A DNA stretch of 64,000 bases from Paenibacillus sp. CC-CFT747. Lineage in GTDB: Bacteria; Bacillota; Bacilli; Paenibacillales; NBRC-103111. The translations under genes were made by a program, and so were the position numbers. The stretch spans positions 1,999,501-2,063,500 of the forward strand of contig CP106741.1 of assembly GCA_030323305.1 (NCBI GenBank). The letters run 5' to 3'. The notes beneath the pieces were generated by a model. The model was not told where the DNA came from. It made no database searches and saw only the letters and a program-made list of their open reading frames with translations. Positions 1 through 64,000 of this stretch are shown in pieces; position 1 is the first letter of the stretch, and each line of letters begins with the position of its first letter.

Positions 1-2
1 GC

Positions 3-725
3 CGGACCTATATGATCCGCCGTCTCGCGGAGCAGGACTTCAGCGGGGTGCCCGATAAGGAGGCATGGGTGACGGATACGGTCAGCCACCAGGCTTACCT
101 GACGCTTGATTACCTCAAGACCCGCTGGACCGGGGAAGCCTACGAGCGCAACATGGACAAGCTGAACCGGGCCGTCAGCGAGACACGAGGCATGGTGCTG
201 ACCTACGAAGGAAAGCCGATCAACGCAACCTTTTTCTCTACCGGGAACGGATATACGGAGAATTCGGAGGATTACTGGGGAGTCTATGTTCCCTACCTTA
301 GAAGCGTGAAGAGTCCTTGGGACGAAGCGTCCCCGGAATACCGGTCGACCGCTGTGCTCAGTCTGAAGGAGTTTGCGAGCCGGCTGGGGCTCCCCAGTAC
401 GGTGTCGGCGGCATCGGCCGGAAACGGCTTTAAGGTGCAGGGATATACGGAAGGCCATCGGGTTAGCAAAGCGACCGTGGCGGGGCGGACGTTCAGCGGC
501 CGGGAAATCCGGGAGAAGCTGGGCCTGCGTTCCTCTCAGTTTCAATGGAAAGTGAAGGGGACGAACATCGAATTTACAACCTTCGGCTACGGGCACGGAG
601 TAGGCATGAGCCAGTGGGGAGCGAACGCGATGGCCAAGGAGGGCCGTACCGCGGAGGAAATCGTGAAATACTATTATACGGGCATATCGCTTGAGAAAGA
701 TTCGGCCTATCTAACGATGAAGTAA
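3..725 (+). CDS. spoIID: Stage II sporulation protein D (SpoIID), 5' part outside window
   Basis: SpoIID is the membrane-anchored lytic transglycosylase of the engulfment machinery (with SpoIIM and SpoIIP) that thins septal peptidoglycan in the mother cell. The visible frame is open from the window edge (R-T-Y before the first Met at 12), so roughly the first 90-100 residues of a protein of about 340 lie upstream. The SpoIID/LytB fold is recognisable by the stretch FFSTGNGYTENSEDYWG and by the C-terminal signature FGYGHGVGMSQWGANAMA at 583-636, followed by the EEIVKYYYTGI tail usual for the family. The catalytic Glu lies in the missing part. The neighbours spoIIQ and spoIIID support the assignment. 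Confidence 0.95.
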   Translation, partial: RTYMIRRLAEQDFSGVPDKEAWVTDTVSHQAYLTLDYLKTRWTGEAYERNMDKLNRAVSETRGMVLTYEGKPINATFFSTGNGYTENSEDYWGVYVPYLRSVKSPWDEASPEYRSTAVLSLKEFASRLGLPSTVSAASAGNGFKVQGYTEGHRVSKATVAGRTFSGREIREKLGLRSSQFQWKVKGTNIEFTTFGYGHGVGMSQWGANAMAKEGRTAEEIVKYYYTGISLEKDSAYLTMK

Positions 726-827
726 AAGGTTCGCGTGAAGGGCACTAGCAACCTCTCAACCAAATCTCATCCCCTGGTGTATAAAACAAATCTATCTGGC
801 AACAATGGTGGATGAGGTGATAAAACT

Positions 828-1559
828 ATGAATGAAAACAAAAACATTCAGTTGAAAGAAGAAGCCCCTCAAACTCAAGAGGGAGCGAAAGCGGCCGGTA
901 ACTCTCTGACGTGGAGAAGGCTGATGGCCAAAAAATGGGCCTTCCCCGCCATCTACATGGCAGCGGCTGCAATTATTTTAACACTCATGTGGGTCTACCA
1001 GGGAGCGGGTAAGAACGCTTTATCCGATGACCAAGTCGGCCTGACCACAGAAAAAGCCGGACAGCCTGCCGCAACGGGCAAGGATTCCGTCGCCACCTCC
1101 GCCCAGTCGGAGCAGTTCCAGTGGCCGGTTCTGAACCGCAGCGAGCTCGAAGTCAGCCTGCCGTACTTTGACAGCAAAGCCTCCGCGGAAGCCAAGCAGG
1201 AAGCCATGCTCGAGTATGACGGAACGTTCACCCCGCACGTGGGTCTGGATTTGGCCCGCGAAGACAACCAGCCGTTTGATGTTCTGGCCGCAGCAGGCGG
1301 AAAAGTAACCGCCGTCGACAAGAACGCCATCGCCGGAAGCCTTGTGGAAATTACCCACTCGAACGGGCTGGTCTCGGTTTACCAAAGCCTCACCGACGTG
1401 AAGGTCACCAAAGGCGCTGAAGTGAAACGGGGCGATGTAATCGCCAAAGCCGGCCGCAACGAGCTGGAGAAGGACGAGGGTATTCACCTTCACTTTGAAG
1501 TACGCCAAGGCGAAGACGGCGGAGTCGTCAACCCGGAAACGCTGCTTCCCAATCCGTAA
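828..1559 (+). CDS. spoIIQ: SpoIIQ-like M23 (LytM) forespore engulfment protein
   Basis: This 243-residue protein has one membrane segment (about residues 38-57) and an extracytoplasmic LytM/M23 domain (about 95-240). SpoIIQ is made in the forespore and pairs across the septum with SpoIIIAH. Position between spoIID and spoIIID supports SpoIIQ over a general M23 enzyme. The zinc ligands of an active M23 peptidase are all present: HVGLD (His137, Asp141) and HLHFEV (His220, His222). Bacillus subtilis SpoIIQ is known to have lost the first His, so this copy may be catalytically active, as proposed for clostridial SpoIIQ. ATG 828 follows GAGGTGAT. A strong terminator closes the gene. Confidence 0.88.
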   Translation: MNENKNIQLKEEAPQTQEGAKAAGNSLTWRRLMAKKWAFPAIYMAAAAIILTLMWVYQGAGKNALSDDQVGLTTEKAGQPAATGKDSVATSAQSEQFQWPVLNRSELEVSLPYFDSKASAEAKQEAMLEYDGTFTPHVGLDLAREDNQPFDVLAAAGGKVTAVDKNAIAGSLVEITHSNGLVSVYQSLTDVKVTKGAEVKRGDVIAKAGRNELEKDEGIHLHFEVRQGEDGGVVNPETLLPNP

Positions 1560-1577
1560 AAGCAAGTCCCATCAAGG

Positions 1578-1605
1578 GCAGAAGGACAATCCTTCTGCTT
1601 TTTTT
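1578..1605 (+). terminator. Rho-independent terminator after spoIIQ
   Basis: A perfect 9-bp stem (GCAGAAGGA / TCCTTCTGC) with a CAA loop is followed by seven T. It separates spoIIQ from spoIIID. Confidence 0.93.
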
Positions 1606-1681
1606 GTTGTCCGGCCAAAGAATATCTAGGCCCGCCCCTCATATACTGTACCAAACTATCTCGAGCAGGGAGGCGAGGCGA

Positions 1682-1972
1682 GTGCATGATTACATCAAGG
1701 AACGGACGATCAAGATCGGCCGCAGCATCGTGGAGACGAAGAATACGGTTCGCACCATAGCGAAGGAATTCGGCGTTTCCAAAAGCACCGTTCACAAGGA
1801 TTTAACCGAGCGGCTTCCGGATATCAACCCTGAGCTGGCCAACCAGGTCAAAACCATTCTGGAGTACCACAAGTCGATCCGGCATTTGCGCGGAGGAGAA
1901 GCGACCAAGGTCAAATATAAAAAGTCCACCCGCTACCGGACGCAAGAGCAGCTCGTAACCGCCCCTTCCTGA
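1682..1972 (+). CDS. spoIIID: Sporulation transcription factor SpoIIID
   Basis: SpoIIID is the mother-cell DNA-binding regulator that acts after sigma-E and modulates many sigma-E and sigma-K genes. The 96-residue protein matches the family from its first residues (HDYIKERTIKIG) through the helix-turn-helix (VRTIAKEFGVSKSTVHKDL) to HKSIRHLRGGEATKVKYKK. GTG at 1682 is chosen because AGGGAGG lies about 8 nt upstream and Bacillus SpoIIID begins at the same residue; an in-frame ATG at 1604 lies inside the preceding terminator. The spoIIID-mbl order is the same as in B. subtilis. Confidence 0.96.
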   Translation: MHDYIKERTIKIGRSIVETKNTVRTIAKEFGVSKSTVHKDLTERLPDINPELANQVKTILEYHKSIRHLRGGEATKVKYKKSTRYRTQEQLVTAPS

Positions 1973-2123
1973 AATTCCGCCCCTCCCTGCCCCAGCCTCC
2001 CTATCAATCGTCGTAAAAAAGAGGATTTTAGAAGTTTGTGGCGAAAATTAGCTATAATCTTATAAGGTTCGAATGCCGATAGTATAAGTTAACGAGTGTT
2101 GGCCGGGGAGGATCAGGTATTGC

Positions 2124-3125
2124 ATGTTTACGAAGGATATCGGCATTGATTTGGGCACGGCGAATGTGCTGATTTATGTGAAGGGAAGAGGAATCGTTCT
2201 CAATGAGCCTTCCGTGGTGGCGATCGACAGCGGAACGAAGAAGGTCCTCGCGGTCGGCGAGGAAGCCCGCCGCATGGTCGGACGGACGCCCGGTCATATT
2301 GTGATGATCCGCCCGCTTAAGGATGGCGTCATCGCCGATTTTGAAGTCACCGAGATGATGCTGAGTCATTTTATTTCCAAGGTCGGGGGCAAAAAGTGGT
2401 ACGGCCGGCCCCGCATTCTCATTTGTGCCCCGAGCGGGATTACTCCGGTCGAGCAGAAGGCGATCCGGGAAGCCGCGGAACGAAGCGGCGGCAAGGAAGT
2501 TTTTCTTGAGGAAGAACCCAAAGTAGCGGCGGTTGGAGCCGGAATGGATATTTACCAGCCGAGCGGCAATATGGTAGTGGATATCGGCGGAGGAACTACG
2601 GATGTAGCCGTGCTTTCCATGGGCGACATCGTAACCTCCGCTTCTATTAAGATGGCGGGGGACAAGTTCGACAGCGCCATCATGAAATATATCAAAGACA
2701 AGTACAAGCTCCTGATCGGGGAACGGACCGCCGAGGACATCAAGTTCAAAACCGCAACCGTTTATCCCGGCAGCCGCTCGGAGGAGATCGACATCCGCGG
2801 AAGGGACATGGTAACGGGCCTTCCGCAGGGGATTACGATCCGCTCCGCCGAGATCAGCGAGGCGCTGCGGGAGCCGGCTGCCACCATCGTGGCCGCGGCC
2901 AAGAACGTGCTGGAGCAGACGCCGCCCGAGCTTTCGGCGGACATTATTGACCGGGGCATCATTCTGACCGGGGGCGGGGCACTCCTTCCGGGATTCGACC
3001 AGCTCCTCGCGGAGCAGCTCATGGTGCCGGTCCTAATTGCGGATGACCCGATGAACTGCGTGGTCAAAGGGACCGGCGCCATGCTGGACAACCTCGACAA
3101 AGCGACGAAGAAAAAATGGGTATAG
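2124..3125 (+). CDS. mbl: Rod-shape protein Mbl (MreB family actin)
   Basis: Mbl is a bacterial actin that forms membrane-associated filaments and guides lateral-wall synthesis. The 333-residue length and the nucleotide-binding motifs fit: phosphate-1 loop DIGIDLGTANVLIYVKG at the N terminus, phosphate-2 region DIGGGTTDVAVLS near residue 155, and the adenosine motif ILTGGGALLPGFDQL near 280. Mbl rather than MreB or MreBH is inferred from position directly after spoIIID. GGGGAGG precedes ATG 2124. The frame is intact, unlike several neighbours. Confidence 0.93.
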   Translation: MFTKDIGIDLGTANVLIYVKGRGIVLNEPSVVAIDSGTKKVLAVGEEARRMVGRTPGHIVMIRPLKDGVIADFEVTEMMLSHFISKVGGKKWYGRPRILICAPSGITPVEQKAIREAAERSGGKEVFLEEEPKVAAVGAGMDIYQPSGNMVVDIGGGTTDVAVLSMGDIVTSASIKMAGDKFDSAIMKYIKDKYKLLIGERTAEDIKFKTATVYPGSRSEEIDIRGRDMVTGLPQGITIRSAEISEALREPAATIVAAAKNVLEQTPPELSADIIDRGIILTGGGALLPGFDQLLAEQLMVPVLIADDPMNCVVKGTGAMLDNLDKATKKKWV

Positions 3126-3221
3126 CCTTTCTATGCCTTCATTATAAAGCAAACGAATTGTACGGATCTCCTTTCTTTGATAAGGTAGAAGGGGACCGGC
3201 GGGGAAATCAGGAGGAATGAC

Positions 3222-4133
3222 ATGTTAAGAGGACTGTATACGGCGGCGGCAGGCATGATCTCTCAACAAAGAAAACACGATACGGTAACCAATAACATAG
3301 CGAACCTGAACACCCCGGGTTACAAGCAGAACAACGCGGTTTCCCGGTCGTTTCCGGAAATGCTTATTTCCCTTACCAACGGGGAGACTGGTGGCAGAAC
3401 CTCGCGGGCGATCGGCCGGCTTAACACCGGTGTGCTGGCCGAGGAGGATCCGTCCGTTTACGTTCAGGGCGACCTGCAGGAAACGAAGAACACGTTTGAT
3501 TTTGCCCTCGTGTCCGATATTCAGCTGAACAACCTGGCTTTTGACGGACGGGGAATGGCCTTCGATGCGAACGGTGAACGGGTGTTCCAGCCTCAGGCAT
3601 TCTTCACGGTGCAGGATGCGGCAGGACAGCTGCGTTATTCCCGGAACGGCAAATTTACGGCGAATGACCAAGGCGAGCTCGTGACGTCGGAAGGCTATAA
3701 GGTGCTCGGCACCGACGGCCAGCCGATCGTTCTGGCCGACGGGAACGGGACGTTCCTGGCGGATGCGAAGCTGACCCCCGACGGGCGTTTTCTTGATTCC
3801 CAGAACGGCCAGCCGCTCGTGAAGAATCCCAATACGCCCCAGCAGGCTCCGCTTCAGATTATGATCTCGAAGATCGAGAACCCGAACAGGCTCATCCGCG
3901 AAGGAAACGGAGTCTACCGCGTGAATGAAGGAGACGAAGGGCTGGTTACTCCCGTGACGGTGAACGATCAGGTGGAGGTCCGGCAGGGGTATTTGGAGCG
4001 GTCGAATGTGGACGCGGCCCAGTCGATGGTCGACATGAACACGGCCCTTCGCGCCTATGAAGCAAACCAGAAGGTCGTGCAATATTATGACAAGAGCCTG
4101 GAAAAGGCCGTCAATGAAGTAGGCCGGGTTTAG
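3222..4133 (+). CDS. flhO: Flagellar rod/hook-basal body protein FlhO (FlgF/FlgG family)
   Basis: The protein (303 residues) has the N-terminal flagellar rod signature (LRGLYTAAAGMISQQRKHD, then NNIANLNTPGYKQ) and the C-terminal FlgG-type segment (VRQGYLERSNVDAAQSMVDM). It should form part of the distal rod outside the membrane. The pair flhO-flhP directly after mbl is the arrangement in B. subtilis. AGGAGG-type ribosome site precedes ATG 3222, and a second gene of the same family follows 46 bp later. Confidence 0.92.
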   Translation: MLRGLYTAAAGMISQQRKHDTVTNNIANLNTPGYKQNNAVSRSFPEMLISLTNGETGGRTSRAIGRLNTGVLAEEDPSVYVQGDLQETKNTFDFALVSDIQLNNLAFDGRGMAFDANGERVFQPQAFFTVQDAAGQLRYSRNGKFTANDQGELVTSEGYKVLGTDGQPIVLADGNGTFLADAKLTPDGRFLDSQNGQPLVKNPNTPQQAPLQIMISKIENPNRLIREGNGVYRVNEGDEGLVTPVTVNDQVEVRQGYLERSNVDAAQSMVDMNTALRAYEANQKVVQYYDKSLEKAVNEVGRV

Positions 4134-4179
4134 CCCTTCTTAACCGGATGCGGCTATATTACTTTCCAGGAGGTTGGAT

Positions 4180-5020
4180 ATGAATCCTTCTTTAATTAAT
4201 TCGATGGTGACGATGCACGGGCTTCAGCAGAAGCTTGATGTGCTGGCGAACAACATGGCGAACTTGAACACGGCCGGGTACAAACGCAAGGAAGCCACCT
4301 TTGAGGATATATTGAACAATGTGAAGCAGCAGCCCCAAGCCTTTCAGAAGGAAGGCCGGCTGTCTCCGCTCGGCTATACCCAAGGCTGGGGGCCAAGCTC
4401 AGCCAGGTGCAGACCGATCTGTCCCAAGGTACGCTGAACCCGACCGGTCTCGACACGGATCTGGCCCTTGAAGGGGAGCTTTGTTCGAGCTGCAGACTCC
4501 GGACGGCGAAACGGCCTATACCCGGAACGGAGCGTTCGAGCTCACCGTCAACCCTAACGATCCCACCAATGTATATTTGGCTACGAAGGACGGAAACTAT
4601 ATCAAAGGTGTCGACAACCTGCCCATCAAGGTTCCCGCGGGAATGAAGATGGTGGTGGATGAGGGCGGTGTGGTAACAGCCTTCCGGGAAAGCGATCCCG
4701 CGAGCGGATCGGTTCCCGTCGGTCAGCTGAAGCTGGTCCGTGTCATCCGCCCCGCCTATTTGCAGGAGGTTGGCGACAACCTGTACACCGTGCCCGCCGG
4801 TTTGAACAATCCCCCCGGGTCCATCGTCCGTGACGTCAACCCTGCTTCTCCGCTGGAGGAGAAGGTGGCTGTGCGCCAAGGCTATCTGGAGCAGTCCAAT
4901 GTCAGCCTAAGCGACGAAATGACGGAGCTCCTGACAGTACAGAGGGCGTTTCAATTGACCTCGAGGGCGGTCAGTTCGTCGGATATGATGATGAACATGG
5001 CCAACAACCTGCGCGGGTGA
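4180..5020 (+). CDS. flhP: Flagellar rod/hook-basal body protein FlhP (FlgG family), two frame breaks
   Basis: This is a paralogue of the preceding gene: N-terminal MHGLQQKLDVLANNMANLN and C-terminal RQGYLEQSNVSLSDEM are FlgG-type rod motifs. ATG 4180 follows AGGAGG (4168-4173); the in-frame TTG at 4174 is inside the ribosome site spacing and is rejected. The frame breaks twice. Near 4388-4392 one G is missing from a G run, so that GWG-AKLSQVQTDLSQG is split; near 4477-4479 one base is missing before ALFELQTPDGET. Restoring one base at each site gives a continuous protein of about 280 residues, so the breaks look like sequence errors and not decay. Confidence 0.88.
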
Positions 5021-5040
5021 TCGAAATGAGGAATGCGGTC

Positions 5041-5253
5041 ATGACCGATAAACCATCCAAACCGGTGCAGCGTTCGGCAAGGGCACGCCGGCTGCTGCCG
5101 GTAATTCGCGTTTTGCTGATTCCGCTCATTTGTGTCTTGGCGCTGTTCGCCGGACTCGCGATCGGATACGTCACACTGGGCGGACAGCCTTTTGCCGATG
5201 TATGGAAGCTCAGCACGTGGAAGCATCTGTTCGATCTTGTGTTTGCTCCCTAA
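5041..5253 (+). CDS. EpuA-family small membrane protein (annotated as RNA polymerase subunit beta-like)
   Basis: A 70-residue protein with a basic N terminus (KPVQRSARARRLLPVIR), one membrane segment (about VLLIPLICVLALFAGLAIGYV) and the tail GGQPFADVWKLSTWKHLFDLVF. This pattern is that of the EpuA family, often labelled DNA-directed RNA polymerase subunit beta for historical reasons, and found between flhP and fabZ in Bacillales. ATG 5041 is preferred over GTG 5017 because GAGGA lies 7 nt upstream and GTG 5017 overlaps the flhP stop. Its molecular function is not established. Confidence 0.75.
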   Translation: MTDKPSKPVQRSARARRLLPVIRVLLIPLICVLALFAGLAIGYVTLGGQPFADVWKLSTWKHLFDLVFAP

Positions 5254-5257
5254 CCCA

Positions 5258-5279
5258 ACTCCCGCAAGGGAGTTTTTTT
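5258..5279 (+). terminator. Rho-independent terminator after the EpuA-like gene
   Basis: Stem ACTCCC/GGGAGT with a GCAA tetraloop runs into seven T. It ends the mbl-flhOP-epuA transcription unit. Confidence 0.92.
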
Positions 5280-5366
5280 GTCGAAAGGGGGTTGGGGAGG
5301 AGCGGACCCCGCCTAACGTTCTTTTTCCCTAGGGCCGACGGCTCAGGACCGGGAAGGAAGGACTCC

Positions 5367-5395
5367 TTCACTTTTGGGGGCGGGTACGTTATAAT
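5367..5395 (+). promoter_or_regulatory. Sigma-A promoter before the phosphatidyltransferase gene
   Basis: TTCACT (-35), exactly 17 nt spacer, perfect TATAAT (-10). The start site would fall near 5402, about 34 nt before the TTG start codon. Confidence 0.7.
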
Positions 5396-5435
5396 GTAGG
5401 GAATGTAGAACCTTGGGAGAGGGAGAGAACCGGAC

Positions 5436-5984
5436 TTGAATGCGCCGATCGCGTTAACCATGCTGCGCTTTGTCTTAATCCCCGTTTATATTTATTTCTT
5501 CTCCAACGGGCAGATTGCGACAGCATATGCCGTCATGGTAGCTGCAGGTGCAACGGATGTCCTGGACGGCTACTTGGCGAGAAGGAATGGACAAGTTACC
5601 GAGCTCGGAAGCATGCTCGATCCGCTTGCGGACAAACTGATGATGCTGACGGTCTTTTTATCCCTGCTCTTGTCCGGGCGGATTCCGTGGATCGCAGCGG
5701 GAGCCATGCTGTTTCGCGATGCGGCGATGATCAGCGGGTCGGCCTTCTTTCATTTCCGCGGCAAGAAAACGGTCCCCGCCGACACGATGGGCAAACTGAC
5801 GACCGTGCTGTACTACGTGGCCGTTACGCTCATTTTCTTCAACGTCCCCTACGCCATGAACTGCCTCTGGGCGGTCATTGCCTTATCCTTCCTAACCTCC
5901 CTGCTGTATATCTTCAAGTTCCGTAATCTTAACCAGCTAACCGGCAACAAGAAAACAAAAAGAGCATTTTCCAAGCGCGGCTAG
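5436..5984 (+). CDS. CDP-alcohol phosphatidyltransferase family protein (PgsA-like)
   Basis: This integral membrane enzyme (182 residues) should transfer a phosphatidyl group from CDP-diacylglycerol to an alcohol in phospholipid synthesis. The complete family signature D-G-x2-A-R-x8-G-x3-D-x3-D is present (DGYLARRNGQVTELGSML, then DPLADK, about residues 44-67). Four to five hydrophobic segments cover the rest. The first Asp of the longer motif is also present (TDVLDG). Glycerol-phosphate specificity (PgsA) is plausible but unproven, and a second copy may exist elsewhere. TTG 5436 follows GGGAG-rich sequence. The gene ends in a basic tail overlapping a hairpin. Confidence 0.85.
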   Translation: MNAPIALTMLRFVLIPVYIYFFSNGQIATAYAVMVAAGATDVLDGYLARRNGQVTELGSMLDPLADKLMMLTVFLSLLLSGRIPWIAAGAMLFRDAAMISGSAFFHFRGKKTVPADTMGKLTTVLYYVAVTLIFFNVPYAMNCLWAVIALSFLTSLLYIFKFRNLNQLTGNKKTKRAFSKRG

Positions 5985-6110
5985 AGGCCGTTCCCGGAAA
6001 AATGCTCCCTTATGTGAACCTTCGGGAGCTGCAGCTCACCGACGGGACGTCCGTAGTATAAGTGCAAGCATGAAGTTTTATACAAGCTGCCGATGAAAGG
6101 AGATTGAATT

Positions 6111-6541
6111 ATGTTGGATGTCAAACAAATTCAGGAAATTATCCCCCACCGGTATCCCTTTCTGCTCGTAGACCGGATTCTGGAAGTAGAAGAGGGCGTT
6201 AGAGCGGTGGGAATCAAAAACGTAACGGTTAACGAACCCTTTTTTGAAGGGCATTTTCCCGGGTACCCGGTCATGCCGGGCGTGCTGATTGTGGAAGCAC
6301 TCGCCCAAGTAGGAGCGGTCGCGATGCTGAAGCTCGAAGCGAACCGCGGGAAGCTGGGCTTTTTGCGGGAATCGACAGCTGCCGTTTTCGGGAGCAGGTC
6401 GTGCCGGGAGATACGCTGACGCTCGAAACCGAAATCACCCGGTTGAAGGGAGCCATCGCCAAGGCGAAGGGGACGGCCAAGGTGGGAGACCGTGTGGTGG
6501 CCGAGGCCGAAATGATGTTTGCGCTCGCGGACCGCAAGTAA
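6111..6541 (+). CDS. fabZ: 3-hydroxyacyl-ACP dehydratase FabZ, one frame break
   Basis: FabZ dehydrates 3-hydroxyacyl-ACP to trans-2-enoyl-ACP in fatty acid elongation. The N-terminal part has [13 protein letters not shown] and the catalytic block [20 protein letters not shown], with active-site His and Glu. At 6365 a G appears to be missing (TTG-CGG should be TTG-GCG), which turns the conserved [19 protein letters not shown] into nonsense and an early stop at about 6419. Restored, the protein is 143 residues, the normal size, ending [15 protein letters not shown] at 6541. AAAGGAGA precedes ATG 6111. The neighbourhood (flhP-epuA upstream) matches Bacillus. Confidence 0.93.
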
Positions 6542-6661
6542 AACGCTGGGAAACGGGAGAAAAAGCGATTCACCTGCCTCGAGAAAGGATAAACATTTAC
6601 GTTGGTTCCGTGTTTTTAATACATATCCCTTATATAGAGATCACCCGAGGAGGAAGAAACC

Positions 6662-8364
6662 ATGACAGCCCAATCACGCGTACAGACCCACTACAAGCTC
6701 TGGCTTGAGGACGAGACCATCGATGCCGAAACCAAGGCGGAGCTGGAGGCTCTTAAGGATCAGGCCCAGGAAATCGAAGACCGCTTCTATAAGGATCTGG
6801 AATTTGGAACGGGCGGGATGCGCGGGGTCGTCGGAGCCGGGACGAACCGGATGAACCTTTATACCATAGGCAGGGCCACCCAAGGCCTGGCCCAGTTTCT
6901 GCTGAAGGATTCCTCGCGCCGGCATGCGGTGGTGATAGCTTATGATTCCCGCAACTTCTCCCCGGAATTCGCCCTGGAGTCCGCCCTGGTGCTCGCCGCC
7001 AACGGAATCGAGGCCCATGTGTTCGAATCCCTCCGGCCTACACCCGAGCTGTCCTTTGCTGTTCGGCAGCTGAAGGCTTCCGCCGGCATTGTCGTTACGG
7101 CCAGCCATAACCCGCCCGAATATAACGGATACAAAGTATACGGATCGGACGGGGGCCAGATGGTCACCGATCAGGCCTCGCAGGTAATGGAGCAGATCGG
7201 CCTGCTGGAGTCGTTCGCTTCGGTACGGAGAATTTCCCAGGAAGAAGCCGAGGCCAAAGGACTGCTGCATTGGCTCGGGGAAGAGATCGATAAGGCGTAT
7301 ACGGAGGCCGTCACGGCCGTCAGCCCCAATCCGGAAATCGTCAAAGGGATGGGGAACGACCTCCAAATCGTCTACACCCCGCTTCACGGAGCCGGCAACT
7401 TGAGTGTCCGCCGGGTTCTGAAGGAATTAGGCTTCCAGCAGGTCCACGTGGTGGCGGAGCAGGAACAGCCGGATGCGCTGTTCTCGACCGTCAAGTCGCC
7501 GAATCCGGAGGAGAAAGCGGCTTTTGAGCTGGCGATGGACCTGGGCCGCCGGATTGATGCGGATATCATTATCGGCACCGACCCCGACTGCGACCGGATG
7601 GGAGCAGTCGTTAAGGACGCGTCCGGGGAATATGTCATCCTGAGCGGTAATCAATCGGGCGCGATCATGGTAAACTATCTCTTGAGCAGCCTGAAAGAAC
7701 GCGGACAGCTTCCGGATAACGGAGTCGTGATCAAAACGATCGTAACGAGCGAAATGGGGGCGGAAATTGCCCGCAGCTACGGCATGCACGTGATCAACAC
7801 CCTGACCGGCTTCAAGTACATCGGGGAAAAGATGACGGAATTCGCCCGTACCGGGGATCGCCAATTCCTATTCGGCTATGAGGAAAGCTACGGCTACCTG
7901 GCCGGAACGTATGCCCGCGATAAGGACGCGGTCATTGCCTCCATGCTGATTTGTGAAGCGGCCGCTTATTACAAAAAGCAGGGAAAAACGCTCTACGACG
8001 TCCTCCAGGAGCTCTATGAGAAGCACGGGTTCTTCATGGAAAAGCTGGAATCCCGGACGCTTAAGGGCAAGGACGGCTTGGCCAAAATCGGCCAGATTAT
8101 GGACGATTGGAGAACCAATCCCCGGCCGAGGTCAACGGCGTGAAGGTCAAGCAGGTGCTCGACTATTCGAACGGCATTGACGATCTGCCAAAAGAGAACG
8201 TGCTTAAGTACGTGCTCGAGAACGGCGCTTGGTTTACCTTGCGTCCTTCGGGAACGGAGCCGAAGATCAAAGTGTATTTTGCCGTCAACGGGGATACGGC
8301 GAGCGAATCCGTCCGCCAGCTGGAGGCTATGGCCGAAACGGTGATGACCCGGGTCGACGCTTAA
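6662..8364 (+). CDS. pgcA: Alpha-phosphoglucomutase/phosphomannomutase (PgcA-like), one frame break
   Basis: A phosphohexomutase that interconverts hexose 1- and 6-phosphates through a phosphoserine intermediate. The four family regions are visible: phosphoserine loop [16 protein letters not shown] (near residue 145), metal loop [10 protein letters not shown] (near 305), sugar loop GYEESYGYL (near 405) and the C-terminal phosphate loop [13 protein letters not shown] near the end. In the C-run 8120-8123 one C is missing, splitting DWRTNP from [18 protein letters not shown]. Restored length is about 567 residues, as in B. subtilis PgcA. It may supply glucose-1-phosphate for wall polymers and glycolipids, fitting the envelope genes that follow. 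Confidence 0.92.
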
Positions 8365-8385
8365 TTAGAATAGGAAGTGAATCCA

Positions 8386-10452
8386 TTGCTGCAAGGATAT
8401 AGAAAATGGAACAGCCGGGTGCCCAAGGTTCTTTGGGCCCTTGTTGTGATCGGCCTGCTGGCTTCGCTGCCGCTGGCCTTTCAGCGTGTACAGACCGAGA
8501 AATCCGCCAAGCGAGTCGAATTCGTGTTCGATTACCGCGATCTGGTGGAAATCGCCGACTACCGCACCCAGCCTCAGGATTTCGTGAGCCGTCAGCTGGA
8601 CAGCCTTAAAAAGGCGGGCGTCCGCTCCGTCGCCGTGTACGAAGCCACCCTGTCGGAGCTTCAGACCGCCCGGCGGCTTGAGGTGTACAACGCCAAGGAA
8701 GCGGCTCTGCTGAACCAAAAGCCGCTCGGCGCAAACGAAAATTACGTGTATGTGCTGTTCCCGGATGCCGCGGCGCAAGCCAAGCTGCAGCCGGTGCTGG
8801 AGAAGGGCTTCGCCCGCTTCCAGGTACAGACCGAAGCCTGGAAGGCCGGGGGCCGGAATGGTCTCGTCATCAAGCTTCCTTATGACGAAGCCATTCTGAA
8901 GCCGCTTGGGCCGGATCCGGCCGCCCTCGAGCTCATCAAGAGCAAGGGGATGCAGGTGGTGGCCCGGATCTCGAACCGTCATCAGCCGTTTGTCCAGGAA
9001 GACCTGGACGCCGTGCTGGCCCAGTACAGCGCAGCCGGAGCGAAGTCTCTCATCGTGGAGGGCGATTCCGTTCCCGGGTACAGTACGGGAGTGAAGCAGC
9101 CCGGCATCGAGGCCTTTGCGAAGCTCATGCAGAAATACGGCATGGGGCTCGCCTCCGTGGAGCTCATCAAGACCCCGGCCGGCATGAACACGCTGGCCAA
9201 GGATTTGAAATATAACGTCTTCCGCGCCCATTCCTTCACGGAAGCGGACGCCGACAAGCTTTCAGCGAACGTGACCGATGCCGAGCGCAAGAACCGCATC
9301 CTGACGACCGCCGACCGGTTCGTGCTGGCCGTTAAGGACCGGAATATTCGGCTCGTGTTCCTGAATGCCCATGCCGTCCGCAACCCGGACAAGGGGCAGA
9401 TTCTCGATCCGATCGAGCCGCTGCTGCAGACGCTGCAAGGGCCGGAAGGCGCGATTCCGCGGATCAAGGAAGCCGGCTTTACGGTGGGCGAAGGACAGGC
9501 TCACTCGTTCGATTACCAGCATGCTTCCTGGCAAACTCCGCTTCGCCTCTTGGTAGTGCTGGGAAGCGTAGCGATCATCGTGCTGATGCTTTCGCATTTT
9601 GTACCGGGATTGGCCCTGGCTCTGCTTCTTCTTGGGGTCATCGCTTCGGCGGGCCTGTATGTGCTTATGCCGAATATGCTGTTCAAGCTGCTCGCCTTGG
9701 GCGCCGGGATCAGCTCGGCCTCTCTGGCCATGATGCTGGCCGTCCTGAAGATCCGGAAGAAATCGTCCAACCCGGACGAAACGAGGCTCGGGTTTCTCTT
9801 TAACCTGTTTATCCGCACCTCGCTTCTCTCGCTGGTCGGAGCCGCCTTTGTCGTCGGCCTCTTAAGCCATATTACCTACAACCTGCTCCTGGACCAGTTC
9901 ACGGGAGTTAAGCTGCTGGGTCTGTTCCCGGTAGTGGTTATGGGCGTGTATGTGCTGTTCTTCAGCGAGGGACTGAGCCGCGCGGAGATCGGGCGTCGGG
10001 TCCGTCACATTTTTGCTTCCTACATCAACGTTCTGTGGGTGGTGACCGCCGGCGTCCTGCTGGCCGCCATGTACTACTACATGTCCCGGACGGGCAACGA
10101 GGGGCAGGTCTCGCCGTTGGAGATGGCTTTCCGTTCCTTCCTGGAGAACACGCTCGGGGTCCGGCCGCGGACGAAGGAATTTCTCATCGGCCATCCTCTC
10201 TTCTTCCTGGGAGGGTATCTCGCCCTGAAATATAGATGGAAAAGCGCCTTTTTCCTCTTTCTGCTTGGGGTTATCGGCCAAGTGGACATGGTGGGGACGT
10301 TTACTCACCTCCATACGCCGATCTACATTTCGCTCATTCGAGTCGGCTATGGAATGCTGTTCGGCGCGTTGATCGGTCTCTTGCTGATCGCCGTTTGGGA
10401 AATCGGGGCAAGGAGTTGGAAGGCATGGACCGCCGCATCAAGAAGATTGTAA
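8386..10452 (+). CDS. DUF5693 family polytopic membrane protein
   Basis: A protein of 688 residues with one N-terminal membrane segment (about 15-35), an extracytoplasmic domain of about 340 residues, and then eight or so hydrophobic segments from residue 385 to the end. It resembles the DUF5693 family, for which no biochemical function is established. TTG 8386 is preferred: the ribosome site AGGAAGTGA (8371-8379) lies 9 nt upstream and includes the GTG at 8377. It overlaps csaB by 28 bp, so the two are translated from one mRNA; co-transcription with csaB suggests a role in secondary cell-wall polymer assembly or export, which is inference only. Confidence 0.8.
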   Translation: MLQGYRKWNSRVPKVLWALVVIGLLASLPLAFQRVQTEKSAKRVEFVFDYRDLVEIADYRTQPQDFVSRQLDSLKKAGVRSVAVYEATLSELQTARRLEVYNAKEAALLNQKPLGANENYVYVLFPDAAAQAKLQPVLEKGFARFQVQTEAWKAGGRNGLVIKLPYDEAILKPLGPDPAALELIKSKGMQVVARISNRHQPFVQEDLDAVLAQYSAAGAKSLIVEGDSVPGYSTGVKQPGIEAFAKLMQKYGMGLASVELIKTPAGMNTLAKDLKYNVFRAHSFTEADADKLSANVTDAERKNRILTTADRFVLAVKDRNIRLVFLNAHAVRNPDKGQILDPIEPLLQTLQGPEGAIPRIKEAGFTVGEGQAHSFDYQHASWQTPLRLLVVLGSVAIIVLMLSHFVPGLALALLLLGVIASAGLYVLMPNMLFKLLALGAGISSASLAMMLAVLKIRKKSSNPDETRLGFLFNLFIRTSLLSLVGAAFVVGLLSHITYNLLLDQFTGVKLLGLFPVVVMGVYVLFFSEGLSRAEIGRRVRHIFASYINVLWVVTAGVLLAAMYYYMSRTGNEGQVSPLEMAFRSFLENTLGVRPRTKEFLIGHPLFFLGGYLALKYRWKSAFFLFLLGVIGQVDMVGTFTHLHTPIYISLIRVGYGMLFGALIGLLLIAVWEIGARSWKAWTAASRRL

Positions 10453-11531
10453 TCTCCGGCTACTACGGCTTCCACAACAGCGGAGACGAGGCGGTTCTGC
10501 AGTCCATTCTGCTAGCGCTGGAGAGCGAGGGAGAGAAGCAGGGCATCCGCATTGAGCCGATCGTGCTGTCCGGCGATCCGGCTTGGACGGAAGAGACCTA
10601 TAAGGTCAAGGCCGTTCATAGAATGAAAATGGGCCGGGTTCTCTCGGCCCTCCGGTCGAGCGACGGCTTGATCAGCGGAGGCGGCAGCCTCCTCCAGGAT
10701 TCCACCGGACGGATGACCATTCCGTATTACCTGGGAATCCTCAAGCTCGCCCAATGGCTCGGCAAGCCGACCTTCGTCTACTCCCAGGGCATCGGGCCGG
10801 TGAACCGGTCCTCCTACTTCCCTTGGATCCGGCGGGTCTTTGCCAAGAGCCGGTATGTCTCCGTCCGGGACGTGGAGTCTGCCCAGCTGCTTAAGCGGAT
10901 GGGCCTCGCCCGGGACGCGGAAGTCGTGCCCGATCCGGTCATGGGCCTTCCGCTCCGCGGGGTTCCTCTATCCGCTGAGGCGGACCTCCCGACCGTCGGG
11001 GTCTCCGTCCGCTTCTGGAACGAGAACCGCTCGGAGCTGGAGGGGCTCGCCCACAGTCTCGACCGGCTGGTGGAGGCGAAGCAGGTGAAGATCCGCTTCC
11101 TGCCCTTCCACCTGCCTTCCGATGTGGAGGCGTCCCGGGAGGTAATCAAGCGCATGAAGAAGGCCGGCGAGGCCATCCTCGAGGTAGCCGAAGGAGTGGA
11201 GCATCCGCAGGACATGCTCGCGGAAGTGAGTGCCTGCAGCCTGCTGATCGGCATGCGGCTTCATTCCCTGATCTATGCCGCTTCCCAGTCGGTACCGGTT
11301 ATCGGAATCTCCTATGACCCGAAGATTGACCAGTTTCTCAACCGCCTGGGCATGAAGGCGGCCGCATCCGTTACCTGTTTCGATTCCGACGGCTTGGCGG
11401 CGGAGGCGGTCCGCCTCCTGGAGAACAAGACCCAGTGGGCGGAGGAGAAACGGAAGGCCATTGAGCGGCTCAAGCTCGAGGCCCAGCGGCCGGCCCGGGA
11501 AATCGCCGCATTTCTCACTAACGAAAGGTGA
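10425..11531 (+). CDS. csaB: Polysaccharide pyruvyl transferase CsaB
   Basis: CsaB adds pyruvate ketal groups to the secondary cell-wall polymer, creating the ligand that SLH domains bind. The 368-residue protein begins IKKIVISGYYGFHNSGDEAV, the typical CsaB N terminus, continues with ISGGGSLLQDSTG and QGIGPV, and ends with the GMRLHSLIYAASQSVPVIGI block of the polysaccharide pyruvyl transferase family. ATG 10425 follows AAGGAG. Its position next to tagA, tagO and two SLH-protein genes makes a coherent S-layer anchoring locus, similar in content to the one described in Paenibacillus alvei. Confidence 0.94.
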   Translation: MDRRIKKIVISGYYGFHNSGDEAVLQSILLALESEGEKQGIRIEPIVLSGDPAWTEETYKVKAVHRMKMGRVLSALRSSDGLISGGGSLLQDSTGRMTIPYYLGILKLAQWLGKPTFVYSQGIGPVNRSSYFPWIRRVFAKSRYVSVRDVESAQLLKRMGLARDAEVVPDPVMGLPLRGVPLSAEADLPTVGVSVRFWNENRSELEGLAHSLDRLVEAKQVKIRFLPFHLPSDVEASREVIKRMKKAGEAILEVAEGVEHPQDMLAEVSACSLLIGMRLHSLIYAASQSVPVIGISYDPKIDQFLNRLGMKAAASVTCFDSDGLAAEAVRLLENKTQWAEEKRKAIERLKLEAQRPAREIAAFLTNER

Positions 11532-11537
11532 TTGTCC

Positions 11538-12281
11538 ATGAATATACCTAAGGTATCCATTTTTGGAGTTCCGTTCTCCAAGCTGGATTTTCAAGATACG
11601 ATAAAGCTTCTGTGCGAAAGAATCCGGGAGCGCCGGACGACCCAGGTGATCACGGCCAATCCCATCATGGTCATGACGGCGCTGGAGAATCCGGCTTATA
11701 TGGCCATGATGAAACGTGCCGAAATCATCGTTCCCGATGGGGCGGGGGTCGTCTGGGCCGCTAATTATGTCGGCAATCCCGTGGCGGAGAAGGTGGCGGG
11801 CATCGACTTGCTTCATGAGCTGCTGCGGATCGGGGAGAACGAAGATTGGAAGGTCTTTCTGCTCGGAACCTCGCCTGAGGTGATTCAAGTGGCCGCATCC
11901 CGCTTAAAAGATAGATATCCGCGGATCCGCCTCGTTGGCGTTCGGGACGGCTATTTCAAAAGCGATCAGGATGAAGAGGTCATACGCGAGATTACGGCGG
12001 CGGAGCCCGACCTGCTTTTTGTGGGCCGGGGAGCGGACACCCAGGAGCCGTGGATCGACCGTTACAAGGACCGGCTTCACGTACCGGTAATCATGGGGGT
12101 CGGAGGAAGCTTCGACATCATGGCCGGACGGCTCAAGCGGGCTCCTAAGCTTTTTATCAAGCTGAGACTGGAATGGTTCTACCGGCTTCTGCAGGAGCCG
12201 GCGCGGTACAAAAGGATGCTCGTTTTGCCCAAATTTGCCATGAAAGTTATGAGAGAAAAAGAGAACGTGCAGAAAACCTAA
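11538..12281 (+). CDS. tagA: WecG/TagA/CpsF family N-acetylmannosaminyltransferase
   Basis: TagA-type GT26 glycosyltransferases add ManNAc to GlcNAc-PP-undecaprenol. In Paenibacillus this forms the first disaccharide of the secondary cell-wall polymer, whose ManNAc CsaB then pyruvylates. The 247 residues show the family blocks TANPIMVMTALENP (near 38), VPDGAGVVWAA (near 64), FLLGTSPEV and the C-terminal GVGGSFDIMAGRLKRAP with LEWFYRLLQEP. ATG 11538 is used: AAAGGTGA ends 6 nt upstream and overlaps the csaB stop, so the genes are translationally coupled. TTG 11532 is too close to that site. Confidence 0.92.
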   Translation: MNIPKVSIFGVPFSKLDFQDTIKLLCERIRERRTTQVITANPIMVMTALENPAYMAMMKRAEIIVPDGAGVVWAANYVGNPVAEKVAGIDLLHELLRIGENEDWKVFLLGTSPEVIQVAASRLKDRYPRIRLVGVRDGYFKSDQDEEVIREITAAEPDLLFVGRGADTQEPWIDRYKDRLHVPVIMGVGGSFDIMAGRLKRAPKLFIKLRLEWFYRLLQEPARYKRMLVLPKFAMKVMREKENVQKT

Positions 12282-12400
12282 GAAAATTGCCGAAAAACGG
12301 CTGTAGACTGGTGAATTCGCCCGAATATCCGGTGGAGTTATTGCTAGGTTGCCTGTATAATTGATTGCTGTAGCACATAGATATGAGGGGTTGTGAAAGA

Positions 12401-13501
12401 ATGAATGGGTGGATCTACGTGATAGGTTTTGCAGCAGCCTGTGTGCTGGCCATCATACTAACCCCGATCATGAAGAAGCTTGCCTTCTGGGTGGGGGCGG
12501 TATCCGTACCGAATCACCGCAGTGTCCATACGAAACCGATGCCTTTGCTGGGCGGCTTGGCGATTTTCTTTGCCTTCGTTGGCTCCTATTTCGTCGTCAT
12601 GCCGGCAGCGGATGTTACCGATAAAGATCATATTGGATTGGGCCTTATTCTGGGCGGCTCTATCATAGCCCTGGTGGGGGCGCTCGATGACCGTCTTAAT
12701 CTCTCGCCGAAACTTAAGGTGCTGGGCCAGCTTATCGCGGCTATCGTGGTCGTCTCCTTCGGTCTCGAAATTGACGTGGTGAATATTCCTTTCGGGGATT
12801 CCATCAGCATTGAGCAGAACTGGATCAGCTATCCGCTGACGATCATCTGGATCATTGCCATCACCAATGCGATCAACCTGATCGACGGCTTGGATGGTTT
12901 GTCCGCGGGAGTCTCGAGCATAGCGGCGGGGACCATTCTGGTTATGGCCCTTATGATGGCCAACCCGAACGCCATGGTTATTCTTCTCTGCGCGATTCTG
13001 ATCGGCAGCTCGCTTGGCTTCCTGATCTTCAACTTTCATCCGGCGAAGATCTTCATGGGAGATTCCGGATCGCTTTTCCTTGGGTTCGCTCTATCGATTT
13101 TATCGATTATGGGTTACAAGCAGGCAACGATTGTTTCCTTCCTCGTTCCGATTCTCGTGCTTGGGGTTCCCATCTCGGATACCCTGCTCGCGATCGTACG
13201 GAGGAAGCTGAACAAGAAGCCGATCTCCGTGGCGGACAAGGGCCACCTGCATCACTGCCTGATGGACCTGGGCTTCGGGATGCGCAAGACGGTTCTGATC
13301 ATCTACGGAATCGCTATCGTGTTCGGGGCCTGTGCCGTTCTGATGACGCAGGACCAGAGCTGGGTGACCATTGTGATCACGGTCATCGTGCTGCTTCTTC
13401 TCGAAGTGGGGGCGGAAGCGATCGGCATCATCAGCAAAACGCGCAAGCCAGTGCTTCAATTCCTTACCCGTCTGCGGGATGCCATTGCCGCAAACCGTTA
13501 A
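12401..13501 (+). CDS. tagO: Undecaprenyl-phosphate GlcNAc-1-phosphate transferase (TagO/WecA family)
   Basis: An integral membrane enzyme of 366 residues that starts lipid-linked polymer synthesis by moving GlcNAc-1-P to undecaprenyl phosphate. Family motifs are present: SVHTKPMPLLGGLAIF, the Asp pair in GALDDRLNLSPKLKVLGQ, NAINLIDGLDGLSAG, FNFHPAKIFMGDSGSLFLGF and the His-rich loop KGHLHHCLMDLG. About ten hydrophobic segments alternate with these loops. ATG 12401 is chosen because GAGGGG lies 10 nt upstream. Together with tagA and csaB it would complete initiation, second sugar and pyruvylation of the SLH ligand. A perfect terminator follows. Confidence 0.92.
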   Translation: MNGWIYVIGFAAACVLAIILTPIMKKLAFWVGAVSVPNHRSVHTKPMPLLGGLAIFFAFVGSYFVVMPAADVTDKDHIGLGLILGGSIIALVGALDDRLNLSPKLKVLGQLIAAIVVVSFGLEIDVVNIPFGDSISIEQNWISYPLTIIWIIAITNAINLIDGLDGLSAGVSSIAAGTILVMALMMANPNAMVILLCAILIGSSLGFLIFNFHPAKIFMGDSGSLFLGFALSILSIMGYKQATIVSFLVPILVLGVPISDTLLAIVRRKLNKKPISVADKGHLHHCLMDLGFGMRKTVLIIYGIAIVFGACAVLMTQDQSWVTIVITVIVLLLLEVGAEAIGIISKTRKPVLQFLTRLRDAIAANR

Positions 13502-13531
13502 CCAATCTAGTAAGCTATTATCTATCTTTCT

Positions 13532-13558
13532 CCCCGTCTCGTAGAGACGGGGTTTTTT
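13532..13558 (+). terminator. Rho-independent terminator after tagO
   Basis: Perfect 9-bp stem CCCCGTCTC/GAGACGGGG, GTA loop, six T. It closes the csaB-tagA-tagO unit. Confidence 0.95.
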
Positions 13559-13660
13559 GCGTGTTCCTATAACTATTCGACACCGGGAAGCCGATATACC
13601 CACTACATCACTCTATCGTTACACAGAGAAGAACCCCAGAAACGCAAGGAGGAACTAAAG

Positions 13661-16600
13661 TTGAAAACGTATGTCCAGAGAGGAACCAGTCTGCTGATGG
13701 CCTTCGTGCTGTTGGTGAGCCTGTTCCCCGCCTTCGCAGGCCATGCCCAAGCGGCCGCCAACTTTTTTACGCCGGACGATGTCAAGCTTGCCGCGAGCGC
13801 CAATCTTCCGCTAACCTCGGTCAATCGCTCTACCGCTTTACTTGCCAGCAAAAGCACACTGCCCGTAACCGGGACCTTCCAGTACGTTGCATCGGATTCC
13901 TTGTCCGTTAAGGTCGAGCAGCTGAGCAAGAATCAGTCCGGCCAATTTGTAACCGACAGCCAGCATGTCTTTACCGCTTCCGTAGCGGCCACTTCCTCCA
14001 ACAAATTCGAGGCGCGGAATGTGGAGCTGTTCCCGGGCTACAACCAGGTCACCTTTACCGGCATGCAGGGAGGCGTCGCGAAGACCGACGTGTTCTATGT
14101 GCTGTATGAAGATATCCCATACCTCCGCTCCCTTAAGGTAGGGTCCGGCAGCGACAACCCCGTCAACCTGAACGAGGGGACAAGCGTGGTTATGGCCAAC
14201 AACATGATTTACCTGCAGGGCGAGGTCCAGAACGGATCCCGCGTTTGGGTCAACGGGTCGGGGGCCTCGATCCTGGAGGATGGAACGTTCTTTTCTCCCA
14301 CCTTCCGCATCAAGCCTGGCAAGAACAGACTGGACATCATCATCGAGAACCAGACGAACCAGCTGAAGGTTTCCCGCGATGTCTATTATTACGATCCGCA
14401 GAATCCGTTTGTGGAATTGGAGCTAATCCAGGATGGCGTGCGCAAATCCATTCTCGACGACTCGCCTAGTTTTACGGGTCCGAGCAGCACCGGGCAGATC
14501 CGGGGAAAGCTGCTTGTTCCGGATAACGGCAAAGATTTCTTCGGAGCGGGAATCGCGACGATTAAGATCAATACGGTGGACACCCCGTTTACTCCGACCA
14601 GCTCGGCCATCACGACAGAACCGGCACAGCAGACCATTCCGGGCAATCCGTCTTACCGGCTGATCGATTTTACGACGGCTGCCTATACGTTCCAGAACAC
14701 AGCCGGCGTGTTCGACCAGAATCAATCCGTTACCATATCGGTGAACTACGACAACTTTACGGGCAGCCTTGCTAGGGGATTCCAGTTCCTGCCTAATGAA
14801 GTGGCGCTCAAAAGCGTGTCCCTGCTCCCTAACTTCAACGAAGCCTCTCCGAGCATTTCTAATGCTGTGGCGTTGAACAATTCGGAAGTGAAGAGCGAAA
14901 CCTTCTATATTCTTGCTGAAACGGACAAGCCGTTTGATGAGCTGCGGGCGTCGCTCCAGCCTCTGGCTACTGTACCGCTTAACCTGACGTACTTGACCAG
15001 CGTCCAGTCGGACAACTCGTTGGGCACAGCCAAAACCGCCAAGCAGATCTACAAGGTGACAGGACTGCCGAACGGCAGCCAGCAGATCAAGTTCCAGCTG
15101 TATACTTACACCCCTTCACCCGGACGGTATTTGAGCTCGACCTTGACCGCCAACGTCAATTACGTTTCGACCAACTACATTTCGGTTGAGAACCTGTATG
15201 ACGGACAGAGCTTCTCCTTTGACTCCAGCAAAGGCATCCAGACGATCAACGTCAAAGGTCAATTTGTCGGCTTCAAGGGGCAGTTGATCTCCGGAACGAC
15301 GGAGAATGCCGAATTGTTCATCAACGGGGTCAAGAAGACCTTTACGGTAGACGCCAGCAATAACTTCAACTTCAATCTGATCGTGAACCAAGGAGGAACC
15401 GAGCTGTACTACGGGGAGAACCGGATTGTGTTCACCGCCCGCTATGTCGACAATGGAACCTTCCGGGACATCGAGAAGCAGATCAAGATCTACCTCATCG
15501 ACACGAACATAGCCACGATTGAGCGGTTCCAGCCGGTTCTCGTTCCCAAGTTCGGAAGAACGCTGGACTTGACGGATGAGAAGAATGTGTTTAAGGATCC
15601 GTCTCCGGATTTCGTGTACAGCGATAACAAATACACCACGACCCAGAGGGATCCGTTCGATCTGGTTCTTAAGGGGAGCGGAGCGAAGGAAGCCACGATC
15701 AAGCTCGGGGGCAACGTTATTTTCTCGTATTCGTTAAGTCCCGTAACGGAAACCCGTTCCGATACCTATACCTACACTTCGCCCGAAGGAACGGGCATGA
15801 CCGCCTACGATCTGGCCGGCAAGCAGGATGGCTTCGTCATCCGGCTGAAGAACATTAAGATCGACGTGCCGGGATCCCAAACCTATGTCCTCGAGCTTAC
15901 CAACACCTCAGGGGCCAAGGTCACACGGGTGCTGGAGCTGGTGCGTCAAGCGGCGCCTTATACCATTAAATCTCCTAAACCAACGGTAGGAGACCGGATC
16001 GTCGTTAACAAAAACTTCGTCCACTTCGACATCGACGCCGAAGGGGCGGACTCGGTTACCATTGAAGGCCAGCCGGCCGTCAAGCGTCCCGATTACAAGG
16101 ACCGGTTCATTTACGACTATGTCGGCTTGAAGCCGGACAAGGAAAATTCGCTTAAGATTACCATCAAGCGGGGCAAAGATTCGGTGACCGACACGGTCAA
16201 GGTTTTCTATACGAGCAGTATCGAGACCGGAACAGCCTTTGAGGAGAAGATCAACAGCAAGCACAGTGTTTTGAACAAGGGCATTGAACTGAGCTTTCCG
16301 AAAGGCACCATTCTGAAGAAAGCCATCCCAACGAACGGCATCGAGCAGTTCTATGACAGCAACATTCTCCTGTTCGGGATTGCTAACCCGTCCGACGGAA
16401 CCGTGGAGAAGGTCAACGATTACGGCGAGATCAAGGGACTGAATGCCGACACGCGGACTGACTCCCGCAACGGCGGCCATTATACAATACCGGTCCTCGA
16501 GAAAATGGTCCGCCTCTTCACCTCGACCATTGACCGCAGCAACTTTACCACCATCTCGCCGATCTATTACATCAACGGGGGAGTAGCGGAAACCTATAAC

Positions 16601-17497
16601 ACTCCGGCCACCAATGGATTGGATCCGTATGCAGTGGAAGGGACCTTCACGGAATTTGAGCCGCAGCGCAAGCTGGTTCCCACGAACCGGGGGACGCTCA
16701 AGCTGAAATTCAACACCAGTGTAGTAGATGAAGCGAGCAGCCTGGTGACCGTCTTTAAGTTTACCGAGAGAGGCAAATGGGAGAATATCGGAGGAGAAGT
16801 AGACAGCAAGGCCAACACGATCACCGTGCCTTTTGACGAGTTCGGGTATTATATGGTGACCAAGCTGCGCAGCTCCTACAAGGACATTACCGATCATGGA
16901 TGGGCACGAAATGTGCTCGACGGCTTGTATTCGAAAGGCCTGATGGTGAACATTCATAACGACAGCTTCGGGGCGTATGACATGACCTCGCGCGGGGAAT
17001 TCGCCACTCTGCTGGTTAAGGCGCTGAACATTCCTCTGAATTACGAAGGGACGCCGTCCTTTACGGACATCAGCCCGGGCATGAAGCTGAAGACATGGGA
17101 TTACGAGCATATCGAGACAGCGGCCCGTGCAGGTATCGTGACGGGAATTGAGAACGGGATCTTCGGAGCGATAGCTCCTCTGACCCGGGAACAGGCGGCG
17201 GCGATGATCGCGCGTGCTCTCGAGTTGAAGCTGGCCATCAACGATGACAAGCTTAAGAAGTCACTGGAGAAGAACTTTACCGATGCCGCGAGCATTGATT
17301 TCTACGCCGTGCCGGCCATCGATGCGGTTTTCAAGGCGGGGATCATGCTGGGTGAGGAAGTTGCGCCTAAGCCGGGAGAGAAGAAGTCCACCGTGGCCTT
17401 CAACCCGAAAGCGAAGCTGACCCGTGACCAGGCCGGCGCAATCGCCGTGCGTCTTCTTCAGAAATCGACAAAAATCTTCCCGAAAAACTTGAATTAA
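13661..17497 (+). CDS. Large exported protein with three C-terminal SLH domains
   Basis: A 1278-residue exported protein. A signal peptide (SLLMAFVLLVSLFPAFAGHAQA) covers about residues 10-32. Residues 35-1070 are a series of beta-rich, Ig-like stretches without a catalytic motif I recognise. The last 200 residues hold three SLH domains, with the characteristic TSRGEFATLLVKAL, LTREQAAAMIARAL and LTRDQAGAIAVRLL segments and the companion ARAGIVTGIENGIFG and FKAGIMLGEEV pieces. SLH domains bind pyruvylated wall polymer, so the protein should be anchored on the wall. TTG 13661 follows AAGGAGG by 8 nt. The layout (SLH at C terminus) is opposite to that of the next gene. Confidence 0.87.
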   Translation: MKTYVQRGTSLLMAFVLLVSLFPAFAGHAQAAANFFTPDDVKLAASANLPLTSVNRSTALLASKSTLPVTGTFQYVASDSLSVKVEQLSKNQSGQFVTDSQHVFTASVAATSSNKFEARNVELFPGYNQVTFTGMQGGVAKTDVFYVLYEDIPYLRSLKVGSGSDNPVNLNEGTSVVMANNMIYLQGEVQNGSRVWVNGSGASILEDGTFFSPTFRIKPGKNRLDIIIENQTNQLKVSRDVYYYDPQNPFVELELIQDGVRKSILDDSPSFTGPSSTGQIRGKLLVPDNGKDFFGAGIATIKINTVDTPFTPTSSAITTEPAQQTIPGNPSYRLIDFTTAAYTFQNTAGVFDQNQSVTISVNYDNFTGSLARGFQFLPNEVALKSVSLLPNFNEASPSISNAVALNNSEVKSETFYILAETDKPFDELRASLQPLATVPLNLTYLTSVQSDNSLGTAKTAKQIYKVTGLPNGSQQIKFQLYTYTPSPGRYLSSTLTANVNYVSTNYISVENLYDGQSFSFDSSKGIQTINVKGQFVGFKGQLISGTTENAELFINGVKKTFTVDASNNFNFNLIVNQGGTELYYGENRIVFTARYVDNGTFRDIEKQIKIYLIDTNIATIERFQPVLVPKFGRTLDLTDEKNVFKDPSPDFVYSDNKYTTTQRDPFDLVLKGSGAKEATIKLGGNVIFSYSLSPVTETRSDTYTYTSPEGTGMTAYDLAGKQDGFVIRLKNIKIDVPGSQTYVLELTNTSGAKVTRVLELVRQAAPYTIKSPKPTVGDRIVVNKNFVHFDIDAEGADSVTIEGQPAVKRPDYKDRFIYDYVGLKPDKENSLKITIKRGKDSVTDTVKVFYTSSIETGTAFEEKINSKHSVLNKGIELSFPKGTILKKAIPTNGIEQFYDSNILLFGIANPSDGTVEKVNDYGEIKGLNADTRTDSRNGGHYTIPVLEKMVRLFTSTIDRSNFTTISPIYYINGGVAETYNTPATNGLDPYAVEGTFTEFEPQRKLVPTNRGTLKLKFNTSVVDEASSLVTVFKFTERGKWENIGGEVDSKANTITVPFDEFGYYMVTKLRSSYKDITDHGWARNVLDGLYSKGLMVNIHNDSFGAYDMTSRGEFATLLVKALNIPLNYEGTPSFTDISPGMKLKTWDYEHIETAARAGIVTGIENGIFGAIAPLTREQAAAMIARALELKLAINDDKLKKSLEKNFTDAASIDFYAVPAIDAVFKAGIMLGEEVAPKPGEKKSTVAFNPKAKLTRDQAGAIAVRLLQKSTKIFPKNLN

Positions 17498-17511
17498 CCA
17501 AAACTCGACAA

Positions 17512-17541
17512 AACCCGTCTCCTCAGGAGGCGGGTTTTTCA
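17512..17541 (+). terminator. Rho-independent terminator after the C-terminal-SLH gene
   Basis: Stem AACCCGTCTCC/GGAGGCGGGTT (one T-G wobble), TCA loop, followed by five T. Confidence 0.88.
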
Positions 17542-18010
17542 TTGGAAAATAGCCCGGTCGGCTTGGATGACGCCCCATGTATACTAGGTTTTGCAGAGGG
17601 GAAATCATCCTTAGCATGAAGATAAAGCCTTGGATGATCTTTGAAAATGAAGCTGAAACAAAAAGTTGAAACTTTTTTTCGAACGGCGCAACTTTTTCGC
17701 AACACCGACGTTTAATACTTTGTGATTAGAAAAACGGGAAAGATCTTCCTTAGCTTCCATGGATGATTTTCTCAAAAATTTTCTTTACGCTGTATATCCG
17801 CCATTGTATAATGGCTAGGGTGGCGTTTAGAGACTCTATTTTTCTATCTTTGTTTACAAGTTTCTGCGGTACGAGCTGCAGACTTCATTCTGATAGCAAC
17901 GCGCTCAACTCTGGGAAGGGGGTGAATCGACAAATGAGGGAAACGAGCTCCAATTTTCTACAAAAAATAAACAGAACCCGTTAGACAATCAAGGAGGAGA
18001 AAAAAAGGTT
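17542..18010 (+). promoter_or_regulatory. Long AT-rich leader region of the S-layer gene with promoter and upstream ORF
   Basis: This gene-free stretch of about 470 bp holds a sigma-A type promoter at 17784-17812 (TTTACG, 17 nt spacer, perfect TATAAT), giving a leader of about 190 nt. Near the end lies a short ORF (17934-17984) with its own strong ribosome site, then AAGGAGG at 17991-17997 and a second AAGG just before ATG 18011. Long leaders with extra promoters or initiation sites are known for abundant wall-protein genes such as those of Brevibacillus brevis. The part from 17542 to 17780 shows AT-rich runs but no feature I can name. Confidence 0.6.
17934..17984 (+). CDS. Short upstream ORF (16 codons) in the S-layer leader
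   Basis: ATG 17934 begins a 16-residue peptide (MRETSSNFLQKINRTR) that stops 26 nt before the S-layer start codon. AAGGGGGTGA at 17916-17925 is nearly complementary to the whole anti-Shine-Dalgarno sequence and lies 11 nt upstream, so translation is likely. The peptide matches nothing I know. It may couple translation to the S-layer gene or stabilise the leader mRNA; this is inference. Confidence 0.4.
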   Translation: MRETSSNFLQKINRTR

Positions 18011-21000
18011 ATGAAGAAAATTTTATCTTTGACTTTGGCCAGCTCCATGGTTGCCAGTGTATTCGCAGGCGTAGCATTCGCTGCTGACCCTGCACTGGAC
18101 ACCCAAGGAAAATACGATGCACTGAAAGCAAAAGGCATCTTCGAAGGCGTAGACGGCGGAGCAGCTGGTCTTGACCAGAACATGACTCGCGCTCAATATG
18201 CGAAAATCCTTACTCTGCTTAACAACTACACCGAAGACAAAGCAGCTAGCTCGGTCTACAACGACCTGGTAGGTGCTGGTTGGGCTGAAGGTTACATCGG
18301 TGCCGTAACGAAGAACAAGCTGATGGACGGCGTGGAAGTAGGCAAGTTCTACCCATCCGCTGACGTTACGATCGAGCAGCTCGCTACCGTACTGGTACGT
18401 AACTTTGACCTTCCGCTTTCCACGGATGCCGTTTCCGGTAATGTGGCTGGCTGGGCTAAAGAATACGTAGCAACGGCTGTTAAATACGGTTTGGTAAGCA
18501 CCAAATCCGACTACACGGTACCAGCTAAGCGTGCTGACCTGGTTGATTCCACCTACGCGGCTTGGGCTGTTAAGCAAGTATCGGTTAAAGCTACCACGAT
18601 CCTCGACAGCAAAACAGTAGAAGTTCTGTTCAGCGATGACAAGAAAGAAACGGTTGTTCTTGACACTCCGCTTGTAACGGGACAAGAAACGGTAATCGCT
18701 GTTCCTCACAACGGATTTATCTACAAAGCTACGGTTAAATTCGACCAAGCTGAAGTATCCAGCGTAACAATCACTGGTGCTAAGAAGATTGCCGTTAAGT
18801 TCAACCAGCCAGTTGATACGACCAAAGTATCGGCTACTGTAGCTAAGGGTTCCGTGCCAATCAACGTGTCCAAGTCTTCGTTCTCCGATGACAAAATGAC
18901 GTTGAACCTGGAATTGGCTACTAAGTTGACTAAAGGTGATTACACGGTTTCGGTAGCTGGTATCGCAGCAGCTAACATTAATAAAACGATCACGGCTGAA
19001 GACGAGAAAGTAGCGAAGATTACAATCAATGACAAAGCTTCCTTTGATCGTTCTAACGCTGCCGTTATCCGTACTAACTACAAAGTATTTAACCAATATA
19101 ACGAGGACGTAACTTCTGCATACGCTGGTTCTTTGACCCCAACCGTTGGTAAAGGAACTGCAAACATTACTAGCACTGCAGGGGTTATGGAAATCACAGC
19201 ACCAGTAGGATTGACTTTCTCCCTTGATGAAAAAGTAAATGCTACGCTGCTTCACACGGCTTCCGGCACTTTTGCATCTTCCCTGCTTACTGTTTCTCCA
19301 GTTGCTAAAGCAGCAACGATCAAAGTAGAGAAGCTGGTTAACACGGTTGAGGCTGACAAACAGTCCTTGAACGTTAATTCTACAGCTAGCAACTTCAAAC
19401 TGGTTATTGATGCTAAGGATCAATATGGTAACAATGTACCGGCTAGCGTGCTGGCTCAAGATGTAATCGTTACGGTAACAAATCCGACAATTGCAAGTGT
19501 AGCCGGAGGACAAAACACTCCAGCATTCACTGAAGAGACAATTGATGGATCCAAGCGTACGGTACTTGCCCTGGCAAATGGCTATACTGGCAACGTTCAA
19601 AACGGATCTTTGCTTGCAGGAACGACTCAAGTTAACATTATTTCCAGAACAACTGGCGATCGTGCTACTTTTGATGTAGTTGTTGCTGATAAAGCAAAAG
19701 TTGATACCCTTACGTTGACTGCTCCGGATGTGGCTGCAGCTGGTGAAAAGATTGAGATTCCTTTCACTGCCGTTGACCAATTTGGTGCCGCTATTACGAA
19801 GGATATCACTGATGGAGGCAGCCAAGAAAGCCTGCTTTCCTTGAATGTTTCCGGCTTCACTGGTAATGCTGCTGATGCAATTTACTTTACAAATGATAAC
19901 GTAAAAGGAGTTTCCAAGCTGATTGTTGACACCAGTGGTGTTACTATCACTCAGTCCACTCCTGTGTACATCAATGCTGTTACGGCTACTGGGAAACTGG
20001 CTAGCTTGACCTTTACCCTGCAACCAAATGCAAAAGGTACGGTAGTAACAGGCGTAACGGATCTTAAGAAGGCAGTTGCTATCGGCGGAACAACTTCCGT
20101 TCCTTACGACAAAGTAACTCTTCTGGATCAGTACAACCGTGCATGGAAGCTTAATGACACTTCTCTCGGTGGTGCTAACCCTTACCGTGTAAGTGTAAAA
20201 ACTTCCGACGCTAGCATTATCCAAGTAGCAGCAGGAGATACCAGCACAACCGAAGCATTTGTAGCCGATGCCAACAGAACAGTAACGTTGTCTGCTGGTA
20301 ACAATAAAGGAACTGCTACAATTACTTTGAAACTGCAGCAATATGTAGATGGACAATGGAAAGACGTAGCGAACAGTGATTATACAACTACGGTTCGTGC
20401 GGTAGAACAAAAAGAAATTTCGAACTATGAAATTGCAGACATTGCAAAAGTGTATGCAAAGCCAACAAATCCAGCTAATCCGGCTGTGACTGGCGACTAC
20501 TCTAAGTCGGTCACTGTAAATGGCTTGCTGGCTGATGGAACGAAAGTTGCTCTTCCTGTAGATAACCAGTCCTACTACACTGTAACGGTTACTGGATCTA
20601 CTTACTTGGCTTACAACAATGGTAAAGTCTCGGCAACATCTGATATCAACCTGGGTGGCACTGATAAAGAAAAGACTTTCCAAGCAGTTGTGACAGGTAA
20701 CACAAAAGATGGGGCTGTATCCATCACCAAAGATTTCGTAGTAAGTAATGTTGCTCCAGTTGCTGACAAATTAGAACTTAGAACGAAGACTAATGCAGCT
20801 AATGCCAATGCTGGTGTAACTAAAGAAGCCGACGGACTTATCTCTGTAACGACTGCTCAATTGGCTGCTTATAGAGCTCAAGGCGGACTTAATGACTTGG
20901 TAGTTGACGCAGTTAAGGTCACTGACCAATATGGTGTGGAATTGACTACGGCAGCGAAATTCAAGAACATTGTGCCTACCTTTACATCGGCTAGCAAAAA

Positions 21001-21097
21001 CTTTAACAATATCAATGCGGCAGACAAGGATTCTTTCAATGTTAACGTCATTACTGACAATGGAAAATCCCTGCTCTTCAAAGTCATCGTTAAGTAA
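18011..21097 (+). CDS. S-layer protein with three N-terminal SLH domains
   Basis: A 1028-residue exported protein with the signal peptide MKKILSLTLASSMVASVFAG ending at AFA-AD (residues 24-25). SLH domains cover about residues 28-72, 78-135 and 140-190 (MTRAQYAKILTLL, VTIEQLATVLVRNF, AKRADLVDSTYAAW); their key tetrads read TRAQ, TIEQ and KRAD. The rest is a long beta-rich Ser/Thr/Val-rich array typical of self-assembling S-layer subunits (SpaA-like organisation). Codons are strongly biased to GCT, GTA, AAA and GAA, unlike neighbours, as expected for a very abundant protein; the part after about 19020 is also more AT-rich. Two ribosome-site-like elements precede ATG 18011. It is probably the main S-layer subunit. 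Confidence 0.9.
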   Translation: MKKILSLTLASSMVASVFAGVAFAADPALDTQGKYDALKAKGIFEGVDGGAAGLDQNMTRAQYAKILTLLNNYTEDKAASSVYNDLVGAGWAEGYIGAVTKNKLMDGVEVGKFYPSADVTIEQLATVLVRNFDLPLSTDAVSGNVAGWAKEYVATAVKYGLVSTKSDYTVPAKRADLVDSTYAAWAVKQVSVKATTILDSKTVEVLFSDDKKETVVLDTPLVTGQETVIAVPHNGFIYKATVKFDQAEVSSVTITGAKKIAVKFNQPVDTTKVSATVAKGSVPINVSKSSFSDDKMTLNLELATKLTKGDYTVSVAGIAAANINKTITAEDEKVAKITINDKASFDRSNAAVIRTNYKVFNQYNEDVTSAYAGSLTPTVGKGTANITSTAGVMEITAPVGLTFSLDEKVNATLLHTASGTFASSLLTVSPVAKAATIKVEKLVNTVEADKQSLNVNSTASNFKLVIDAKDQYGNNVPASVLAQDVIVTVTNPTIASVAGGQNTPAFTEETIDGSKRTVLALANGYTGNVQNGSLLAGTTQVNIISRTTGDRATFDVVVADKAKVDTLTLTAPDVAAAGEKIEIPFTAVDQFGAAITKDITDGGSQESLLSLNVSGFTGNAADAIYFTNDNVKGVSKLIVDTSGVTITQSTPVYINAVTATGKLASLTFTLQPNAKGTVVTGVTDLKKAVAIGGTTSVPYDKVTLLDQYNRAWKLNDTSLGGANPYRVSVKTSDASIIQVAAGDTSTTEAFVADANRTVTLSAGNNKGTATITLKLQQYVDGQWKDVANSDYTTTVRAVEQKEISNYEIADIAKVYAKPTNPANPAVTGDYSKSVTVNGLLADGTKVALPVDNQSYYTVTVTGSTYLAYNNGKVSATSDINLGGTDKEKTFQAVVTGNTKDGAVSITKDFVVSNVAPVADKLELRTKTNAANANAGVTKEADGLISVTTAQLAAYRAQGGLNDLVVDAVKVTDQYGVELTTAAKFKNIVPTFTSASKNFNNINAADKDSFNVNVITDNGKSLLFKVIVK

Positions 21098-21116
21098 TAA
21101 CCATCACCAAAGAAAG

Positions 21117-21144
21117 GAGGTCGGGAGAAATCTCGGCCTCTTTT
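21117..21144 (+). terminator. Terminator of the S-layer gene
   Basis: Ten-base stem GAGGTCGGGA/TCTCGGCCTC (two wobble pairs) closed by a GAAA tetraloop, followed by TTTT and further T-rich sequence. Confidence 0.8.
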
Positions 21145-21171
21145 CCTATTTTCTTACACCAGGAGGTACTA

Positions 21172-21698
21172 ATGAAGAACTGGAAGAAGGTCGGGACGCC
21201 GGTGGCCCTGGCCGCTATCTTGTTGACCGGGTATGCCGCTTACAGCCAAGCCGATGGGGCGACCCAGCCGGGCAATGTGGACGATCCGTTGATCACGAAG
21301 AGCTACGTCGACCAGCAGCTGCAGCAGTTGGTTCAGAAGGAAGTGGCCAAGCAGATTCCCAGCACGCCTCCAACCAGCCCAGGAACGGGCAGTGGTTTAA
21401 CGACAACCGTAGTGGAACTAAAAGCCGGACAAACCCTAACCCTAAATGCGGGGTCAGAGCTGATTGTCCGTAATGGCAAAACGCTTACGGTAAGCAGCGA
21501 CGATAACGGAATTCCGGATGTCACCGCAGGGATTGATGTAGCGCCTAACGCACCGGTACAGATCAATCATTTGTTAATGTTCCCGAGGGAAGGCCGGGGA
21601 ATCAAGCCGGATCCACGGGTTAAGCAGGACATCATTTTCGTTATGGTCCGGGAAGCTTTAAGCTGACGAATGCGGACGGGTCTGTCGTCACCCCATAA
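21172..21698 (+). CDS. Small exported protein of unknown function, frame break near C terminus
   Basis: An exported protein with a signal peptide (about residues 7-27), a short glutamine-rich helix (SYVDQQLQQLVQKEV), a Pro/Ser/Thr/Gly linker and a compact C-terminal domain (VVELKAGQTLTLNAGSELIV, then GKTLTVSSDDNGIPDVTAG). Proteins of this layout occur in Paenibacillus but I know no function for them. The frame as given stops at 21666. One more G in GGG (21650-21652) changes the end to VRGSFKLTNADGSVVTP with a stop at 21698. AGGAGG precedes ATG 21172. Position after the S-layer gene suggests a surface role, which is inference. Confidence 0.7.
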
Positions 21699-21781
21699 TT
21701 TATCCAGCTTGGCATTATCTTATACGGGTAGGTTAGGCCCAAGGAGCCAAACTAGGGATACATCCCAAGGAGGTGTTCCAA

Positions 21782-22060
21782 GTGGCCAACAACAAGAACA
21801 AAGTGGTTCCCCAATCGAAGCAAGCCTTGGACATGCTTAAGTACGAAATCGCCGCAGAGCTTGGCCTTCCGGTAGGCAAGCAGGTTGCCGGTTTGTCGGC
21901 TGATACGGAATTTGCAACGGAGTTGGGCTCGATTTCGGGTGGTTCCTTGAAGGAAGATTATTGGGGGCACATTAGCTCAAGAGACTCCGGTGCCGTGGGC
22001 GGGCACATAACACGCCGATTGATCGAACGCGCCGAAGCCGCTTTGTTTGACTTAACCTAA
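21782..22060 (+). CDS. Alpha/beta-type small acid-soluble spore protein
   Basis: SASPs saturate spore DNA and protect it from UV and heat. This 92-residue protein has both conserved blocks: ALDMLKYEIAAELGLPV, then the germination-protease cleavage region ATELGSISGG, and the C-terminal GGHITRRLIERAEAAL with the GAVGG turn. GTG 21782 is chosen because AAGGAGG (21767-21773) lies 8 nt upstream; GTG 21773 overlaps that site. It is a single gene with no visible terminator hairpin. It should be sigma-G dependent, but I see no convincing promoter. Confidence 0.93.
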   Translation: MANNKNKVVPQSKQALDMLKYEIAAELGLPVGKQVAGLSADTEFATELGSISGGSLKEDYWGHISSRDSGAVGGHITRRLIERAEAALFDLT

Positions 22061-22235
22061 TTAACCTTAATTAAAGGTTGGAACAGAAGGTTCTTATCCT
22101 CTTTTTATCACCGGAATGCCATATTTCTTGTATCCTTTTCGTGGGGAGATCAGCTCCAATAGCAAGACCATCCTTACAACAAAATCAAACGACCTAACGG
22201 TGCTTTCCTCCTTATCCGACAAACGTTATCAGGAT

Positions 22236-22264
22236 TTGACACCTATGGACAATTGCAGTACTAT
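22236..22264 (+). promoter_or_regulatory. Sigma-A promoter of metK
   Basis: Consensus TTGACA (-35), exactly 17 nt spacer, TACTAT (-10). The predicted start near 22271 leaves a leader of only about 67 nt. The 175 bp before it (22061-22235) show nothing I can name and no S-box (SAM-I) aptamer. Confidence 0.72.
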
Positions 22265-22286
22265 GATGTAATGAAGGTCGTGAACA

Positions 22287-22319
22287 CAACCTTTTCCTGG
22301 AGGAGAAGGTTGATTTTTT
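22287..22319 (+). terminator. Terminator-like hairpin inside the metK leader
   Basis: Stem CAACCTTTTCC/GGAGAAGGTTG (one wobble) with a TGGA loop, then ATTTTTTA, all downstream of the metK promoter and just before its ribosome site. It may act as an attenuator or an mRNA-stabilising 5' hairpin. Confidence 0.6.
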
Positions 22320-22337
22320 ATGGGAGGTTGAGCGGAT

Positions 22338-23549
22338 ATGGCATCTTCAAGCGTTCGTCGCTTATTCACGTCAGAATCGGTTACGGAAGGTCACCCGGAT
22401 AAAATTTGTGACCAAATCTCGGACGCCGTCCTGGACGCATTTCTTGAAAATGATCCCAATGCCCGCGTAGCTTGCGAAGTATCGGTGGCTACCGGATTGG
22501 TTCTGGTTATTGGAGAAATCAGTTCCCGCGCCGATTATGTGGATATTTCCGCAATCGCGAGAAACACTATTAAAGAAATCGGGTACACACGGGCGAAGTT
22601 TGGGTTTGACTACCAGACTTGTGCCGTTCTTACCTCCATTAACGAGCAGTCGGCAGACATCGCTCAAGGGGTTAACCAGGCTCTCGAAGCCCGGGAAGGC
22701 CAAATGACGGACGAAGAAATCGAAGCGCTCGGCGCGGGCGACCAAGGCTTGATGTTTGGGTTTGCCGTGAACGAAACGCCTGAATATATGCCAATGCCGA
22801 TTGCCCTGGCTCACCGTCTGTCCCGTCGCTTGTCCGAAGTGCGCAAGAACGGAACCTTGGACTACCTGCGCCCGGACGGCAAAACACAAGTAACCATCGA
22901 GTATGAAGGGGACAAACCGGTGCGTGTCGACACCATCGTCATTTCCACCCAGCATGCCGAAGAAATTTCGCTCGAGCAGATCCAGAAGGACATCAAGGAG
23001 CATGTCATTTCCCCTGTGGTGCCTGCGGAATTCCTCGACAATCAGACAAAATACTTCATCAACCCGACCGGCCGCTTCGTTATCGGCGGACCTCAAGGGG
23101 ATGCGGGCCTAACCGGACGTAAAATCATCGTCGATACATACGGGGGATATGCCCGTCATGGCGGCGGTGCGTTCTCCGGTAAGGATCCGACGAAGGTCGA
23201 CCGTTCCGCTGCTTATGCCGCCCGTTATGTAGCCAAGAACCTGGTAGCCGCCGGCCTGGCCGACAAGTGCGAAATCCAGCTGGCTTATGCTATCGGCGTG
23301 GCCCGTCCTGTTTCGATCAGCGTCGATACGTTCGGCACCGGTAAAGTGAGTGAAGAGAAGCTGGTCGAGCTGATCGAGAAGAACTTCGACCTGCGTTCCG
23401 CCGGTATCATCAAGGAACTTGACCTGCGCCGTCCGATCTACCGTCAAACGGCCGCTTACGGCCATTTTGGCCGCAACGATCTGGATCTTCCTTGGGAGCG
23501 CACCGATAAAGCCGAAACTCTTAAAGCGCAAGCTTTCCAGAACGCCTAA
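22338..23549 (+). CDS. metK: S-adenosylmethionine synthetase MetK
   Basis: MetK makes S-adenosylmethionine from methionine and ATP. The 403-residue length is normal, and signatures are intact: [20 protein letters not shown] near the N terminus, [10 protein letters not shown] (hexapeptide plus context, near 132), and the phosphate-binding [20 protein letters not shown] near 255, with [14 protein letters not shown] after it. GGGAGG precedes ATG 22338. In B. subtilis metK is controlled by a SAM riboswitch; here no such aptamer is visible and the short leader holds only the hairpin at 22287-22319. A perfect terminator follows the gene. Confidence 0.98.
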
Positions 23550-23574
23550 ATCCAACGTCCCCGCTGACGTGCCG

Positions 23575-23605
23575 AAGCCCATTTCCAACAGGAAATGGGC
23601 TTTTT
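23575..23605 (+). terminator. Rho-independent terminator after metK
   Basis: Perfect 12-bp stem AAGCCCATTTCC/GGAAATGGGCTT, AACA loop, T tract. Confidence 0.95.
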
Positions 23606-23760
23606 GTCGTTTTTATGGAGTTCGCCCGATTACGGTTAACAAATTATTGTAAAGAGAAACGTAACTTTTTCCATATTGGTAGAGTCTATATATAGGTAAG
23701 GAACACAAAACGATAGAAAGAATCGAAGATTGTAGAGAACGATTCAGAAATTGGAGGAGA

Positions 23761-26427
23761 TTGAAGAAAATGTTTCCGCAAGCAGCCACCCAGACAACCC
23801 CCAAGACTCCACGCCGCATCAAAATCGCCCTCGCACTGGCGCTGGTCCTGCAGACCTTTGCTTGGGTACCCGTTAATGTTATGGCAGCTGAACCCGCCGT
23901 TGTCTACCAGGGCGAGGACATCATTACGTCCGGTGCCATTCTTAAAAAATATGATTTTTCCGCCGTCCGAAGCGGTTCTACCATTCATACCGATATCAAA
24001 GTGATAGAAGTAGCGCTCAACAACCCGCTCGTTAAGCTCGACGTCATGACCGGCAAGAACAACCAGTTCACGAAGAAGCAGTCCGTCAGCGGAATGGCTA
24101 CGGAAACGGGAGCTGTTGCAGGGGTAAACGGAGACTTCTTCAATACCCAAGCGGAAGGAACGCCCGAAGGGCCGCAGATCAGCAACGGAGAGCTTATGGC
24201 GACGCCGCCTTTTCTTCCTGGCCTGTACAGCTTTGCCGTGACGAAAGACAACAAGCCGATCATCGACTTGTTTACCTTTACCGGCTCGGTTAAAGCCCCG
24301 GATGGAGCGAGCTATGCTCTGGGCGGCATAAACAAAACCTACTATTGGTTCGAGCCCAGCGGACAGCACAGCATGATCGACGGACTTTTTATGTATACGG
24401 ATGCCTGGGGACAAATCGACCGTTCCAATGACGGCGTGACGAGCCCGACGGAGGTTCTGGTTCAGAACGGCATCGTTAAAGAGATCGCCCCCGACCGCGT
24501 CATTCAAATGATCCCTCCGAGCGACGGCTATATTCTGCGGGCTTCCGGCAAGGCAGCCGAATTCATTACCCGTCATTTCAAAGTAGGAGACAAGATCAAC
24601 GCGGATTACAGCATCATCGCCCAGGATCCGAACAAAACCTACAATTATAAAGACTTCAAAACCATGATCGGCGGTCATACCATTCTGGTCGACGGCGGCA
24701 AACCGGCTGCATTCTCAAGGGAGCTGGACGGCTTGGGTGGGTACCGGGCACGGACGGCTCTCGGCTATTCCCAGGACGGCAAGTACGCTTATCTCTTCAC
24801 GGCGGAAAATTCCGGGGACAGCAAAGGGCTCAGCATGACCGAACTTCAGCAGGCTATGGTCAAGGTCGGCATCTGGAAAGGGCTTCTGCTTGATGGAGGC
24901 GGATCCACCCAGATGGTCAGCCGTCCTCTCGGGGAGACGGGAGTTAAACTCGTAACCGAAACGGAAAATGCCCCGACTTACCAGCGTCCCATAGTCAATG
25001 CGGTGGGGGTATGGACGACGGCTCCAAAAGGCCCGGCCCTTGCTGTGAATATTGAAGGAGAGAAAAACCTTCTGATCGGGGAGAAGGCTCCGTACCAGAT
25101 CAAAGGCTACGACATTTACTATAACCCGCTTCCAATCGGACAAGCGGCGGCTACTTGGTCCAGCACCAGCGGGACGTTTAACGGGAACGTCTTCACGCCG
25201 ACCGCAAAAGGACCGGCGACGATAACGGCCGTCTCCGGGCAAGCCAAGCAAACGCTGAATGTGAACGTCCTCGGGCGAACCGACCTCGAAAGCTTGCGGA
25301 TTCAAGCCTCGAATACCATTCTGACTCAAGGGGCGGACATCAAGCTATCCCTGGTGGCCAAATTGAAAAACGGGCAGGAACGTACCCTTTCCGGTGATGC
25401 TTTCCAATGGGAAGTGAAAGGCTTCAAAGGAGAGGTGCAAGGGGATACGCTGCATGTGGGGGATCTGACGGGAACGACATCCGGCCAACTTATTGCCAAA
25501 TATGACGGCTTCTCGGCGAACCTCGCTATGGCGATCGGAAGCACGCAGGTTTGGGCGGACTTCGATCAGACCAGCCAACCGGTATCCTACCTCGGCTCTT
25601 CCGCTGACGTGAAAGGGACGGTAAGCATTGTTCCGGGCCTGTCGGGGCTTCCGGCAACCAACAAAGCCCTGCAGCTGACCTATGACATGACGGCCGGAAC
25701 GGGAACGAAGGCCGCTTATGTGAAGTTTGGCGACAACGGACTGCCGGTGAGCGGCAATCCGCAATCTCTTAAATTGAATGTGTTGGGAGACAAGAGCCTT
25801 AACTGGCTGCGCGCCGAAATTACGGATGCGGCGGGCACTAGCAAGCTCGTGGATCTGACCCGGGCCATCGACTGGACAGGCTGGAAGCCGGTATCCGCCG
25901 ATCTGACCGCTTATAATTTTACTTACCCGATTAAGGTGAAGCGAATCTATGTCGCGAATCCGGCCCAAGGCCAGGATGAGAGAGCGGCAACAGGAACGGT
26001 TGGCTTCGACGATATCTCCTTCCAATACAAAACAGCTGCTCCTGTTCTCCCGCTGAACCAGATCAAGCTGCAGATCAACAACCCGAACGTAACGGTGAAC
26101 GGTAAAACGCTCGGCCTTGCTCCGTCGCCTGCTCCTTATCTGACGGCGGGCAACACGATGGTGCCGCTTCGTTTTGTAACGGAAGCACTTGGCGGAGAAG
26201 TGAAGTGGGACAACGACAACCGCAAGGTTATCGTGACCCGGGGAGGCAAGCTTCTGGAGCTGTGGATCGACCAGGTCAACCTGAATGTGAACGGCAAGTA
26301 CGTGACGGCGGAAGTGCCTCCGGTGCTCAAAAACGAAGTCACCATGGTTCCCCTTCGTATTCTGTCGGAGAACCTGGGATGGAAAGTTTCCTGGGACCAG
26401 GCGACATATACGGTCACCATGGAGTAA
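23761..26427 (+). CDS. Secreted phosphodiester glycosidase-family (NAGPA/DUF2233) protein with copper amine oxidase N-like repeats
   Basis: An 888-residue exported protein. After a signal peptide (IALALALVLQTFAWVPVNVMA, about 22-42) comes a phosphodiester glycosidase domain (about 60-420), shown by AGVNGDFFN, TMIGGHTILVDGG, RARTALGYSQDG and LLLDGGGSTQMV. A bacterial Ig-like segment follows (about 420-560), then a carbohydrate-binding-like stretch, and at the end two copper-amine-oxidase-N type repeats (TMVPLRFVTEALGGEVKWD, VTMVPLRILSENLGWKVSWD). It probably cleaves or binds a surface glycoconjugate, substrate unknown. TTG 23761 lies only 3 nt after GGAGG and ATG 23770 lies 12 nt after, so the exact start is uncertain. 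Confidence 0.85.
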   Translation: MKKMFPQAATQTTPKTPRRIKIALALALVLQTFAWVPVNVMAAEPAVVYQGEDIITSGAILKKYDFSAVRSGSTIHTDIKVIEVALNNPLVKLDVMTGKNNQFTKKQSVSGMATETGAVAGVNGDFFNTQAEGTPEGPQISNGELMATPPFLPGLYSFAVTKDNKPIIDLFTFTGSVKAPDGASYALGGINKTYYWFEPSGQHSMIDGLFMYTDAWGQIDRSNDGVTSPTEVLVQNGIVKEIAPDRVIQMIPPSDGYILRASGKAAEFITRHFKVGDKINADYSIIAQDPNKTYNYKDFKTMIGGHTILVDGGKPAAFSRELDGLGGYRARTALGYSQDGKYAYLFTAENSGDSKGLSMTELQQAMVKVGIWKGLLLDGGGSTQMVSRPLGETGVKLVTETENAPTYQRPIVNAVGVWTTAPKGPALAVNIEGEKNLLIGEKAPYQIKGYDIYYNPLPIGQAAATWSSTSGTFNGNVFTPTAKGPATITAVSGQAKQTLNVNVLGRTDLESLRIQASNTILTQGADIKLSLVAKLKNGQERTLSGDAFQWEVKGFKGEVQGDTLHVGDLTGTTSGQLIAKYDGFSANLAMAIGSTQVWADFDQTSQPVSYLGSSADVKGTVSIVPGLSGLPATNKALQLTYDMTAGTGTKAAYVKFGDNGLPVSGNPQSLKLNVLGDKSLNWLRAEITDAAGTSKLVDLTRAIDWTGWKPVSADLTAYNFTYPIKVKRIYVANPAQGQDERAATGTVGFDDISFQYKTAAPVLPLNQIKLQINNPNVTVNGKTLGLAPSPAPYLTAGNTMVPLRFVTEALGGEVKWDNDNRKVIVTRGGKLLELWIDQVNLNVNGKYVTAEVPPVLKNEVTMVPLRILSENLGWKVSWDQATYTVTME

Positions 26428-26512
26428 AATAGTACTATTATATCACTTCAAACGAGTCGTAATATGATAGAATATAGGACAAAGTACAGCTTAGCGAAGG
26501 AGTCCGGATGAC

Positions 26513-27667
26513 TTGCAGGTGGATGCGATCGATAAGGTGATCAAAAATGCGATTGAAGTGATGGAGAGCAGCAAATACCAATTGTTTGAAATTTGCGAGA
26601 GTGTCCGGGCGGAACGAGATTCGCTGTACAGAGAACTCCAGCAGGTCATGGAAGAAACTTCGTCTACCATTGACCAAGTGGACAAGCTGGAACTGGAATA
26701 TAGAAGATCAAGAATCCGGCTTACGGAAGTAAGCCGGGACTTCCATAAGTATAAGGAAGAAGACATTCGGGTAGCGTACGACTCCGCAACCCAGCTTCAG
26801 ATGCAGCTTACGATTTACCGCGAGAAAGAAACCCATTTGAAATCCAGAAGGGACGATCTCCAGAAACGGGTGAAGAACGTGGACAGGCAGGTGGAACGGG
26901 CGGAAAGCCTCGTTTCCCAGATGGACGTGATCCTTGAGTATCTGTCCGGAGACCTGTCGCGGGTCACCCGTATTTTGGAATCGGCGAAGAACCGGCAGCT
27001 GCTGGGGCTTAAGATTATTTTGGCACAGGAAGAAGAGAGGAAGCGAATCGCCCGGGAGATTCATGACGGCTTGGCTCAAACGATGGCGAACGTCGTCCTG
27101 CGGACCGAAATATCCGAACGGATGCTCGGGATGCAGCAGTACGATGCCGTTAAGGAAGAGCTCGTGGACTTGAAAGGACAGGTGCGAACCGGGCTGGAGG
27201 AAGTCCGCAAGATGATCTTCAATCTGAGGCCCATGGCCTTGGATGATCTCGGACTGGTGCCGACGCTTCGCCGCTTTGTTCAGGATTATGAAGACAAGAC
27301 CCGCATCCGGACCCAATTTGACTTCTACGGCAAAGAAACCCGCTTACCCTCCGGAATGGAAGTGGCGATATACCGCTTGATTCAGGAGGCTTTTTCCAAT
27401 GTGATGAAGCATGCGGAAGCATCCTTTATCTCTCTCGAGGTCACCTTTACCAAAGAAACCGTGCTGATTGTCGTCCGCGACAACGGCAAGGGCTTTGATG
27501 TCGAGTTAGTGGAAGCCAAGATCAGCAAAGGAACCAACTTCGGGTTAATGGGCATGCGGGAAAGGATCGAGCTGCTGGAGGGACGTATGCAATTCGAATC
27601 CAGTCAGGAGGGCGGTACGAAGATCACCATGCAAATTCCGATTAAACCGGAGACGAGAGAGGAGTAA
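26513..27667 (+). CDS. degS: Two-component sensor kinase DegS
   Basis: DegS is a cytoplasmic sensor kinase that phosphorylates DegU. The 384-residue protein has no membrane segment. A long coiled coil covers about residues 30-150 (the DegS sensing region), the HisKA_3 dimerisation domain has the phospho-acceptor in AREIHDGLAQTMANV (His184), and the ATPase domain has VRDNGKGFD and GTNFGLMGMRERIELLEG. TTG 26513 is chosen because AAGGAG ends 9 nt upstream; the nearby ATG 26508 is out of frame. degU follows after 4 nt, so the two form one operon. Confidence 0.95.
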   Translation: MQVDAIDKVIKNAIEVMESSKYQLFEICESVRAERDSLYRELQQVMEETSSTIDQVDKLELEYRRSRIRLTEVSRDFHKYKEEDIRVAYDSATQLQMQLTIYREKETHLKSRRDDLQKRVKNVDRQVERAESLVSQMDVILEYLSGDLSRVTRILESAKNRQLLGLKIILAQEEERKRIAREIHDGLAQTMANVVLRTEISERMLGMQQYDAVKEELVDLKGQVRTGLEEVRKMIFNLRPMALDDLGLVPTLRRFVQDYEDKTRIRTQFDFYGKETRLPSGMEVAIYRLIQEAFSNVMKHAEASFISLEVTFTKETVLIVVRDNGKGFDVELVEAKISKGTNFGLMGMRERIELLEGRMQFESSQEGGTKITMQIPIKPETREE

Positions 27668-27671
27668 AGGA

Positions 27672-28397
27672 ATGCCAATGACAGCAGGAGCTAAGAAAAC
27701 AGTTAGATTGGTGCTGGCGGACGATCATCAGCTTTTTCGAGAGGGCGTCAAGCGGATCATCAACATGGAGAACGACCTGGAAGTGGTAGGGGAGTGCGGG
27801 GACGGCATTCAGATCATCGAGCTCTGCAACCAGCTTCGGCCGGATATCGTTCTCATGGACATCAACATGCCGGTGGAGAACGGAGTGGCGGCAACCGAGA
27901 AGCTGAAGGAGATCTTCCCGGCGATCAAGGTTATTATCCTTTCCATTCATGATGATGAGAGCTATGTGTTCGAGACGCTTCGCAAAGGCGCTTCCGGTTA
28001 CCTGCTCAAGGATATGGAAGCCGAGTCGCTCATCAATGCCATCCGCTCCGTTGTTTCCGGCTATGCCTACATTCACCCCAAGGTAACGGGCAAGCTGATC
28101 AACCAGCTTCGCCGGATGACCTATCTCGACGAACGCGGGGTCATGAGCGGCGAACAGGCCATGAAGGAAGCCGGAGTCAAGTATATACATACGCCGAACT
28201 CTCCGCTGACCAAACGGGAAGCCGAAGTGCTGCGTTTGATGGCTGAGGGCAAAAGCAACAAGCTGATCGGAGAAGTGCTCTTCATAAGCGAGAAAACGGT
28301 CAAGAACCACGTCAGCAGCATTCTGCAGAAGATGGAAGTGGAAGACCGCACCCAGGCGGTTATTATCTCCATCAAGAACGGCTGGGTTACCCTGTAA
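27672..28397 (+). CDS. degU: Response regulator DegU
   Basis: DegU controls competence, motility, exoenzymes and biofilm in Bacillus. This 241-residue protein has an N-terminal receiver with the acidic pair ([15 protein letters not shown]), phospho-acceptor Asp63 in LMDINMP, and the conserved Thr/Ser and Lys positions (ILSIHDD, GYLLKDM). A LuxR-type helix-turn-helix lies at the C terminus ([33 protein letters not shown]). It overlaps nothing and starts 4 nt after degS. Its closeness to comF and late flagellar genes matches the B. subtilis order. Confidence 0.96.
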
Positions 28398-28608
28398 AGG
28401 ACAATAAACCTTAGATGACAGAGGCCCTATAACGTCCGCGTTTAGAGGCTAATCGTACAGATCAGGATCCAAGCCGGGAGAGCTCTTCCATACGGAGCCT
28501 CCTTTCCCGCGTTCGCAAATTTCCGCTTTCTCCTTGTCCCAAGTGGACACATTCCTTGGAACTCTGGGCATCCTTGCGGCATATACTATCTCAAAGGAGG
28601 TAGCCGCG

Positions 28609-29010
28609 ATGATGATGGGAATCTTGCTGATCGTCGGGATCTACGGATTGTGCGCTGCAATCATCCATACGGTTCATTACATTCGGCACAAAGCCGGCCG
28701 GCCGCGTGCTATACATCTCGTTCTAATCTCCAAAAACAATGCCAGCCATATGGAATGGTATTTGTATTCCTTCTTGTTCTTCTCCTGGCTGAGGGGACGG
28801 CTCGCCGATGTGACCGTGTTCGATAACGGCTCCACCGACGATACGTGCGACATAGTCCGGAAGGTCGCAAGAAGAAGGCCTTATATCCGGTTACACGAAT
28901 CCACTCGGGAACTGGAACACTTTCTTGAGGAACATGACCAACAGCCTATGCTTCTGCTTCACCTGGACCAGGTGAACCTCAATCCCGAGCAGGCCCTGCA
29001 TTTGTGGTAA
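28609..29010 (+). CDS. Small membrane protein with a glycosyltransferase-2-like segment
   Basis: A 133-residue protein with one N-terminal membrane segment (ILLIVGIYGLCAAIIHTVHY) and then a soluble part that resembles the first half of a GT-A fold: IHLVLISKNNASHMEWYL followed by VTVFDNGSTDDTCDIVRKVA. The NGSTDDT stretch is like the nucleotide-sugar binding strand of family-2 glycosyltransferases, but the remaining catalytic motifs are absent, so enzymatic activity is doubtful. ATG 28609 follows AAAGGAGG by 8 nt; longer upstream starts have no ribosome site. It sits between degU and comFA where B. subtilis has degV. Function unknown. Confidence 0.6.
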   Translation: MMMGILLIVGIYGLCAAIIHTVHYIRHKAGRPRAIHLVLISKNNASHMEWYLYSFLFFSWLRGRLADVTVFDNGSTDDTCDIVRKVARRRPYIRLHESTRELEHFLEEHDQQPMLLLHLDQVNLNPEQALHLW

Positions 29011-29044
29011 ACGCTTACAATAAATGGGAAAAGGGAGAGGCGCC

Positions 29045-31097
29045 TTGAAGGCAACTGTCTATGCCGTAAGAAGAAGCGGCCGGTGGTCCTGGAACGCATC
29101 CTTGGACATCCGGGTCGATCAAAGGTTTTGGTTCCGCCATGGTGCCGGCACCGGCATGATCGGGCTCGAACCAAATCTGTCCTGGGGACAAGCCCTTTGG
29201 CTCCGAAAAGCCTTGGAAGAGGCAAGGTTTCAGCCAAAGGACCTCAACGAAGTGAGGAGGGAATTCGCGGCACGTTTGATTCAGCTTGGCCTAACCGAAA
29301 AGGCGTCAGAAGCACTGAAGCCTGTTTTCTTATCCGGCGACCGGATGGAGAAAACAGGCTTCGCTGCGTTCAGCGAAGAAAAAGCGAGAGCCGAGCAGGC
29401 GCTGGCCGCCCGGCTGGCGGAGCCGATGCGCGGGCGTTCCCTGCTCCTGGAGGAGCTCGTCCGCCTGCTTGCGGACGAAGGGAAAGGGGCCGACGGCCTG
29501 GTGTCGGCCCTGCAGCTTGCCGCTCTCGAAGGGAGGGTGCGGCTCGCCGCCGGCGTGGACCGGATCGACCGCCGCTTTCTGTGGCGGTCGACGGTTCAGT
29601 TCCGCTGCCGCCGGTGCGGAAGCGGAGAGGAGGGCATGAACGTCAGTGAATGTCCCTACTGCGGCGGGCCGTGCCCGTACTGCGAGCGCTGTCTGACCAT
29701 GGGCAGGGCACGGTTCTGTGCCCTGCTCGTGGAGGGGGCGGAGGCGGGACACGGGAGGGCGGTGGACGTGGAGGCGGCGCTGGCCCGGGAGCTGGCGCTG
29801 GCGTTGCTTCGGCGGCGGGGCCGCAGGGGCACGGGACGGGTCGGCAAGGCTTAGTTACCGCTCAGGCGGGAGCGTTGTCCGGCCGAGCTGACCGCAGCGG
29901 AGCTGCAATGGCCGCCGCATCCGCCCGGCCGGGAGCGCCGCAAGCCTTGGCCGCCCGCGCCGGTCTCCTGCGGGACGACGACACGGTCATCACCGGACGG
30001 CTGTGGGGCTTGAGCCCGGCCCAGACCGGAGCGTCGCAGGCGGGCCTGGCTTTCCTGCGGGAGAGCGCCGCCCGCCAAGCCGCTGGGGGAGCGGCCAAGC
30101 CCCGTTTCCTCATCTGGGCTGTGACGGGTGCCGGCAAGACGGAGATGATCTTCCCGCTGATTGAGTACGAGGTGAACCGCGGCCGCGCCGTCTGCGTGGC
30201 AACCCCGAGGCGCGATGTGGTGCTGGAGCTGCTGCCCCGCATCCGCCGGGCGTTTCCGGACAACACAGTCGTGGCGTTGTACGGCGGAAGCCCGAACAAA
30301 TGGGAAAGGGGCGAGATTACGCTCGCCACGACGCATCAGCTGATGCGGTTCCGGGAGAGCTTCGATCTGGTCGTCATCGATGAGCTCGATGCCTTTCCTT
30401 ACCACAATAACGATCAGCTGCAGTATGCGGCTCTTCAGGCGGCCAAGCCGACGGGACGATACATTTTTCTATCGGCCACACCGCCGGCAGCTTTGCAGAG
30501 GGAGATTCGGAAGGGAAAGCTTCCCCACGCCAAAGTACCGGTTCGCTACCACCGCCATCCCCTCCCCGTTCCAGTTCTGCTGCGGTTGAAGCCCCTCCGG
30601 AGCTTTGCCGAAGGAGGCCATCTGCCGGTCAAGCTGGTGCAGACGATTCGGGCCTCTCTGGACCGGGGAGCGCAGATGTTCGTCTTTGTTCCGCAGATCA
30701 AGCTGGTGGAGCCCTTGGTCGCTCTGCTGCAAAAAGCTTTCCCGGGCATATAGTAGGCGGAACCTCCTCCAAGGATGCGGAGCGGACGGAGAAGGTGGTC
30801 GATTTCCGCCAGGGCCGCATTCGGATGCTCGTCACCACCACCATCCTGGAACGGGGAGTAACGGTGCCGAAGACCGACGTTGTGATCCTCGACGCAGGTT
30901 CTCCCCTGTTTGATGAAGCCGCCTTGGTCCAAATGGCGGGCCGGGCCGGCCGGTCCAAGGATGACCCGAAGGGGCGGGTGTATTATGCCGCTGCAGAGGT
31001 AACGGGTTCGCAGGCCGGTGCCATTCGCCAGATCACCCGTATGAACCGAATCGCCCGCCGGGAGGGCTACCTGCTTCCCGAGGAGGAGAGAACATGA
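29045..31097 (+). CDS. comFA: Competence DNA helicase ComFA, two frame breaks
   Basis: ComFA is a DEAD-box-like ATPase needed for uptake of transforming DNA. The first part ends with a four-cysteine zinc motif (CRRCGSG, then CPYCGGPCPYCERCLTMGR). The helicase core follows: IWAVTGAGKTEMIFPLIEYE (Walker A), VVIDELDAFPY (DEXD), IFLSATPP (motif III) and, near the end, VTTTILERGVTVPKTDVVIL and QMAGRAGRSKDDPKGRV (motifs V-VI). The frame breaks once between about 29780 and 29850, in GC-rich runs, and once at 30744-30746 (GGG should be GGGG, restoring FPGHIVGGTSSKDAERTEK). TTG 29045 after AAAGGGAG is the likely start. The stop overlaps the comFC start by 4 bp. comFB is absent. Confidence 0.88.
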
Positions 31098-31882
31098 ACG
31101 ATAACCAAAGCAAGGCGGGAGCGGGCCTCTGGCTGCAACGAATGAAGCATTTCATCGAAGGGACCAGCCGCATGCTGGCCCCTTCCCGCCGCGAATGCCT
31201 CATCTGCCATTCCCCCATCCAGGGAGAGCCGCCCCCGCTCAGCCTGTGCCGGGGGTGCTTCGGGCAAATTCCCTGGATTACGGACATCCGCTGCCCCATG
31301 TGCGGCCGCTATGAAGAGTGCCATGACTGCAAACGGCGGACAGAGGCCTTTTTCCGCTGCAGCCGTAGTGCGGTCCGGTATAACGAGCTGATGAAGGAGT
31401 GGCTCGCCCTCTACAAATACCGGGGGCAGGAGAAGCTTCTTCCCGTTTTCGGAGGGATGCTGTATCACGGCTATAGCAAGCTGCTTCAGAGCGGGGAGTG
31501 GAACGGCCAAGCCCCCGACCTGATCACCTTCACCCCGGTTAACGAGCAGCGTCTCCTGGAGCGCGGCTTCAACCAGGCCGAACAGCTGGCCCGGCATCTG
31601 GGCCGAGAGGTTAAGCGGCCGGTCGTTCCTCTGCTGAGACGGGTCCGCTATACCGGGAAGCAGAGCTTCAAGACCCGGGCGGAGCGGCTGGCGGATCTCG
31701 CGGGGGCTTTTTCCCTGGAAGAAGATGCGGTTCGGAGGCTGAGGGCTGGCCATCATGGCAGTCCGCTTCGGATCGTCCTGGTGGACGACATCTACACGAC
31801 GGGGAGCACGCTTAACCAATGCTCGGCTGTCATCTGCTCGGCCCTCCCGGCAGAAGTCTATGGTTTGGCCTGGGCCAGGTAA
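31094..31882 (+). CDS. comFC: ComFC, phosphoribosyltransferase-like competence protein
   Basis: ComFC is a double-zinc-finger, PRTase-fold protein required for DNA uptake and thought to work with ComFA. The 262-residue protein has Cys pairs at the N terminus (CLICHS, CRGCFG, CPMCGRYEECHDCKRR) and the PRPP-binding loop IVLVDDIYTTGSTL near the C terminus, preceded by the conserved ERGFNQAEQLARHL and R-x5-Q segments. ATG 31094 overlaps the comFA stop (ATGA), indicating translational coupling. Confidence 0.95.
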   Translation: MNDNQSKAGAGLWLQRMKHFIEGTSRMLAPSRRECLICHSPIQGEPPPLSLCRGCFGQIPWITDIRCPMCGRYEECHDCKRRTEAFFRCSRSAVRYNELMKEWLALYKYRGQEKLLPVFGGMLYHGYSKLLQSGEWNGQAPDLITFTPVNEQRLLERGFNQAEQLARHLGREVKRPVVPLLRRVRYTGKQSFKTRAERLADLAGAFSLEEDAVRRLRAGHHGSPLRIVLVDDIYTTGSTLNQCSAVICSALPAEVYGLAWAR

Positions 31883-31935
31883 CCCGGATAGTAGGTAAAT
31901 CTATACAAACCCGCCGCGTTTGCTGTACACTATAG

Positions 31936-31980
31936 GCAGCCGGAAGGCTGCTTGTCCGGCTGCACGCCGGAGTCCTTTTT
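31936..31980 (+). promoter_or_regulatory. Tandem hairpins with a mutually exclusive alternative fold before yvyF
   Basis: Hairpin 1 (31936-31951) is GCAGCC-GGAA-GGCTGC with a GNRA loop. Hairpin 2 (31955-31971) is TCCGGC-TGCAC-GCCGGA followed by GTCCTTTTTC, like a terminator. A third, longer pairing, GCAGCCGGA (31936-31944) with TCCGGCTGC (31955-31963), would disrupt both. The layout is that of an attenuator, or simply a terminator for the comF operon. Confidence 0.5.
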
Positions 31981-32013
31981 CAAAGGGAATATAGAAGCAG
32001 GGGGCTTGATTTC

Positions 32014-32433
32014 ATGAGCTTAAATGTTGACAACTGTCCGCGCTGCGGAAAAATGTACCAGAAGAACCCTAGGGACCTGTGTCCGTCCTGCATCAAGGAA
32101 ATGGACCTCCAATACGAGAAATGCATCGCCCACTTGCGGGCCAACCGGGGAATCGACCTCCAAGAGCTGAGCGAAGCGACCGGGGTACCGGTCCGGCAGA
32201 TCATCAAGTTTATCCGCGAGGGACGCATTTCCATTATCAACACGCCGAATATCCATTACCCTTGCGAGGTATGCGGAGGCCCGATCCGGGACCAGGCTAT
32301 CTGCGACTCCTGCCGGCAGCGCCTTTCGAAGGAAGTCTCCAACACGCTCGAGGACGAGAAGAGAAGGGAAGAGCTTCGGCGGCGGCAGAACCAGACGGGC
32401 TTTAACATCAGCGAACGGCTGAGGGACCGGTAA
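32014..32433 (+). CDS. yvyF: YvyF-type flagellar protein with zinc fingers
   Basis: A 139-residue protein with two Cys4 zinc clusters: CPRCGKM with CPSC near the N terminus, and CEVCGG with CDSC near residue 85-105. Between them lies a helix-turn-helix-like segment (IDLQELSEATGVPVRQIIKFIREG). The charged C-terminal tail (EDEKRREELRRRQNQ) is typical of the family called flagellar operon protein TIGR03826/YvyF. Its position directly before flgM is conserved. The function is not established; a regulatory role in flagellar gene expression is suspected. Confidence 0.88.
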   Translation: MSLNVDNCPRCGKMYQKNPRDLCPSCIKEMDLQYEKCIAHLRANRGIDLQELSEATGVPVRQIIKFIREGRISIINTPNIHYPCEVCGGPIRDQAICDSCRQRLSKEVSNTLEDEKRREELRRRQNQTGFNISERLRDR

Positions 32434-32550
32434 CGCTTTTTTCGACAAAAAGGCCACGCTTCGTATGGGACTGGGGTCTCGTCTTTACCCGTGGGCAGCG
32501 GCGGAACGGCCGCCGGATAAGGAACATGTACCCAATTTCGCAAGATCATC

Positions 32551-32606
32551 TAACATATAAGGATTCGGCTGCCGATAATAGGAGTAAGGATTATCGGTGT
32601 TTTTTT
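32551..32606 (+). promoter_or_regulatory. Terminator whose 5' arm is also a sigma-D -10 element, before flgM
   Basis: CCGATAAT (32572-32579) pairs with ATTATCGG (32590-32597) and is followed by seven T (32600-32606): a terminator for the comF-yvyF unit. The 5' arm is also GCCGATAA (32571-32578), a sigma-D -10 with TAAC (32551-32554) as -35 at 16 nt. A transcript starting near 32585 would lack the 5' arm and escape termination. Confidence 0.6.
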
Positions 32607-32634
32607 ATTTATAACCGAATGAGGTGAACTGACC

Positions 32635-32913
32635 ATGAAAATTAACGAAACTCCAAGAGTAGGAAACGTTAACCCCTATAAGAGACAACAGCAGGAGGCC
32701 CGAGAGGCTCTAACGACCGGAAAGAAGGGGAAAGCGAAGGACGAGGTGCAGATATCCGCGGAAGCCAAGGAGCTGCAGGAAGCCCAAGGGACCCAGCAGA
32801 GCGCCGAGCTGCGCAGCAAACGGATCGCCGAGCTGAAGCAAGCGGTCAGCACCGGAACGTATCATGTGGATGCCGGCAAGATCGCCGAGAAGCTTCTCCC
32901 TTACATCAAGTAA
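32635..32913 (+). CDS. flgM: Anti-sigma-D factor FlgM
   Basis: FlgM binds and inhibits the flagellar sigma factor (sigma-D/28) until the hook-basal body is done. The 92-residue protein matches the family: N-terminal MKINETPRVGNVNPYKR, the middle DEVQISAEAKELQ, and the C-terminal sigma-binding helix RSKRIAELKQAVSTGTYHVDAGKIAEKLL. GAGGTGAACTG precedes ATG 32635. It opens the flgM-flgN-flgK-flgL unit, and a sigma-D type promoter upstream would give the usual autoregulation. Confidence 0.95.
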   Translation: MKINETPRVGNVNPYKRQQQEAREALTTGKKGKAKDEVQISAEAKELQEAQGTQQSAELRSKRIAELKQAVSTGTYHVDAGKIAEKLLPYIK

Positions 32914-32944
32914 ACGCAAACCATAAAGAAATCAGGTGAACCGC

Positions 32945-33445
32945 ATGGCGCTTCAAGGATTAATCGAATCGATGGAGAAACTGACCGCCCTCCACGGCAT
33001 GCTGATCGAGCTCGGCAAGCAGAAAACAAGTGTCCTCGTCCATAACGAGGTCGAGCAGCTCAACCGGCTGGTCCAGCAGGAATCCCAGGTGGTCCGGCAG
33101 ATCACGGAATGGAACGGCAAGCGGGAGGCGGCGGTCATGGAGTTCCTGCTTCACAAAGGCTTCCGGCCGAGCCCGAACGTGACCGTAAGCGAGCTGACGA
33201 AGCTGATTTTTAACGCGGAGGAGAAGCAGACCGTGCTGAACCTTCAGCAGCTCCTGTTGGGCCGGATTACCGAGCTCCGCCAGCTGAATGCGGTCAACCA
33301 GCAGCTGATCGAGCAGTCGCTGGCTTTTATCGATTACTCCTTGGATGTCGTACTGGGTCCCCCGGAGGACGAGGCGGTTTACCGCAATCCGATGCAGCAG
33401 AACTCCCGTGCGAAGCGCAACGGTTATTTTGATACAAGAGCATAA
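32945..33445 (+). CDS. flgN: FlgN, flagellar hook-filament junction chaperone
   Basis: FlgN is the export chaperone for FlgK and FlgL. This 166-residue, strongly helical protein has the family pattern: LIESMEKLTALHGMLIELGKQKT near the start, an N-terminal coiled region, and LLLGRITELRQLNAVNQQLI in the last helix. ATG 32945 is chosen; AGGTGA at 32934-32939 is its ribosome site and contains the spurious GTG start at 32936. Location between flgM and flgK is diagnostic. Confidence 0.9.
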   Translation: MALQGLIESMEKLTALHGMLIELGKQKTSVLVHNEVEQLNRLVQQESQVVRQITEWNGKREAAVMEFLLHKGFRPSPNVTVSELTKLIFNAEEKQTVLNLQQLLLGRITELRQLNAVNQQLIEQSLAFIDYSLDVVLGPPEDEAVYRNPMQQNSRAKRNGYFDTRA

Positions 33446-33478
33446 GGCCGCCGTCCGGCCGCAGGAAGGAAGTACCGC

Positions 33479-35025
33479 ATGAGATCAACTTTTCACAGTC
33501 TGGAAATATCGAAGAGGGCGTTGTTCACCCAGCAGGCCGCTCTTTCCACCACGGGGCATAACATTGCCAACGCCAACACGGAGGGCTATTCCCGTCAGGT
33601 CGTCAACATGAAGGCGGCGCGCCCGATCGAAGCGGTGGGGCTTTCGCATTCCACGGCTCCTGGTCAGCTCGGCATGGGGGTCGAATTCGATTCGATCACC
33701 CGAATCCGCGAGAAGTTTCTGGACGATCAGTTCCGTAACGAGAACAAATCCTTGGGCAGCTGGTCGGTCCGTCAGGATACGCTCGAGAAGCTGGAGACGA
33801 TCCTCGCCGAGCCTTCGGAAACGGGGATACGAACGGTCGTCAACAATTTCTTCAAGGCGTGGTCCGATCTCAGCAAGGACCCGGAGAAGACCGACGGCCG
33901 CAAAATCGTCCGGGAAGCCGCCATGGCCATGGCCGATGCCTTCAATACGACGAGCCGCCAGCTGGAGGACCTGAAGGGGGACCTTACGGCGAACATTAAC
34001 GTCAAAATCAGCCAGGTGAACACCCAGATCGATTCGATCTCTAGGCTGAATGCCGAGATCCAGCGGGTTGAGGGCTTGGGGGACAACGCCAACGACCTGA
34101 GGGACCAGCGGGACCTGTTGACCGATCAGCTTTCGAAGATCGTCAACATTCAAGTGCAGGACTCCCCCAAGGCTATACGATCACGATGGGATCGGCTGCT
34201 TTGGTAGAAGGAGCGCAAGCGACCCCGTTAACCGTGGATTCCGTCAATGCCGCGTATGGTTCGGGCGCTCTGAACAATGGAGAAATCCATGGAATGATTC
34301 TGTCCCGGGACAAGTATGTCGCCGATTACCAGAACCAGATCGATACGCTGGTTAACACCATTGCCAATGGAGAAATCGAGATCACGATTCCGAAGGGCTC
34401 GGTTCTTCCCAACAACACGGTTCTGGGCAATAAAACCTACACTGGAGCGGACCGTGAACTTAAGGAAGACCTGACGGTTAAGGTTAACGGCCTGAACGGG
34501 CTGCACAAGCTCGGGTATATCTTCAGCGATACGCCGACGGCGGCGGGAGACTTCTTCACCGGGACGACGGGGGCGACCTTTCAGGTGAACCCGGATATCG
34601 TCAAGAATGCAAACCTGATCGCCACCTCGCTCCGGACAACGGGAACCGGTACATCCGATACCGTAATCAGCGGGAACAACACGATGGCCCTGCTCATCTC
34701 CGGCTTGACCAACACCAAGTTCACGTTCCCGGCAGCCGTCGCCGGAACCCCGGACACGAAGGCAACGGTCGACGACTTTTTCCGTTCTACGGTAGGCCAG
34801 TTAGGCGTACAAACCCAGGAGGCCACCCGCCAGGCGGGCAATCAGAGGGTCCTCACCGACCAGGTGGATTCCAGAAGACAATCCGTCAGTCAGGTGTCCT
34901 TGGACGAGGAAATGTCCAACATGATCAAGTTCCAGCATGCTTACAATGCGGCGGCACGCGCCATGACCACGTTCGACGAAATGCTGGACAAGGTCATCAA
35001 CAGCATGGGAGTCGTAGGCAGATAA
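33479..35025 (+). CDS. flgK: Flagellar hook-associated protein 1 FlgK, one frame break
   Basis: FlgK is the first hook-filament junction protein. The N-terminal rod-type signature (FHSLEISKRALFTQQAAL, then GHNIANANTEGYSRQ) and the C-terminal segment VSQVSLDEEMSNMIKFQHAYNAAARAMTTFDEMLDKVINSMG (shown here in part) are clear. In the C-run 34164-34168 one C is missing; restoring it joins VNIQVQDSP to QGYTITMGSAALVEG. The restored length is about 515 residues, within the family range. A ribosome site (GGAAGG) precedes ATG 33479. flgL follows after 37 bp. Confidence 0.93.
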
Positions 35026-35062
35026 TGGCTGCCCTATCAAGCTGACAAAAGGTGGATAAGAA

Positions 35063-35977
35063 ATGCCCTATAGAGTAACGCAAGGTATGATGAGCAGCCA
35101 GCTCATGCGCAACCTGAACGCCAACCTGCACCGGATGGACAAATGGCAGAACCAGATGTCGACCGGACGCAAAATCAACGCGCCTTCGGACGATCCCGTC
35201 GGCATTACCTTCTCCATGCGGTACCGCAGCGAGCTGACGGCGAACGACCAGTACCAGCGCAACGTGGACAGCGCCGTCTCCTGGCTGGATTACACGGATA
35301 CGACGATGAACCAGGCAGGAAGTGTCCTGCAGCGGCTTAGGGAGCTCGCGGTACAGGGCTCGAACGGAACGAACCCGGATACGGCGATGAAATCCATTCA
35401 GAGCGAAGTGGGCGAGCTGTACAACCAGATGATCGATATCGCCAACTCGACGTTTAACGGGAAGGCGGTCTTTAACGGCCAGAACACAACCCAAGCTCCG
35501 TACCCGAAGACGGGAATCGCGGATCTGGATTTGACGACGCTTAAGCCGGCGGATTCCGGAGAGATCAAGTACGAGGTCGGAGCGGGGATCAAGTTGCCGA
35601 TCAACGTCAACGGCAACGAGGTGTTCGGCGGGACGACCGAGACGGACAGCATTTTTCAAATCTTCAAGGAGCTTCATACGGCGCTGGGCAGCAGTGATTA
35701 TTCCGCGGTCTCTTCCCTCATCGGAAAGATTGACAGCCGCAACGATAAGTTCCTGGAAACCCGCTCCCAGGTAGGGGCGCGGATGAACCGGATCGACCTG
35801 ATCCAGGGGCGGCTGGCGGACATCAACATCAACCTCCAGAGCCTTCAGTCCAAGACCGAAGACGCCGATATGGCGGAGGTTATCACCAACATGAAGATGG
35901 ATGAGAACGTGTACCAAGCCTCCTTGTCCGTCGGCTCCAAGCTCATTCAGCCGAGCCTGGTGGATTTCCTGAGATAG
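35063..35977 (+). CDS. flgL: Flagellar hook-associated protein 3 FlgL
   Basis: FlgL is the second hook-filament junction protein and resembles flagellin. The 304-residue protein starts YRVTQGMMSSQLMRNLNANL, has the flagellin-like DDPVGITFSMRYRSELTAND near residue 40, and ends with helix SKTEDADMAEVITNMKMDEN and VYQASLSVGSKLIQPSLVDF. The frame is intact. It follows flgK and is followed after 13 bp by the YviE-type gene. Confidence 0.95.
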   Translation: MPYRVTQGMMSSQLMRNLNANLHRMDKWQNQMSTGRKINAPSDDPVGITFSMRYRSELTANDQYQRNVDSAVSWLDYTDTTMNQAGSVLQRLRELAVQGSNGTNPDTAMKSIQSEVGELYNQMIDIANSTFNGKAVFNGQNTTQAPYPKTGIADLDLTTLKPADSGEIKYEVGAGIKLPINVNGNEVFGGTTETDSIFQIFKELHTALGSSDYSAVSSLIGKIDSRNDKFLETRSQVGARMNRIDLIQGRLADININLQSLQSKTEDADMAEVITNMKMDENVYQASLSVGSKLIQPSLVDFLR

Positions 35978-35990
35978 GAGGGGACGGGCC

Positions 35991-36560
35991 GTGGTTTCCA
36001 TTCCCCAGCTTCAAATTCGCCAGCAGTACGGTCGTATTGGAATTGACGCGGATCCGGGCCGGCAGAGCATCGAACAGCCGAAGGCCGAGGTGCAGATCAA
36101 GACCACACCGGCCAAGCTGGACATTCATTCCCCGCAGGGCGAGCTGGAGATTGATCAGAGCCGGGCGTGGGACGCTCTTGGCAAGGGCAACATCCTGGAA
36201 TCGATGCATCGCATCTATTCCCAGGCGCACGAGATCCTGCTGCAGGGGATTGCTCACCGGGTGGAGTACGGCAACCGCCTGGCGGACATCTCCAAGCCCG
36301 GCAATCCCATTGCCGATAATGCCGAGCAGGAGGCGTATCATTTTCCCGAGTTCGATTATTATGGCCCGGCTTCCATGGACAACGTGGATATTCGGTATAC
36401 CGCTCACAAGCCCGAGATTCAGGTGACGGAGGGCCGCGTGGATATTAACGTAATTCCTCATAAGCCGGTAATCGAGTACATTAGAGGGAAGCTGGACATT
36501 TACATGCAGCAGTACCCCAAGGTGGAATATATTCCGCCTACTATTGATACCGTCAGGTAG
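35991..36560 (+). CDS. yviE: YviE-like DUF6470 protein
   Basis: A 189-residue protein with no signal peptide, rich in short repeats of the form (x)VDI or (K)LDI: LDIHSPQGELEIDQ, VDIRYTAHKPEIQV, VDINVIPHKPVIEY, LDIYMQQYPKVEY. That alternation suggests beta strands. It matches the YviE family found between flgL and fliW in Bacillales. The function is unknown; its place suggests assembly or export of the filament. GTG 35991 follows a GAGGGG-type site. Confidence 0.85.
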   Translation: MVSIPQLQIRQQYGRIGIDADPGRQSIEQPKAEVQIKTTPAKLDIHSPQGELEIDQSRAWDALGKGNILESMHRIYSQAHEILLQGIAHRVEYGNRLADISKPGNPIADNAEQEAYHFPEFDYYGPASMDNVDIRYTAHKPEIQVTEGRVDINVIPHKPVIEYIRGKLDIYMQQYPKVEYIPPTIDTVR

Positions 36561-36698
36561 ACTTTCTTCATAGCAAAGGCTGGACAGGACGGGGATTCTC
36601 CGTCTTTTTTGGCTTTTTTCGACAAAAGGGCAGGAAACCTTTGTTTTCTTGTAGAAAACCCCATGAGGAAACAACCTGCTTAAGAGAGGATGAGGGAC

Positions 36699-37136
36699 GT
36701 GTTAGTAACCACCCGTTGGTTTGGTGACATAGAGGTGCAGGAAGACGAGATTTTTACTTTTCCGCAGGGGCTTCCGGGGTTTCCGGACCATCAGCGGTTT
36801 ATGATCATTCGCAACGAGGGAGAGGTTCCGGTCTCATACCTTCAGTCGGTGGACGAGGGAGAGCTGACGTTTATTCTCGCCGATCCGTTCTACTTCTTCC
36901 CGGGGTACCAGGTGGAGCTGACCGAAGGAATGAAAGAGGAATTGGGCATGCCGGAGCCAGAGGACCTCGTCATCATGGTGATCCTTTCGGTGCCGGATTC
37001 CTTAGAGGACGCCACCGCCAATCTGCTTGCTCCCCTGGCCATTCATACGAAGACCCGAACCGGCAAGCAGCTCGTCCTTCACCAGTCGGAGTATAAGACG
37101 AAGCACAAGCTCATTCCCGAGAACCAAGGAGGCTGA
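36699..37136 (+). CDS. fliW: Flagellar assembly factor FliW
   Basis: FliW binds flagellin and CsrA, so that free flagellin frees CsrA to repress hag translation. The 145-residue protein carries family motifs VQEDEIFTFPQGLPGF, LQSVDEGELTFILADPF, and LLAPLAIHTKTRTGKQLVL. GTG 36699 is chosen because AGAGAGG ends 9 nt upstream; ATG 36690 directly abuts that site and would have no spacing. csrA follows after 5 bp, so the two antagonists are co-translated. Confidence 0.94.
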   Translation: MLVTTRWFGDIEVQEDEIFTFPQGLPGFPDHQRFMIIRNEGEVPVSYLQSVDEGELTFILADPFYFFPGYQVELTEGMKEELGMPEPEDLVIMVILSVPDSLEDATANLLAPLAIHTKTRTGKQLVLHQSEYKTKHKLIPENQGG

Positions 37137-37141
37137 ACCCG

Positions 37142-37375
37142 ATGCTAGTTCTATCCAGGAAAAAGGGAGAGTCGATCATGATCGGCGACGGAATCGAGCT
37201 GATCGTTCTCGGCACCGAAGGCGATACGGTCAAAATCGGCATCAATGCGCCCAAACAGGTGGAGGTTTATCGCAAGGAAGTGTACCTCGCGATCCAGCAA
37301 TCCAACCGGGAAGCCTCCCGGAGCAGCATGATTGGACGAGATTTAAGTGGGTTAATACGTAAAACGGAGAAATAA
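37142..37375 (+). CDS. csrA: Carbon storage regulator CsrA
   Basis: CsrA binds GGA motifs in the hag leader and blocks its translation. This 77-residue protein has the canonical start MLVLSRKKGESIMIGDGIEL, the KIGINAPKQVEVYRKEVY block with RNA-contacting Arg, and the longer C-terminal tail usual in Bacilli. The proximity of fliW, csrA and hag defines the same partner-switch circuit as in B. subtilis. Confidence 0.96.
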   Translation: MLVLSRKKGESIMIGDGIELIVLGTEGDTVKIGINAPKQVEVYRKEVYLAIQQSNREASRSSMIGRDLSGLIRKTEK

Positions 37376-37463
37376 GGAGATAATTAGGTGATTAAGGTAG
37401 TTAAGTGAAGTAATACCTTGAGAATTTGATGATTTTGCCATAATTCTGCCGTTTTTTCTCATC

Positions 37464-37489
37464 TCAAGCCCTCCCGGTTTTAACGATAT
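37464..37489 (+). promoter_or_regulatory. Candidate sigma-D promoter of hag
   Basis: TCAA (-35; consensus TAAA) and AACGATAT (-10; consensus GCCGATAT) are 14 nt apart, one shorter than ideal. The start would fall near 37496, giving a leader of about 87 nt that contains several GGA motifs for CsrA. Confidence 0.5.
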
Positions 37490-37499
37490 ATCTATCATA

Positions 37500-37582
37500 A
37501 GGAATTCAGTCGGGCGGCCGACCGGCTGGATCTCCTGGTCCACATGGAAGTGGAGAACTTAACTCAGGGAGGAATTATTGAA
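37500..37582 (+). promoter_or_regulatory. hag leader with several CsrA-type GGA motifs
   Basis: The leader holds GGA in AAGGAATTC, CTGGATCT, ATGGAAGTGGAG and in the ribosome site CAGGGAGGAATT (37565-37576). The last overlaps the ribosome site of hag as in the B. subtilis CsrA site, so CsrA binding would block initiation. Confidence 0.55.
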
Positions 37583-38797
37583 ATGAGAATTAACCACAAC
37601 ATCGCTTCACTGAACACTTACCGTCAGCTGAGCAGCAACACGGCGGCTACGAACAAATCGATCGAGAAACTGTCTTCTGGTCTTCGCATCAACCGTGCCG
37701 GCGACGATGCCGCTGGTCTGGCGATTTCCGAGAAAATGCGCGGACAGATCCGTGGTCTAGACATGGCAGGAAAGAATGCTCAAGATAGCATTTCCTTGAT
37801 CCAGACGGCTGAGGGCGCATTGAACGAAACACACAGCATTCTTCAGCGTATGCGTGAACTTTCCGTTCAATCTTCTAACGATACGAACACCGATTCGGAT
37901 CGTAAAGAACTGCAAGCTGAAGTTAAGCAGTTGGTAACTGAGCTGGACCGCATCGGGAATACTACCGAGTTTAACACTAAGAAACTGCTGGACGGTTCCG
38001 CTAAAGGCGTAACGGAGAAGGTAGAAGGAACAGCGTCTGTAAACAATAACTCCGGGGTTACCATTGCACAATCAGCAATTGACGCTTTGAATGACGCAGC
38101 AAAAGATGACACAGCTGGAGCAGAAACTACATCGCAAGTAAACGGAGCATACATGCTTGTAAGAGTTAGCGATGACGGTGATAACAGTACTTTCACATCT
38201 GCTGAATTTAAAGTTATTGGTCCAGATGGTCAAGATAGTACTGACATTACTGTAACCAGTGACACTGAGCTTACGTTTGGCACAAATATTTTTGAAAATA
38301 CTGCTCAAACCTTGGCTGTTAGTAGTTTGGATGGAGGTATGAAGGTTGGCGAAAGCATGACCTTCGTATTTGGTAAACATGAAGCAGCTAGCAGCGATCT
38401 TGCGGGTTCCATTATGACTCAAATCGGAGCGAATGCAGGTCAAACAGCATTCATTTCGATCGGTGACATGCGAGCTGATGCTCTGGGCGTTAAAGATCTT
38501 GATATTTCCTCCAAGTTTGGCGCTGCAACAGCGATCGAGACTGTTAACAATGCACTTCAAAAAGTATCATCGCAACGTTCTAGCCTCGGTGCTATGCAAA
38601 ACCGTCTGGAGCACACTATCAACAACCTGGGTGCCGCTTCCGAGAACCTGACGGCTGCTGAATCCCGTATCCGTGACGTTGATATGGCTAAAGAAATGAT
38701 GGAACAAACGAAGAACAACATCTTGGCCCAAGCTTCCCAAGCTATGCTTGCTCAAGCTAACCAACAACCTCAAGGCGTTCTGCAGCTTCTTCGTTAA
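37583..38797 (+). CDS. hag: Flagellin
   Basis: The filament subunit, 404 residues. The conserved D0/D1 ends are clear: [17 protein letters not shown] and [20 protein letters not shown] at the N terminus, and [20 protein letters not shown] and [13 protein letters not shown] at the C terminus. Residues about 150-290 are the variable surface domain. Its DNA (about 38030-38440) is clearly more AT-rich than the flanks. ATG 37583 is chosen because AGGGAGG (37566-37572) lies 10 nt upstream; the ATG at 37544 lacks a site. FliW/CsrA control is expected. A perfect terminator follows. Confidence 0.97.
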
Positions 38798-38820
38798 TTC
38801 TGATCAACCTGCAATATTTA

Positions 38821-38853
38821 AGACCCTGGATCTTTTTCCAGGGTCTATTTTTT
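38821..38853 (+). terminator. Terminator of hag
   Basis: Perfect 10-bp stem AGACCCTGGA/TCCAGGGTCT, six-nucleotide loop, then ATTTTTT. Confidence 0.95.
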
Positions 38854-38916
38854 ATCTCAATTGGTTTAATTGATAATATTTATCCCATTCTACCTATTCA
38901 TTCACCTGGCCTAGAT

Positions 38917-38927
38917 ACCGATATAAT
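38917..38927 (+). promoter_or_regulatory. Candidate promoter -10 region of fliD (sigma-D like, overlapping TATAAT)
   Basis: ACCGATAT (7 of 8 to the sigma-D -10) overlaps TATAAT at 38922-38927. A good -35 for either sigma factor is lacking, so this is tentative. Confidence 0.4.
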
Positions 38928-38958
38928 TAGAAAAGAACGGAAGACAGGAGGGTTACGA

Positions 38959-40767
38959 TTGGTTGGAATGAGAATAAATGGTTCGTCTGGACTTGATATT
39001 GACAGCATGGTCAGTCAGCTAATGAAGGTTCGGAAACTACCATTGGATAAGTATAATCAAAAAAAGCAAACGTTAGAATGGCAGAGAGATGAGTATCGCT
39101 CCATGAACAGCAAGCTTCTTGAGTTTAAAAACTCACTTTTTAATATGAAGCTTCAATCGAATTACCTGGTGAAGAAGGCGGCCTCCAGTGACACGGGAGT
39201 AGTTACAGCAACCGGAACGGCGAATGCAGGAGACGGGGCTTACACAATAAGAGTGAAGAGTCTGGCTGAGTCCGCATCTTTAACCTCGGGCGATGTGATT
39301 ACAATGGGGGCTGGTAATGCCGAAGCCAAAATGTCCTCCCTTGGTCTTGCTGCCGACAAGACGCTCAATGTAACTGGGGAAAAGGGAACGGCTTCCATCG
39401 TCATTAAAGCCGATGCCACAATTACTGAGGTTGTCAAGACGGTCAACGAGCAGTCCAGTGCAACCGGCGTTAAGATGAGCTATGATGCGAACCTGGACCG
39501 CTTTTTCTTCTCTTCTACCTCTACGGGAGCAAACGCAAAAATTAAACTGGATATGGCGGATGGAAGTGATGCTCTTCAAAGTGTCTTTAAGCTGCCAGCC
39601 TCCAATACGGTTACCAATGCAACAGGCGCTGCAGTCTTTTCTTCCCCGTCTCAGGTCATTGATAGCAGCTTGGTGGGAACAGAGACGATTACCTTTAATT
39701 ATGATGGGCAGGCTTACTCCTTCAATGTAGACAATACCACTACCATTGGCGGTCTGATCAGCCAAATCAACAATTCGAGTCTAGGCTCTCTCGGCTTTCA
39801 GGCAAGCCTAAGCAACAACAAGCTTCAGTTTTCTAACCCATCAGGTAAAGCTCTAAGCCTAGACGTTCTGGATCCCCTAAAAACGAGTTTAGGGTTGGAA
39901 AGCACCTCGAGCAAATCGACCACCGAAGTTACTGGCAAAAACGCTGTGGTCGTGTTCAATGGAGTCCAAGGGGAATTTGCTTCTAACAATTTCACAATCA
40001 ACGGAATCAGCTTTACGGCTAACCGGGCACAATTGGCGACCGAAACGGAGGTAAGGGTAACGGTCTCCCAAGATGTGGATGCTGTAGTAACCAACATTAA
40101 ATCTTTTGTGGAGAAATACAACCAGCTCATCGAAACGGTAAATAAGAAAACCTCGGAAGAACGTTTTAGAGACTTTGCACCGATTACCGATGATCAGAGA
40201 AAAGATATGAAGGAAGACGATATCAAACGGTGGGAGGAGAAGGCGAAGAGCGGCCTTCTGAAGAACGACTCCATCCTGACCTCAGGTCTTAGCAAGTTCC
40301 GCCTTACTTTAATGGGAAATGTTAGTGGACTACCTGCCCGTGATGTTGACTCTCTCACGGAGGTTGGAATCACAACCGGCAGCTACCAGGAAAACGGCAA
40401 GCTCTATCTCGACGAGACCAAACTGCGGAAGGCGCTCACGGATAACCCCGAGCAGGTCATGAATCTTTTTACGGCAACGGACAATAATGCCGCTACCACA
40501 AGTGCTGACGGCATTGCCACCAGGCTGTATGATGAAGTGACAAACCTGATGAGCCGGGTTACGGAAAAGGCTGGTTCAGCTGCCAGTCTCTACGATAAAA
40601 GTTTCCTAGGTAAAGATATTGAGAATATTAAGAAAGATATATCTAGCTTTTCCAGACGGTTGATTGACATTGAAAACAGGTACTACAAGCAGTTCTCCGC
40701 CATGGAAACAGCCATGAACAAATTAAACGCCCAAAGCAGTTCACTAATGCAAAAGTTTGGCCAGTAG
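38959..40767 (+). CDS. fliD: Flagellar filament capping protein FliD
   Basis: FliD (HAP2) caps the growing filament and helps flagellin fold into place. The 602-residue protein begins with GLDIDSMVSQLMKVRKLPLD, has the coiled FliD_N region (about 5-105) and the FliD_C region with VEKYNQLIETVNKKTSE near 380 and LKNDSILTSGLSKFRL, and ends in a heptad helix (IENRYYKQFSAMETAMNKLN). TTG 38959 follows AGGAGGG by 6 nt; ATG 38968 would be 15 nt away. The order fliD-flaG-fliS-fliT differs from B. subtilis (flaG first). Confidence 0.94.
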   Translation: MVGMRINGSSGLDIDSMVSQLMKVRKLPLDKYNQKKQTLEWQRDEYRSMNSKLLEFKNSLFNMKLQSNYLVKKAASSDTGVVTATGTANAGDGAYTIRVKSLAESASLTSGDVITMGAGNAEAKMSSLGLAADKTLNVTGEKGTASIVIKADATITEVVKTVNEQSSATGVKMSYDANLDRFFFSSTSTGANAKIKLDMADGSDALQSVFKLPASNTVTNATGAAVFSSPSQVIDSSLVGTETITFNYDGQAYSFNVDNTTTIGGLISQINNSSLGSLGFQASLSNNKLQFSNPSGKALSLDVLDPLKTSLGLESTSSKSTTEVTGKNAVVVFNGVQGEFASNNFTINGISFTANRAQLATETEVRVTVSQDVDAVVTNIKSFVEKYNQLIETVNKKTSEERFRDFAPITDDQRKDMKEDDIKRWEEKAKSGLLKNDSILTSGLSKFRLTLMGNVSGLPARDVDSLTEVGITTGSYQENGKLYLDETKLRKALTDNPEQVMNLFTATDNNAATTSADGIATRLYDEVTNLMSRVTEKAGSAASLYDKSFLGKDIENIKKDISSFSRRLIDIENRYYKQFSAMETAMNKLNAQSSSLMQKFGQ

Positions 40768-40805
40768 GGTAATTCCAAACTATTAATAACGGTGGAGGTT
40801 TGCGC

Positions 40806-41195
40806 ATGAATCCAAACATCCCGCGCACGGACGCTGCGATGCCGGTTTCCCTCGAGAAGGAGTTTACCGGAAGACCCAGCTCCCAAGAAAACGTTATTTC
40901 CAACATTGACGCCATTCGCAATACGAAGGAAATCAAGGAAGCGGAGATCAAGGGCGAGAACGTCCACATCAGCGACGAGCAGCTCATCAAGACGATTGAG
41001 AGAGCCCTGAAAGCCGCAGAAGGCCGGATTACGACGCTGGAGTTCTCCGTTCACCAGAAGACCCACCAAATCATGGTGAAGGTGCACGACAAGGAGACCG
41101 GCGATATTATCCGGGAAGTGCCGGCGGAGAAGACGCTGGATTTTGTATCGAAAATTTGGGAACTAGCCGGACTCATGGTCGATGAACGAAGATAG
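40806..41195 (+). CDS. flaG: FlaG family flagellar protein
   Basis: FlaG proteins influence filament length; their mechanism is not settled. The 129-residue protein has an unstructured N terminus and the conserved C-terminal domain: TLEFSVHQKTHQIMVKVHD followed by ETGDIIREVPAEKTLDFVSK. ATG 40806 is preferred to TTG 40800, because GGAGG (40794-40798) lies 7 nt before the ATG and directly against the TTG. Confidence 0.92.
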   Translation: MNPNIPRTDAAMPVSLEKEFTGRPSSQENVISNIDAIRNTKEIKEAEIKGENVHISDEQLIKTIERALKAAEGRITTLEFSVHQKTHQIMVKVHDKETGDIIREVPAEKTLDFVSKIWELAGLMVDERR

Positions 41196-41210
41196 TGGAG
41201 GGATTACCTG

Positions 41211-41603
41211 ATGAATCAATTGCAGCGCAACCAGTACCTGAACAACTCCGTCCAAACCGCCAGCCCTCAGCAGCTCCTGATTCTGCTCTATGACGGGGCC
41301 ATCCGGTTTAACCGCCTGGGCATTGAAGCCATCAAGCAGAAGAACTACGCGGATGCCAGCACGAACCTGGTGAAGGTCCAATCCATCATCAGCGAGCTTA
41401 TTGCCACGTTGGACACGAAGTCTAACCTTGCTCCCCAGCTTACCAGCCTGTATGAATACTTCCTCTTCCTGCTGAGAGAAGCCAACGTGAAGAAAGACAC
41501 CACCCCTGCCGAGGAAGTGCTGGGCTATCTGATCGATCTGAAGGACACGTGGATGCAGGCGGCGAAAGGCGGCCTCGTTCAGGCGGGACTGCAGCATGGA
41601 TAA
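41211..41603 (+). CDS. fliS: Flagellin export chaperone FliS
   Basis: FliS binds the C terminus of flagellin and prevents premature polymerisation. The 130-residue protein shows YLNNSVQTASPQQLLILLYD near the start, GAIRFNRLGIEAIKQKNYADA, and the helices LVKVQSIISELIATLD and LTSLYEYFLFLLREANV. It overlaps the next gene by 8 bp, indicating coupling. AGTGGAGGGA precedes ATG 41211. Confidence 0.95.
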   Translation: MNQLQRNQYLNNSVQTASPQQLLILLYDGAIRFNRLGIEAIKQKNYADASTNLVKVQSIISELIATLDTKSNLAPQLTSLYEYFLFLLREANVKKDTTPAEEVLGYLIDLKDTWMQAAKGGLVQAGLQHG

Positions 41604-41931
41604 GCATATTGTGGAGCTCGACCGGCTGACGGATGCCATCATGACGAATCTCGCTTTCTGCGAGTATGAGGAGCTGGAGGAATTTGTCAACAGGCGGGGA
41701 GAGCTGATTTCCGTGCTGCTCCAGAAGAACTATTCGGCCGACCAGCTGACCCTCTACCATCCGATCATCGCGGGTATTCTGGAGAAGGATACGGCCATCC
41801 GGGAACGGATGAGCCGGCTGAAGCAGGAGGCCGAGCAGGGCATGACTAAGCTTACCTCCGCCCGTATGCAGAAGAATGCCTATGAATCGGCTTATGCGAG
41901 CGACAGCGTTTTTTTCAATCAGAGAAAATAA
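41596..41931 (+). CDS. fliT: FliT-like flagellar chaperone
   Basis: A small, helical, acidic protein (111 residues) at the fliT position after fliS, overlapping it by 8 bp. FliT is the export chaperone of FliD. Sequence identity to characterised FliT is hard to judge by eye; the pattern of three helices (HIVELDRLTDAIMTNLAFCE, EELEEFVNRRGELISVLL, IRERMSRLKQEAEQGMTKL) and the position support the call. The gene ends the late flagellar unit, and a hairpin with T tract follows. Confidence 0.78.
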   Translation: MDKHIVELDRLTDAIMTNLAFCEYEELEEFVNRRGELISVLLQKNYSADQLTLYHPIIAGILEKDTAIRERMSRLKQEAEQGMTKLTSARMQKNAYESAYASDSVFFNQRK

Positions 41932-41951
41932 GGGACCCTGCTCCTATCAGT

Positions 41952-41983
41952 CAATGTCGAACCTTCGGCATTGGCTTGTTTTT
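41952..41983 (+). terminator. Probable terminator after fliT
   Basis: CAATGTCGAA pairs with TTCGGCATTG (one wobble; short loop) and is followed by GCTTGTTTTT. Confidence 0.72.
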
Positions 41984-42052
41984 ATGTAGGAAGAAGGGAG
42001 AGAACCATGACTTAAGACCCTGTTAGTCTGTTAGCAACTCTAGCAGCCAACC

Positions 42053-42171
42053 TGTGGATAATGTGTATAACTTTGTGGATATCCAATGAAAATAAGCTTT
42101 CACGGGGGATAAATCCTGTTTAAAAGTTGTTAGTGGATGAATTTTCGGAAAATTACCGCAGTTTATCAACA
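42053..42171 (+). promoter_or_regulatory. Cluster of DnaA-box-like 9-mers before the cold-shock gene
   Basis: Within the 348-bp gap between fliT and the cold-shock gene, TGTGGATAA (42053-42061, a perfect DnaA box in reverse orientation), TGTGTATAA (42062-42070) and TGTGGATAT (42074-42082) stand in tandem, with TTATCAACA (42163-42171) in the other orientation. A further ATATCCACA lies at 42657. Otherwise this gap is AT-rich and shows no gene. Confidence 0.45.
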
Positions 42172-42188
42172 GGTGGACTTGGGGAGAA

Positions 42189-42218
42189 TTGACATACGCT
42201 TACTTGCAGTGTTATAGT
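42189..42218 (+). promoter_or_regulatory. Sigma-A promoter of the cold-shock gene
   Basis: Consensus TTGACA, 18 nt spacer, TATAGT. The start near 42225 gives a leader of about 55 nt. Confidence 0.7.
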
Positions 42219-42279
42219 CTAGGGGTAATGCCATGTACATAGGATGTACATTTATTTGAAGATGAAGGGAATGTTCCAG

Positions 42280-42477
42280 ATGCAAGGTAAAGTTAAATGG
42301 TTTAACGCAGAAAAAGGCTACGGTTTCATCGAGACGGAAGAAGGCGGAGATGTATTCGTACACTTCTCGGCTATCCAATCCGAAGGCTTCAAATCCCTTG
42401 ACGAAGGTCAAGAAGTGGAATTCGACATCGTTGAAGGCGCTCGCGGTCCTCAAGCAGCTAACGTAGTAAAACTGTAA
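42280..42477 (+). CDS. csp: Cold-shock protein (CspA/CspB family)
   Basis: A 65-residue single cold-shock domain that binds single-stranded RNA and DNA. Both RNP motifs are present: KGYGFIET (RNP1) and VFVHFSAI (RNP2), within [17 protein letters not shown] at the start and [13 protein letters not shown] at the end. ATG 42280 is chosen for the canonical N terminus; AAGGGA lies 9 nt upstream, and ATG 42244 would add a non-family extension. Codons are of the highly expressed type. A perfect terminator follows. Confidence 0.97.
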
Positions 42478-42528
42478 TTATCGGCTGGAGAGCCGATCTT
42501 ATAAATAAGCAAACGGCTCCTAAGCAGG

Positions 42529-42561
42529 AACACCCCGGAACTCGATTCCGGGGTGTTTTTT
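42529..42561 (+). terminator. Terminator of the cold-shock gene
   Basis: Perfect 12-bp stem AACACCCCGGAA/TTCCGGGGTGTT, CTCGA loop, T tract. A second small hairpin (ATCGGCT-GGAG-AGCCGAT) lies upstream at 42479-42496. From 42562 to 42740 I see only an isolated DnaA-box-like 9-mer. Confidence 0.95.
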
Positions 42562-42746
42562 CTGTGGGGAAGAGGGAGCGAAAAACGCACTGAAGGAGCA
42601 AAACGGGGATAAGCCGCGGCCTTTTGAAATCGCTTACTTCCCTAACTAGCAAGCAGATATCCACAGGCTAAAAAGGCCGCCGGCCAGCTTGACATCAGGC
42701 TGTCACGTATGTTTCAGAATTGTGCGAATTTTCGTGTAAATATATT

Positions 42747-42774
42747 TTGAAGTTGTGGGTATATATACTATAAT
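42747..42774 (+). promoter_or_regulatory. Sigma-A promoter of hpf
   Basis: TTGAAG, 16 nt spacer, perfect TATAAT, 25 nt before the start codon with AAAGGAGG between. Confidence 0.65.
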
Positions 42775-42798
42775 GAAAGGGAAAGGAGGAGTTATACC

Positions 42799-43352
42799 AT
42801 GAACTATACCATTCGAGGTGCAAACATCGAAGTAACCGAAGCGTTGCGAGAGTATGTGCAGAAGAGAATTGGCAGGCTGGAAAGGTATTTTGAAGCTCCC
42901 CCGATTGCTGATGTGAATGTAACGTTAAGCGTAACGAAAGCCGGACACAGTGTAGAGGTGACGATCCCCCTTCCGGGCGTTATGTTGAGGGCCGAGGTGA
43001 AGGACGGCGACATGTATGCGTCGATCGACCTGGTCACGGAGAAGCTGGAGCGGCAGATCCGTAAGCTGAAGACGAAGGCCAACCGCCGGATCCGGCAGGA
43101 AAGCGGCATGAGAAGCTTCAGGAAGAAGATGAGGTAGCCGCCGCCCTGATGCATGAGGAGGAAGACGACTTCGAGCTCGTCCGCACCAAGCGGTTTAATC
43201 TGAAGCCGATGGATGTGGAAGAGGCCATCCTCCAGATGAACATGGTGGGCCACAACTTTTTCGTCTTTGCCAACTCGGGCGATTCCGAGCAGGTGAATGT
43301 GGTTTACAAGCGCAATGACGGGACATACGGCTTAATCGAGCCGGCCCGGTAA
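42799..43352 (+). CDS. hpf: Ribosome hibernation-promoting factor, long form, one frame break
   Basis: Long HPF dimerises 70S ribosomes into inactive 100S particles. The N-terminal domain (MNYTIRGANIEVTEALREYV to about residue 105) is followed by a linker and the C-terminal dimerisation domain (LVRTKRFNLKPMDVEEAILQ, then MVGHNFFVFANSGDSEQVNV). The frame stops early at 43137; one more G in GG at 43121-43122 changes SFR-KKMR-stop into SFREEDEVAAALMHEEEDDF, and the protein then runs to 43352 (about 184 residues, the normal long form). AAAGGAGG precedes ATG 42799. The hpf-secA-prfB order is that of Bacillus. Confidence 0.93.
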
Positions 43353-43386
43353 GCAATCCTGCTCTACTCCATCCATTATACAGACG

Positions 43387-43414
43387 CCCGGTCCGAAACG
43401 GATCGGGTTTTTTA
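43387..43414 (+). terminator. Terminator of hpf
   Basis: Stem CCCGGTCCG/CGGATCGGG (one wobble), AAA loop, six T. Confidence 0.88.
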
Positions 43415-43447
43415 GTGCCGAAAAGACGGCGTTTTACGCAGATTAAG

Positions 43448-43476
43448 TTGCTACCTCCTCTTGAAACTGCTACAAT
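43448..43476 (+). promoter_or_regulatory. Candidate sigma-A promoter of secA
   Basis: TTGCTA, exactly 17 nt spacer, TACAAT; leader of about 140 nt to ATG 43621. The leader contains GC-rich stretches but no element I recognise. Confidence 0.5.
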
Positions 43477-43620
43477 TTCTCTATACTGCATAAGTCTATG
43501 TAAAATAAGAAAGCATACCTTTCTGGATAGATCCTTAGCCTGCTGGACAGGCAGGGCGCGGACCCGGGCGTGAGCCTAAGGTTCGTTTATCCTTGAAGGA
43601 TTTGGAAAGGGGTCTAACCC

Positions 43621-46123
43621 ATGCTGGGAATCGTCAAAAAGATATTCGGTGACTCGAACGAGCGCGATATCAAACGAATGATGAAAACGGTAGAGCGGAT
43701 CAACGCGATGGAGGCTGATTTCGAGCCTCTGACGGACGAGCAGTTGAGAGCCAAAACCGATGAATACAAAGAACGCCTGGAGAAGGGCGAAACGCTGGAG
43801 GACCTGCTGCCGGAGGCTTTTGCCACGGTAAGGAAGCGGCCAAGCGGACGCTCGGCATGCGCCACTTCGATGTGCAGCTGATCGGGGGTATGGTGCTTCA
43901 CGAAGGAAAAATCGCGGAGATGAAAACCGGGGAAGGAAAAACGCTCGTCGGAACGCTTCCCGTGTACCTGAATGCCCTCTCGGGCAAGGGCGTCCACCTG
44001 GTTACCGTCAACGACTACCTGGCCACCGTCGGCTGGGAGATGATGGGGAAGGTATACAACTTCCTCGGGCTTACGGTCGGGCTGAACTTGAACAGCATGG
44101 ACCACGCCCAGAAGCAGCAGGCTTATGCCTGCGACATCACGTACGGAACGAACAACGAGTTCGGGTTCGATTACCTGCGCGACAACATGGTGCTGTACAA
44201 GGAACAAATGGTGCAGCGTCCGCTTCACTATGCCATTGTCGATGAAGTGGACTCCATTCTGGTGGACGAGGCGCGGACTCCGCTCATCATTTCGGGACAA
44301 GCCGCCAAGTCGACGGAGCTTTATACGACGGCGGACCGTTTTGTGAACAAGCTGAAGGACGAAGAGGACTACACAATTGACATCAAGCTCCGCTCGGTTA
44401 ACCTGACGGAAGCCGGGGTGGCCAAGGCGGAGAAGGCGTTCGGGATCGAGAACCTGTTCGACCACGCCAATGTGCTCCTGAACCACCACATCACCCAGGC
44501 GCTGAAAGCCCACGCGATCATGCGCCGGGACATCGATTATGTCGTCCAGGAGGACGAAGTAGTCATCGTGGACGAGTTCACCGGACGCCTGATGACGGGC
44601 CGCCGGTACAGCGACGGGCTGCATCAGGCGATCGAGGCGAAGGAAGGCCTCACGGTCCAGAACGAGAGCATGACCCTGGCGACGATCACCTTCCAGAACT
44701 ACTTCCGGATGTACCGCAAGCTGGCCGGGATGACCGGTACGGCGAAGACCGAAGAAGAGGAGTTCAAGAAGATTTACGGGCTCGACGTCGTCGTGGTGCC
44801 GACGAACCGGCCGAACATCCGCAAGGACATGCCCGATGTCGTCTACAAATCGGAAGGCAGCAAGTTCCGCGCCACCGTCGAGGAGATCGTGAAGCGGCAC
44901 CAGGTGAACCAGCCGGTGCTGGTCGGTACGGTGTCGATCGAGAACTCGGAGAAGCTGTCGGATATGCTGAAGAAGAAAGGCGTCAAGCACCAGGTGCTGA
45001 ACGCAAAGTACCACGCCGAGGAAGCGGAGATCGTCTCCCGCGCCGGACAGCCGGGAGCCGTTACCATCGCCACGAACATGGCGGGTCGCGGAACGGATAT
45101 TTTGCTGGGCGAAGGGGTTCCCGAGCTCGGAGGCCTGCATATTATAGGTACGGAACGGCATGAGAGCCGCCGGATCGACAACCAGCTGCGCGGACGCGCC
45201 GGACGTCAGGGGGACCCGGGGTCTTCGCAGTTCTACCTCTCGCTCGAGGATGATCTCATGAAGCGCTTCGGCGCCGAGAACATCATGGGCATGATGGACC
45301 GTCTCGGCTTCGAGGAAGACCAGCCGATCGAGAGCCGCCTTATTACTCGTGCGGTGGAATCCGCCCAGAAGCGGGTGGAAGGCAACAACTTCGACGTGCG
45401 GAAGGTCGTTCTCCAGTACGACGACGTCATGAACCAGCAGCGGAACATTATCTACAAGCAGCGGATGGAAGTGCTCGAATCGGGCGACATCCGCGAGATC
45501 GTGCTCAACATGATCAACCCGGTGGTCGAGCGTGCGGTAGAAGCCCACTGCTCCGACGACCAGATCCCGGAAGAGTGGGAGCTCGATGAGCTGGCCTCCT
45601 ACGTGAACAACACGTTCCTGGAGGAAGGATCGCTGACGAAGGACCTTCTCTGGGGCAAAGAGAAGGAAGAGATCACGGAATACATCCAGGCCCAGATTCT
45701 CGAGAAGTATGAAGCCCGCGAAGAGCAGATCGGACCGGAGAACATGCGCGAGTTCGAGAAGGTGGTCGTACTCCGCGCCGTAGACAGCAAGTGGATGGAC
45801 CACATCGATGCGATGGATCAGCTCCGCCAGGGATTCACCTTCGGGCCTACGGCGGTACCGATCCGCTGAGGGAATACCAGTTCGAAGGCTTCGAGATGTT
45901 CCAGGAGATGATCAACAGCATCCAGGAGGAAGTCGCCACTTACATCATGAAGGCGCAGGTGGAAGTGAACCTGGAGCGTCAGGCGGTAGCGGAAGGACAG
46001 GCCGTCGACCCAAGTGGCGAGTCGTCGGAGAAGCGTCCGGTGAAGCGCGAGGATACGGTGGGCCGCAACGACCTGTGCCCATGCGGAAGCGGCAAGAAGT
46101 TCAAGCAGTGCCACGGCAAGTAA
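43621..46123 (+). CDS. secA: Preprotein translocase ATPase SecA, two frame breaks
   Basis: SecA drives Sec-dependent export. Motifs in order: [14 protein letters not shown] (Walker A), [95 protein letters not shown], and the C-terminal zinc tail [15 protein letters not shown]. The frame breaks at 43832-43833 (GG should be GGG; restores [19 protein letters not shown]) and at 45830-45832 (GGG should be GGGG; restores [20 protein letters not shown]). Since secA is essential, both breaks must be sequence errors. Restored length is about 834 residues, normal for Bacillales. GGAAAGGGG precedes ATG 43621. Confidence 0.97.
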
Positions 46124-46284
46124 GAAAGCAGGCTTAGGCTGGGAGGAATTAGGGAGTGCCCCTACCCATCCGGGCCGGCCGACGGAATACAAGAGACGGG
46201 GGATGGGCCGAGAGACAACGCGGCGGCATCCCCTTCTCCTATCTTTATTACCAACTAATCTAATCATGGAGCGTGAAGCATACG

Positions 46285-47403
46285 ATGGAACCGGAAGTTA
46301 AGCAGGACCTAAGAGAAGTAGCAGGGCGATTAAATGAACTTAGGGGTCTCTTTGACTTAGACCTCAAGCTGGAACAAATTGCGGATTACGAAGAGAAAAT
46401 GTCGGTTCCCGACTTCTGGGACGATAACGATTACGCCCAGAAGATCATCGGCGAGCTGAATGCGATCAAGAGCGTCGTCTCCGACTACGAGGAGCTGTCC
46501 AAGAACTACGAGGAGCTCGAGGTGATGCTGGAGCTGGCGGAAGAGGAAGAAGACGACAGCCTGGTCGAGGAGCTGGTCAACGGAACGGCCGAGCTCGTTA
46601 AGAAGCTCGAGGCTTACGAGCTGACGCTGCTGTTGAGCCAGCCGTACGACCGGCTGAACGCCATTCTTGAGCTTCATCCGGGAGCCGGCGGAACGGAGTC
46701 GCAGGACTGGGCGGAGATGCTGCTTCGGATGTACCGCCGCTGGGCGGAGAAGCGGGGCTTCAAGGTCGAGGTGCTCGATTACCTGCCCGGCGACGAGGCT
46801 GGCGTGAAGAGCGTAACGCTGCTCATCAAAGGTCATAACGCCTACGGCTACCTGAAGACGGAGAAGGGCGTGCACCGGCTGGTGCGCATCTCGCCTTTTG
46901 ACGCATCGGGCCGCCGCCATACGTCCTTCGTCTCCTGCGACGTCGTTCCGGAGATCGAGGAGGACGTGGACATCGAGATCCGTCCGGAGGACCTCAAGGT
47001 CGACACGTACCGGTCCTCGGGAGCGGGCGGCCAGCACATCAATACGACGGACTCGGCGGTGCGGATCACGCACCTTCCGACCGGAATTGTGGTGACGTGC
47101 CAGACCGAGCGCTCGCAGATCAAGAACCGCGAGCGGGCGATGACCCACCTGCGCTCGAAGCTGTACGAGAAGAAGATCGAGGAGCAGGAGAAGCACCTGG
47201 CCGAGATCCGAGGCGAGCAGTCCGACATTGCGTGGGGCAGCCAGATCCGCTCGTACGTGTTCCACCCGTACAGCATGGTGAAAGATCACCGGACGCTGGC
47301 GGAGACGGGGAACGTCGGCGCGGTCATGGACGGGGAGATCGACTTCCTGATCGATGCGTACCTGCGCCATCAGATCCACCGCGAGCCGGGGGAAGAGCAG
47401 TAA
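46285..47403 (+). CDS. prfB: Peptide chain release factor 2 (RF2), frameshift site apparently altered
   Basis: RF2 releases peptides at UGA and UAA. Signature pieces are intact: [20 protein letters not shown], the specificity region [18 protein letters not shown], and the catalytic GGQ in [20 protein letters not shown]. The gene reads as one frame (372 residues from ATG 46285). However, the early part contains AGGGG-TCT-CTT-TGA-C (46342-46356), the classical RF2 frameshift site minus one G. With five G the zero frame would run RGSL then TGA, and the +1 frame DLDLK, as in B. subtilis (RGSL/DL). The single frame is therefore probably produced by the same one-base loss seen in neighbouring genes. 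GTG 46273 is in frame but abuts GGAG. Confidence 0.95.
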
Positions 47404-47684
47404 GTTCAGTAAGCTCCTTCTGCTTGCCACCGTTTTCTTGCCGAGATGGCTGCAGGCAGAGCCCGGAGGGAAGATCGGAAGCCGCGAACGAAAGCGGCGG
47501 AAACCTCAGGTGGACGGGGGACCAGACGAGTCCCGAGTTGGCGCGGATCCGCCAGGAATTGCGGATCGGCGAAGCACGCGTGAGGGAAGGGCTCGAGCCG
47601 ATGATCCGCAATCCTTCCCGGCTTTCGCCCGGCAAGTACCAGCGTCCGGACGGCAGCAGGGGAGCCGGGCAGGAGGACGCCGGG
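47404..47684 (+). other. Gene-free stretch with a short MutS2-like translated remnant
   Basis: No gene with a ribosome site is visible. In one frame, 47520-47621 translates to TSPELARIRQELRIGEARV and then REGLEPMIRNPS, which resembles a stretch near residue 140-170 of MutS2 (S-x-E-L-x-R-I-R-x-E-x-R and so on). Flanking sequence in any frame does not continue the family. It may be a remnant or a chance match. Confidence 0.25.
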
Positions 47685-47716
47685 GGCATTTCCCGTTCCA
47701 GGGGAATGCCTTTTTT
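47685..47716 (+). terminator. Rho-independent terminator, probably of the secA-prfB unit
   Basis: GGCATT-T-CCC pairs with GGG-AATGCC (one bulged T), loop GTTCCAG, followed by six T. The stretch 47717-47910 shows nothing more that I can name. Confidence 0.82.
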
Positions 47717-47915
47717 GTGCGCCACTTGGAAACAGTAGCAGCGGGACGCAGTCCAGGGGCAGGGCATCTGGCAATGGCCTGATCCTGCTTGACGGCTGAT
47801 GCGATTTCCCTGTTTTCGCTTCTTCCCGCTTGCGGAAAACGGCCCTCTTTTTTAGAGACCGAAGGGGGAATTTCGGCGCGAATGGCGAAGTAGAAAAGGC
47901 AGGCCCAAAATATAA

Positions 47916-47945
47916 ATTGAATTTTTATACTATGGACCGTATAAT
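47916..47945 (+). promoter_or_regulatory. Arginine-operon promoter overlapped by an ARG box (ArgR/AhrC operator)
   Basis: TTGAAT (47917-47922), exactly 17 nt spacer, perfect TATAAT (47940-47945). The 18-mer at 47916-47933 (ATTGAATTTTTATACTAT) matches the ARG-box consensus WNTGNATWWWWATNCANW at 17 of 18 positions and covers the -35 and much of the spacer, so ArgR with arginine should block polymerase. Confidence 0.82.
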
Positions 47946-48000
47946 AATACATATCATTTTTAAGGGACGTTGGTTTCTGTCTTAGAAGGAGGACTCATCC

Positions 48001-49050
48001 ATGACTCAACCCATTCGCGCGGCTATCGTCGGCTCCACCGGCTACGGCGGGGTCGAGCTGATCCGGCTTTTGCTGCAGCATCCCCATGTGGACATTACCT
48101 CGGTTATCTCGTCTTCGACGCCGGGGGTGCCGATTGCGGACGGTTTTCCGCATTTGAACGAAATTGTCACTGACTCGCTGGACGCGGTCGACGTTCCACT
48201 CATCCGGAGCAAAGCGGACGTCGTCTTCCTGGCGACACCCGCAGGAGTGGCCGCCAATCTGGCTCCGCAGCTGCTGGAAGCCGGGCTGAAGGTCATCGAT
48301 ATTTCCGGCGACTTCCGCCTGAAGTCGGGGGAAGTGTACGAGAAATGGTATAAGCACAAGCCGGCAGCCGATGAATATTTAGCCAAGGCGGTGTATGGAC
48401 TGGCGGAGGTCTATGGGAATGAGGTAAAGGGAGTAGACTTCATTTCCAACCCGGGCTGCTACCCGACGGCTACCCTGCTTGGACTCGTGCCTGCCGTGAA
48501 GGCGGGCTGGATTGACCCGGCGACCATCATCATTGATGCGAAATCCGGGGTGTCCGGAGCGGGGCGCGGGCTCAGCCTGACGAATCATTTTGCGGAAATC
48601 AATGAGAATTTCCTGGCGTATAAAGTGAACAAGCACCAGCATATCCCGGAGATCGAGCAGGTGCTGAGCCGGGAAGCCGGGCAGGAAGTCATCACGACGT
48701 TCACCACGCATCTCGTTCCGATGACCCGCGGCATTCAGAGCACGATCTATGCCACGGTCAAGGGGAAGCGGTCCGATGAGGATTTCCTCGAGCTCTACCG
48801 GGAGTTCTACAAAGGACGCCCCTTTGTGCGGATCCGTCCGAAAGGAAAGGTTCCGGGCACGAAGGAAGTCTGGGGCTCGAACTACTGCGATATCGGCTTC
48901 TCCGTGGATGAGCGGACCGGCCGCGTGACGATCGTGTCGGTAATCGACAATGTGGTGAAGGGAGCGGCCGGGCAGGCTGTTCAGAACCTGAACCTGATCA
49001 TGGGCTGGGACGAAGCGACGGGGCTTGCGTTCACCCCGGTTTACCCTTAA
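48001..49050 (+). CDS. argC: N-acetyl-gamma-glutamyl-phosphate reductase ArgC
   Basis: ArgC reduces N-acetylglutamyl phosphate to the semialdehyde with NADPH. The 349-residue protein has the Rossmann start AAIVGSTGYGGVELIRLLLQ, the catalytic Cys in ISNPGCYPTATLLGL (near residue 150) and the conserved VSGAGRG and NKHQHIPEIEQVL (catalytic His region). ATG 48001 follows AGAAGGAGG. It is the first gene of argCJBDFGH and lies about 50 nt after the ArgR-controlled promoter. Confidence 0.97.
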   Translation: MTQPIRAAIVGSTGYGGVELIRLLLQHPHVDITSVISSSTPGVPIADGFPHLNEIVTDSLDAVDVPLIRSKADVVFLATPAGVAANLAPQLLEAGLKVIDISGDFRLKSGEVYEKWYKHKPAADEYLAKAVYGLAEVYGNEVKGVDFISNPGCYPTATLLGLVPAVKAGWIDPATIIIDAKSGVSGAGRGLSLTNHFAEINENFLAYKVNKHQHIPEIEQVLSREAGQEVITTFTTHLVPMTRGIQSTIYATVKGKRSDEDFLELYREFYKGRPFVRIRPKGKVPGTKEVWGSNYCDIGFSVDERTGRVTIVSVIDNVVKGAAGQAVQNLNLIMGWDEATGLAFTPVYP

Positions 49051-49074
49051 TTTGCGAGGATAGGTGGAAGAACA

Positions 49075-50297
49075 ATGGGAGCTGGATTTCAAGTGGTGGA
49101 AGCCGGCGGCGTCACGACGCCAAAAGGCTTCACGGCAGGAGGCCTTCACTGCGGCCTTAAGAAAACAGAGCGCTACGACCTCGGCGCCATCTGGTGCGAG
49201 GTGCCGGCCGCGGCGGCCGGCGTGTATACGCTGAATGCGTTCCAGGCGGCGCCCCTTAAGGTGACGCGGGAGAGCATCGGGCAGGAAGGCAAGCTGCAGG
49301 CGATGCTCGTGAACAGCGGCAACGCCAACGCGTGCACGGGCCAGCAGGGCGAGGACGATGCGCGGGAGATGCGCCAAGCGATGGCGCGGGCGCTCGGGAT
49401 TGAGGAGCACCTGGTCGGGGTGACCTCGACCGGCGTCATTGGCGAGCTGCTGCCGATGGAGAAGGTGCGAAGCGGCATCGCCGCCCTTCCGGACCGGCTG
49501 AAAGAGGACGGAAGCGAGGACTTCTGCCAGGCGATCCTGACGACCGACCTCGTACAGAAGATGATCTGCGTCAGCGTGGAGGTAGGCGGGCAGCCCGTTT
49601 ACATAGCGGGGGCGGCCAAAGGCTCCGGGATGATCCATCCGAACATGGCGACCATGCTCGGGTTCATCACCACGGACGCCAACGTAGCGGGCAGCGATCT
49701 GCAGGCGCTCTTGAACGGCGTGACCGATTCCACCTTCAACATGATCACCGTGGACGGCGACACGAGCACGAACGACATGGTCGTCGCCATGGCAAGCGGG
49801 CTCGCAGCGGGCGGGGAAGCCCTTGCCCCGGGCCACCCGGACTGGGCGGCGTTTGAGGAAGGCTTCCGGCACGTGGGCGAGTACCTCGCGAAGGCGATCG
49901 CCCGCGACGGCGAAGGAGCGACGAAGCTGGTCGAGGTGAACGTGGACGGTGCGCAGTCCGATAAGGCTGCCCGGGCCATCGCTAAAACGGTGGTCGGCTC
50001 CTCCCTGGTGAAGTCCGCCTGCTTCGGTGCCGACGCCAACTGGGGACGGATCATTGCCGCCGTCGGCCGGGCGGGTGAGCCCGTGAATGTGGACACCGTG
50101 GATATCCGGCTCGGCGATATTTCCGTTCTGGAGCAGTCGCGGCCGGTGAAGTTCGATGAGGACGCGGCGCTCGAGTACCTGCGCGGCGACCTAGTGCAGA
50201 TCTACGTCAGCTTGAACATGGGGAAGCGCGCGCCACTGCTTGGGGCTGCGACCTGACCTATGATTATGTCCGCATCAACGCGGCCTACCGGACGTAA
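49075..50297 (+). CDS. argJ: Bifunctional ornithine acetyltransferase / N-acetylglutamate synthase ArgJ, frame break near end
   Basis: ArgJ recycles the acetyl group from acetylornithine to glutamate. The autoproteolysis site and nucleophile lie in [20 protein letters not shown] (cleavage before the Thr of AT). As printed, the frame stops at 50256 with [10 protein letters not shown]. One more G in the run 50220-50223 gives [19 protein letters not shown] and RINAAYRT, the conserved ArgJ C terminus, with a stop at 50297. Restored length is about 407 residues, normal for ArgJ. The recovered ending is strong proof of a base loss. argB follows after 25 bp. Confidence 0.96.
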
Positions 50298-50322
50298 GCC
50301 TACACAAGAAAGGACCGGACTC

Positions 50323-51112
50323 ATGAGCGATAATTGTTTTGTCATCAAATGCGGCGGGAGCACCCTGGCGGCTCTGCCGGATTCTTTTATACGGATATGC
50401 GAAGCTTGCAGGAAGAGGGCCTGATTCCGGTGATCGTGCACGGGGGCGGTCCGGCGATTTCAGAGACGCTGAACAAGCTCGGAATCGAGACGGAATTCGT
50501 GGGCGGCCTGCGCAAAACGAACGAAGCCGTGCTGGATGTGGTGGAGATGGTTCTGGCGGGCCGGATCAACAAAGAGATCGTGCGCAAAATCCAGCTTTCC
50601 GGAGCGAAAGCGATCGGGCTGTCCGGCGTAGACGGCCACCTCATCAAGCCCGGCCGGTGGCGAATGCCGACGAGGTTGGGCTGGTGGGAGACGTGACGGA
50701 CGTGAATGCGGCGCTGATCCAAGGGATCGTGGCCATGGGCTACATGCCGGTCATCGCCCCTATCGGGCTTGGGGCCGACAGCGGACAGCGTTACAACATT
50801 AATGCGGATACGGCGGCGGGAGCGGTCGCTTCGCGGCTCGGCGTCGAGCGGATGATTGTCGTTACGGACGTGCCGGGCATCATGAGAACAGTAGATGGCG
50901 TCAAAAAAGTATTACCAAGTGTTGCGGTGTATGACATTGAAGAGATGATCGGTTCCGGTGAAATTTACGGAGGCATGATCCCGAAGGTCCGGGCGGCGGT
51001 TCAATGCATCCAAGGGGATGTAAAGGAAGTCGTTATCGTGGACGGCTCCGTTCCCGAAGTGCTGAGCCAGGTCCTCAAGGACGGGGAGATCGGTACCCGT
51101 ATCATCCGCTGA
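50323..51112 (+). CDS. argB: N-acetylglutamate kinase ArgB, two frame breaks
   Basis: ArgB phosphorylates N-acetylglutamate. ATG 50323 gives CFVIKCGGSTLAALPDSF, then the frame breaks at the T run 50385-50388 (one T short; restores SFYTDMRSLQEEG) and at 50654-50655 (CC should be CCC; restores KPGPVANADEVGLVGDVTD). Between and after these points the family motifs are clear: PVIVHGGGPAISETLNKLG, NKEIVRKIQLSGAKAIGLSG, NINADTAAGAVASRLG and IVVTDVPGIM, then IYGGMIPKVRAAVQCI. Restored length is about 263 residues, typical. It is part of the arginine operon. Confidence 0.95.
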
Positions 51113-51179
51113 TGTAAGGTAAGGTCAAGCCATGGCCCTACCTATCACCATAAATCATTCCAAAAAGGAGCGAAGAACC

Positions 51180-52366
51180 ATGGGAGAGCAGCAAAGCGCC
51201 TTGTTCCCGACCTATGCCCGGTACCCCATTACGATCGTGAAAGGGGAAGGCAGCCGGCTGTGGGATGACAACGGCAAGGAGTATTTGGACTTCATGAGCG
51301 GCTTGGCGGTAACGAGCCTGGGCCATGCCCCGAAGGCCATCAAGGAGAAGCTCATCGAGCAGCTGGACCAGCTGTGGCACGTGAGCAATCTGTTTCATAT
51401 TCCGAATCAGGAAAAGCTGGCGGCTCTCTTGACCGCGAACAGCTGCCTGGACCGGGCTTTCTTCTGCAGCACGGGCGCGGAGGCCAACGAGGCCGCCATT
51501 AAAATCGCCCGCCGCTACAACCAGAAGGTACTCGGCCGCGACCGCCATGAAATCATTACGTTCCATCAGTCGTTCCATGGGCGGACGCTCGCTACTCTAA
51601 CGGCAACCGGGCAGGATAAGGTGAAGGAAGGCTTCCTTCCGCTGCCTCAAGGGTTCGTGTATGCTCCTTATAACGTTATCGAAGGTTTGGAGTCGTATAT
51701 CAACGACCAGACCTGCGCCATCATGCTGGAGATGATCCAGGCCGAGGGCGGCGTTATTACGGCCGACCCGGCTTTTGTTCAGGAAGTGGTGCGCCTGTGC
51801 GAGAAGCACGATCTGCTTCTCATCGTCGATGAGATCCAGACAGGCATGGGCCGCACCGGCAAGCTGTTTGCCTATGAGCATTACGGCATCGAGCCGGATA
51901 TCATCACCTTGGCCAAAGCGCTCGGAAGCGGGTTCCCGATCGGCGCTATGCTGGGCAAGGAGAAGCTGGCGGAAGCTTTCTCGGCGGGAAGCCACGGCTC
52001 GACGTTCGGGGAACCCCGATTGCGACGGCAACGGCCATCGCCACCGTGGAGACAATCGTAGGCGAGAAGCTCTCCGAGCGTGCCGCGGAGAAAGGCGAGT
52101 ACCTTTTCGCAAAGCTGACGGAAGCGCTGGAAGGCAACGATTTCGTGAAGGAAATCCGCGGCAAGGGCCTGATCGTGGGCATTCTATGTGCGGGTCCGGT
52201 TGCCGAGCAGATTGCGGACATTCACCGGAACGGCCTGCTCGTCGTTTCCGCTGGGCCGAACGTGATCCGTCTTCTGCCGAATCTACTCGTGAGCGAGGAA
52301 GAAATTGACCGGGCGGTCGAAACGATCAGCCGGGTGCTGGCCGCCAAAGCTCAGACAGCCGTCTAG
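51180..52366 (+). CDS. argD: Acetylornithine aminotransferase ArgD, one frame break
   Basis: ArgD is a PLP enzyme converting N-acetylglutamate semialdehyde to acetylornithine. Motifs: YLDFMSGLAVTSLGHAPKAI, FFCSTGAEANEAAIKIARRY, HGRTLATLTATGQ, LLIVDEIQTGMGRTGKLFAY, and the PLP lysine in IITLAKALGSGFPIGAML. The G run 52008-52011 is one short; restoring it turns TFGEPRLRRQ into TFGGTPIATATAIATVETI, and the protein continues to 52366 (about 395 residues). ATG 51180 follows AAAAAGGAG. Confidence 0.96.
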
Positions 52367-52433
52367 CGCCTTTTCTGGCAGCACACCCATACCTCGACCG
52401 TCATTCAAACAAAGAAAGGGGAGATTGACCTCT

Positions 52434-53387
52434 ATGGAAAGCGTAAAGCCATCACTTGATCTGGACTTGAAGGGCCGGGATTTTATCGGCCTGACCGATT
52501 ACAGCCCGGAAGAAATCCGTTACTTGATCGATCTTGCGATCGATTTGAAGAAGAAGCAGAAGAACGGGGAGGTTTACCAGCCCCTTAAAGGAAAAACGCT
52601 CGGGATGATCTTCGAAAAGTCGTCGACGCGGACGCGCGTGTCGTTCGAGGTGGGCATGTACCAGCTCGGCGGACATGCCTTGTTCCTGAGCCGCAACGAC
52701 CTGCAGATCGGACGCGGGGAGCCGATCTCGGATACGGCTCAGGTGCTGTCGAGATACCTCGACGGGATCATGATCCGCACCTTCGCGCACCGCACCGTGA
52801 TCGACCTCGCCCGCAGCTCGACCGTGCCGGTCATCAACGGGCTGACGGATTATTCCCATCCGTGCCAGGCGCTCGCCGACTACCAGACGGTACTCGAGCA
52901 CAAAGGCCGCCTCGAAGGGCTCAAAATCGCCTTCGTGGGCGACGGCAACAACATGGTCCACTCCTTGATGATCGGAGCGGCCAAGCTCGGCATGCACATG
53001 GCGGTCGCTTCGCCGCAAGGGTATTTTCCAAGCAACGATGTCATCAAATCGGCTAAGGAGTACTCGGCGCAAACCGGAGGCTCGTTTACGCTGACGGAGG
53101 ACGCGAAGGAAGCGGTGGCCGACGCCGACGTGATCTACACGGACGTATGGGCCAGCATGGGACAGGAAGAGGAGCAGAAGATCCGGGAGAAGGCTTTTGC
53201 CTCTTTCCAGGTGAACGAAGAGCTCGCCGCCTATGCGAAGAAAGACTATCTGTTCCTGCACTGCCTGCCCGCCCACCGCGGAGAGGAAGTGAGCGAGGGC
53301 GTCATCGACGGCCCGAACTCCATTATTTTTGACCAGGCCGAGAACCGTCTGCACGCCCAGAAAGCCATCATGGCGGCTTTGATGTAA
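52434..53387 (+). CDS. argF: Ornithine carbamoyltransferase ArgF
   Basis: ArgF makes citrulline from ornithine and carbamoyl phosphate. The 317-residue protein has the carbamoyl-phosphate motif [14 protein letters not shown] (near 60), [30 protein letters not shown] (near 140), the ornithine-binding WASMGQEEE, and the [11 protein letters not shown] loop near the C terminus. ATG 52434 is preferred to the in-frame upstream start at 52305, which overlaps argD. AAAGGGGAG lies about 12 nt upstream. The frame is intact. Confidence 0.97.
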
Positions 53388-53421
53388 GCATCCCATAATT
53401 AAGAGATGGAGTGAAGAACCC

Positions 53422-54672
<1,251 letters not shown>

Positions 54673-54783
54673 CGGCACGAATAGAGGCAAGGAAGCGAAG
54701 CAAGGCGCGGGCGGGCTTTTCGGCTGACCAGTCGGGAGGCCCTCCGGCGCTTTTGTGCGAATAAGGGAAGGAGCGAGAAACGA

Positions 54784-56198
54784 GTGTCTAAACTTTGGGG
54801 TGGACGTTTTACGAAGCAAACCGATCAGCTGGTGGAGGAGTATACCGCCTCGATCCTGTTCGACAAAGAGCTCGCCGAAGAGGACATCCAGGAAGCCTGG
54901 CTCATGTCACCATGCTCGGCAAATGTGGTATTCTGCCGGCGGAGGACGTCGAGAAGATCAAGGACGGCCTCCTGAAGGTGCAGGGGATCATCCGCCGCGG
55001 GGAAATGGAATTCTCCGTCAGCAACGAAGATATCCATATGAACATCGAGAAAGCGCTGCTGGATGAGATCGGTCCGGTCGGAGGCAAGCTCCATACGGGA
55101 CGCAGCCGTAACGACCAGGTGGCGACGGACATGCACCTCTACCTGCGCAAGCGGGTCGTGGAGTTCGTCGGCTTCCTGCAGAAGCTTCAGGAGGCGCTGC
55201 TTACGCAGGCGGCGAACAACCTCGACACGATCGTGCCGGGCTACACGCACCTGCAGCGGGCGCAGCCGATTCTGTTCGCCCACCACCTGATGGCGTACGT
55301 CTCCATGTTCCAGCGCGACATCGAGCGCCTGCAGGACAGCTACAAGCGCATCAACGTGCTGCCGCTCGGCGCCGGGGCGTTGGCCGGTACCACCTTCCCG
55401 ATCGACCGCCATTTTGTGGCGGAGCAGCTCGGGTTCGACCGGCCGTACGAGAACAGCCTCGACGCGGTCAGCGACCGGGACTTCATCCTGGAGTTCCTCT
55501 CGAACGCCTCGATGATCATGATGCACCTGTCGCGCTTCTGCGAGGAGCTGGTGCTCTGGTCGAGCACGGAGTTCACCTTCGTCGAGCTCGACGACGCCTT
55601 CTGTACGGGCAGCAGCATCATGCCGCAGAAGAAGAACCCCGACGTGGCCGAGCTTGTCCGTGGCAAGACGGGCCGGGTGTACGGCAACCTGATGGGGCTC
55701 CTGACGGTGCTGAAGTCGCTTCCGCTGGCCTACAACAAGGACATGCAGGAAGATAAAGAAGGCATGTTCGACACCGTGAAGACGCTGCAGGGCGCCCTTC
55801 AGCTGTTCGCCCCGATGGTGGCGACCATGAAGGTGAACAAGGACCGGATGCGCCAGGCGGTCAACCAGGACTTCTCTAACGCCACCGATATCGCCGACTA
55901 CCTGGTGAACAAGGGACTGCCGTTCCGCCAGGCGCATGAGGTCATCGGCAAAACGGTGCTGTACTGCATCCAGAACAGCAAGTACCTGCTCGACCTGAGC
56001 CTCGAGGAGTTCCGGCAGTTCTCCGAGCTGTTCGGGGACGACATTTATGCCGTGCTGCAGCCGGAGCAGGTCGTGAACGCCCGTAATGTCTACGGGGGAA
56101 CGAACGCCGGCCAAGTCCAGGGAGCCATTGACCGGGCCCGCGGGGAGCTGGAGAAAACATCCGCTTGGGTCGAAGAATATATACAGAAGAGCAAGTAG
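54784..56198 (+). CDS. argH: Argininosuccinate lyase ArgH, one frame break
   Basis: ArgH splits argininosuccinate to arginine and fumarate. GTG 54784 starts [19 protein letters not shown]. Soon after, GG at 54899-54900 is one G short; restoring it gives [20 protein letters not shown]. The rest is normal: [33 protein letters not shown], and the fumarase/lyase signature [20 protein letters not shown] near residue 280 with catalytic Ser. Restored length is about 471 residues. GGAAGGAGCG precedes the GTG. A strong terminator follows, closing the arginine operon. Confidence 0.96.
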
Positions 56199-56207
56199 GA
56201 ATGAACA

Positions 56208-56240
56208 AAACCCTTCCCGGGCTTAAGCCGGGAAGGGTTT
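56208..56240 (+). terminator. Terminator of the arginine operon
   Basis: Perfect 13-bp stem AAACCCTTCCCGG/CCGGGAAGGGTTT with a seven-base loop. The T tract is weak (GCTGTTTTC), so efficiency may rely on the stem. Confidence 0.85.
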
Positions 56241-56254
56241 GCTGTTTTCAGACA

Positions 56255-56270
56255 TTTTTCACGTGGAACA
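56255..56270 (+). promoter_or_regulatory. parS-like centromere site (Spo0J/ParB binding)
   Basis: TTTTTCACGTGGAACA matches the B. subtilis parS consensus (TGTTTCACGTGGAACA in this orientation) at 15 of 16 positions, including the central CACGTG. A half-site TGTTCCACG lies 15 nt further on (56286-56294). The remainder of the gap 56271-56443 holds nothing else I recognise. Confidence 0.75.
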
Positions 56271-56443
56271 ATGACCGAATCGATCTGTTCCACGCCGAAG
56301 GCATGTCATCAGGCAAGCCCGAGGTCCGCTCCAGGCCCGATCGGCCGCTTCCAGAGCCTTATTCTCCAATCAAGTTCTGCTTCCCTTGCGATTCTCATGC
56401 GCCAGCAGAGGCTTTACCGCCAACCAAGTGACCATATAAGCCA

Positions 56444-57378
56444 CTAGCGCCCCGTCGTCAGCGTGATGCTTCCGGTGCTGCTTTCGGCCTTCACCAGCGG
56501 GCCGCTTCCGCCCGTGCTGCGAAGCTCGTGCTTATCCCGGACGGCGTAACTCAGGCCCGGGACGTCCGCGGATACCCGTCCCGTATCGGTGCGGAAATCG
56601 ACGCGGACGTCACCGGCTTGTGCCGCTTGTATCCGGATACTCCCCGTATCCGTCTCCGCTTGGATAGGCTGGAGCAGCCGCGGCACCGTTACTTCGACGC
56701 TTCCGGTGCCGCTCTCCACCTTCAGAGCCCCCTCGATTTGGGCGAGACGGATGCTTCCGGTATCGGTCGCAGCCGTGACACCGCCGCCGCGGATGTCAGA
56801 CAAGGTGAGGCTTCCCGTTGAACTCTCCGCCGACAGCTGGCCGGCATCGGAATTCTTCAGCGCAATGGCTCCCGTATCCGTCTCCAGGGAGAGGCTTTTG
56901 GCTTGAAGGCCTTCGGCTGTCAGACGGCCGGTGTTGGTCCGGAAGGAAACCGAATCGTACAGCTTGGCGGGCACCGCGACCTCCAGACGGGCGGCTTCCT
57001 TGTCCCGGAAGCGAGGAGAGTCAGAAGCTGGTTGATGTCGATGCCGATCTGGAACTTCTTCTGCGTACGGACCGAAACGGATAGGGCATTTCCGTTCAAC
57101 TCGCCTTCCGTTTGCAAGTTCTTCTTGTCGGAGGAGCTGATCCGGCCGTAGTAGCGGACGCGGAACTGGTTATCCGGAGACGCGGTAACGGTAATCTCGG
57201 AAATATCCGTCATTACGGAGACCCGCTGGACGGCGGCGGAGTCGAACGTTTTCTCCCAATTGACTTCTTCCATGGACCCGACGGTCCGGCTGTTCATTAA
57301 CGTATAGCCTACTCCGGCGGTCCCCGCCAGAAAGGAGAGAAGGGCGAGCCCTGCGATGAATTTGGTTCCCCATTTCAT
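56444..57378 (-). CDS. DUF4097 beta-helix-like protein, one frame break
   Basis: A membrane-anchored or exported protein with an N-terminal hydrophobic segment (FIAGLALLSFLAGTAGVGYTL, about 6-26) followed by a repetitive domain with a recurring TDTGSI or SSTGSL pattern (LETDTGAIAL, ESSTGSLTL, ATDTGSIRL, ESGTGSVEV, ETDTGSIRI, ESSTGSITL), each about 20 residues apart. This is the DUF4097 family, predicted to form a right-handed beta-helix; function unknown. Near 57010-57016 one base is missing on the coding strand; restoring it gives FRDKEAARLEVAVPAKLYDS. ATG 57378 is the second of two close ATGs and has the better spacing to AGGGGA. It overlaps or abuts the upstream DUF1700 gene. Confidence 0.78.
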
Positions 57379-57380
57379 GA

Positions 57381-57977
57381 TCATTTCCCCTAATGAGCCG
57401 GATGTTGAGGGTGAAGTACTTCTTGACGGCCCAGACGTACGCCCGGACAACCCGGATCAGGGCAAGGCAGAGAAGAACGCCGAGCCCCCGAGCATCAGGC
57501 TTCCGAAGATCTCCAGCTGAAGCGCAGGCAGACTGTCCGGAATCCCCGAGCCCATAACGATCCAAAGCGGGCTGGTGGCGAGGACGAGAGACACGATGCA
57601 GAAGGCGAACAAGACGGCGCTTACCGCGGCAAACGGGCCCAGCACGAACACCAGATTGAAGAAGGCGAGGGTGACCAAAGCGACGGTTCCCCGAAGGCCT
57701 GCTTGCCAGGCCGGATCGCCGGCTCCGGAAGAGGGCTGGCGGTAGCTGGGAAAAGTCTCCTTCCCCGGGTGGAAGGATATGTCTGGACGGGCAGGGTGGG
57801 TTCCGTAGTATAATGAGGGCCGTGTCCCAAAGACCGGGCGATCTCCTGCTCGCTTTTGCCATTCTCCGCCGCTTTCTCGAACAAGTCCTCGTATATTGCC
57901 ATGATGTTCCGCCGTTCCGATTCGGGAAGTCCCCGCAATTTCTCCTCCAGGTTATGGAAAAATTCCGCCTTGGTCAT
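57381..57977 (-). CDS. DUF1700 family membrane protein, two or three frame breaks
   Basis: The N terminus MTKAEFFHNLEEKLRGLPES followed by RRNIMAIYEDLFEKAAENGK is the HAAS/DUF1700 pattern. C-terminal hydrophobic segments follow (VTLAFFNLVFVLGPFAAVSA, FAFCIVSLVLATSPLWIVMG, GVLLCLALIRVVRAYVWAVK). The coding strand lacks one G in the run opposite 57763-57766 and one in the run opposite 57485-57489; a third loss opposite 57387-57390 would place the stop at 57381, overlapping the DUF4097 start. Restored length is about 199 residues. DUF1700 genes are often paired with DUF4097 and a PadR regulator; no PadR gene is visible here. Confidence 0.72.
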
Positions 57978-58178
57978 TCGATCCCCTTCTTTCCTGCAGC
58001 TGTTACCCTAAAGATACTCCAATAAAGTCATAAGCACATAGTCACCGCAGTCATGTGACGGTCATAACGTTGCTTTTGTAAACATTGTGTGAATAGCGCG
58101 AAAATTAGCGGGAGCCTGAGAGGAATTTTAAAGGATTTGTCGAAGTTTAATAGGCTATCTAAAACAGGATGTGATATG

Positions 58179-58865
58179 ATGATAGAAATGCAGGACGTTT
58201 GGAAAACTTATCCTAACGGTCACGAGGCCATCCGCGGCATCAGCCTGAGGGTAAACCCTAACGAGTTTGTCTATGTCGTCGGCCCGTCCGGCGCCGGTAA
58301 ATCTACTTTTATGAAAATGATATACAGGGAAGAGAAGCCGACAAAGGGAACGATTTTTGTCAATGGGTTCAACCTGGCCAAGCTCAAGCCCCGCAAAATT
58401 CCCTACGTCAGGAGAAACATCGGGGTTATCTTCCAAGATTACCGGCTCCTGCCCAAAATGACGGTGACGGAGAATGTCGCTTTTGCCATGGAAGTGATCG
58501 AAGCGCCGAAGAAGCTCATCAAGAAACGCACCCAAGAGGTACTGGAGCTCGTCAAGCTGCAGGACAAAGCGGTAGCGCTTCCGACCCAGCTTTCCGGCGG
58601 GGAGCAGCAGCGCGTGGCTATTGCCCGGGCAATAGTCAACAATCCTTCCGTCATTATCGCCGATGAACCGACAGGAAATCTTGATCCTGAAACATCTTGG
58701 GGAATCATGAAGCTGCTGGAGGAAATCAATTTCAGGGGAACGACCATTATTATGGCGACTCATAACAAAGAAATCGTGAATACCCTCCGCCGCCGGGTGA
58801 TTGCCATTGAGAAGGGCGAAATTGCGCGCGATGAGGTGAGAGGGGAATACGGGTATGAAGATTAG
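58179..58865 (+). CDS. ftsE: Cell division ABC transporter ATP-binding protein FtsE
   Basis: FtsE is the ATPase of FtsEX, which controls peptidoglycan hydrolases at the wall. The 228-residue protein has Walker [10 protein letters not shown] (near residue 37), Q-loop FQDYRLLPK, signature [16 protein letters not shown] (near 138), Walker [13 protein letters not shown] and the H-loop MATHNKEIV. Of the two adjacent ATGs (58176, 58179) the second matches the Bacillus start MIEM. The preceding 200 bp (57978-58178) hold no recognised gene. ftsX overlaps by 11 bp. Confidence 0.96.
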
Positions 58866-59760
58866 CACATTGTCCCGCCATTTGCGAGAAGGCGGCAAGA
58901 ATGTAATCCGGAACGGCTGGATGACCTTCGCTTCGGTCAGTTCCATTTCCATATCGCTCTTTATCTTGGGATTGTTCATGATCCTGTCGATTAATGTAAG
59001 CTATCTGTCGCAGCAAATGGAAAGCAAAGTGGAAATCCGGGTGTTTCTCGACTCGGCGGTTTCCCAGGAAACGAGAAGCTCTTTGCAAAGCACCATTCAG
59101 GCTATGCCGGAAGTGGACAAGCTGACGTACATCTCGAAAGAAGAAGGCTTGAAGACCTTGAAGAAGCAGCTGGGCGACAGCCTGGAAGGTCTTGACGGAG
59201 AAAACAATCCGCTGATGGACTCCTTTACTGTGGAGGTGAAGGATCCGCAATCCATATCGGGTACGGCGGACCAAATAAATGCTTTGAACGAAGGCAAGAA
59301 CCCGAAGCCGATCATCAAGGTTGACTACGGACGGGATACCGTGGAGAAACTCTTCAAGTTCACCTCGGTTGTCCGCACGATAGGCCTGGTTCTGGTAGGC
59401 TGCCTTTCGCTTACCGCCATGTTCCTTATCTCCAACACGATCAAGCTGACGATTTTGGCCCGTAACCGGGAAATCAAGATCATGAAGCTGGTCGGTGCCA
59501 CGAATGGATTTATACGCTGGCCGTTTTTTATAGAAGGAGCGCTGCTCGGCTTTACCGGCGCTGCCATTCCCGTCCTCCTGCTGACGTGGGGCTATTGGGA
59601 AGTCATTCATTCCGGCAGCGTGGATTTGAGCATGTTTATGCTTCAGCTGAAGCCGTTCTCTCAAGTCGCTTATTGGGTAATCGGTCTTCTTATGGGGATC
59701 GGATTGGTCATCGGAGTATGGGGAAGCACGTTGTCCGTACGCAAATTTTTGAAGGTTTAG
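58855..59760 (+). CDS. ftsX: Cell division permease-like protein FtsX
   Basis: FtsX is the membrane partner of FtsE and signals to extracellular hydrolases. The 301-residue protein has the usual topology: TM1 near residues 20-45 (WMTFASVSSISISLFILGLF), an extracellular domain of about 125 residues (with SKVEIRVFLDSAVSQETRSS), then three TM segments (TIGLVLVGCLSLTAMFLISN, IEGALLGFTGAAIPVLLLTW, VAYWVIGLLMGIGLVIGVWG) and the conserved NTIKLTILARNREIKIMKLV between. It overlaps ftsE, and the next gene starts 13 bp after it. Confidence 0.96.
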   Translation: MKISTLSRHLREGGKNVIRNGWMTFASVSSISISLFILGLFMILSINVSYLSQQMESKVEIRVFLDSAVSQETRSSLQSTIQAMPEVDKLTYISKEEGLKTLKKQLGDSLEGLDGENNPLMDSFTVEVKDPQSISGTADQINALNEGKNPKPIIKVDYGRDTVEKLFKFTSVVRTIGLVLVGCLSLTAMFLISNTIKLTILARNREIKIMKLVGATNGFIRWPFFIEGALLGFTGAAIPVLLLTWGYWEVIHSGSVDLSMFMLQLKPFSQVAYWVIGLLMGIGLVIGVWGSTLSVRKFLKV

Positions 59761-59772
59761 GAGGAAACAAAC

Positions 59773-61068
59773 TTGAAAAGACAGCTTCTGTCACTCTTGG
59801 CTTCGTTTGCCGTCCTTTCGATTACGATCCAACCTGGAATCATCCAAGCCGGTGCCAAGGAGGACATCGACCGCCAGCTCCGGCAGCTCCAGCAGCAGGA
59901 ACAGGCCGCTAACCAGACCCGCCAGAGCTCGGAGAATTTGGCCAGCCAGCTGAGAACCCAGAAGGATAAAGAGAAACTCACACTGGATGCGCTCAAGAAA
60001 GATATCGCCGATCAGGGAGCCAAGCTTAATAAGCTGAACGGGCAGATTACTACGGTGACCGGGAAGGTGAAGGAAACCGGTAAAGAGCTTGAGGATGCGG
60101 AGGACCGGGTGGCTTCGAGGGACAAGATGCTGAAATCCCGGGTCAAGCTTATGTATATGAACGGATCGGTCTCTTATGTGGACGTGCTGCTTAGCGCGAA
60201 CAGCTTCTCGGACTTCATCGACCGGTTCAACTCGCTTAAAGACATAGTCGGCCAGGACAAGAAGATCCTTGACGATAACAAAAAAGACCGCAACCTCGTA
60301 GCCGAGAAGAAAAAGCAGGTGGAGCAGGAGCTGAAAGAGGTTCAGTCCCTGTATGCCCAGGCGGAAGCCGTCAAGCAGAAGCTGATGGTTCAGGAGAAGC
60401 AGAAGGAAGTCGTGATTGCGAGCCTGAACCAGCAGGAGCAGGAGGCGGAGGACCACGGGGAAGAGGCGGAAGCAAACCTGATCGCCCTCGCGAAGCAGAA
60501 AGCGGCCCTCTATCAGCAGAAGAATGAGATTCTGAAGGAAGAGCAGCGCCAAGCGGAGCTTAAGCGCCAGGCAGAGCTTAAACGCCAGCGCGAAGCAGAA
60601 GCGGCTGCAGCAGCTACCAAGAATACGCAAAATACGCAGCCGGTGGCTCCGGTCAATGTCAATCGAGGAGGACAGCTCGGCTGGCCGGTCCCGAGCAGCA
60701 ACATCATTACTTCGGAATTCGGCTACCGGATGGATCCGATCAAGCATGTGAACAAGCTGCACAAGGGCATGGACATCGGAGCCCCGAACGGATCCACGAT
60801 TGTGGCGGCGGATGACGGCGTTGTCCTTATCTCTTCGTGGGTAAACGGGTACGGGAATACGGTCGTTATCGATCACGGAGGCGGCATGTGGACGTGGTAC
60901 GGCCATATCCGCGAAGGCGGTCTGAAGGTATCCGAGGGAGACACCGTTAGACGCGGCCAGAAGATCGCGGAGGTTGGCTCTACCGGGGATTCCACCGGTA
61001 ACCATCTTCATTTTGAAGTCCGGATTCACGAGAATCCCGTTAACCCGAGACCTTACGTGGGACGGTAA
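59773..61068 (+). CDS. EnvC-like murein hydrolase (coiled coil plus M23 domain)
   Basis: A 431-residue exported protein. Signal peptide (LLSLLASFAVLSITIQPGII) covers about residues 5-26, followed by two long coiled-coil stretches (about 30-130 and 165-280), a Gln/Ala/Thr-rich linker, and an M23 peptidase domain (about 305-431). All zinc ligands are present (HKGMDIGAP: His, Asp; and HLHFEV). The architecture is that of EnvC/PcsB proteins regulated by FtsEX. It starts 13 bp after ftsX, so it is probably the hydrolase directly controlled by FtsEX here, whereas B. subtilis uses CwlO elsewhere in the genome. TTG 59773 follows AGGAGGAAA. Confidence 0.9.
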   Translation: MKRQLLSLLASFAVLSITIQPGIIQAGAKEDIDRQLRQLQQQEQAANQTRQSSENLASQLRTQKDKEKLTLDALKKDIADQGAKLNKLNGQITTVTGKVKETGKELEDAEDRVASRDKMLKSRVKLMYMNGSVSYVDVLLSANSFSDFIDRFNSLKDIVGQDKKILDDNKKDRNLVAEKKKQVEQELKEVQSLYAQAEAVKQKLMVQEKQKEVVIASLNQQEQEAEDHGEEAEANLIALAKQKAALYQQKNEILKEEQRQAELKRQAELKRQREAEAAAAATKNTQNTQPVAPVNVNRGGQLGWPVPSSNIITSEFGYRMDPIKHVNKLHKGMDIGAPNGSTIVAADDGVVLISSWVNGYGNTVVIDHGGGMWTWYGHIREGGLKVSEGDTVRRGQKIAEVGSTGDSTGNHLHFEVRIHENPVNPRPYVGR

Positions 61069-61148
61069 AACCGGGAACTTGATTAATAAACCGCACGGGC
61101 CTGTCATATACTGGAGAGGCGGTAGACAGGCTGTAAAGGTGGTGTAGG

Positions 61149-62621
61149 TTGGCGATGGTATTTAAAGGACGTACGGTCATCGTGTTCGTGATTCTGGCCA
61201 TGTTCGTGAGCTCGGTGCTGACGCTGACGGTTGCCCATCCGTCCTTTCTGGACCGGAACCCGGCAGGAGGGCAATCCTCGGGAACGTCTTCTTCGGGCAC
61301 AAGCGGATTGACGACCCAGGATCTGAACAAGGTGGCCAAGACGTACGATCTCATCCAGAACCGGTTTTTGACCCAGACGGACCATGACAAGGTCATGAAC
61401 GGAGCCATTAACGGGATGCTGGAGGCTTTGAACGATCCCTATACGACGTATATGGATCCGAAGGAAGCGAAGCAATTTGACGAGACCATCTCTTCTTCCT
61501 TCCAAGGGATCGGAGCGGAGGTCTCCCTGCAGGACGGCAAAGTCACGATCATGTCCCCGATCAAAGGGTCCCCCGCCGAGAAAGCGGGCCTTCGAGCGAA
61601 CGATGTCATTGCGACGGTTAACGGGGAAAAGCTGGACGGGCTGACGCTTAACCAGGCGGTCCTGAAGATCCGCGGACCTAAGGGCACACAGGCGAAGCTC
61701 GGAATCGTCCGGTCCGGCACTACGGATACGATTGAGGTTAATGTGGTACGGGACGACATTTCCCTCGAGACGGTGTACGGGGAGATGGTCACGGATCAGG
61801 TGGGCAAAATCGAAATCCGCCAGTTCTCGACGAACACGGCCAAACGGTTCCGGGAGGAGCTGAATGCGCTGGAAGCGAAGGGCTTGAAGGGGTTGGTAAT
61901 CGATGTGCGCAACGATCCCGGCGGCCTGCTCGACAGCGTGGTCGACATCATGGAGAACTTCGTGGAGAAGGGCAAGCCGATTGTCCAGATCGAAGACCGC
62001 CAAGGCAAGAAAGAAGCGACCAATGCCGAGGGCAAGTATCCGGTGAAGAAATACCCGGTGACTGTGATCATTAACAGTGGCAGCGCAAGCGCTTCGGAAA
62101 TTTTGGCCGGGGCCTTCAAGGAATCGGCGGGTGGAACGATTGTCGGGGAGAAATCCTACGGCAAAGGAACCGTTCAGATTACGTACGAGAAGGAAATGGG
62201 CGACGGCAGCAACATCAAGATGACCGTCTTCAAGTGGCTCACGCCAAACGGCAACTGGATTCACCAGAAGGGCATCGAGCCGGACGTGGCGGTGGAACCT
62301 CCCGCCTACTACAAGGCGGCGCCGTTTACCAAGAAGGAAACGCTCAAGCCGGACATGGTCAGCGAAGACGTCAAAACGCTCCAGCTGATGCTGGGTGCGC
62401 TTAACCTGAAGCCGGACCGGACGGACGGCTACTTCAGCGCCAAAACGGCGCTGGAGCTGAAGGCCTTCCAGCGGCTTCAGAACCTCCCCGCCACCGGGGA
62501 GGCGGATGCAGCCACGATGAACAAGCTCGAAGCGGAGCTGATCAAGGTGATCAAGGATCCGAAGAACGACACCCAGCTGCATGAGGCGGTGCGGGTGACC
62601 GAAGAGGCTTTGCGTAAATAG
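61149..62621 (+). CDS. ctpB: S41 carboxy-terminal processing protease (CtpB-like)
   Basis: A membrane-anchored serine protease. Residues about 8-28 form a membrane segment, followed by a linker, the PDZ domain (about 95-175, with GIGAEVSLQDGKVTIMSPIK and GLRANDVIATVNGEKLDGLT), and the S41 core with the catalytic Ser in NSGSASASEILAGA (near 315) and Lys in EKSYGKGTVQ (near 340). A peptidoglycan-binding-like tail (VSEDVKTLQLMLGALNLKPD) ends it. In B. subtilis CtpB cleaves SpoIVFA during sporulation, and ctpB also follows ftsX there. TTG 61149 and ATG 61155 are both possible starts. The frame is intact. Confidence 0.93.
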   Translation: MAMVFKGRTVIVFVILAMFVSSVLTLTVAHPSFLDRNPAGGQSSGTSSSGTSGLTTQDLNKVAKTYDLIQNRFLTQTDHDKVMNGAINGMLEALNDPYTTYMDPKEAKQFDETISSSFQGIGAEVSLQDGKVTIMSPIKGSPAEKAGLRANDVIATVNGEKLDGLTLNQAVLKIRGPKGTQAKLGIVRSGTTDTIEVNVVRDDISLETVYGEMVTDQVGKIEIRQFSTNTAKRFREELNALEAKGLKGLVIDVRNDPGGLLDSVVDIMENFVEKGKPIVQIEDRQGKKEATNAEGKYPVKKYPVTVIINSGSASASEILAGAFKESAGGTIVGEKSYGKGTVQITYEKEMGDGSNIKMTVFKWLTPNGNWIHQKGIEPDVAVEPPAYYKAAPFTKKETLKPDMVSEDVKTLQLMLGALNLKPDRTDGYFSAKTALELKAFQRLQNLPATGEADAATMNKLEAELIKVIKDPKNDTQLHEAVRVTEEALRK

Positions 62622-62627
62622 ATGGAC

Positions 62628-62669
62628 AAAGGCGGGAACATCCCTTCTCTTGCGGGGGTGCCCGCCTTT
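62628..62669 (+). terminator. Hairpin after ctpB
   Basis: Nine-base stem AAAGGCGGG/CCCGCCTTT separated by 24 nt, without a T tract beyond the stem. It may act as a weak terminator. Confidence 0.45.
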
Positions 62670-62738
62670 CGCGTAAAATGGGTTAGAGAAGGCAGGCCGG
62701 AGGCCTCCTTCTCATTTCTTTTGCAAGGAGCCAAACCG

Positions 62739-64000
62739 ATGAACGTTGGGCTACAGGTAGGGGAGCAGCTGCTGCGGGCAGCGGCGGGGCTGCTCTTGAA
62801 TCCTTTTTATTACATAGGCATCTTGTTCCTTGTTCTTCAATACCGGCGGCAGATTGCACTGGAGCGGAAGCTTTTTGCCGTGCGGCTTCATTCCCTGATC
62901 GGGGAAACGGCGCGGACGGTGGCCTGGGGGGCGATAGCGGGGTTGGCCGCCTCGCTCCTGTTCACGGTAACCGGCGTGCGCCTGGAGGCGGGCACGATGA
63001 TTCTGCTCTGGGCCGTCTCGCTCGTGCTGCTGCTGATCCGTGTCCGGTACCTGTGCCTCGCCTATTCGGCCGGTGTGCTGGGAATCGCCCATTATGCGGC
63101 CAAGCTCTTCTGGTCTCCGGACGCGGGGAAGGAGGCTGGCTGCGCGAAGCGCTTTGGCGGTACACGTGCCCTCGCTGCTCGTGCTGACGGCTGTGCTGCA
63201 TCTGATGGAAGGCCTGCTTGTCCGCCGCCAAGGAGCGCGTCTCGCTCTGCCGCTCTTCCTCGAGAGCAAGCGGGGCAAGCTTGTCGGAGGCTATCAGCTC
63301 CAAGGGTTCTGGCCTGTGCCTCTGGTCATGCTGGTCCCGACCGGCGGCGGGCCGCTTACGCTCCCTTGGGAGCCGCTCTTCTCCGGCGGACAAGGCCCGG
63401 CTGGCTGGAGCCTGCTGGCCTTCCCGGCGATCATCGGCTTCAGCCAGCTGACCACCGCCTACCTGCCTAAGGACAAGCTGCGCCAAAGCTCAGGCCTGCT
63501 GTGGGCGTACGCGCTGGCGGTGGCGGCCCTGGCCGGGCTGGCCGGCCTGTGGGAGCCGCTCGGCCTGCTCGGCGCGGGGCTGGCGGCCCTGCTGCATGAG
63601 GCGATGATCCGCTACGGGAGCCGGGAGGAGGACCGGAAGCAGCCCCTCTATGTGCATGACGGAAGAGGCATGCACATCCTGGCCGTGCTTCCGAACAGTG
63701 CCGCGCAGGAAGCGGGCCTTCAAGCCGGGGAGATCGTCCACCGGGTGAACGGGGTCCGGGTCCGCTCCAAGGAAGAGTTCCACGATGCGCTCCGGATCAA
63801 CCCGGCCTTCTGCAAGCTCGAGGTTCTGAACCATGAGGGCCACAGCAAATTTGTGAGCCGGGCCTTGTACGCCGATGCGCATCACCAGCTGGGCTTGATT
63901 CTCTCGCCCGATGACCGGGCTCCGTTCTTCCTGTCCGAGAAGCCGCCCGGGTTCGCTTCTTACCTGCGGATGAAGTGGAGCGGCATGCGGCGGAACGACA
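62739..64000 (+). CDS. minJ: MinJ-like polytopic PDZ-domain protein, two frame breaks, 3' end outside window
   Basis: In B. subtilis MinJ (YvjD) is a six-helix membrane protein with a C-terminal PDZ domain that links DivIVA to MinCD, and its gene lies close to ctpB. Here ATG 62739 follows CAAGGAG. Several hydrophobic helices (LLLNPFYYIGILFLVLQY, GAIAGLAASLLFTVTG, MILLWAVSLVLLLI) precede breaks at 63125-63128 (GGGG one G short) and 63153-63155 (TTT one T short). Restored sequence reads AGEGGWLREALLAVHVPSLL and continues through more helices to a PDZ domain (MHILAVLPNSAAQEAGLQAG, then EIVHRVNGVRVRSKEEF). The frame is still open at the window end. Confidence 0.78.

Follow-up and report, generated by a model that had tools for sequence, protein, structure and literature searches.

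In Tn10/IS10 an internal promoter lies inside an inverted repeat, and only transcripts that enter from outside hold both arms of the repeat and fold, while transcripts from the internal promoter are exempt; the hairpin hides the ribosome-binding site of the transposase and acts on translation. This protection against external promoters was reportedly described by Davis, Simons and Kleckner in 1985, in a study cited in PMC2965389. The Bacillus fla/che operon is guarded by an intrinsic terminator that excludes upstream transcription, and deletion of one of its arms raises fla/che expression. In B. subtilis the comF-yvyF-flgM genes are listed as one operon (PMC8849057), and high ComK leads to readthrough from comFA into flgM, which raises FlgM and represses motility, according to the account of Liu and Zuber (1998) given in PMC4793158.

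Here we describe the comFC-yvyF-flgM-flgN locus of Paenibacillus sp. CC-CFT747, analysed within a stretch of 64,000 nucleotides of contig CP106741.1 (the window). An intrinsic terminator is very probably superimposed on the sigma-D promoter of flgM, as judged from the DNA and its relatives, in such a way that transcripts from upstream would be stopped and sigma-D transcripts exempt. The predicted exemption logic resembles that of the Tn10/IS10 protective hairpin: the flgM promoter lies within an inverted repeat, with the -10 element as 5' arm and the predicted start in the loop, and RNA from the internal promoter would lack one arm. Unlike the Tn10/IS10 hairpin, that of flgM has a U-tract, which points to termination of transcription, and leaves the ribosome-binding site outside the stem, and because of this position of the ribosome site we do not count it as a member of the Tn10/IS10 kind; it also sits on a chromosomal flagellar regulator, and its arm is the -10 element of an alternative sigma factor. 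With an ordinary intrinsic (Rho-independent) terminator at an operon end it shares a GC-containing stem, a short loop and a U-tract, but its 5' arm is the -10 element of the next gene and is conserved as a unit with the promoter. The fla/che terminator likewise keeps out upstream transcription, but it belongs to the upstream gene and an overlap with a -10 element is not reported for it. The gene order and the sigma-D promoter before flgM are those of B. subtilis comF-yvyF-flgM, whereas the named loci of the B. subtilis group have no hairpin with U-tract and ComK-driven readthrough occurs there. In the open-access papers searched, no account of a flgM promoter joined to a terminator came to light, and no Rfam family matches the element.

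Organization of the flgM locus

The features of the locus are collected in Table 1; the yvyF stop lies 141 nt before the -10 element in the window. The comFA (29024-31097) and flgK (33479-35025) genes are both broken by frameshifts in the window and intact in a genome of the same species (L283), and they are either pseudogenes or the result of assembly indels, the completeness of the genome being 90.65%.

Table 1. Coordinates of the predicted flgM terminator-promoter region and its neighbouring genes in the window
Feature	Coordinates	Strand	Evidence or remark
comFC	31094-31882		Same direction as yvyF, flgM and flgN
yvyF-like zinc-ribbon gene	32014-32433	+	ORF and zinc-ribbon Pfam matches; co-directional, directly upstream of flgM
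-35 element TAAC	32551-32554	+	17 nt before CCGATAA; identical spacing in the family
Sigma-D -10 element GCCGATAA	32571-32578	+	CCGATAA at 32572-32578, near-universal in the family
Terminator 5' arm CCGATAAT	32572-32579	+	32570-32579 counting G-U pairs; pairing, folding, covariation
Hairpin loop, 10 nt	32580-32589	+	Predicted sigma-D start inside, about 32584-32586, from the distance to the -10 element
Terminator 3' arm ATTATCGG	32590-32597	+	Pairing, folding; tracks the 5' arm across lineages
T7 tract	32600-32606	+	About 93 of 101 family genomes retain a T-rich tail
flgM Shine-Dalgarno GAGGTGA	32621-32627	+	Sequence
flgM, anti-sigma-D factor	32635-32913	+	PF04316, E 6.3e-18; ATG at 32635
flgN	32936-33445		Same direction as comFC, yvyF and flgM

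The original prediction had called the -10 element a full sigma-D element. The promoter type stands, since TAAC-N16-GCCGATAA fits a sigma-D promoter of the form TAAA-N15 to N17 followed by GCCGATA-type elements, but the match is not complete: the -35 TAAC is slightly weak, with TAAA found at equal spacing in nearly all relatives, and the -10 element ends in AA where the B. subtilis consensus has AT. A cognate sigma factor is provided by the one FliA/WhiG-type (FliA/SigD-type) match above the cut-off in the genome (261 bits). The predicted sigma-D start falls in the loop, in a motif aGTAnTAA that is common to relatives.

The CCGATAA of the -10 element forms the 5' arm of an 8-bp hairpin (9 bp with G-U) that is backed by T7 and stands 29 nt before flgM; CCGATAAT pairs perfectly with ATTATCGG over the 10-nt loop. 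The isolated hairpin has a folding energy of -9.3 kcal/mol, matched by 1 of 200 shuffled sequences (z -3.6), and is the local optimum also within a 137-nt readthrough RNA. RNA beginning at 32585 is missing the 5' arm, and the only stem open to it has 5 bp and a 15-nt loop. Two central claims of the original prediction are borne out by these data: sequence, folding and covariation agree that the sigma-D -10 element doubles as the 5' arm of a terminator with T7 behind, and folding of both RNAs indicates that the readthrough RNA can form the hairpin and the RNA from 32585 cannot. The stem-loop expected of an intrinsic terminator is indicated by folding energy, z-score and covariation, and the U-tract by the T7. 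This tract lies where it had been placed, but it does not follow the perfect stem directly, as a TG intervenes unless two G-U pairs are counted. That TG, together with the modest energy of the window stem and its 8 perfect pairs, counts against reading the hairpin as a terminator.

The Shine-Dalgarno sequence begins 24 nt beyond the 3' arm, outside the stem. No further terminator-like site was found on the + strand of the yvyF-flgM interval by a terminator scan restricted to loops of up to 8 nt, a limit that made the scan pass over the 10-nt-loop flgM hairpin itself. The sigma-D leader can form a 5-bp stem, TCGGT/ACCGA at 32594-32618, that re-uses the terminator 3' arm and is a possible leader structure; a comparable competing stem is found in genus g17 (L009, L013).

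Conservation and compensatory change

Conservation in relatives had been proposed as a check of the element, and the arrangement proved to be conserved in the family, in most of the other families sampled within the order and, beyond the order, in eleven families of the class. Of the 104 genomes in the family sample, 101 yielded flgM, and the DNA upstream of the gene was examined in every one of these. TAAA-N17-CCGATAA stands some 60 nt ahead of flgM at nearly all of these loci, and a complementary arm follows downstream in nearly all as well. Constrained folding recovered the hairpin with its U-tract in 90 of the 101; three genomes (G016, G025, G088) had been miscalled because the fold ran past the U-tract, and the corrected total is about 93. 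Two apparent exceptions (G021, G087) have the same hairpin further upstream. The true exceptions are genus g8 (G009-G013), in which the U-tract is gone and the arms are partly kept, genus g7 (G007, G008), which has lost the hairpin, and G089, which has a weak U-tract; the hairpin without U-tract in g8 and the hairpin loss in g7 count against the terminator reading. In genus g8 the flgM promoters L038, L084, L066, L023 and L099 lack a U-tract and retain the hairpin arms at least in part; they may form a natural series of losses, or the hairpin may serve some other role there.

Outside the family, the arrangement occurs in sampled families of the order (f2, f4, f6, f8, f9, f10) and of the class (f12, f17, f20, f21, f22, f27, f29, f31, f37, f44, f45), and the offset from arm to arm is nearly fixed at 24-30 nt throughout. 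In the class sample it is absent from families f13, f18, f23, f25, f28, f38, f42, f46, f47 and others, and the hairpin with U-tract is absent from all 14 named loci of the B. subtilis group. A scan of viral contigs for FlgM found none.

Covariation was assessed with 64 aligned representatives of 12 families. The covariation score was 0.282 against 0.154 (sd 0.012) after shuffling, with none of 500 shuffles as high, and it fell to 0.09-0.12 when the partner column was slid by 1-3 positions; the shuffles ignore relatedness, whereas the slid controls preserve it. Two-sided changes were found at 7 of the 12 pairs, and in different families the 3' arm matches the variant of the -10 element (CCGATTA/TAGTCGG, CCGATGA/TCATCGG, CCGATAC/GTATCGG, TCGATAA/TTATCGA). 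Outside the -10 element, genera lengthen the stem into the promoter spacer, pairing CCCACCGATAA with ATCGGTGGG, CTCCACCGATAA with TCGGTGGGG and CTTCACCGATAA with TTATCGGTGAAG. These extensions co-vary, as arms exchanged between genera pair worse (swap fractions 0.000-0.027 in genera g21 and g18). When the downstream arm was shuffled locus by locus, most loci reached no more than a modest p of 0.005-0.1, owing to the T-rich region and to the G-U pairs admitted; covariation across the class is the more powerful test. RNAalifold recovered only 4 pairs from the alignment, since loops of differing length displace the inner pairs. Deep conservation combined with compensatory changes argues that the arrangement is not due to chance and is a selected feature.

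Apparent specificity to flgM

A covariance model of the element matched the flgM site of this genome with E 5.7e-9 and no other site better than E of about 3, and the flgM site was the top match in nearly every family genome that had a match. Nine other sites matched in relatives are plain gene-end hairpins or terminators without a sigma-D promoter, and for this reason the fusion of promoter and terminator appears specific to flgM. In this genome the pattern TAAA-N14 to N17-CCGATA is not commoner than its reversed control (43 versus 37), and a hairpin of this kind with a U-tract behind it occurs at none of the three best sigma-D-like sites (L118, L123, L127).

Alternative explanations

At nearly all loci flgM is preceded by a co-directional yvyF homologue, whose stop is usually just 30-50 nt before the -10 element. 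The hairpin could thus be merely the 3'-end terminator of comF-yvyF squeezed into a short gap, with the sigma-D exemption a by-product instead of a selected function; compact packing is common, and any fixed sequence easily gains a terminator arm. We consider this rather unlikely, as the hairpin remains locked to the -10 element, at an arm offset of about 25 nt, even with yvyF ending far upstream (141 nt in the window, 265 nt in G067, 478 nt in G180), is kept where yvyF has been replaced (G103) or displaced (G091), and has a 3' arm that follows changes of the -10 element in several families. A plain yvyF terminator was rejected as a full account, and the hairpin most likely belongs to the flgM promoter. 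In G103 (L031, 53-1294) an AraC-like regulator gene takes the place of comF-yvyF, and the hairpin stands 45 nt past the gene end; in G091 (L016, 1972-3060) a tnpB/OrfB-like ORF on the opposite strand lies upstream of flgM.

A role at the RNA level other than termination, namely the processing or stabilisation of an mRNA shared by comF and flgM, would fit genus g8 with its arms retained without a U-tract, and the genes can be co-transcribed in B. subtilis (PMC4793158, PMC8849057). We hold such a role to be improbable, since the T-rich tail follows the hairpin in most family genomes and the off-target matches of the covariance model are ordinary intrinsic terminators. Still further down in probability, and hardly credible, is a palindrome acting as DNA, either as the operator of a regulator or as a mirrored antisense sigma-D promoter with the 3' arm as its -10 element. 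In many genomes the 3' arm likewise reads CCGATAA on the minus strand, and the covariance model finds weak minus-strand matches at the site, but the T-rich tail is kept on one side only, and the sequence and extension of the arms vary freely with pairing kept, which a protein site would forbid. The antisense sigma-D promoter was rejected because the minus strand of the window has no TAAA at the proper distance and because in genus g18 the 3' arm GAATCGGTGGG still pairs although the mirrored -10 element is gone.

Relation to ComK

The original prediction had flgM insulated from competence transcription, and this part did not hold. ComK was not found in this genome and is absent from 103 of the 104 family genomes, the one match being marginal. 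Among the flgM-bearing genomes of the class sample, a strict scan found the element in 0 of 25 with clear ComK and in 24 of 54 without ComK (Fisher p 1.4e-5, for genomes that are not independent). On a tree of YvyF and FlgM, ComK changes 3 times and the hairpin 7 times, which leaves two or three independent contrasts, for which no significance is reachable. That the element is found where ComK is not is a striking pattern and statistically a weak one. Insulation from ComK-driven transcription was rejected on the absence of ComK here and of the hairpin in all ComK-bearing genomes, and it follows that the blocked source would be comF-yvyF or other readthrough in general.

Proposed mechanism and significance

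We propose that a polymerase arriving from comFC-yvyF, or from any upstream gene, would transcribe the -10 element and form the full hairpin with its U-tract, and that this transcript would stop about 20 nt beyond the flgM start site. Sigma-D RNA would start in the loop with the 3' arm only and form no hairpin; exempt because its 5' arm is missing, it would read on into flgM-flgN-flgK. Transcription of flgM and the genes behind it would then occur only while sigma-D is active, and the purpose may be that sigma-D alone governs the dose of anti-sigma factor and of the hook-filament junction genes. The incoming polymerase would still cross the promoter, and strong upstream transcription might occlude it and lower flgM, which would offset the insulation.

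With this design, one 8-nt word would be both the promoter recognition site and a terminator arm, insulating the gene from upstream while its own promoter remains effective, and such a design could be copied in synthetic circuits. Conservation over families with differing -10 sequences provides a natural mutational series. The wide spread of the hairpin leads us to suggest, tentatively, that a self-exempting flgM terminator-promoter may have been the ancestral state for a large part of the class Bacilli and may have disappeared from ComK lineages, opening readthrough from comF to flgM. If this were true, the loss of the hairpin would have opened the B. subtilis coupling of competence to motility shut-off, and the evolution of this link would become testable. 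The element would also predict at which loci flgM depends strictly on sigma-D and at which upstream signals can drive it.

Follow-up and report, generated by a model that had tools for sequence, protein, structure and literature searches.

Does the uninterrupted prfB gene printed in this genome record a loss of RF2 autoregulation, or does it record a base that was dropped from the assembly? According to the available text of two papers, translation ends at an internal TGA when RF2 is high, and when RF2 is low the ribosome stalls while CTT occupies the P site, an internal Shine-Dalgarno (SD)-like stretch aids a +1 slip, and RF2 is made (PMC12421855, PMC13245932). With one G fewer in that stretch, i.e. 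with four Gs, leader and RF2 would share a single frame and there would be no RF2 autoregulation. The window, by which we mean the whole stretch of 64,000 nucleotides that was analyzed, prints exactly such a gene. We are highly confident that its uninterrupted frame is an assembly artefact in which one G was lost from a run of five.

The frameshift site of prfB

The prfB gene lies on the plus strand at 46285..47403 and its open frame spans 46273/46285-47403 in the ORF reading of the window; ATG 46285 was taken as the start on the basis of an ATG in the equivalent area of family members printed in the same orientation. Its closest match is the prfB of G001, the other genome of the same species (99% protein identity). 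Best matches in the other family genomes share 75-99% protein identity with it, and are thereby set apart from prfA-like matches in the family at 37-41%. The site itself (46342..46356, plus strand) is a +1 programmed frameshift site minus one G: A (46342), the G run or internal SD-like stretch GGGG (46343-46346), TCT (46347-46349), the slippery codon CTT (46350-46352), TGA (46353-46355, forming with CTT the element at 46350..46355) and C (46356). As the first-pass annotation had read it, the printed frame AGG GGT CTC TTT GAC gives one open RF2 frame with TGA out of frame, and both the window sequence and the ORF bear this out.

Most features of a programmed frameshift site are nonetheless retained. 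The SD-like G-rich stretch is present three bases ahead of the slippery codon (AGGGG, TCT, CTT), and CTT is followed by T, with C after the stop (CTTTGAC); the start codon and the TGA share a frame in G001 but not in the printed window sequence. Judged by sequence, the likeness of the site to the family frameshift motif is beyond chance. Set beside the consensus given in the accessible parts of a survey of prfB +1 frameshifting, the window has the SD-like AGGGG(G), the three-base spacer, CTT, TGA and C, all but one G, and differs in that this missing G places TGA out of frame (PMC12421855). The same source reports that prfB sequences without a premature stop also lack the SD-like and slippery elements, and that B. 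subtilis suffers toxicity when RF2 is overexpressed without the motif (PMC12421855). Loss of those two elements, the mark of a truly uninterrupted prfB, was not seen in the window, where both are kept. A very recent loss of autoregulation would likewise leave them in place. Because the motif is otherwise undecayed, either an artefact or a very recent event would fit.

Conservation of the five-G run in relatives

In G001 the site reads AGGGGGTCTCTTTGAC, with five Gs, and the leader stops at an in-frame TGA that is codon 24, so that RF2 needs a +1 shift. Within a family sample of 104 genomes, 102 have a readable prfB site; one genome (G080) has no match and another (G006) has a single match with an E-value typical of prfA-like matches. 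The form GGGGG-TCN-CTTTGAC is found at 101 of the 102 sites (95 with TCT, 4 with TCA, 2 with TCC), as scored by motif, the frame of each TGA not being individually confirmed, and the only four-G site is that of the window. The window motif is the commonest family form (95/102) minus one G. Four Gs in sister species, along with four Gs in verified reads, had been named at the outset as what would favor a genuine four-G state; on the side of the relatives, five Gs in G001 and at 101 of 102 family sites went against it.

Wider scans gave a similar picture. The five-G motif occurs in 386 of 392 sampled genomes of the order, its location at prfB being confirmed for the family only, and the six genomes without it are G000 (the genome holding the window), G006, G080, G126, G128 and G390. 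A four-G motif occurs somewhere in 18 of the 392; when each of these 18 loci was tested, two proved to be at prfB, in G000 and G390. A third, G396, came from a scan of 75 genomes, 7 of them new, in the genus of G390; in six further members of that genus whose sites were inspected individually, the run has five Gs. The total is thus 3 of 399 genomes of the order. A class-wide scan of 398 genomes found the four-G pattern in 22, with the window's match alone located at prfB, and tblastn of 22 new class-wide loci returned no RF2 match. These four-G scans detect [ACT]GGGG-TCN-CTTTGAC only, and other four-G forms escape them. In another collection, among the best 80 of 581 named relatives, a loose test found a CTTTGA-, CTTTAA- or TTTTGA-like motif in 74 and none in 6; in three motif-free relatives among the matches listed, the prfB region is quite different in sequence.

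Two family members show changes elsewhere in prfB. In G003 (L206, G003:C18:71189-72221) the RF2 match falls into two pieces that overlap and differ in frame, marking a separate frame change within RF2, and in G035 there is an internal TAG and a shortened match. The frameshift sites of both have five Gs.

Under-calling of homopolymers in the assembly

G000 is a single contig of 6.22 Mb with a completeness of 90.65% and a contamination of 4.99%; the completeness of G001 is 99%, and this difference was counted towards an artefact. The two genomes were aligned through 15 collinear BLAST pieces of more than 900 columns, shorter and off-diagonal pieces being left out. Mismatches number 5,919 in 209,241 aligned bases, so the two are different strains, and a recent deletion private to the G000 strain stays compatible with the comparison.

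Homopolymers were compared run by run between G001 and G000, only where flanking bases agree. Of 197 five-base G/C runs in G001, 37 are printed with four bases in G000 (~19%; 95% interval 14-25%), against 2 of 182 in the reverse direction (Fisher p = 2e-9). Six-base G/C runs are shortened to five in 18 of 23 cases and, among A/T runs of seven, 14 of 30 are six long in G000. In runs of at least five, G000 has 106 one-base deletions versus 5 one-base insertions over the 209 kb aligned, and 19 versus 1 in the window alone. Seven five-to-four G/C runs fall in the window, at 4473, 8120, 46343 (the prfB run), 50220, 52008, 57387 and 57763. The chance that a true five is printed as four in this assembly is about 19%, and it is in such an assembly that the prfB frame is continuous. 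Since the remaining 160 of 197 five-base runs agree between the two genomes, an error at the prfB run, though likelier than a real loss, is not certain. A bulk count of five-base G/C runs, 62 in both the window and G001, was uninformative, because shortened six-base runs refill the five-base class; the run-by-run comparison alone is informative.

Homopolymer errors in long-read bacterial assemblies are well known, as the consulted portions of two papers attest (PMC8812927, PMC12007338). G000 resembles the assemblies described there in that one-base deletions are concentrated in homopolymers and genes are fragmented; it differs in that the presumed error at prfB takes away an interruption rather than creating one.

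Broken genes near prfB

The first-pass annotation had also held that the same loss of one G recurs in neighboring genes, which proved partly right. One-base losses relative to G001 do occur nearby, and the lost base is G in secA (43832, 45830), near the end of argJ (50220) and in argD (52008); argB has instead lost a T and a C (50385, 50645), and argH an A (54890). The names secA, argB, argD, argH, argJ and hpf are those we take these genes to bear from their sequences. The secA gene (43621..46123, plus strand) is one frame of 834 aa in G001 and three frames here, with changes near 43832 and 45830. Likewise on the plus strand, an argB-like acetylglutamate kinase gene (50260..51112) is one frame in G001 and three here (near 50385 and 50645), an argD-like aminotransferase gene (51138..52366) is split by a five-to-four G change near 52008, and an argH-like gene (54784..56195) is split near 54890, the latter two being single frames in G001. 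In all, 24 plus-strand ORFs of G001 from around prfB were compared, and G000 has 7 of them divided among several frames, namely the hpf-like gene, secA, the argJ-like gene (at its end), the argB-, argD- and argH-like genes and a gene running from 62739 to beyond the window end; 3 of the 24 have no match above 80% identity. SecA is essential, which makes real breaks in its gene implausible.

A classification of indels by longest ORF was dropped as main evidence, as long antisense ORFs confuse it at 55% GC; it labels the prfB site as broken in G001, as is expected of an interrupted gene. Counts of frame changes in ORFs of at least 250 aa, which partly share this antisense-ORF problem, are 39 of 114 G001 ORFs changed in G000 versus 9 of 103 G000 ORFs changed in G001, the latter including at least one antisense ORF over secA. 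This comparison covered 224 kb of G000 and 240 kb of G001, partly masked. In-frame stops were scored in 7 of 114 and 8 of 103 ORFs, so there is no excess of such stops in G000.

Other assemblies with four Gs at prfB

The four-G prfB of G390 (G390:C1:5890372-5890386, locus L216) belongs to a genome of another family of the order with a completeness of 99%, and the rest of its motif is intact. With G001 ORFs as queries over 80 kb, secA and the arg genes of G390 are whole, which at first gave its prfB the look of a genuine natural loss. That impression was undercut by ORFs of a related genome, G129, used as queries: the frame is changed in G390 in 3 of 37 matched genes over 80 kb and in 12 of 146 over 280 kb, against 0 of 35 and 0 of 145 the other way round. 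Two long G129 ORFs that are frame-broken in G390 have no NCBIfam match. In the comparison of five-base G/C runs with G129, 1 of 11 is shortened and the other ten keep five; the shortened one is prfB itself, as identified over 80 kb. As the sole shortened run of 11, the four-G prfB of G390 is unexplained by general under-calling of runs; it may be an error all the same, or G390 could be a second, perhaps better, case of a natural (G)5->4 prfB.

The third four-G prfB, in G396 (G396:C1:7122725-7122739, locus L229), comes from a single-contig assembly with a completeness of 89%. Against G129, 12 of 48 matched genes are frame-broken in it, and the opposite comparison gives 1 of 51. Shortening affects 7 of its 15 compared five-base G/C runs, and the prfB run is one of these. 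The assembly is clearly indel-prone, and its four-G prfB is very probably the same kind of artefact as that of the window. All three assemblies with a four-G prfB, among the 399 genomes of the order, thus contain frame-broken genes that a relative has whole.

A dropped G or a recent loss

We propose that prfB is ordinary in this organism and has the standard +1 frameshift site, AGGGGG TCT CTT TGA C, and that the G000 assembly, in under-calling homopolymers, would have lost one G of the five-G run. As the missing G sits upstream of the internal TGA, its loss would place leader and RF2 in a single frame and so imitate an evolutionary loss of autoregulation. The DNA of the window strain thus probably has five Gs at prfB, and by analogy the site would then work as in well-studied bacteria, with RF2-dependent termination at TGA set against a +1 slip on CTT. 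That an assembly error mimics a loss had been suggested from the sequence at first pass, and the run counts (37/197 versus 2/182) and the broken neighboring genes, secA included, now support it. From the error chance of 19%, a loss in at most 3 of 399 genomes and the short within-species branch, we infer odds for error over real loss of at least about 25 to 1, which would be higher if the sites of G390 and G396 are also errors. Checking G390 left the odds for error unchanged.

The main competing account is a real and very recent loss, in which a one-G deletion fuses the frames, RF2 becomes constitutive and RGLFDLDL replaces RGSLDLDL. A precedent is described in the available text of a study of P. 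fluorescens, where 2 of 34 evolved isolates had acquired the same (G)5->4 deletion, with autoregulation lost and fitness regained as a result, and where eliminating RF2 autoregulation had no detectable fitness effect (PMC13245932). The Iso-PRF-1 prfB allele of P. fluorescens SBW25 is the same change in the same element with the frames fused, and differs in that this real mutation was selected where the slippery codon was damaged, while the window motif is otherwise intact in an assembly that under-calls runs (PMC13245932). A real loss also agrees with the fully open printed frame, and with G390, which has four Gs at prfB while its ten other compared five-base runs keep five. Against it stand the shortening of 37 of 197 five-base runs in G000, the lack of any four-G site among the other 101 of the family and the frame-broken genes of both other four-G genomes of the order, G390 and G396; the laboratory deletion, moreover, compensated a damaged slippery codon, and CTTTGAC is intact here. 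We therefore regard a real loss as very improbable, and give just as little credence to the idea that this strain offers, in nature, a match to the laboratory-evolved (G)5->4 allele, so recent that the motif has had no time to decay.

Two further accounts seem to us scarcely credible. A true mutator strain, with many genuine homopolymer deletions including that in prfB, would produce the excess of one-base deletions within runs; the strong one-sidedness of that excess (106 to 5) and the frame breaks in secA, which a viable strain should not carry, speak against it. If instead G001 were wrong and four Gs were the true state of the species, for which we found no supporting point, frames would hardly be whole in G001 and broken in G000 far more often than the reverse, nor would 101 of 102 family sites have five Gs.

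Implications for surveys of prfB

On the preferred reading, that of a G dropped from the run, the four-G prfB of the window is a modest practical point and not new biology; in all likelihood a sequencing error conceals an ordinary gene. Homopolymer errors mostly come to notice through the genes they break, and the one proposed for prfB would delete an interruption that is expected. A four-G prfB would pass checks for broken genes and be counted as lost autoregulation in surveys of RF2. In the accessible portions of the literature, sequencing error has been raised for prfA pseudogenes (PMC12421855), and prfB genes have been wrongly annotated as pseudogenes (PMC3711429); among the papers listed in a literature search, mostly as titles and abstract openings, none concerned a homopolymer error giving a false loss of the prfB frameshift. 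Because all three four-G assemblies have frame-broken genes, apparent losses of the prfB frameshift by one base should be discounted until the run is verified, and a screen for one-base errors in runs belongs in any survey of lost RF2 autoregulation. The prfB G run might even act as a small built-in test of assembly quality.

Other features of the two strains

The comparison of G000 with G001 brought out three further features. At window positions 13607-13652, inside an ORF of ~1,320 aa, a 23-base difference from G001 is followed by a 2-base difference and the frame is restored. After prfB, at 47711-47848, many small indels separate the two strains in a stretch with no clear gene and an unreliable alignment. 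Outside the window, a 1.45-kb stretch is present at two places in each strain with 98-99.5% identity (in G000:C1 at about 2100602-2102062 and 2168440-2169892), and is possibly an insertion sequence.
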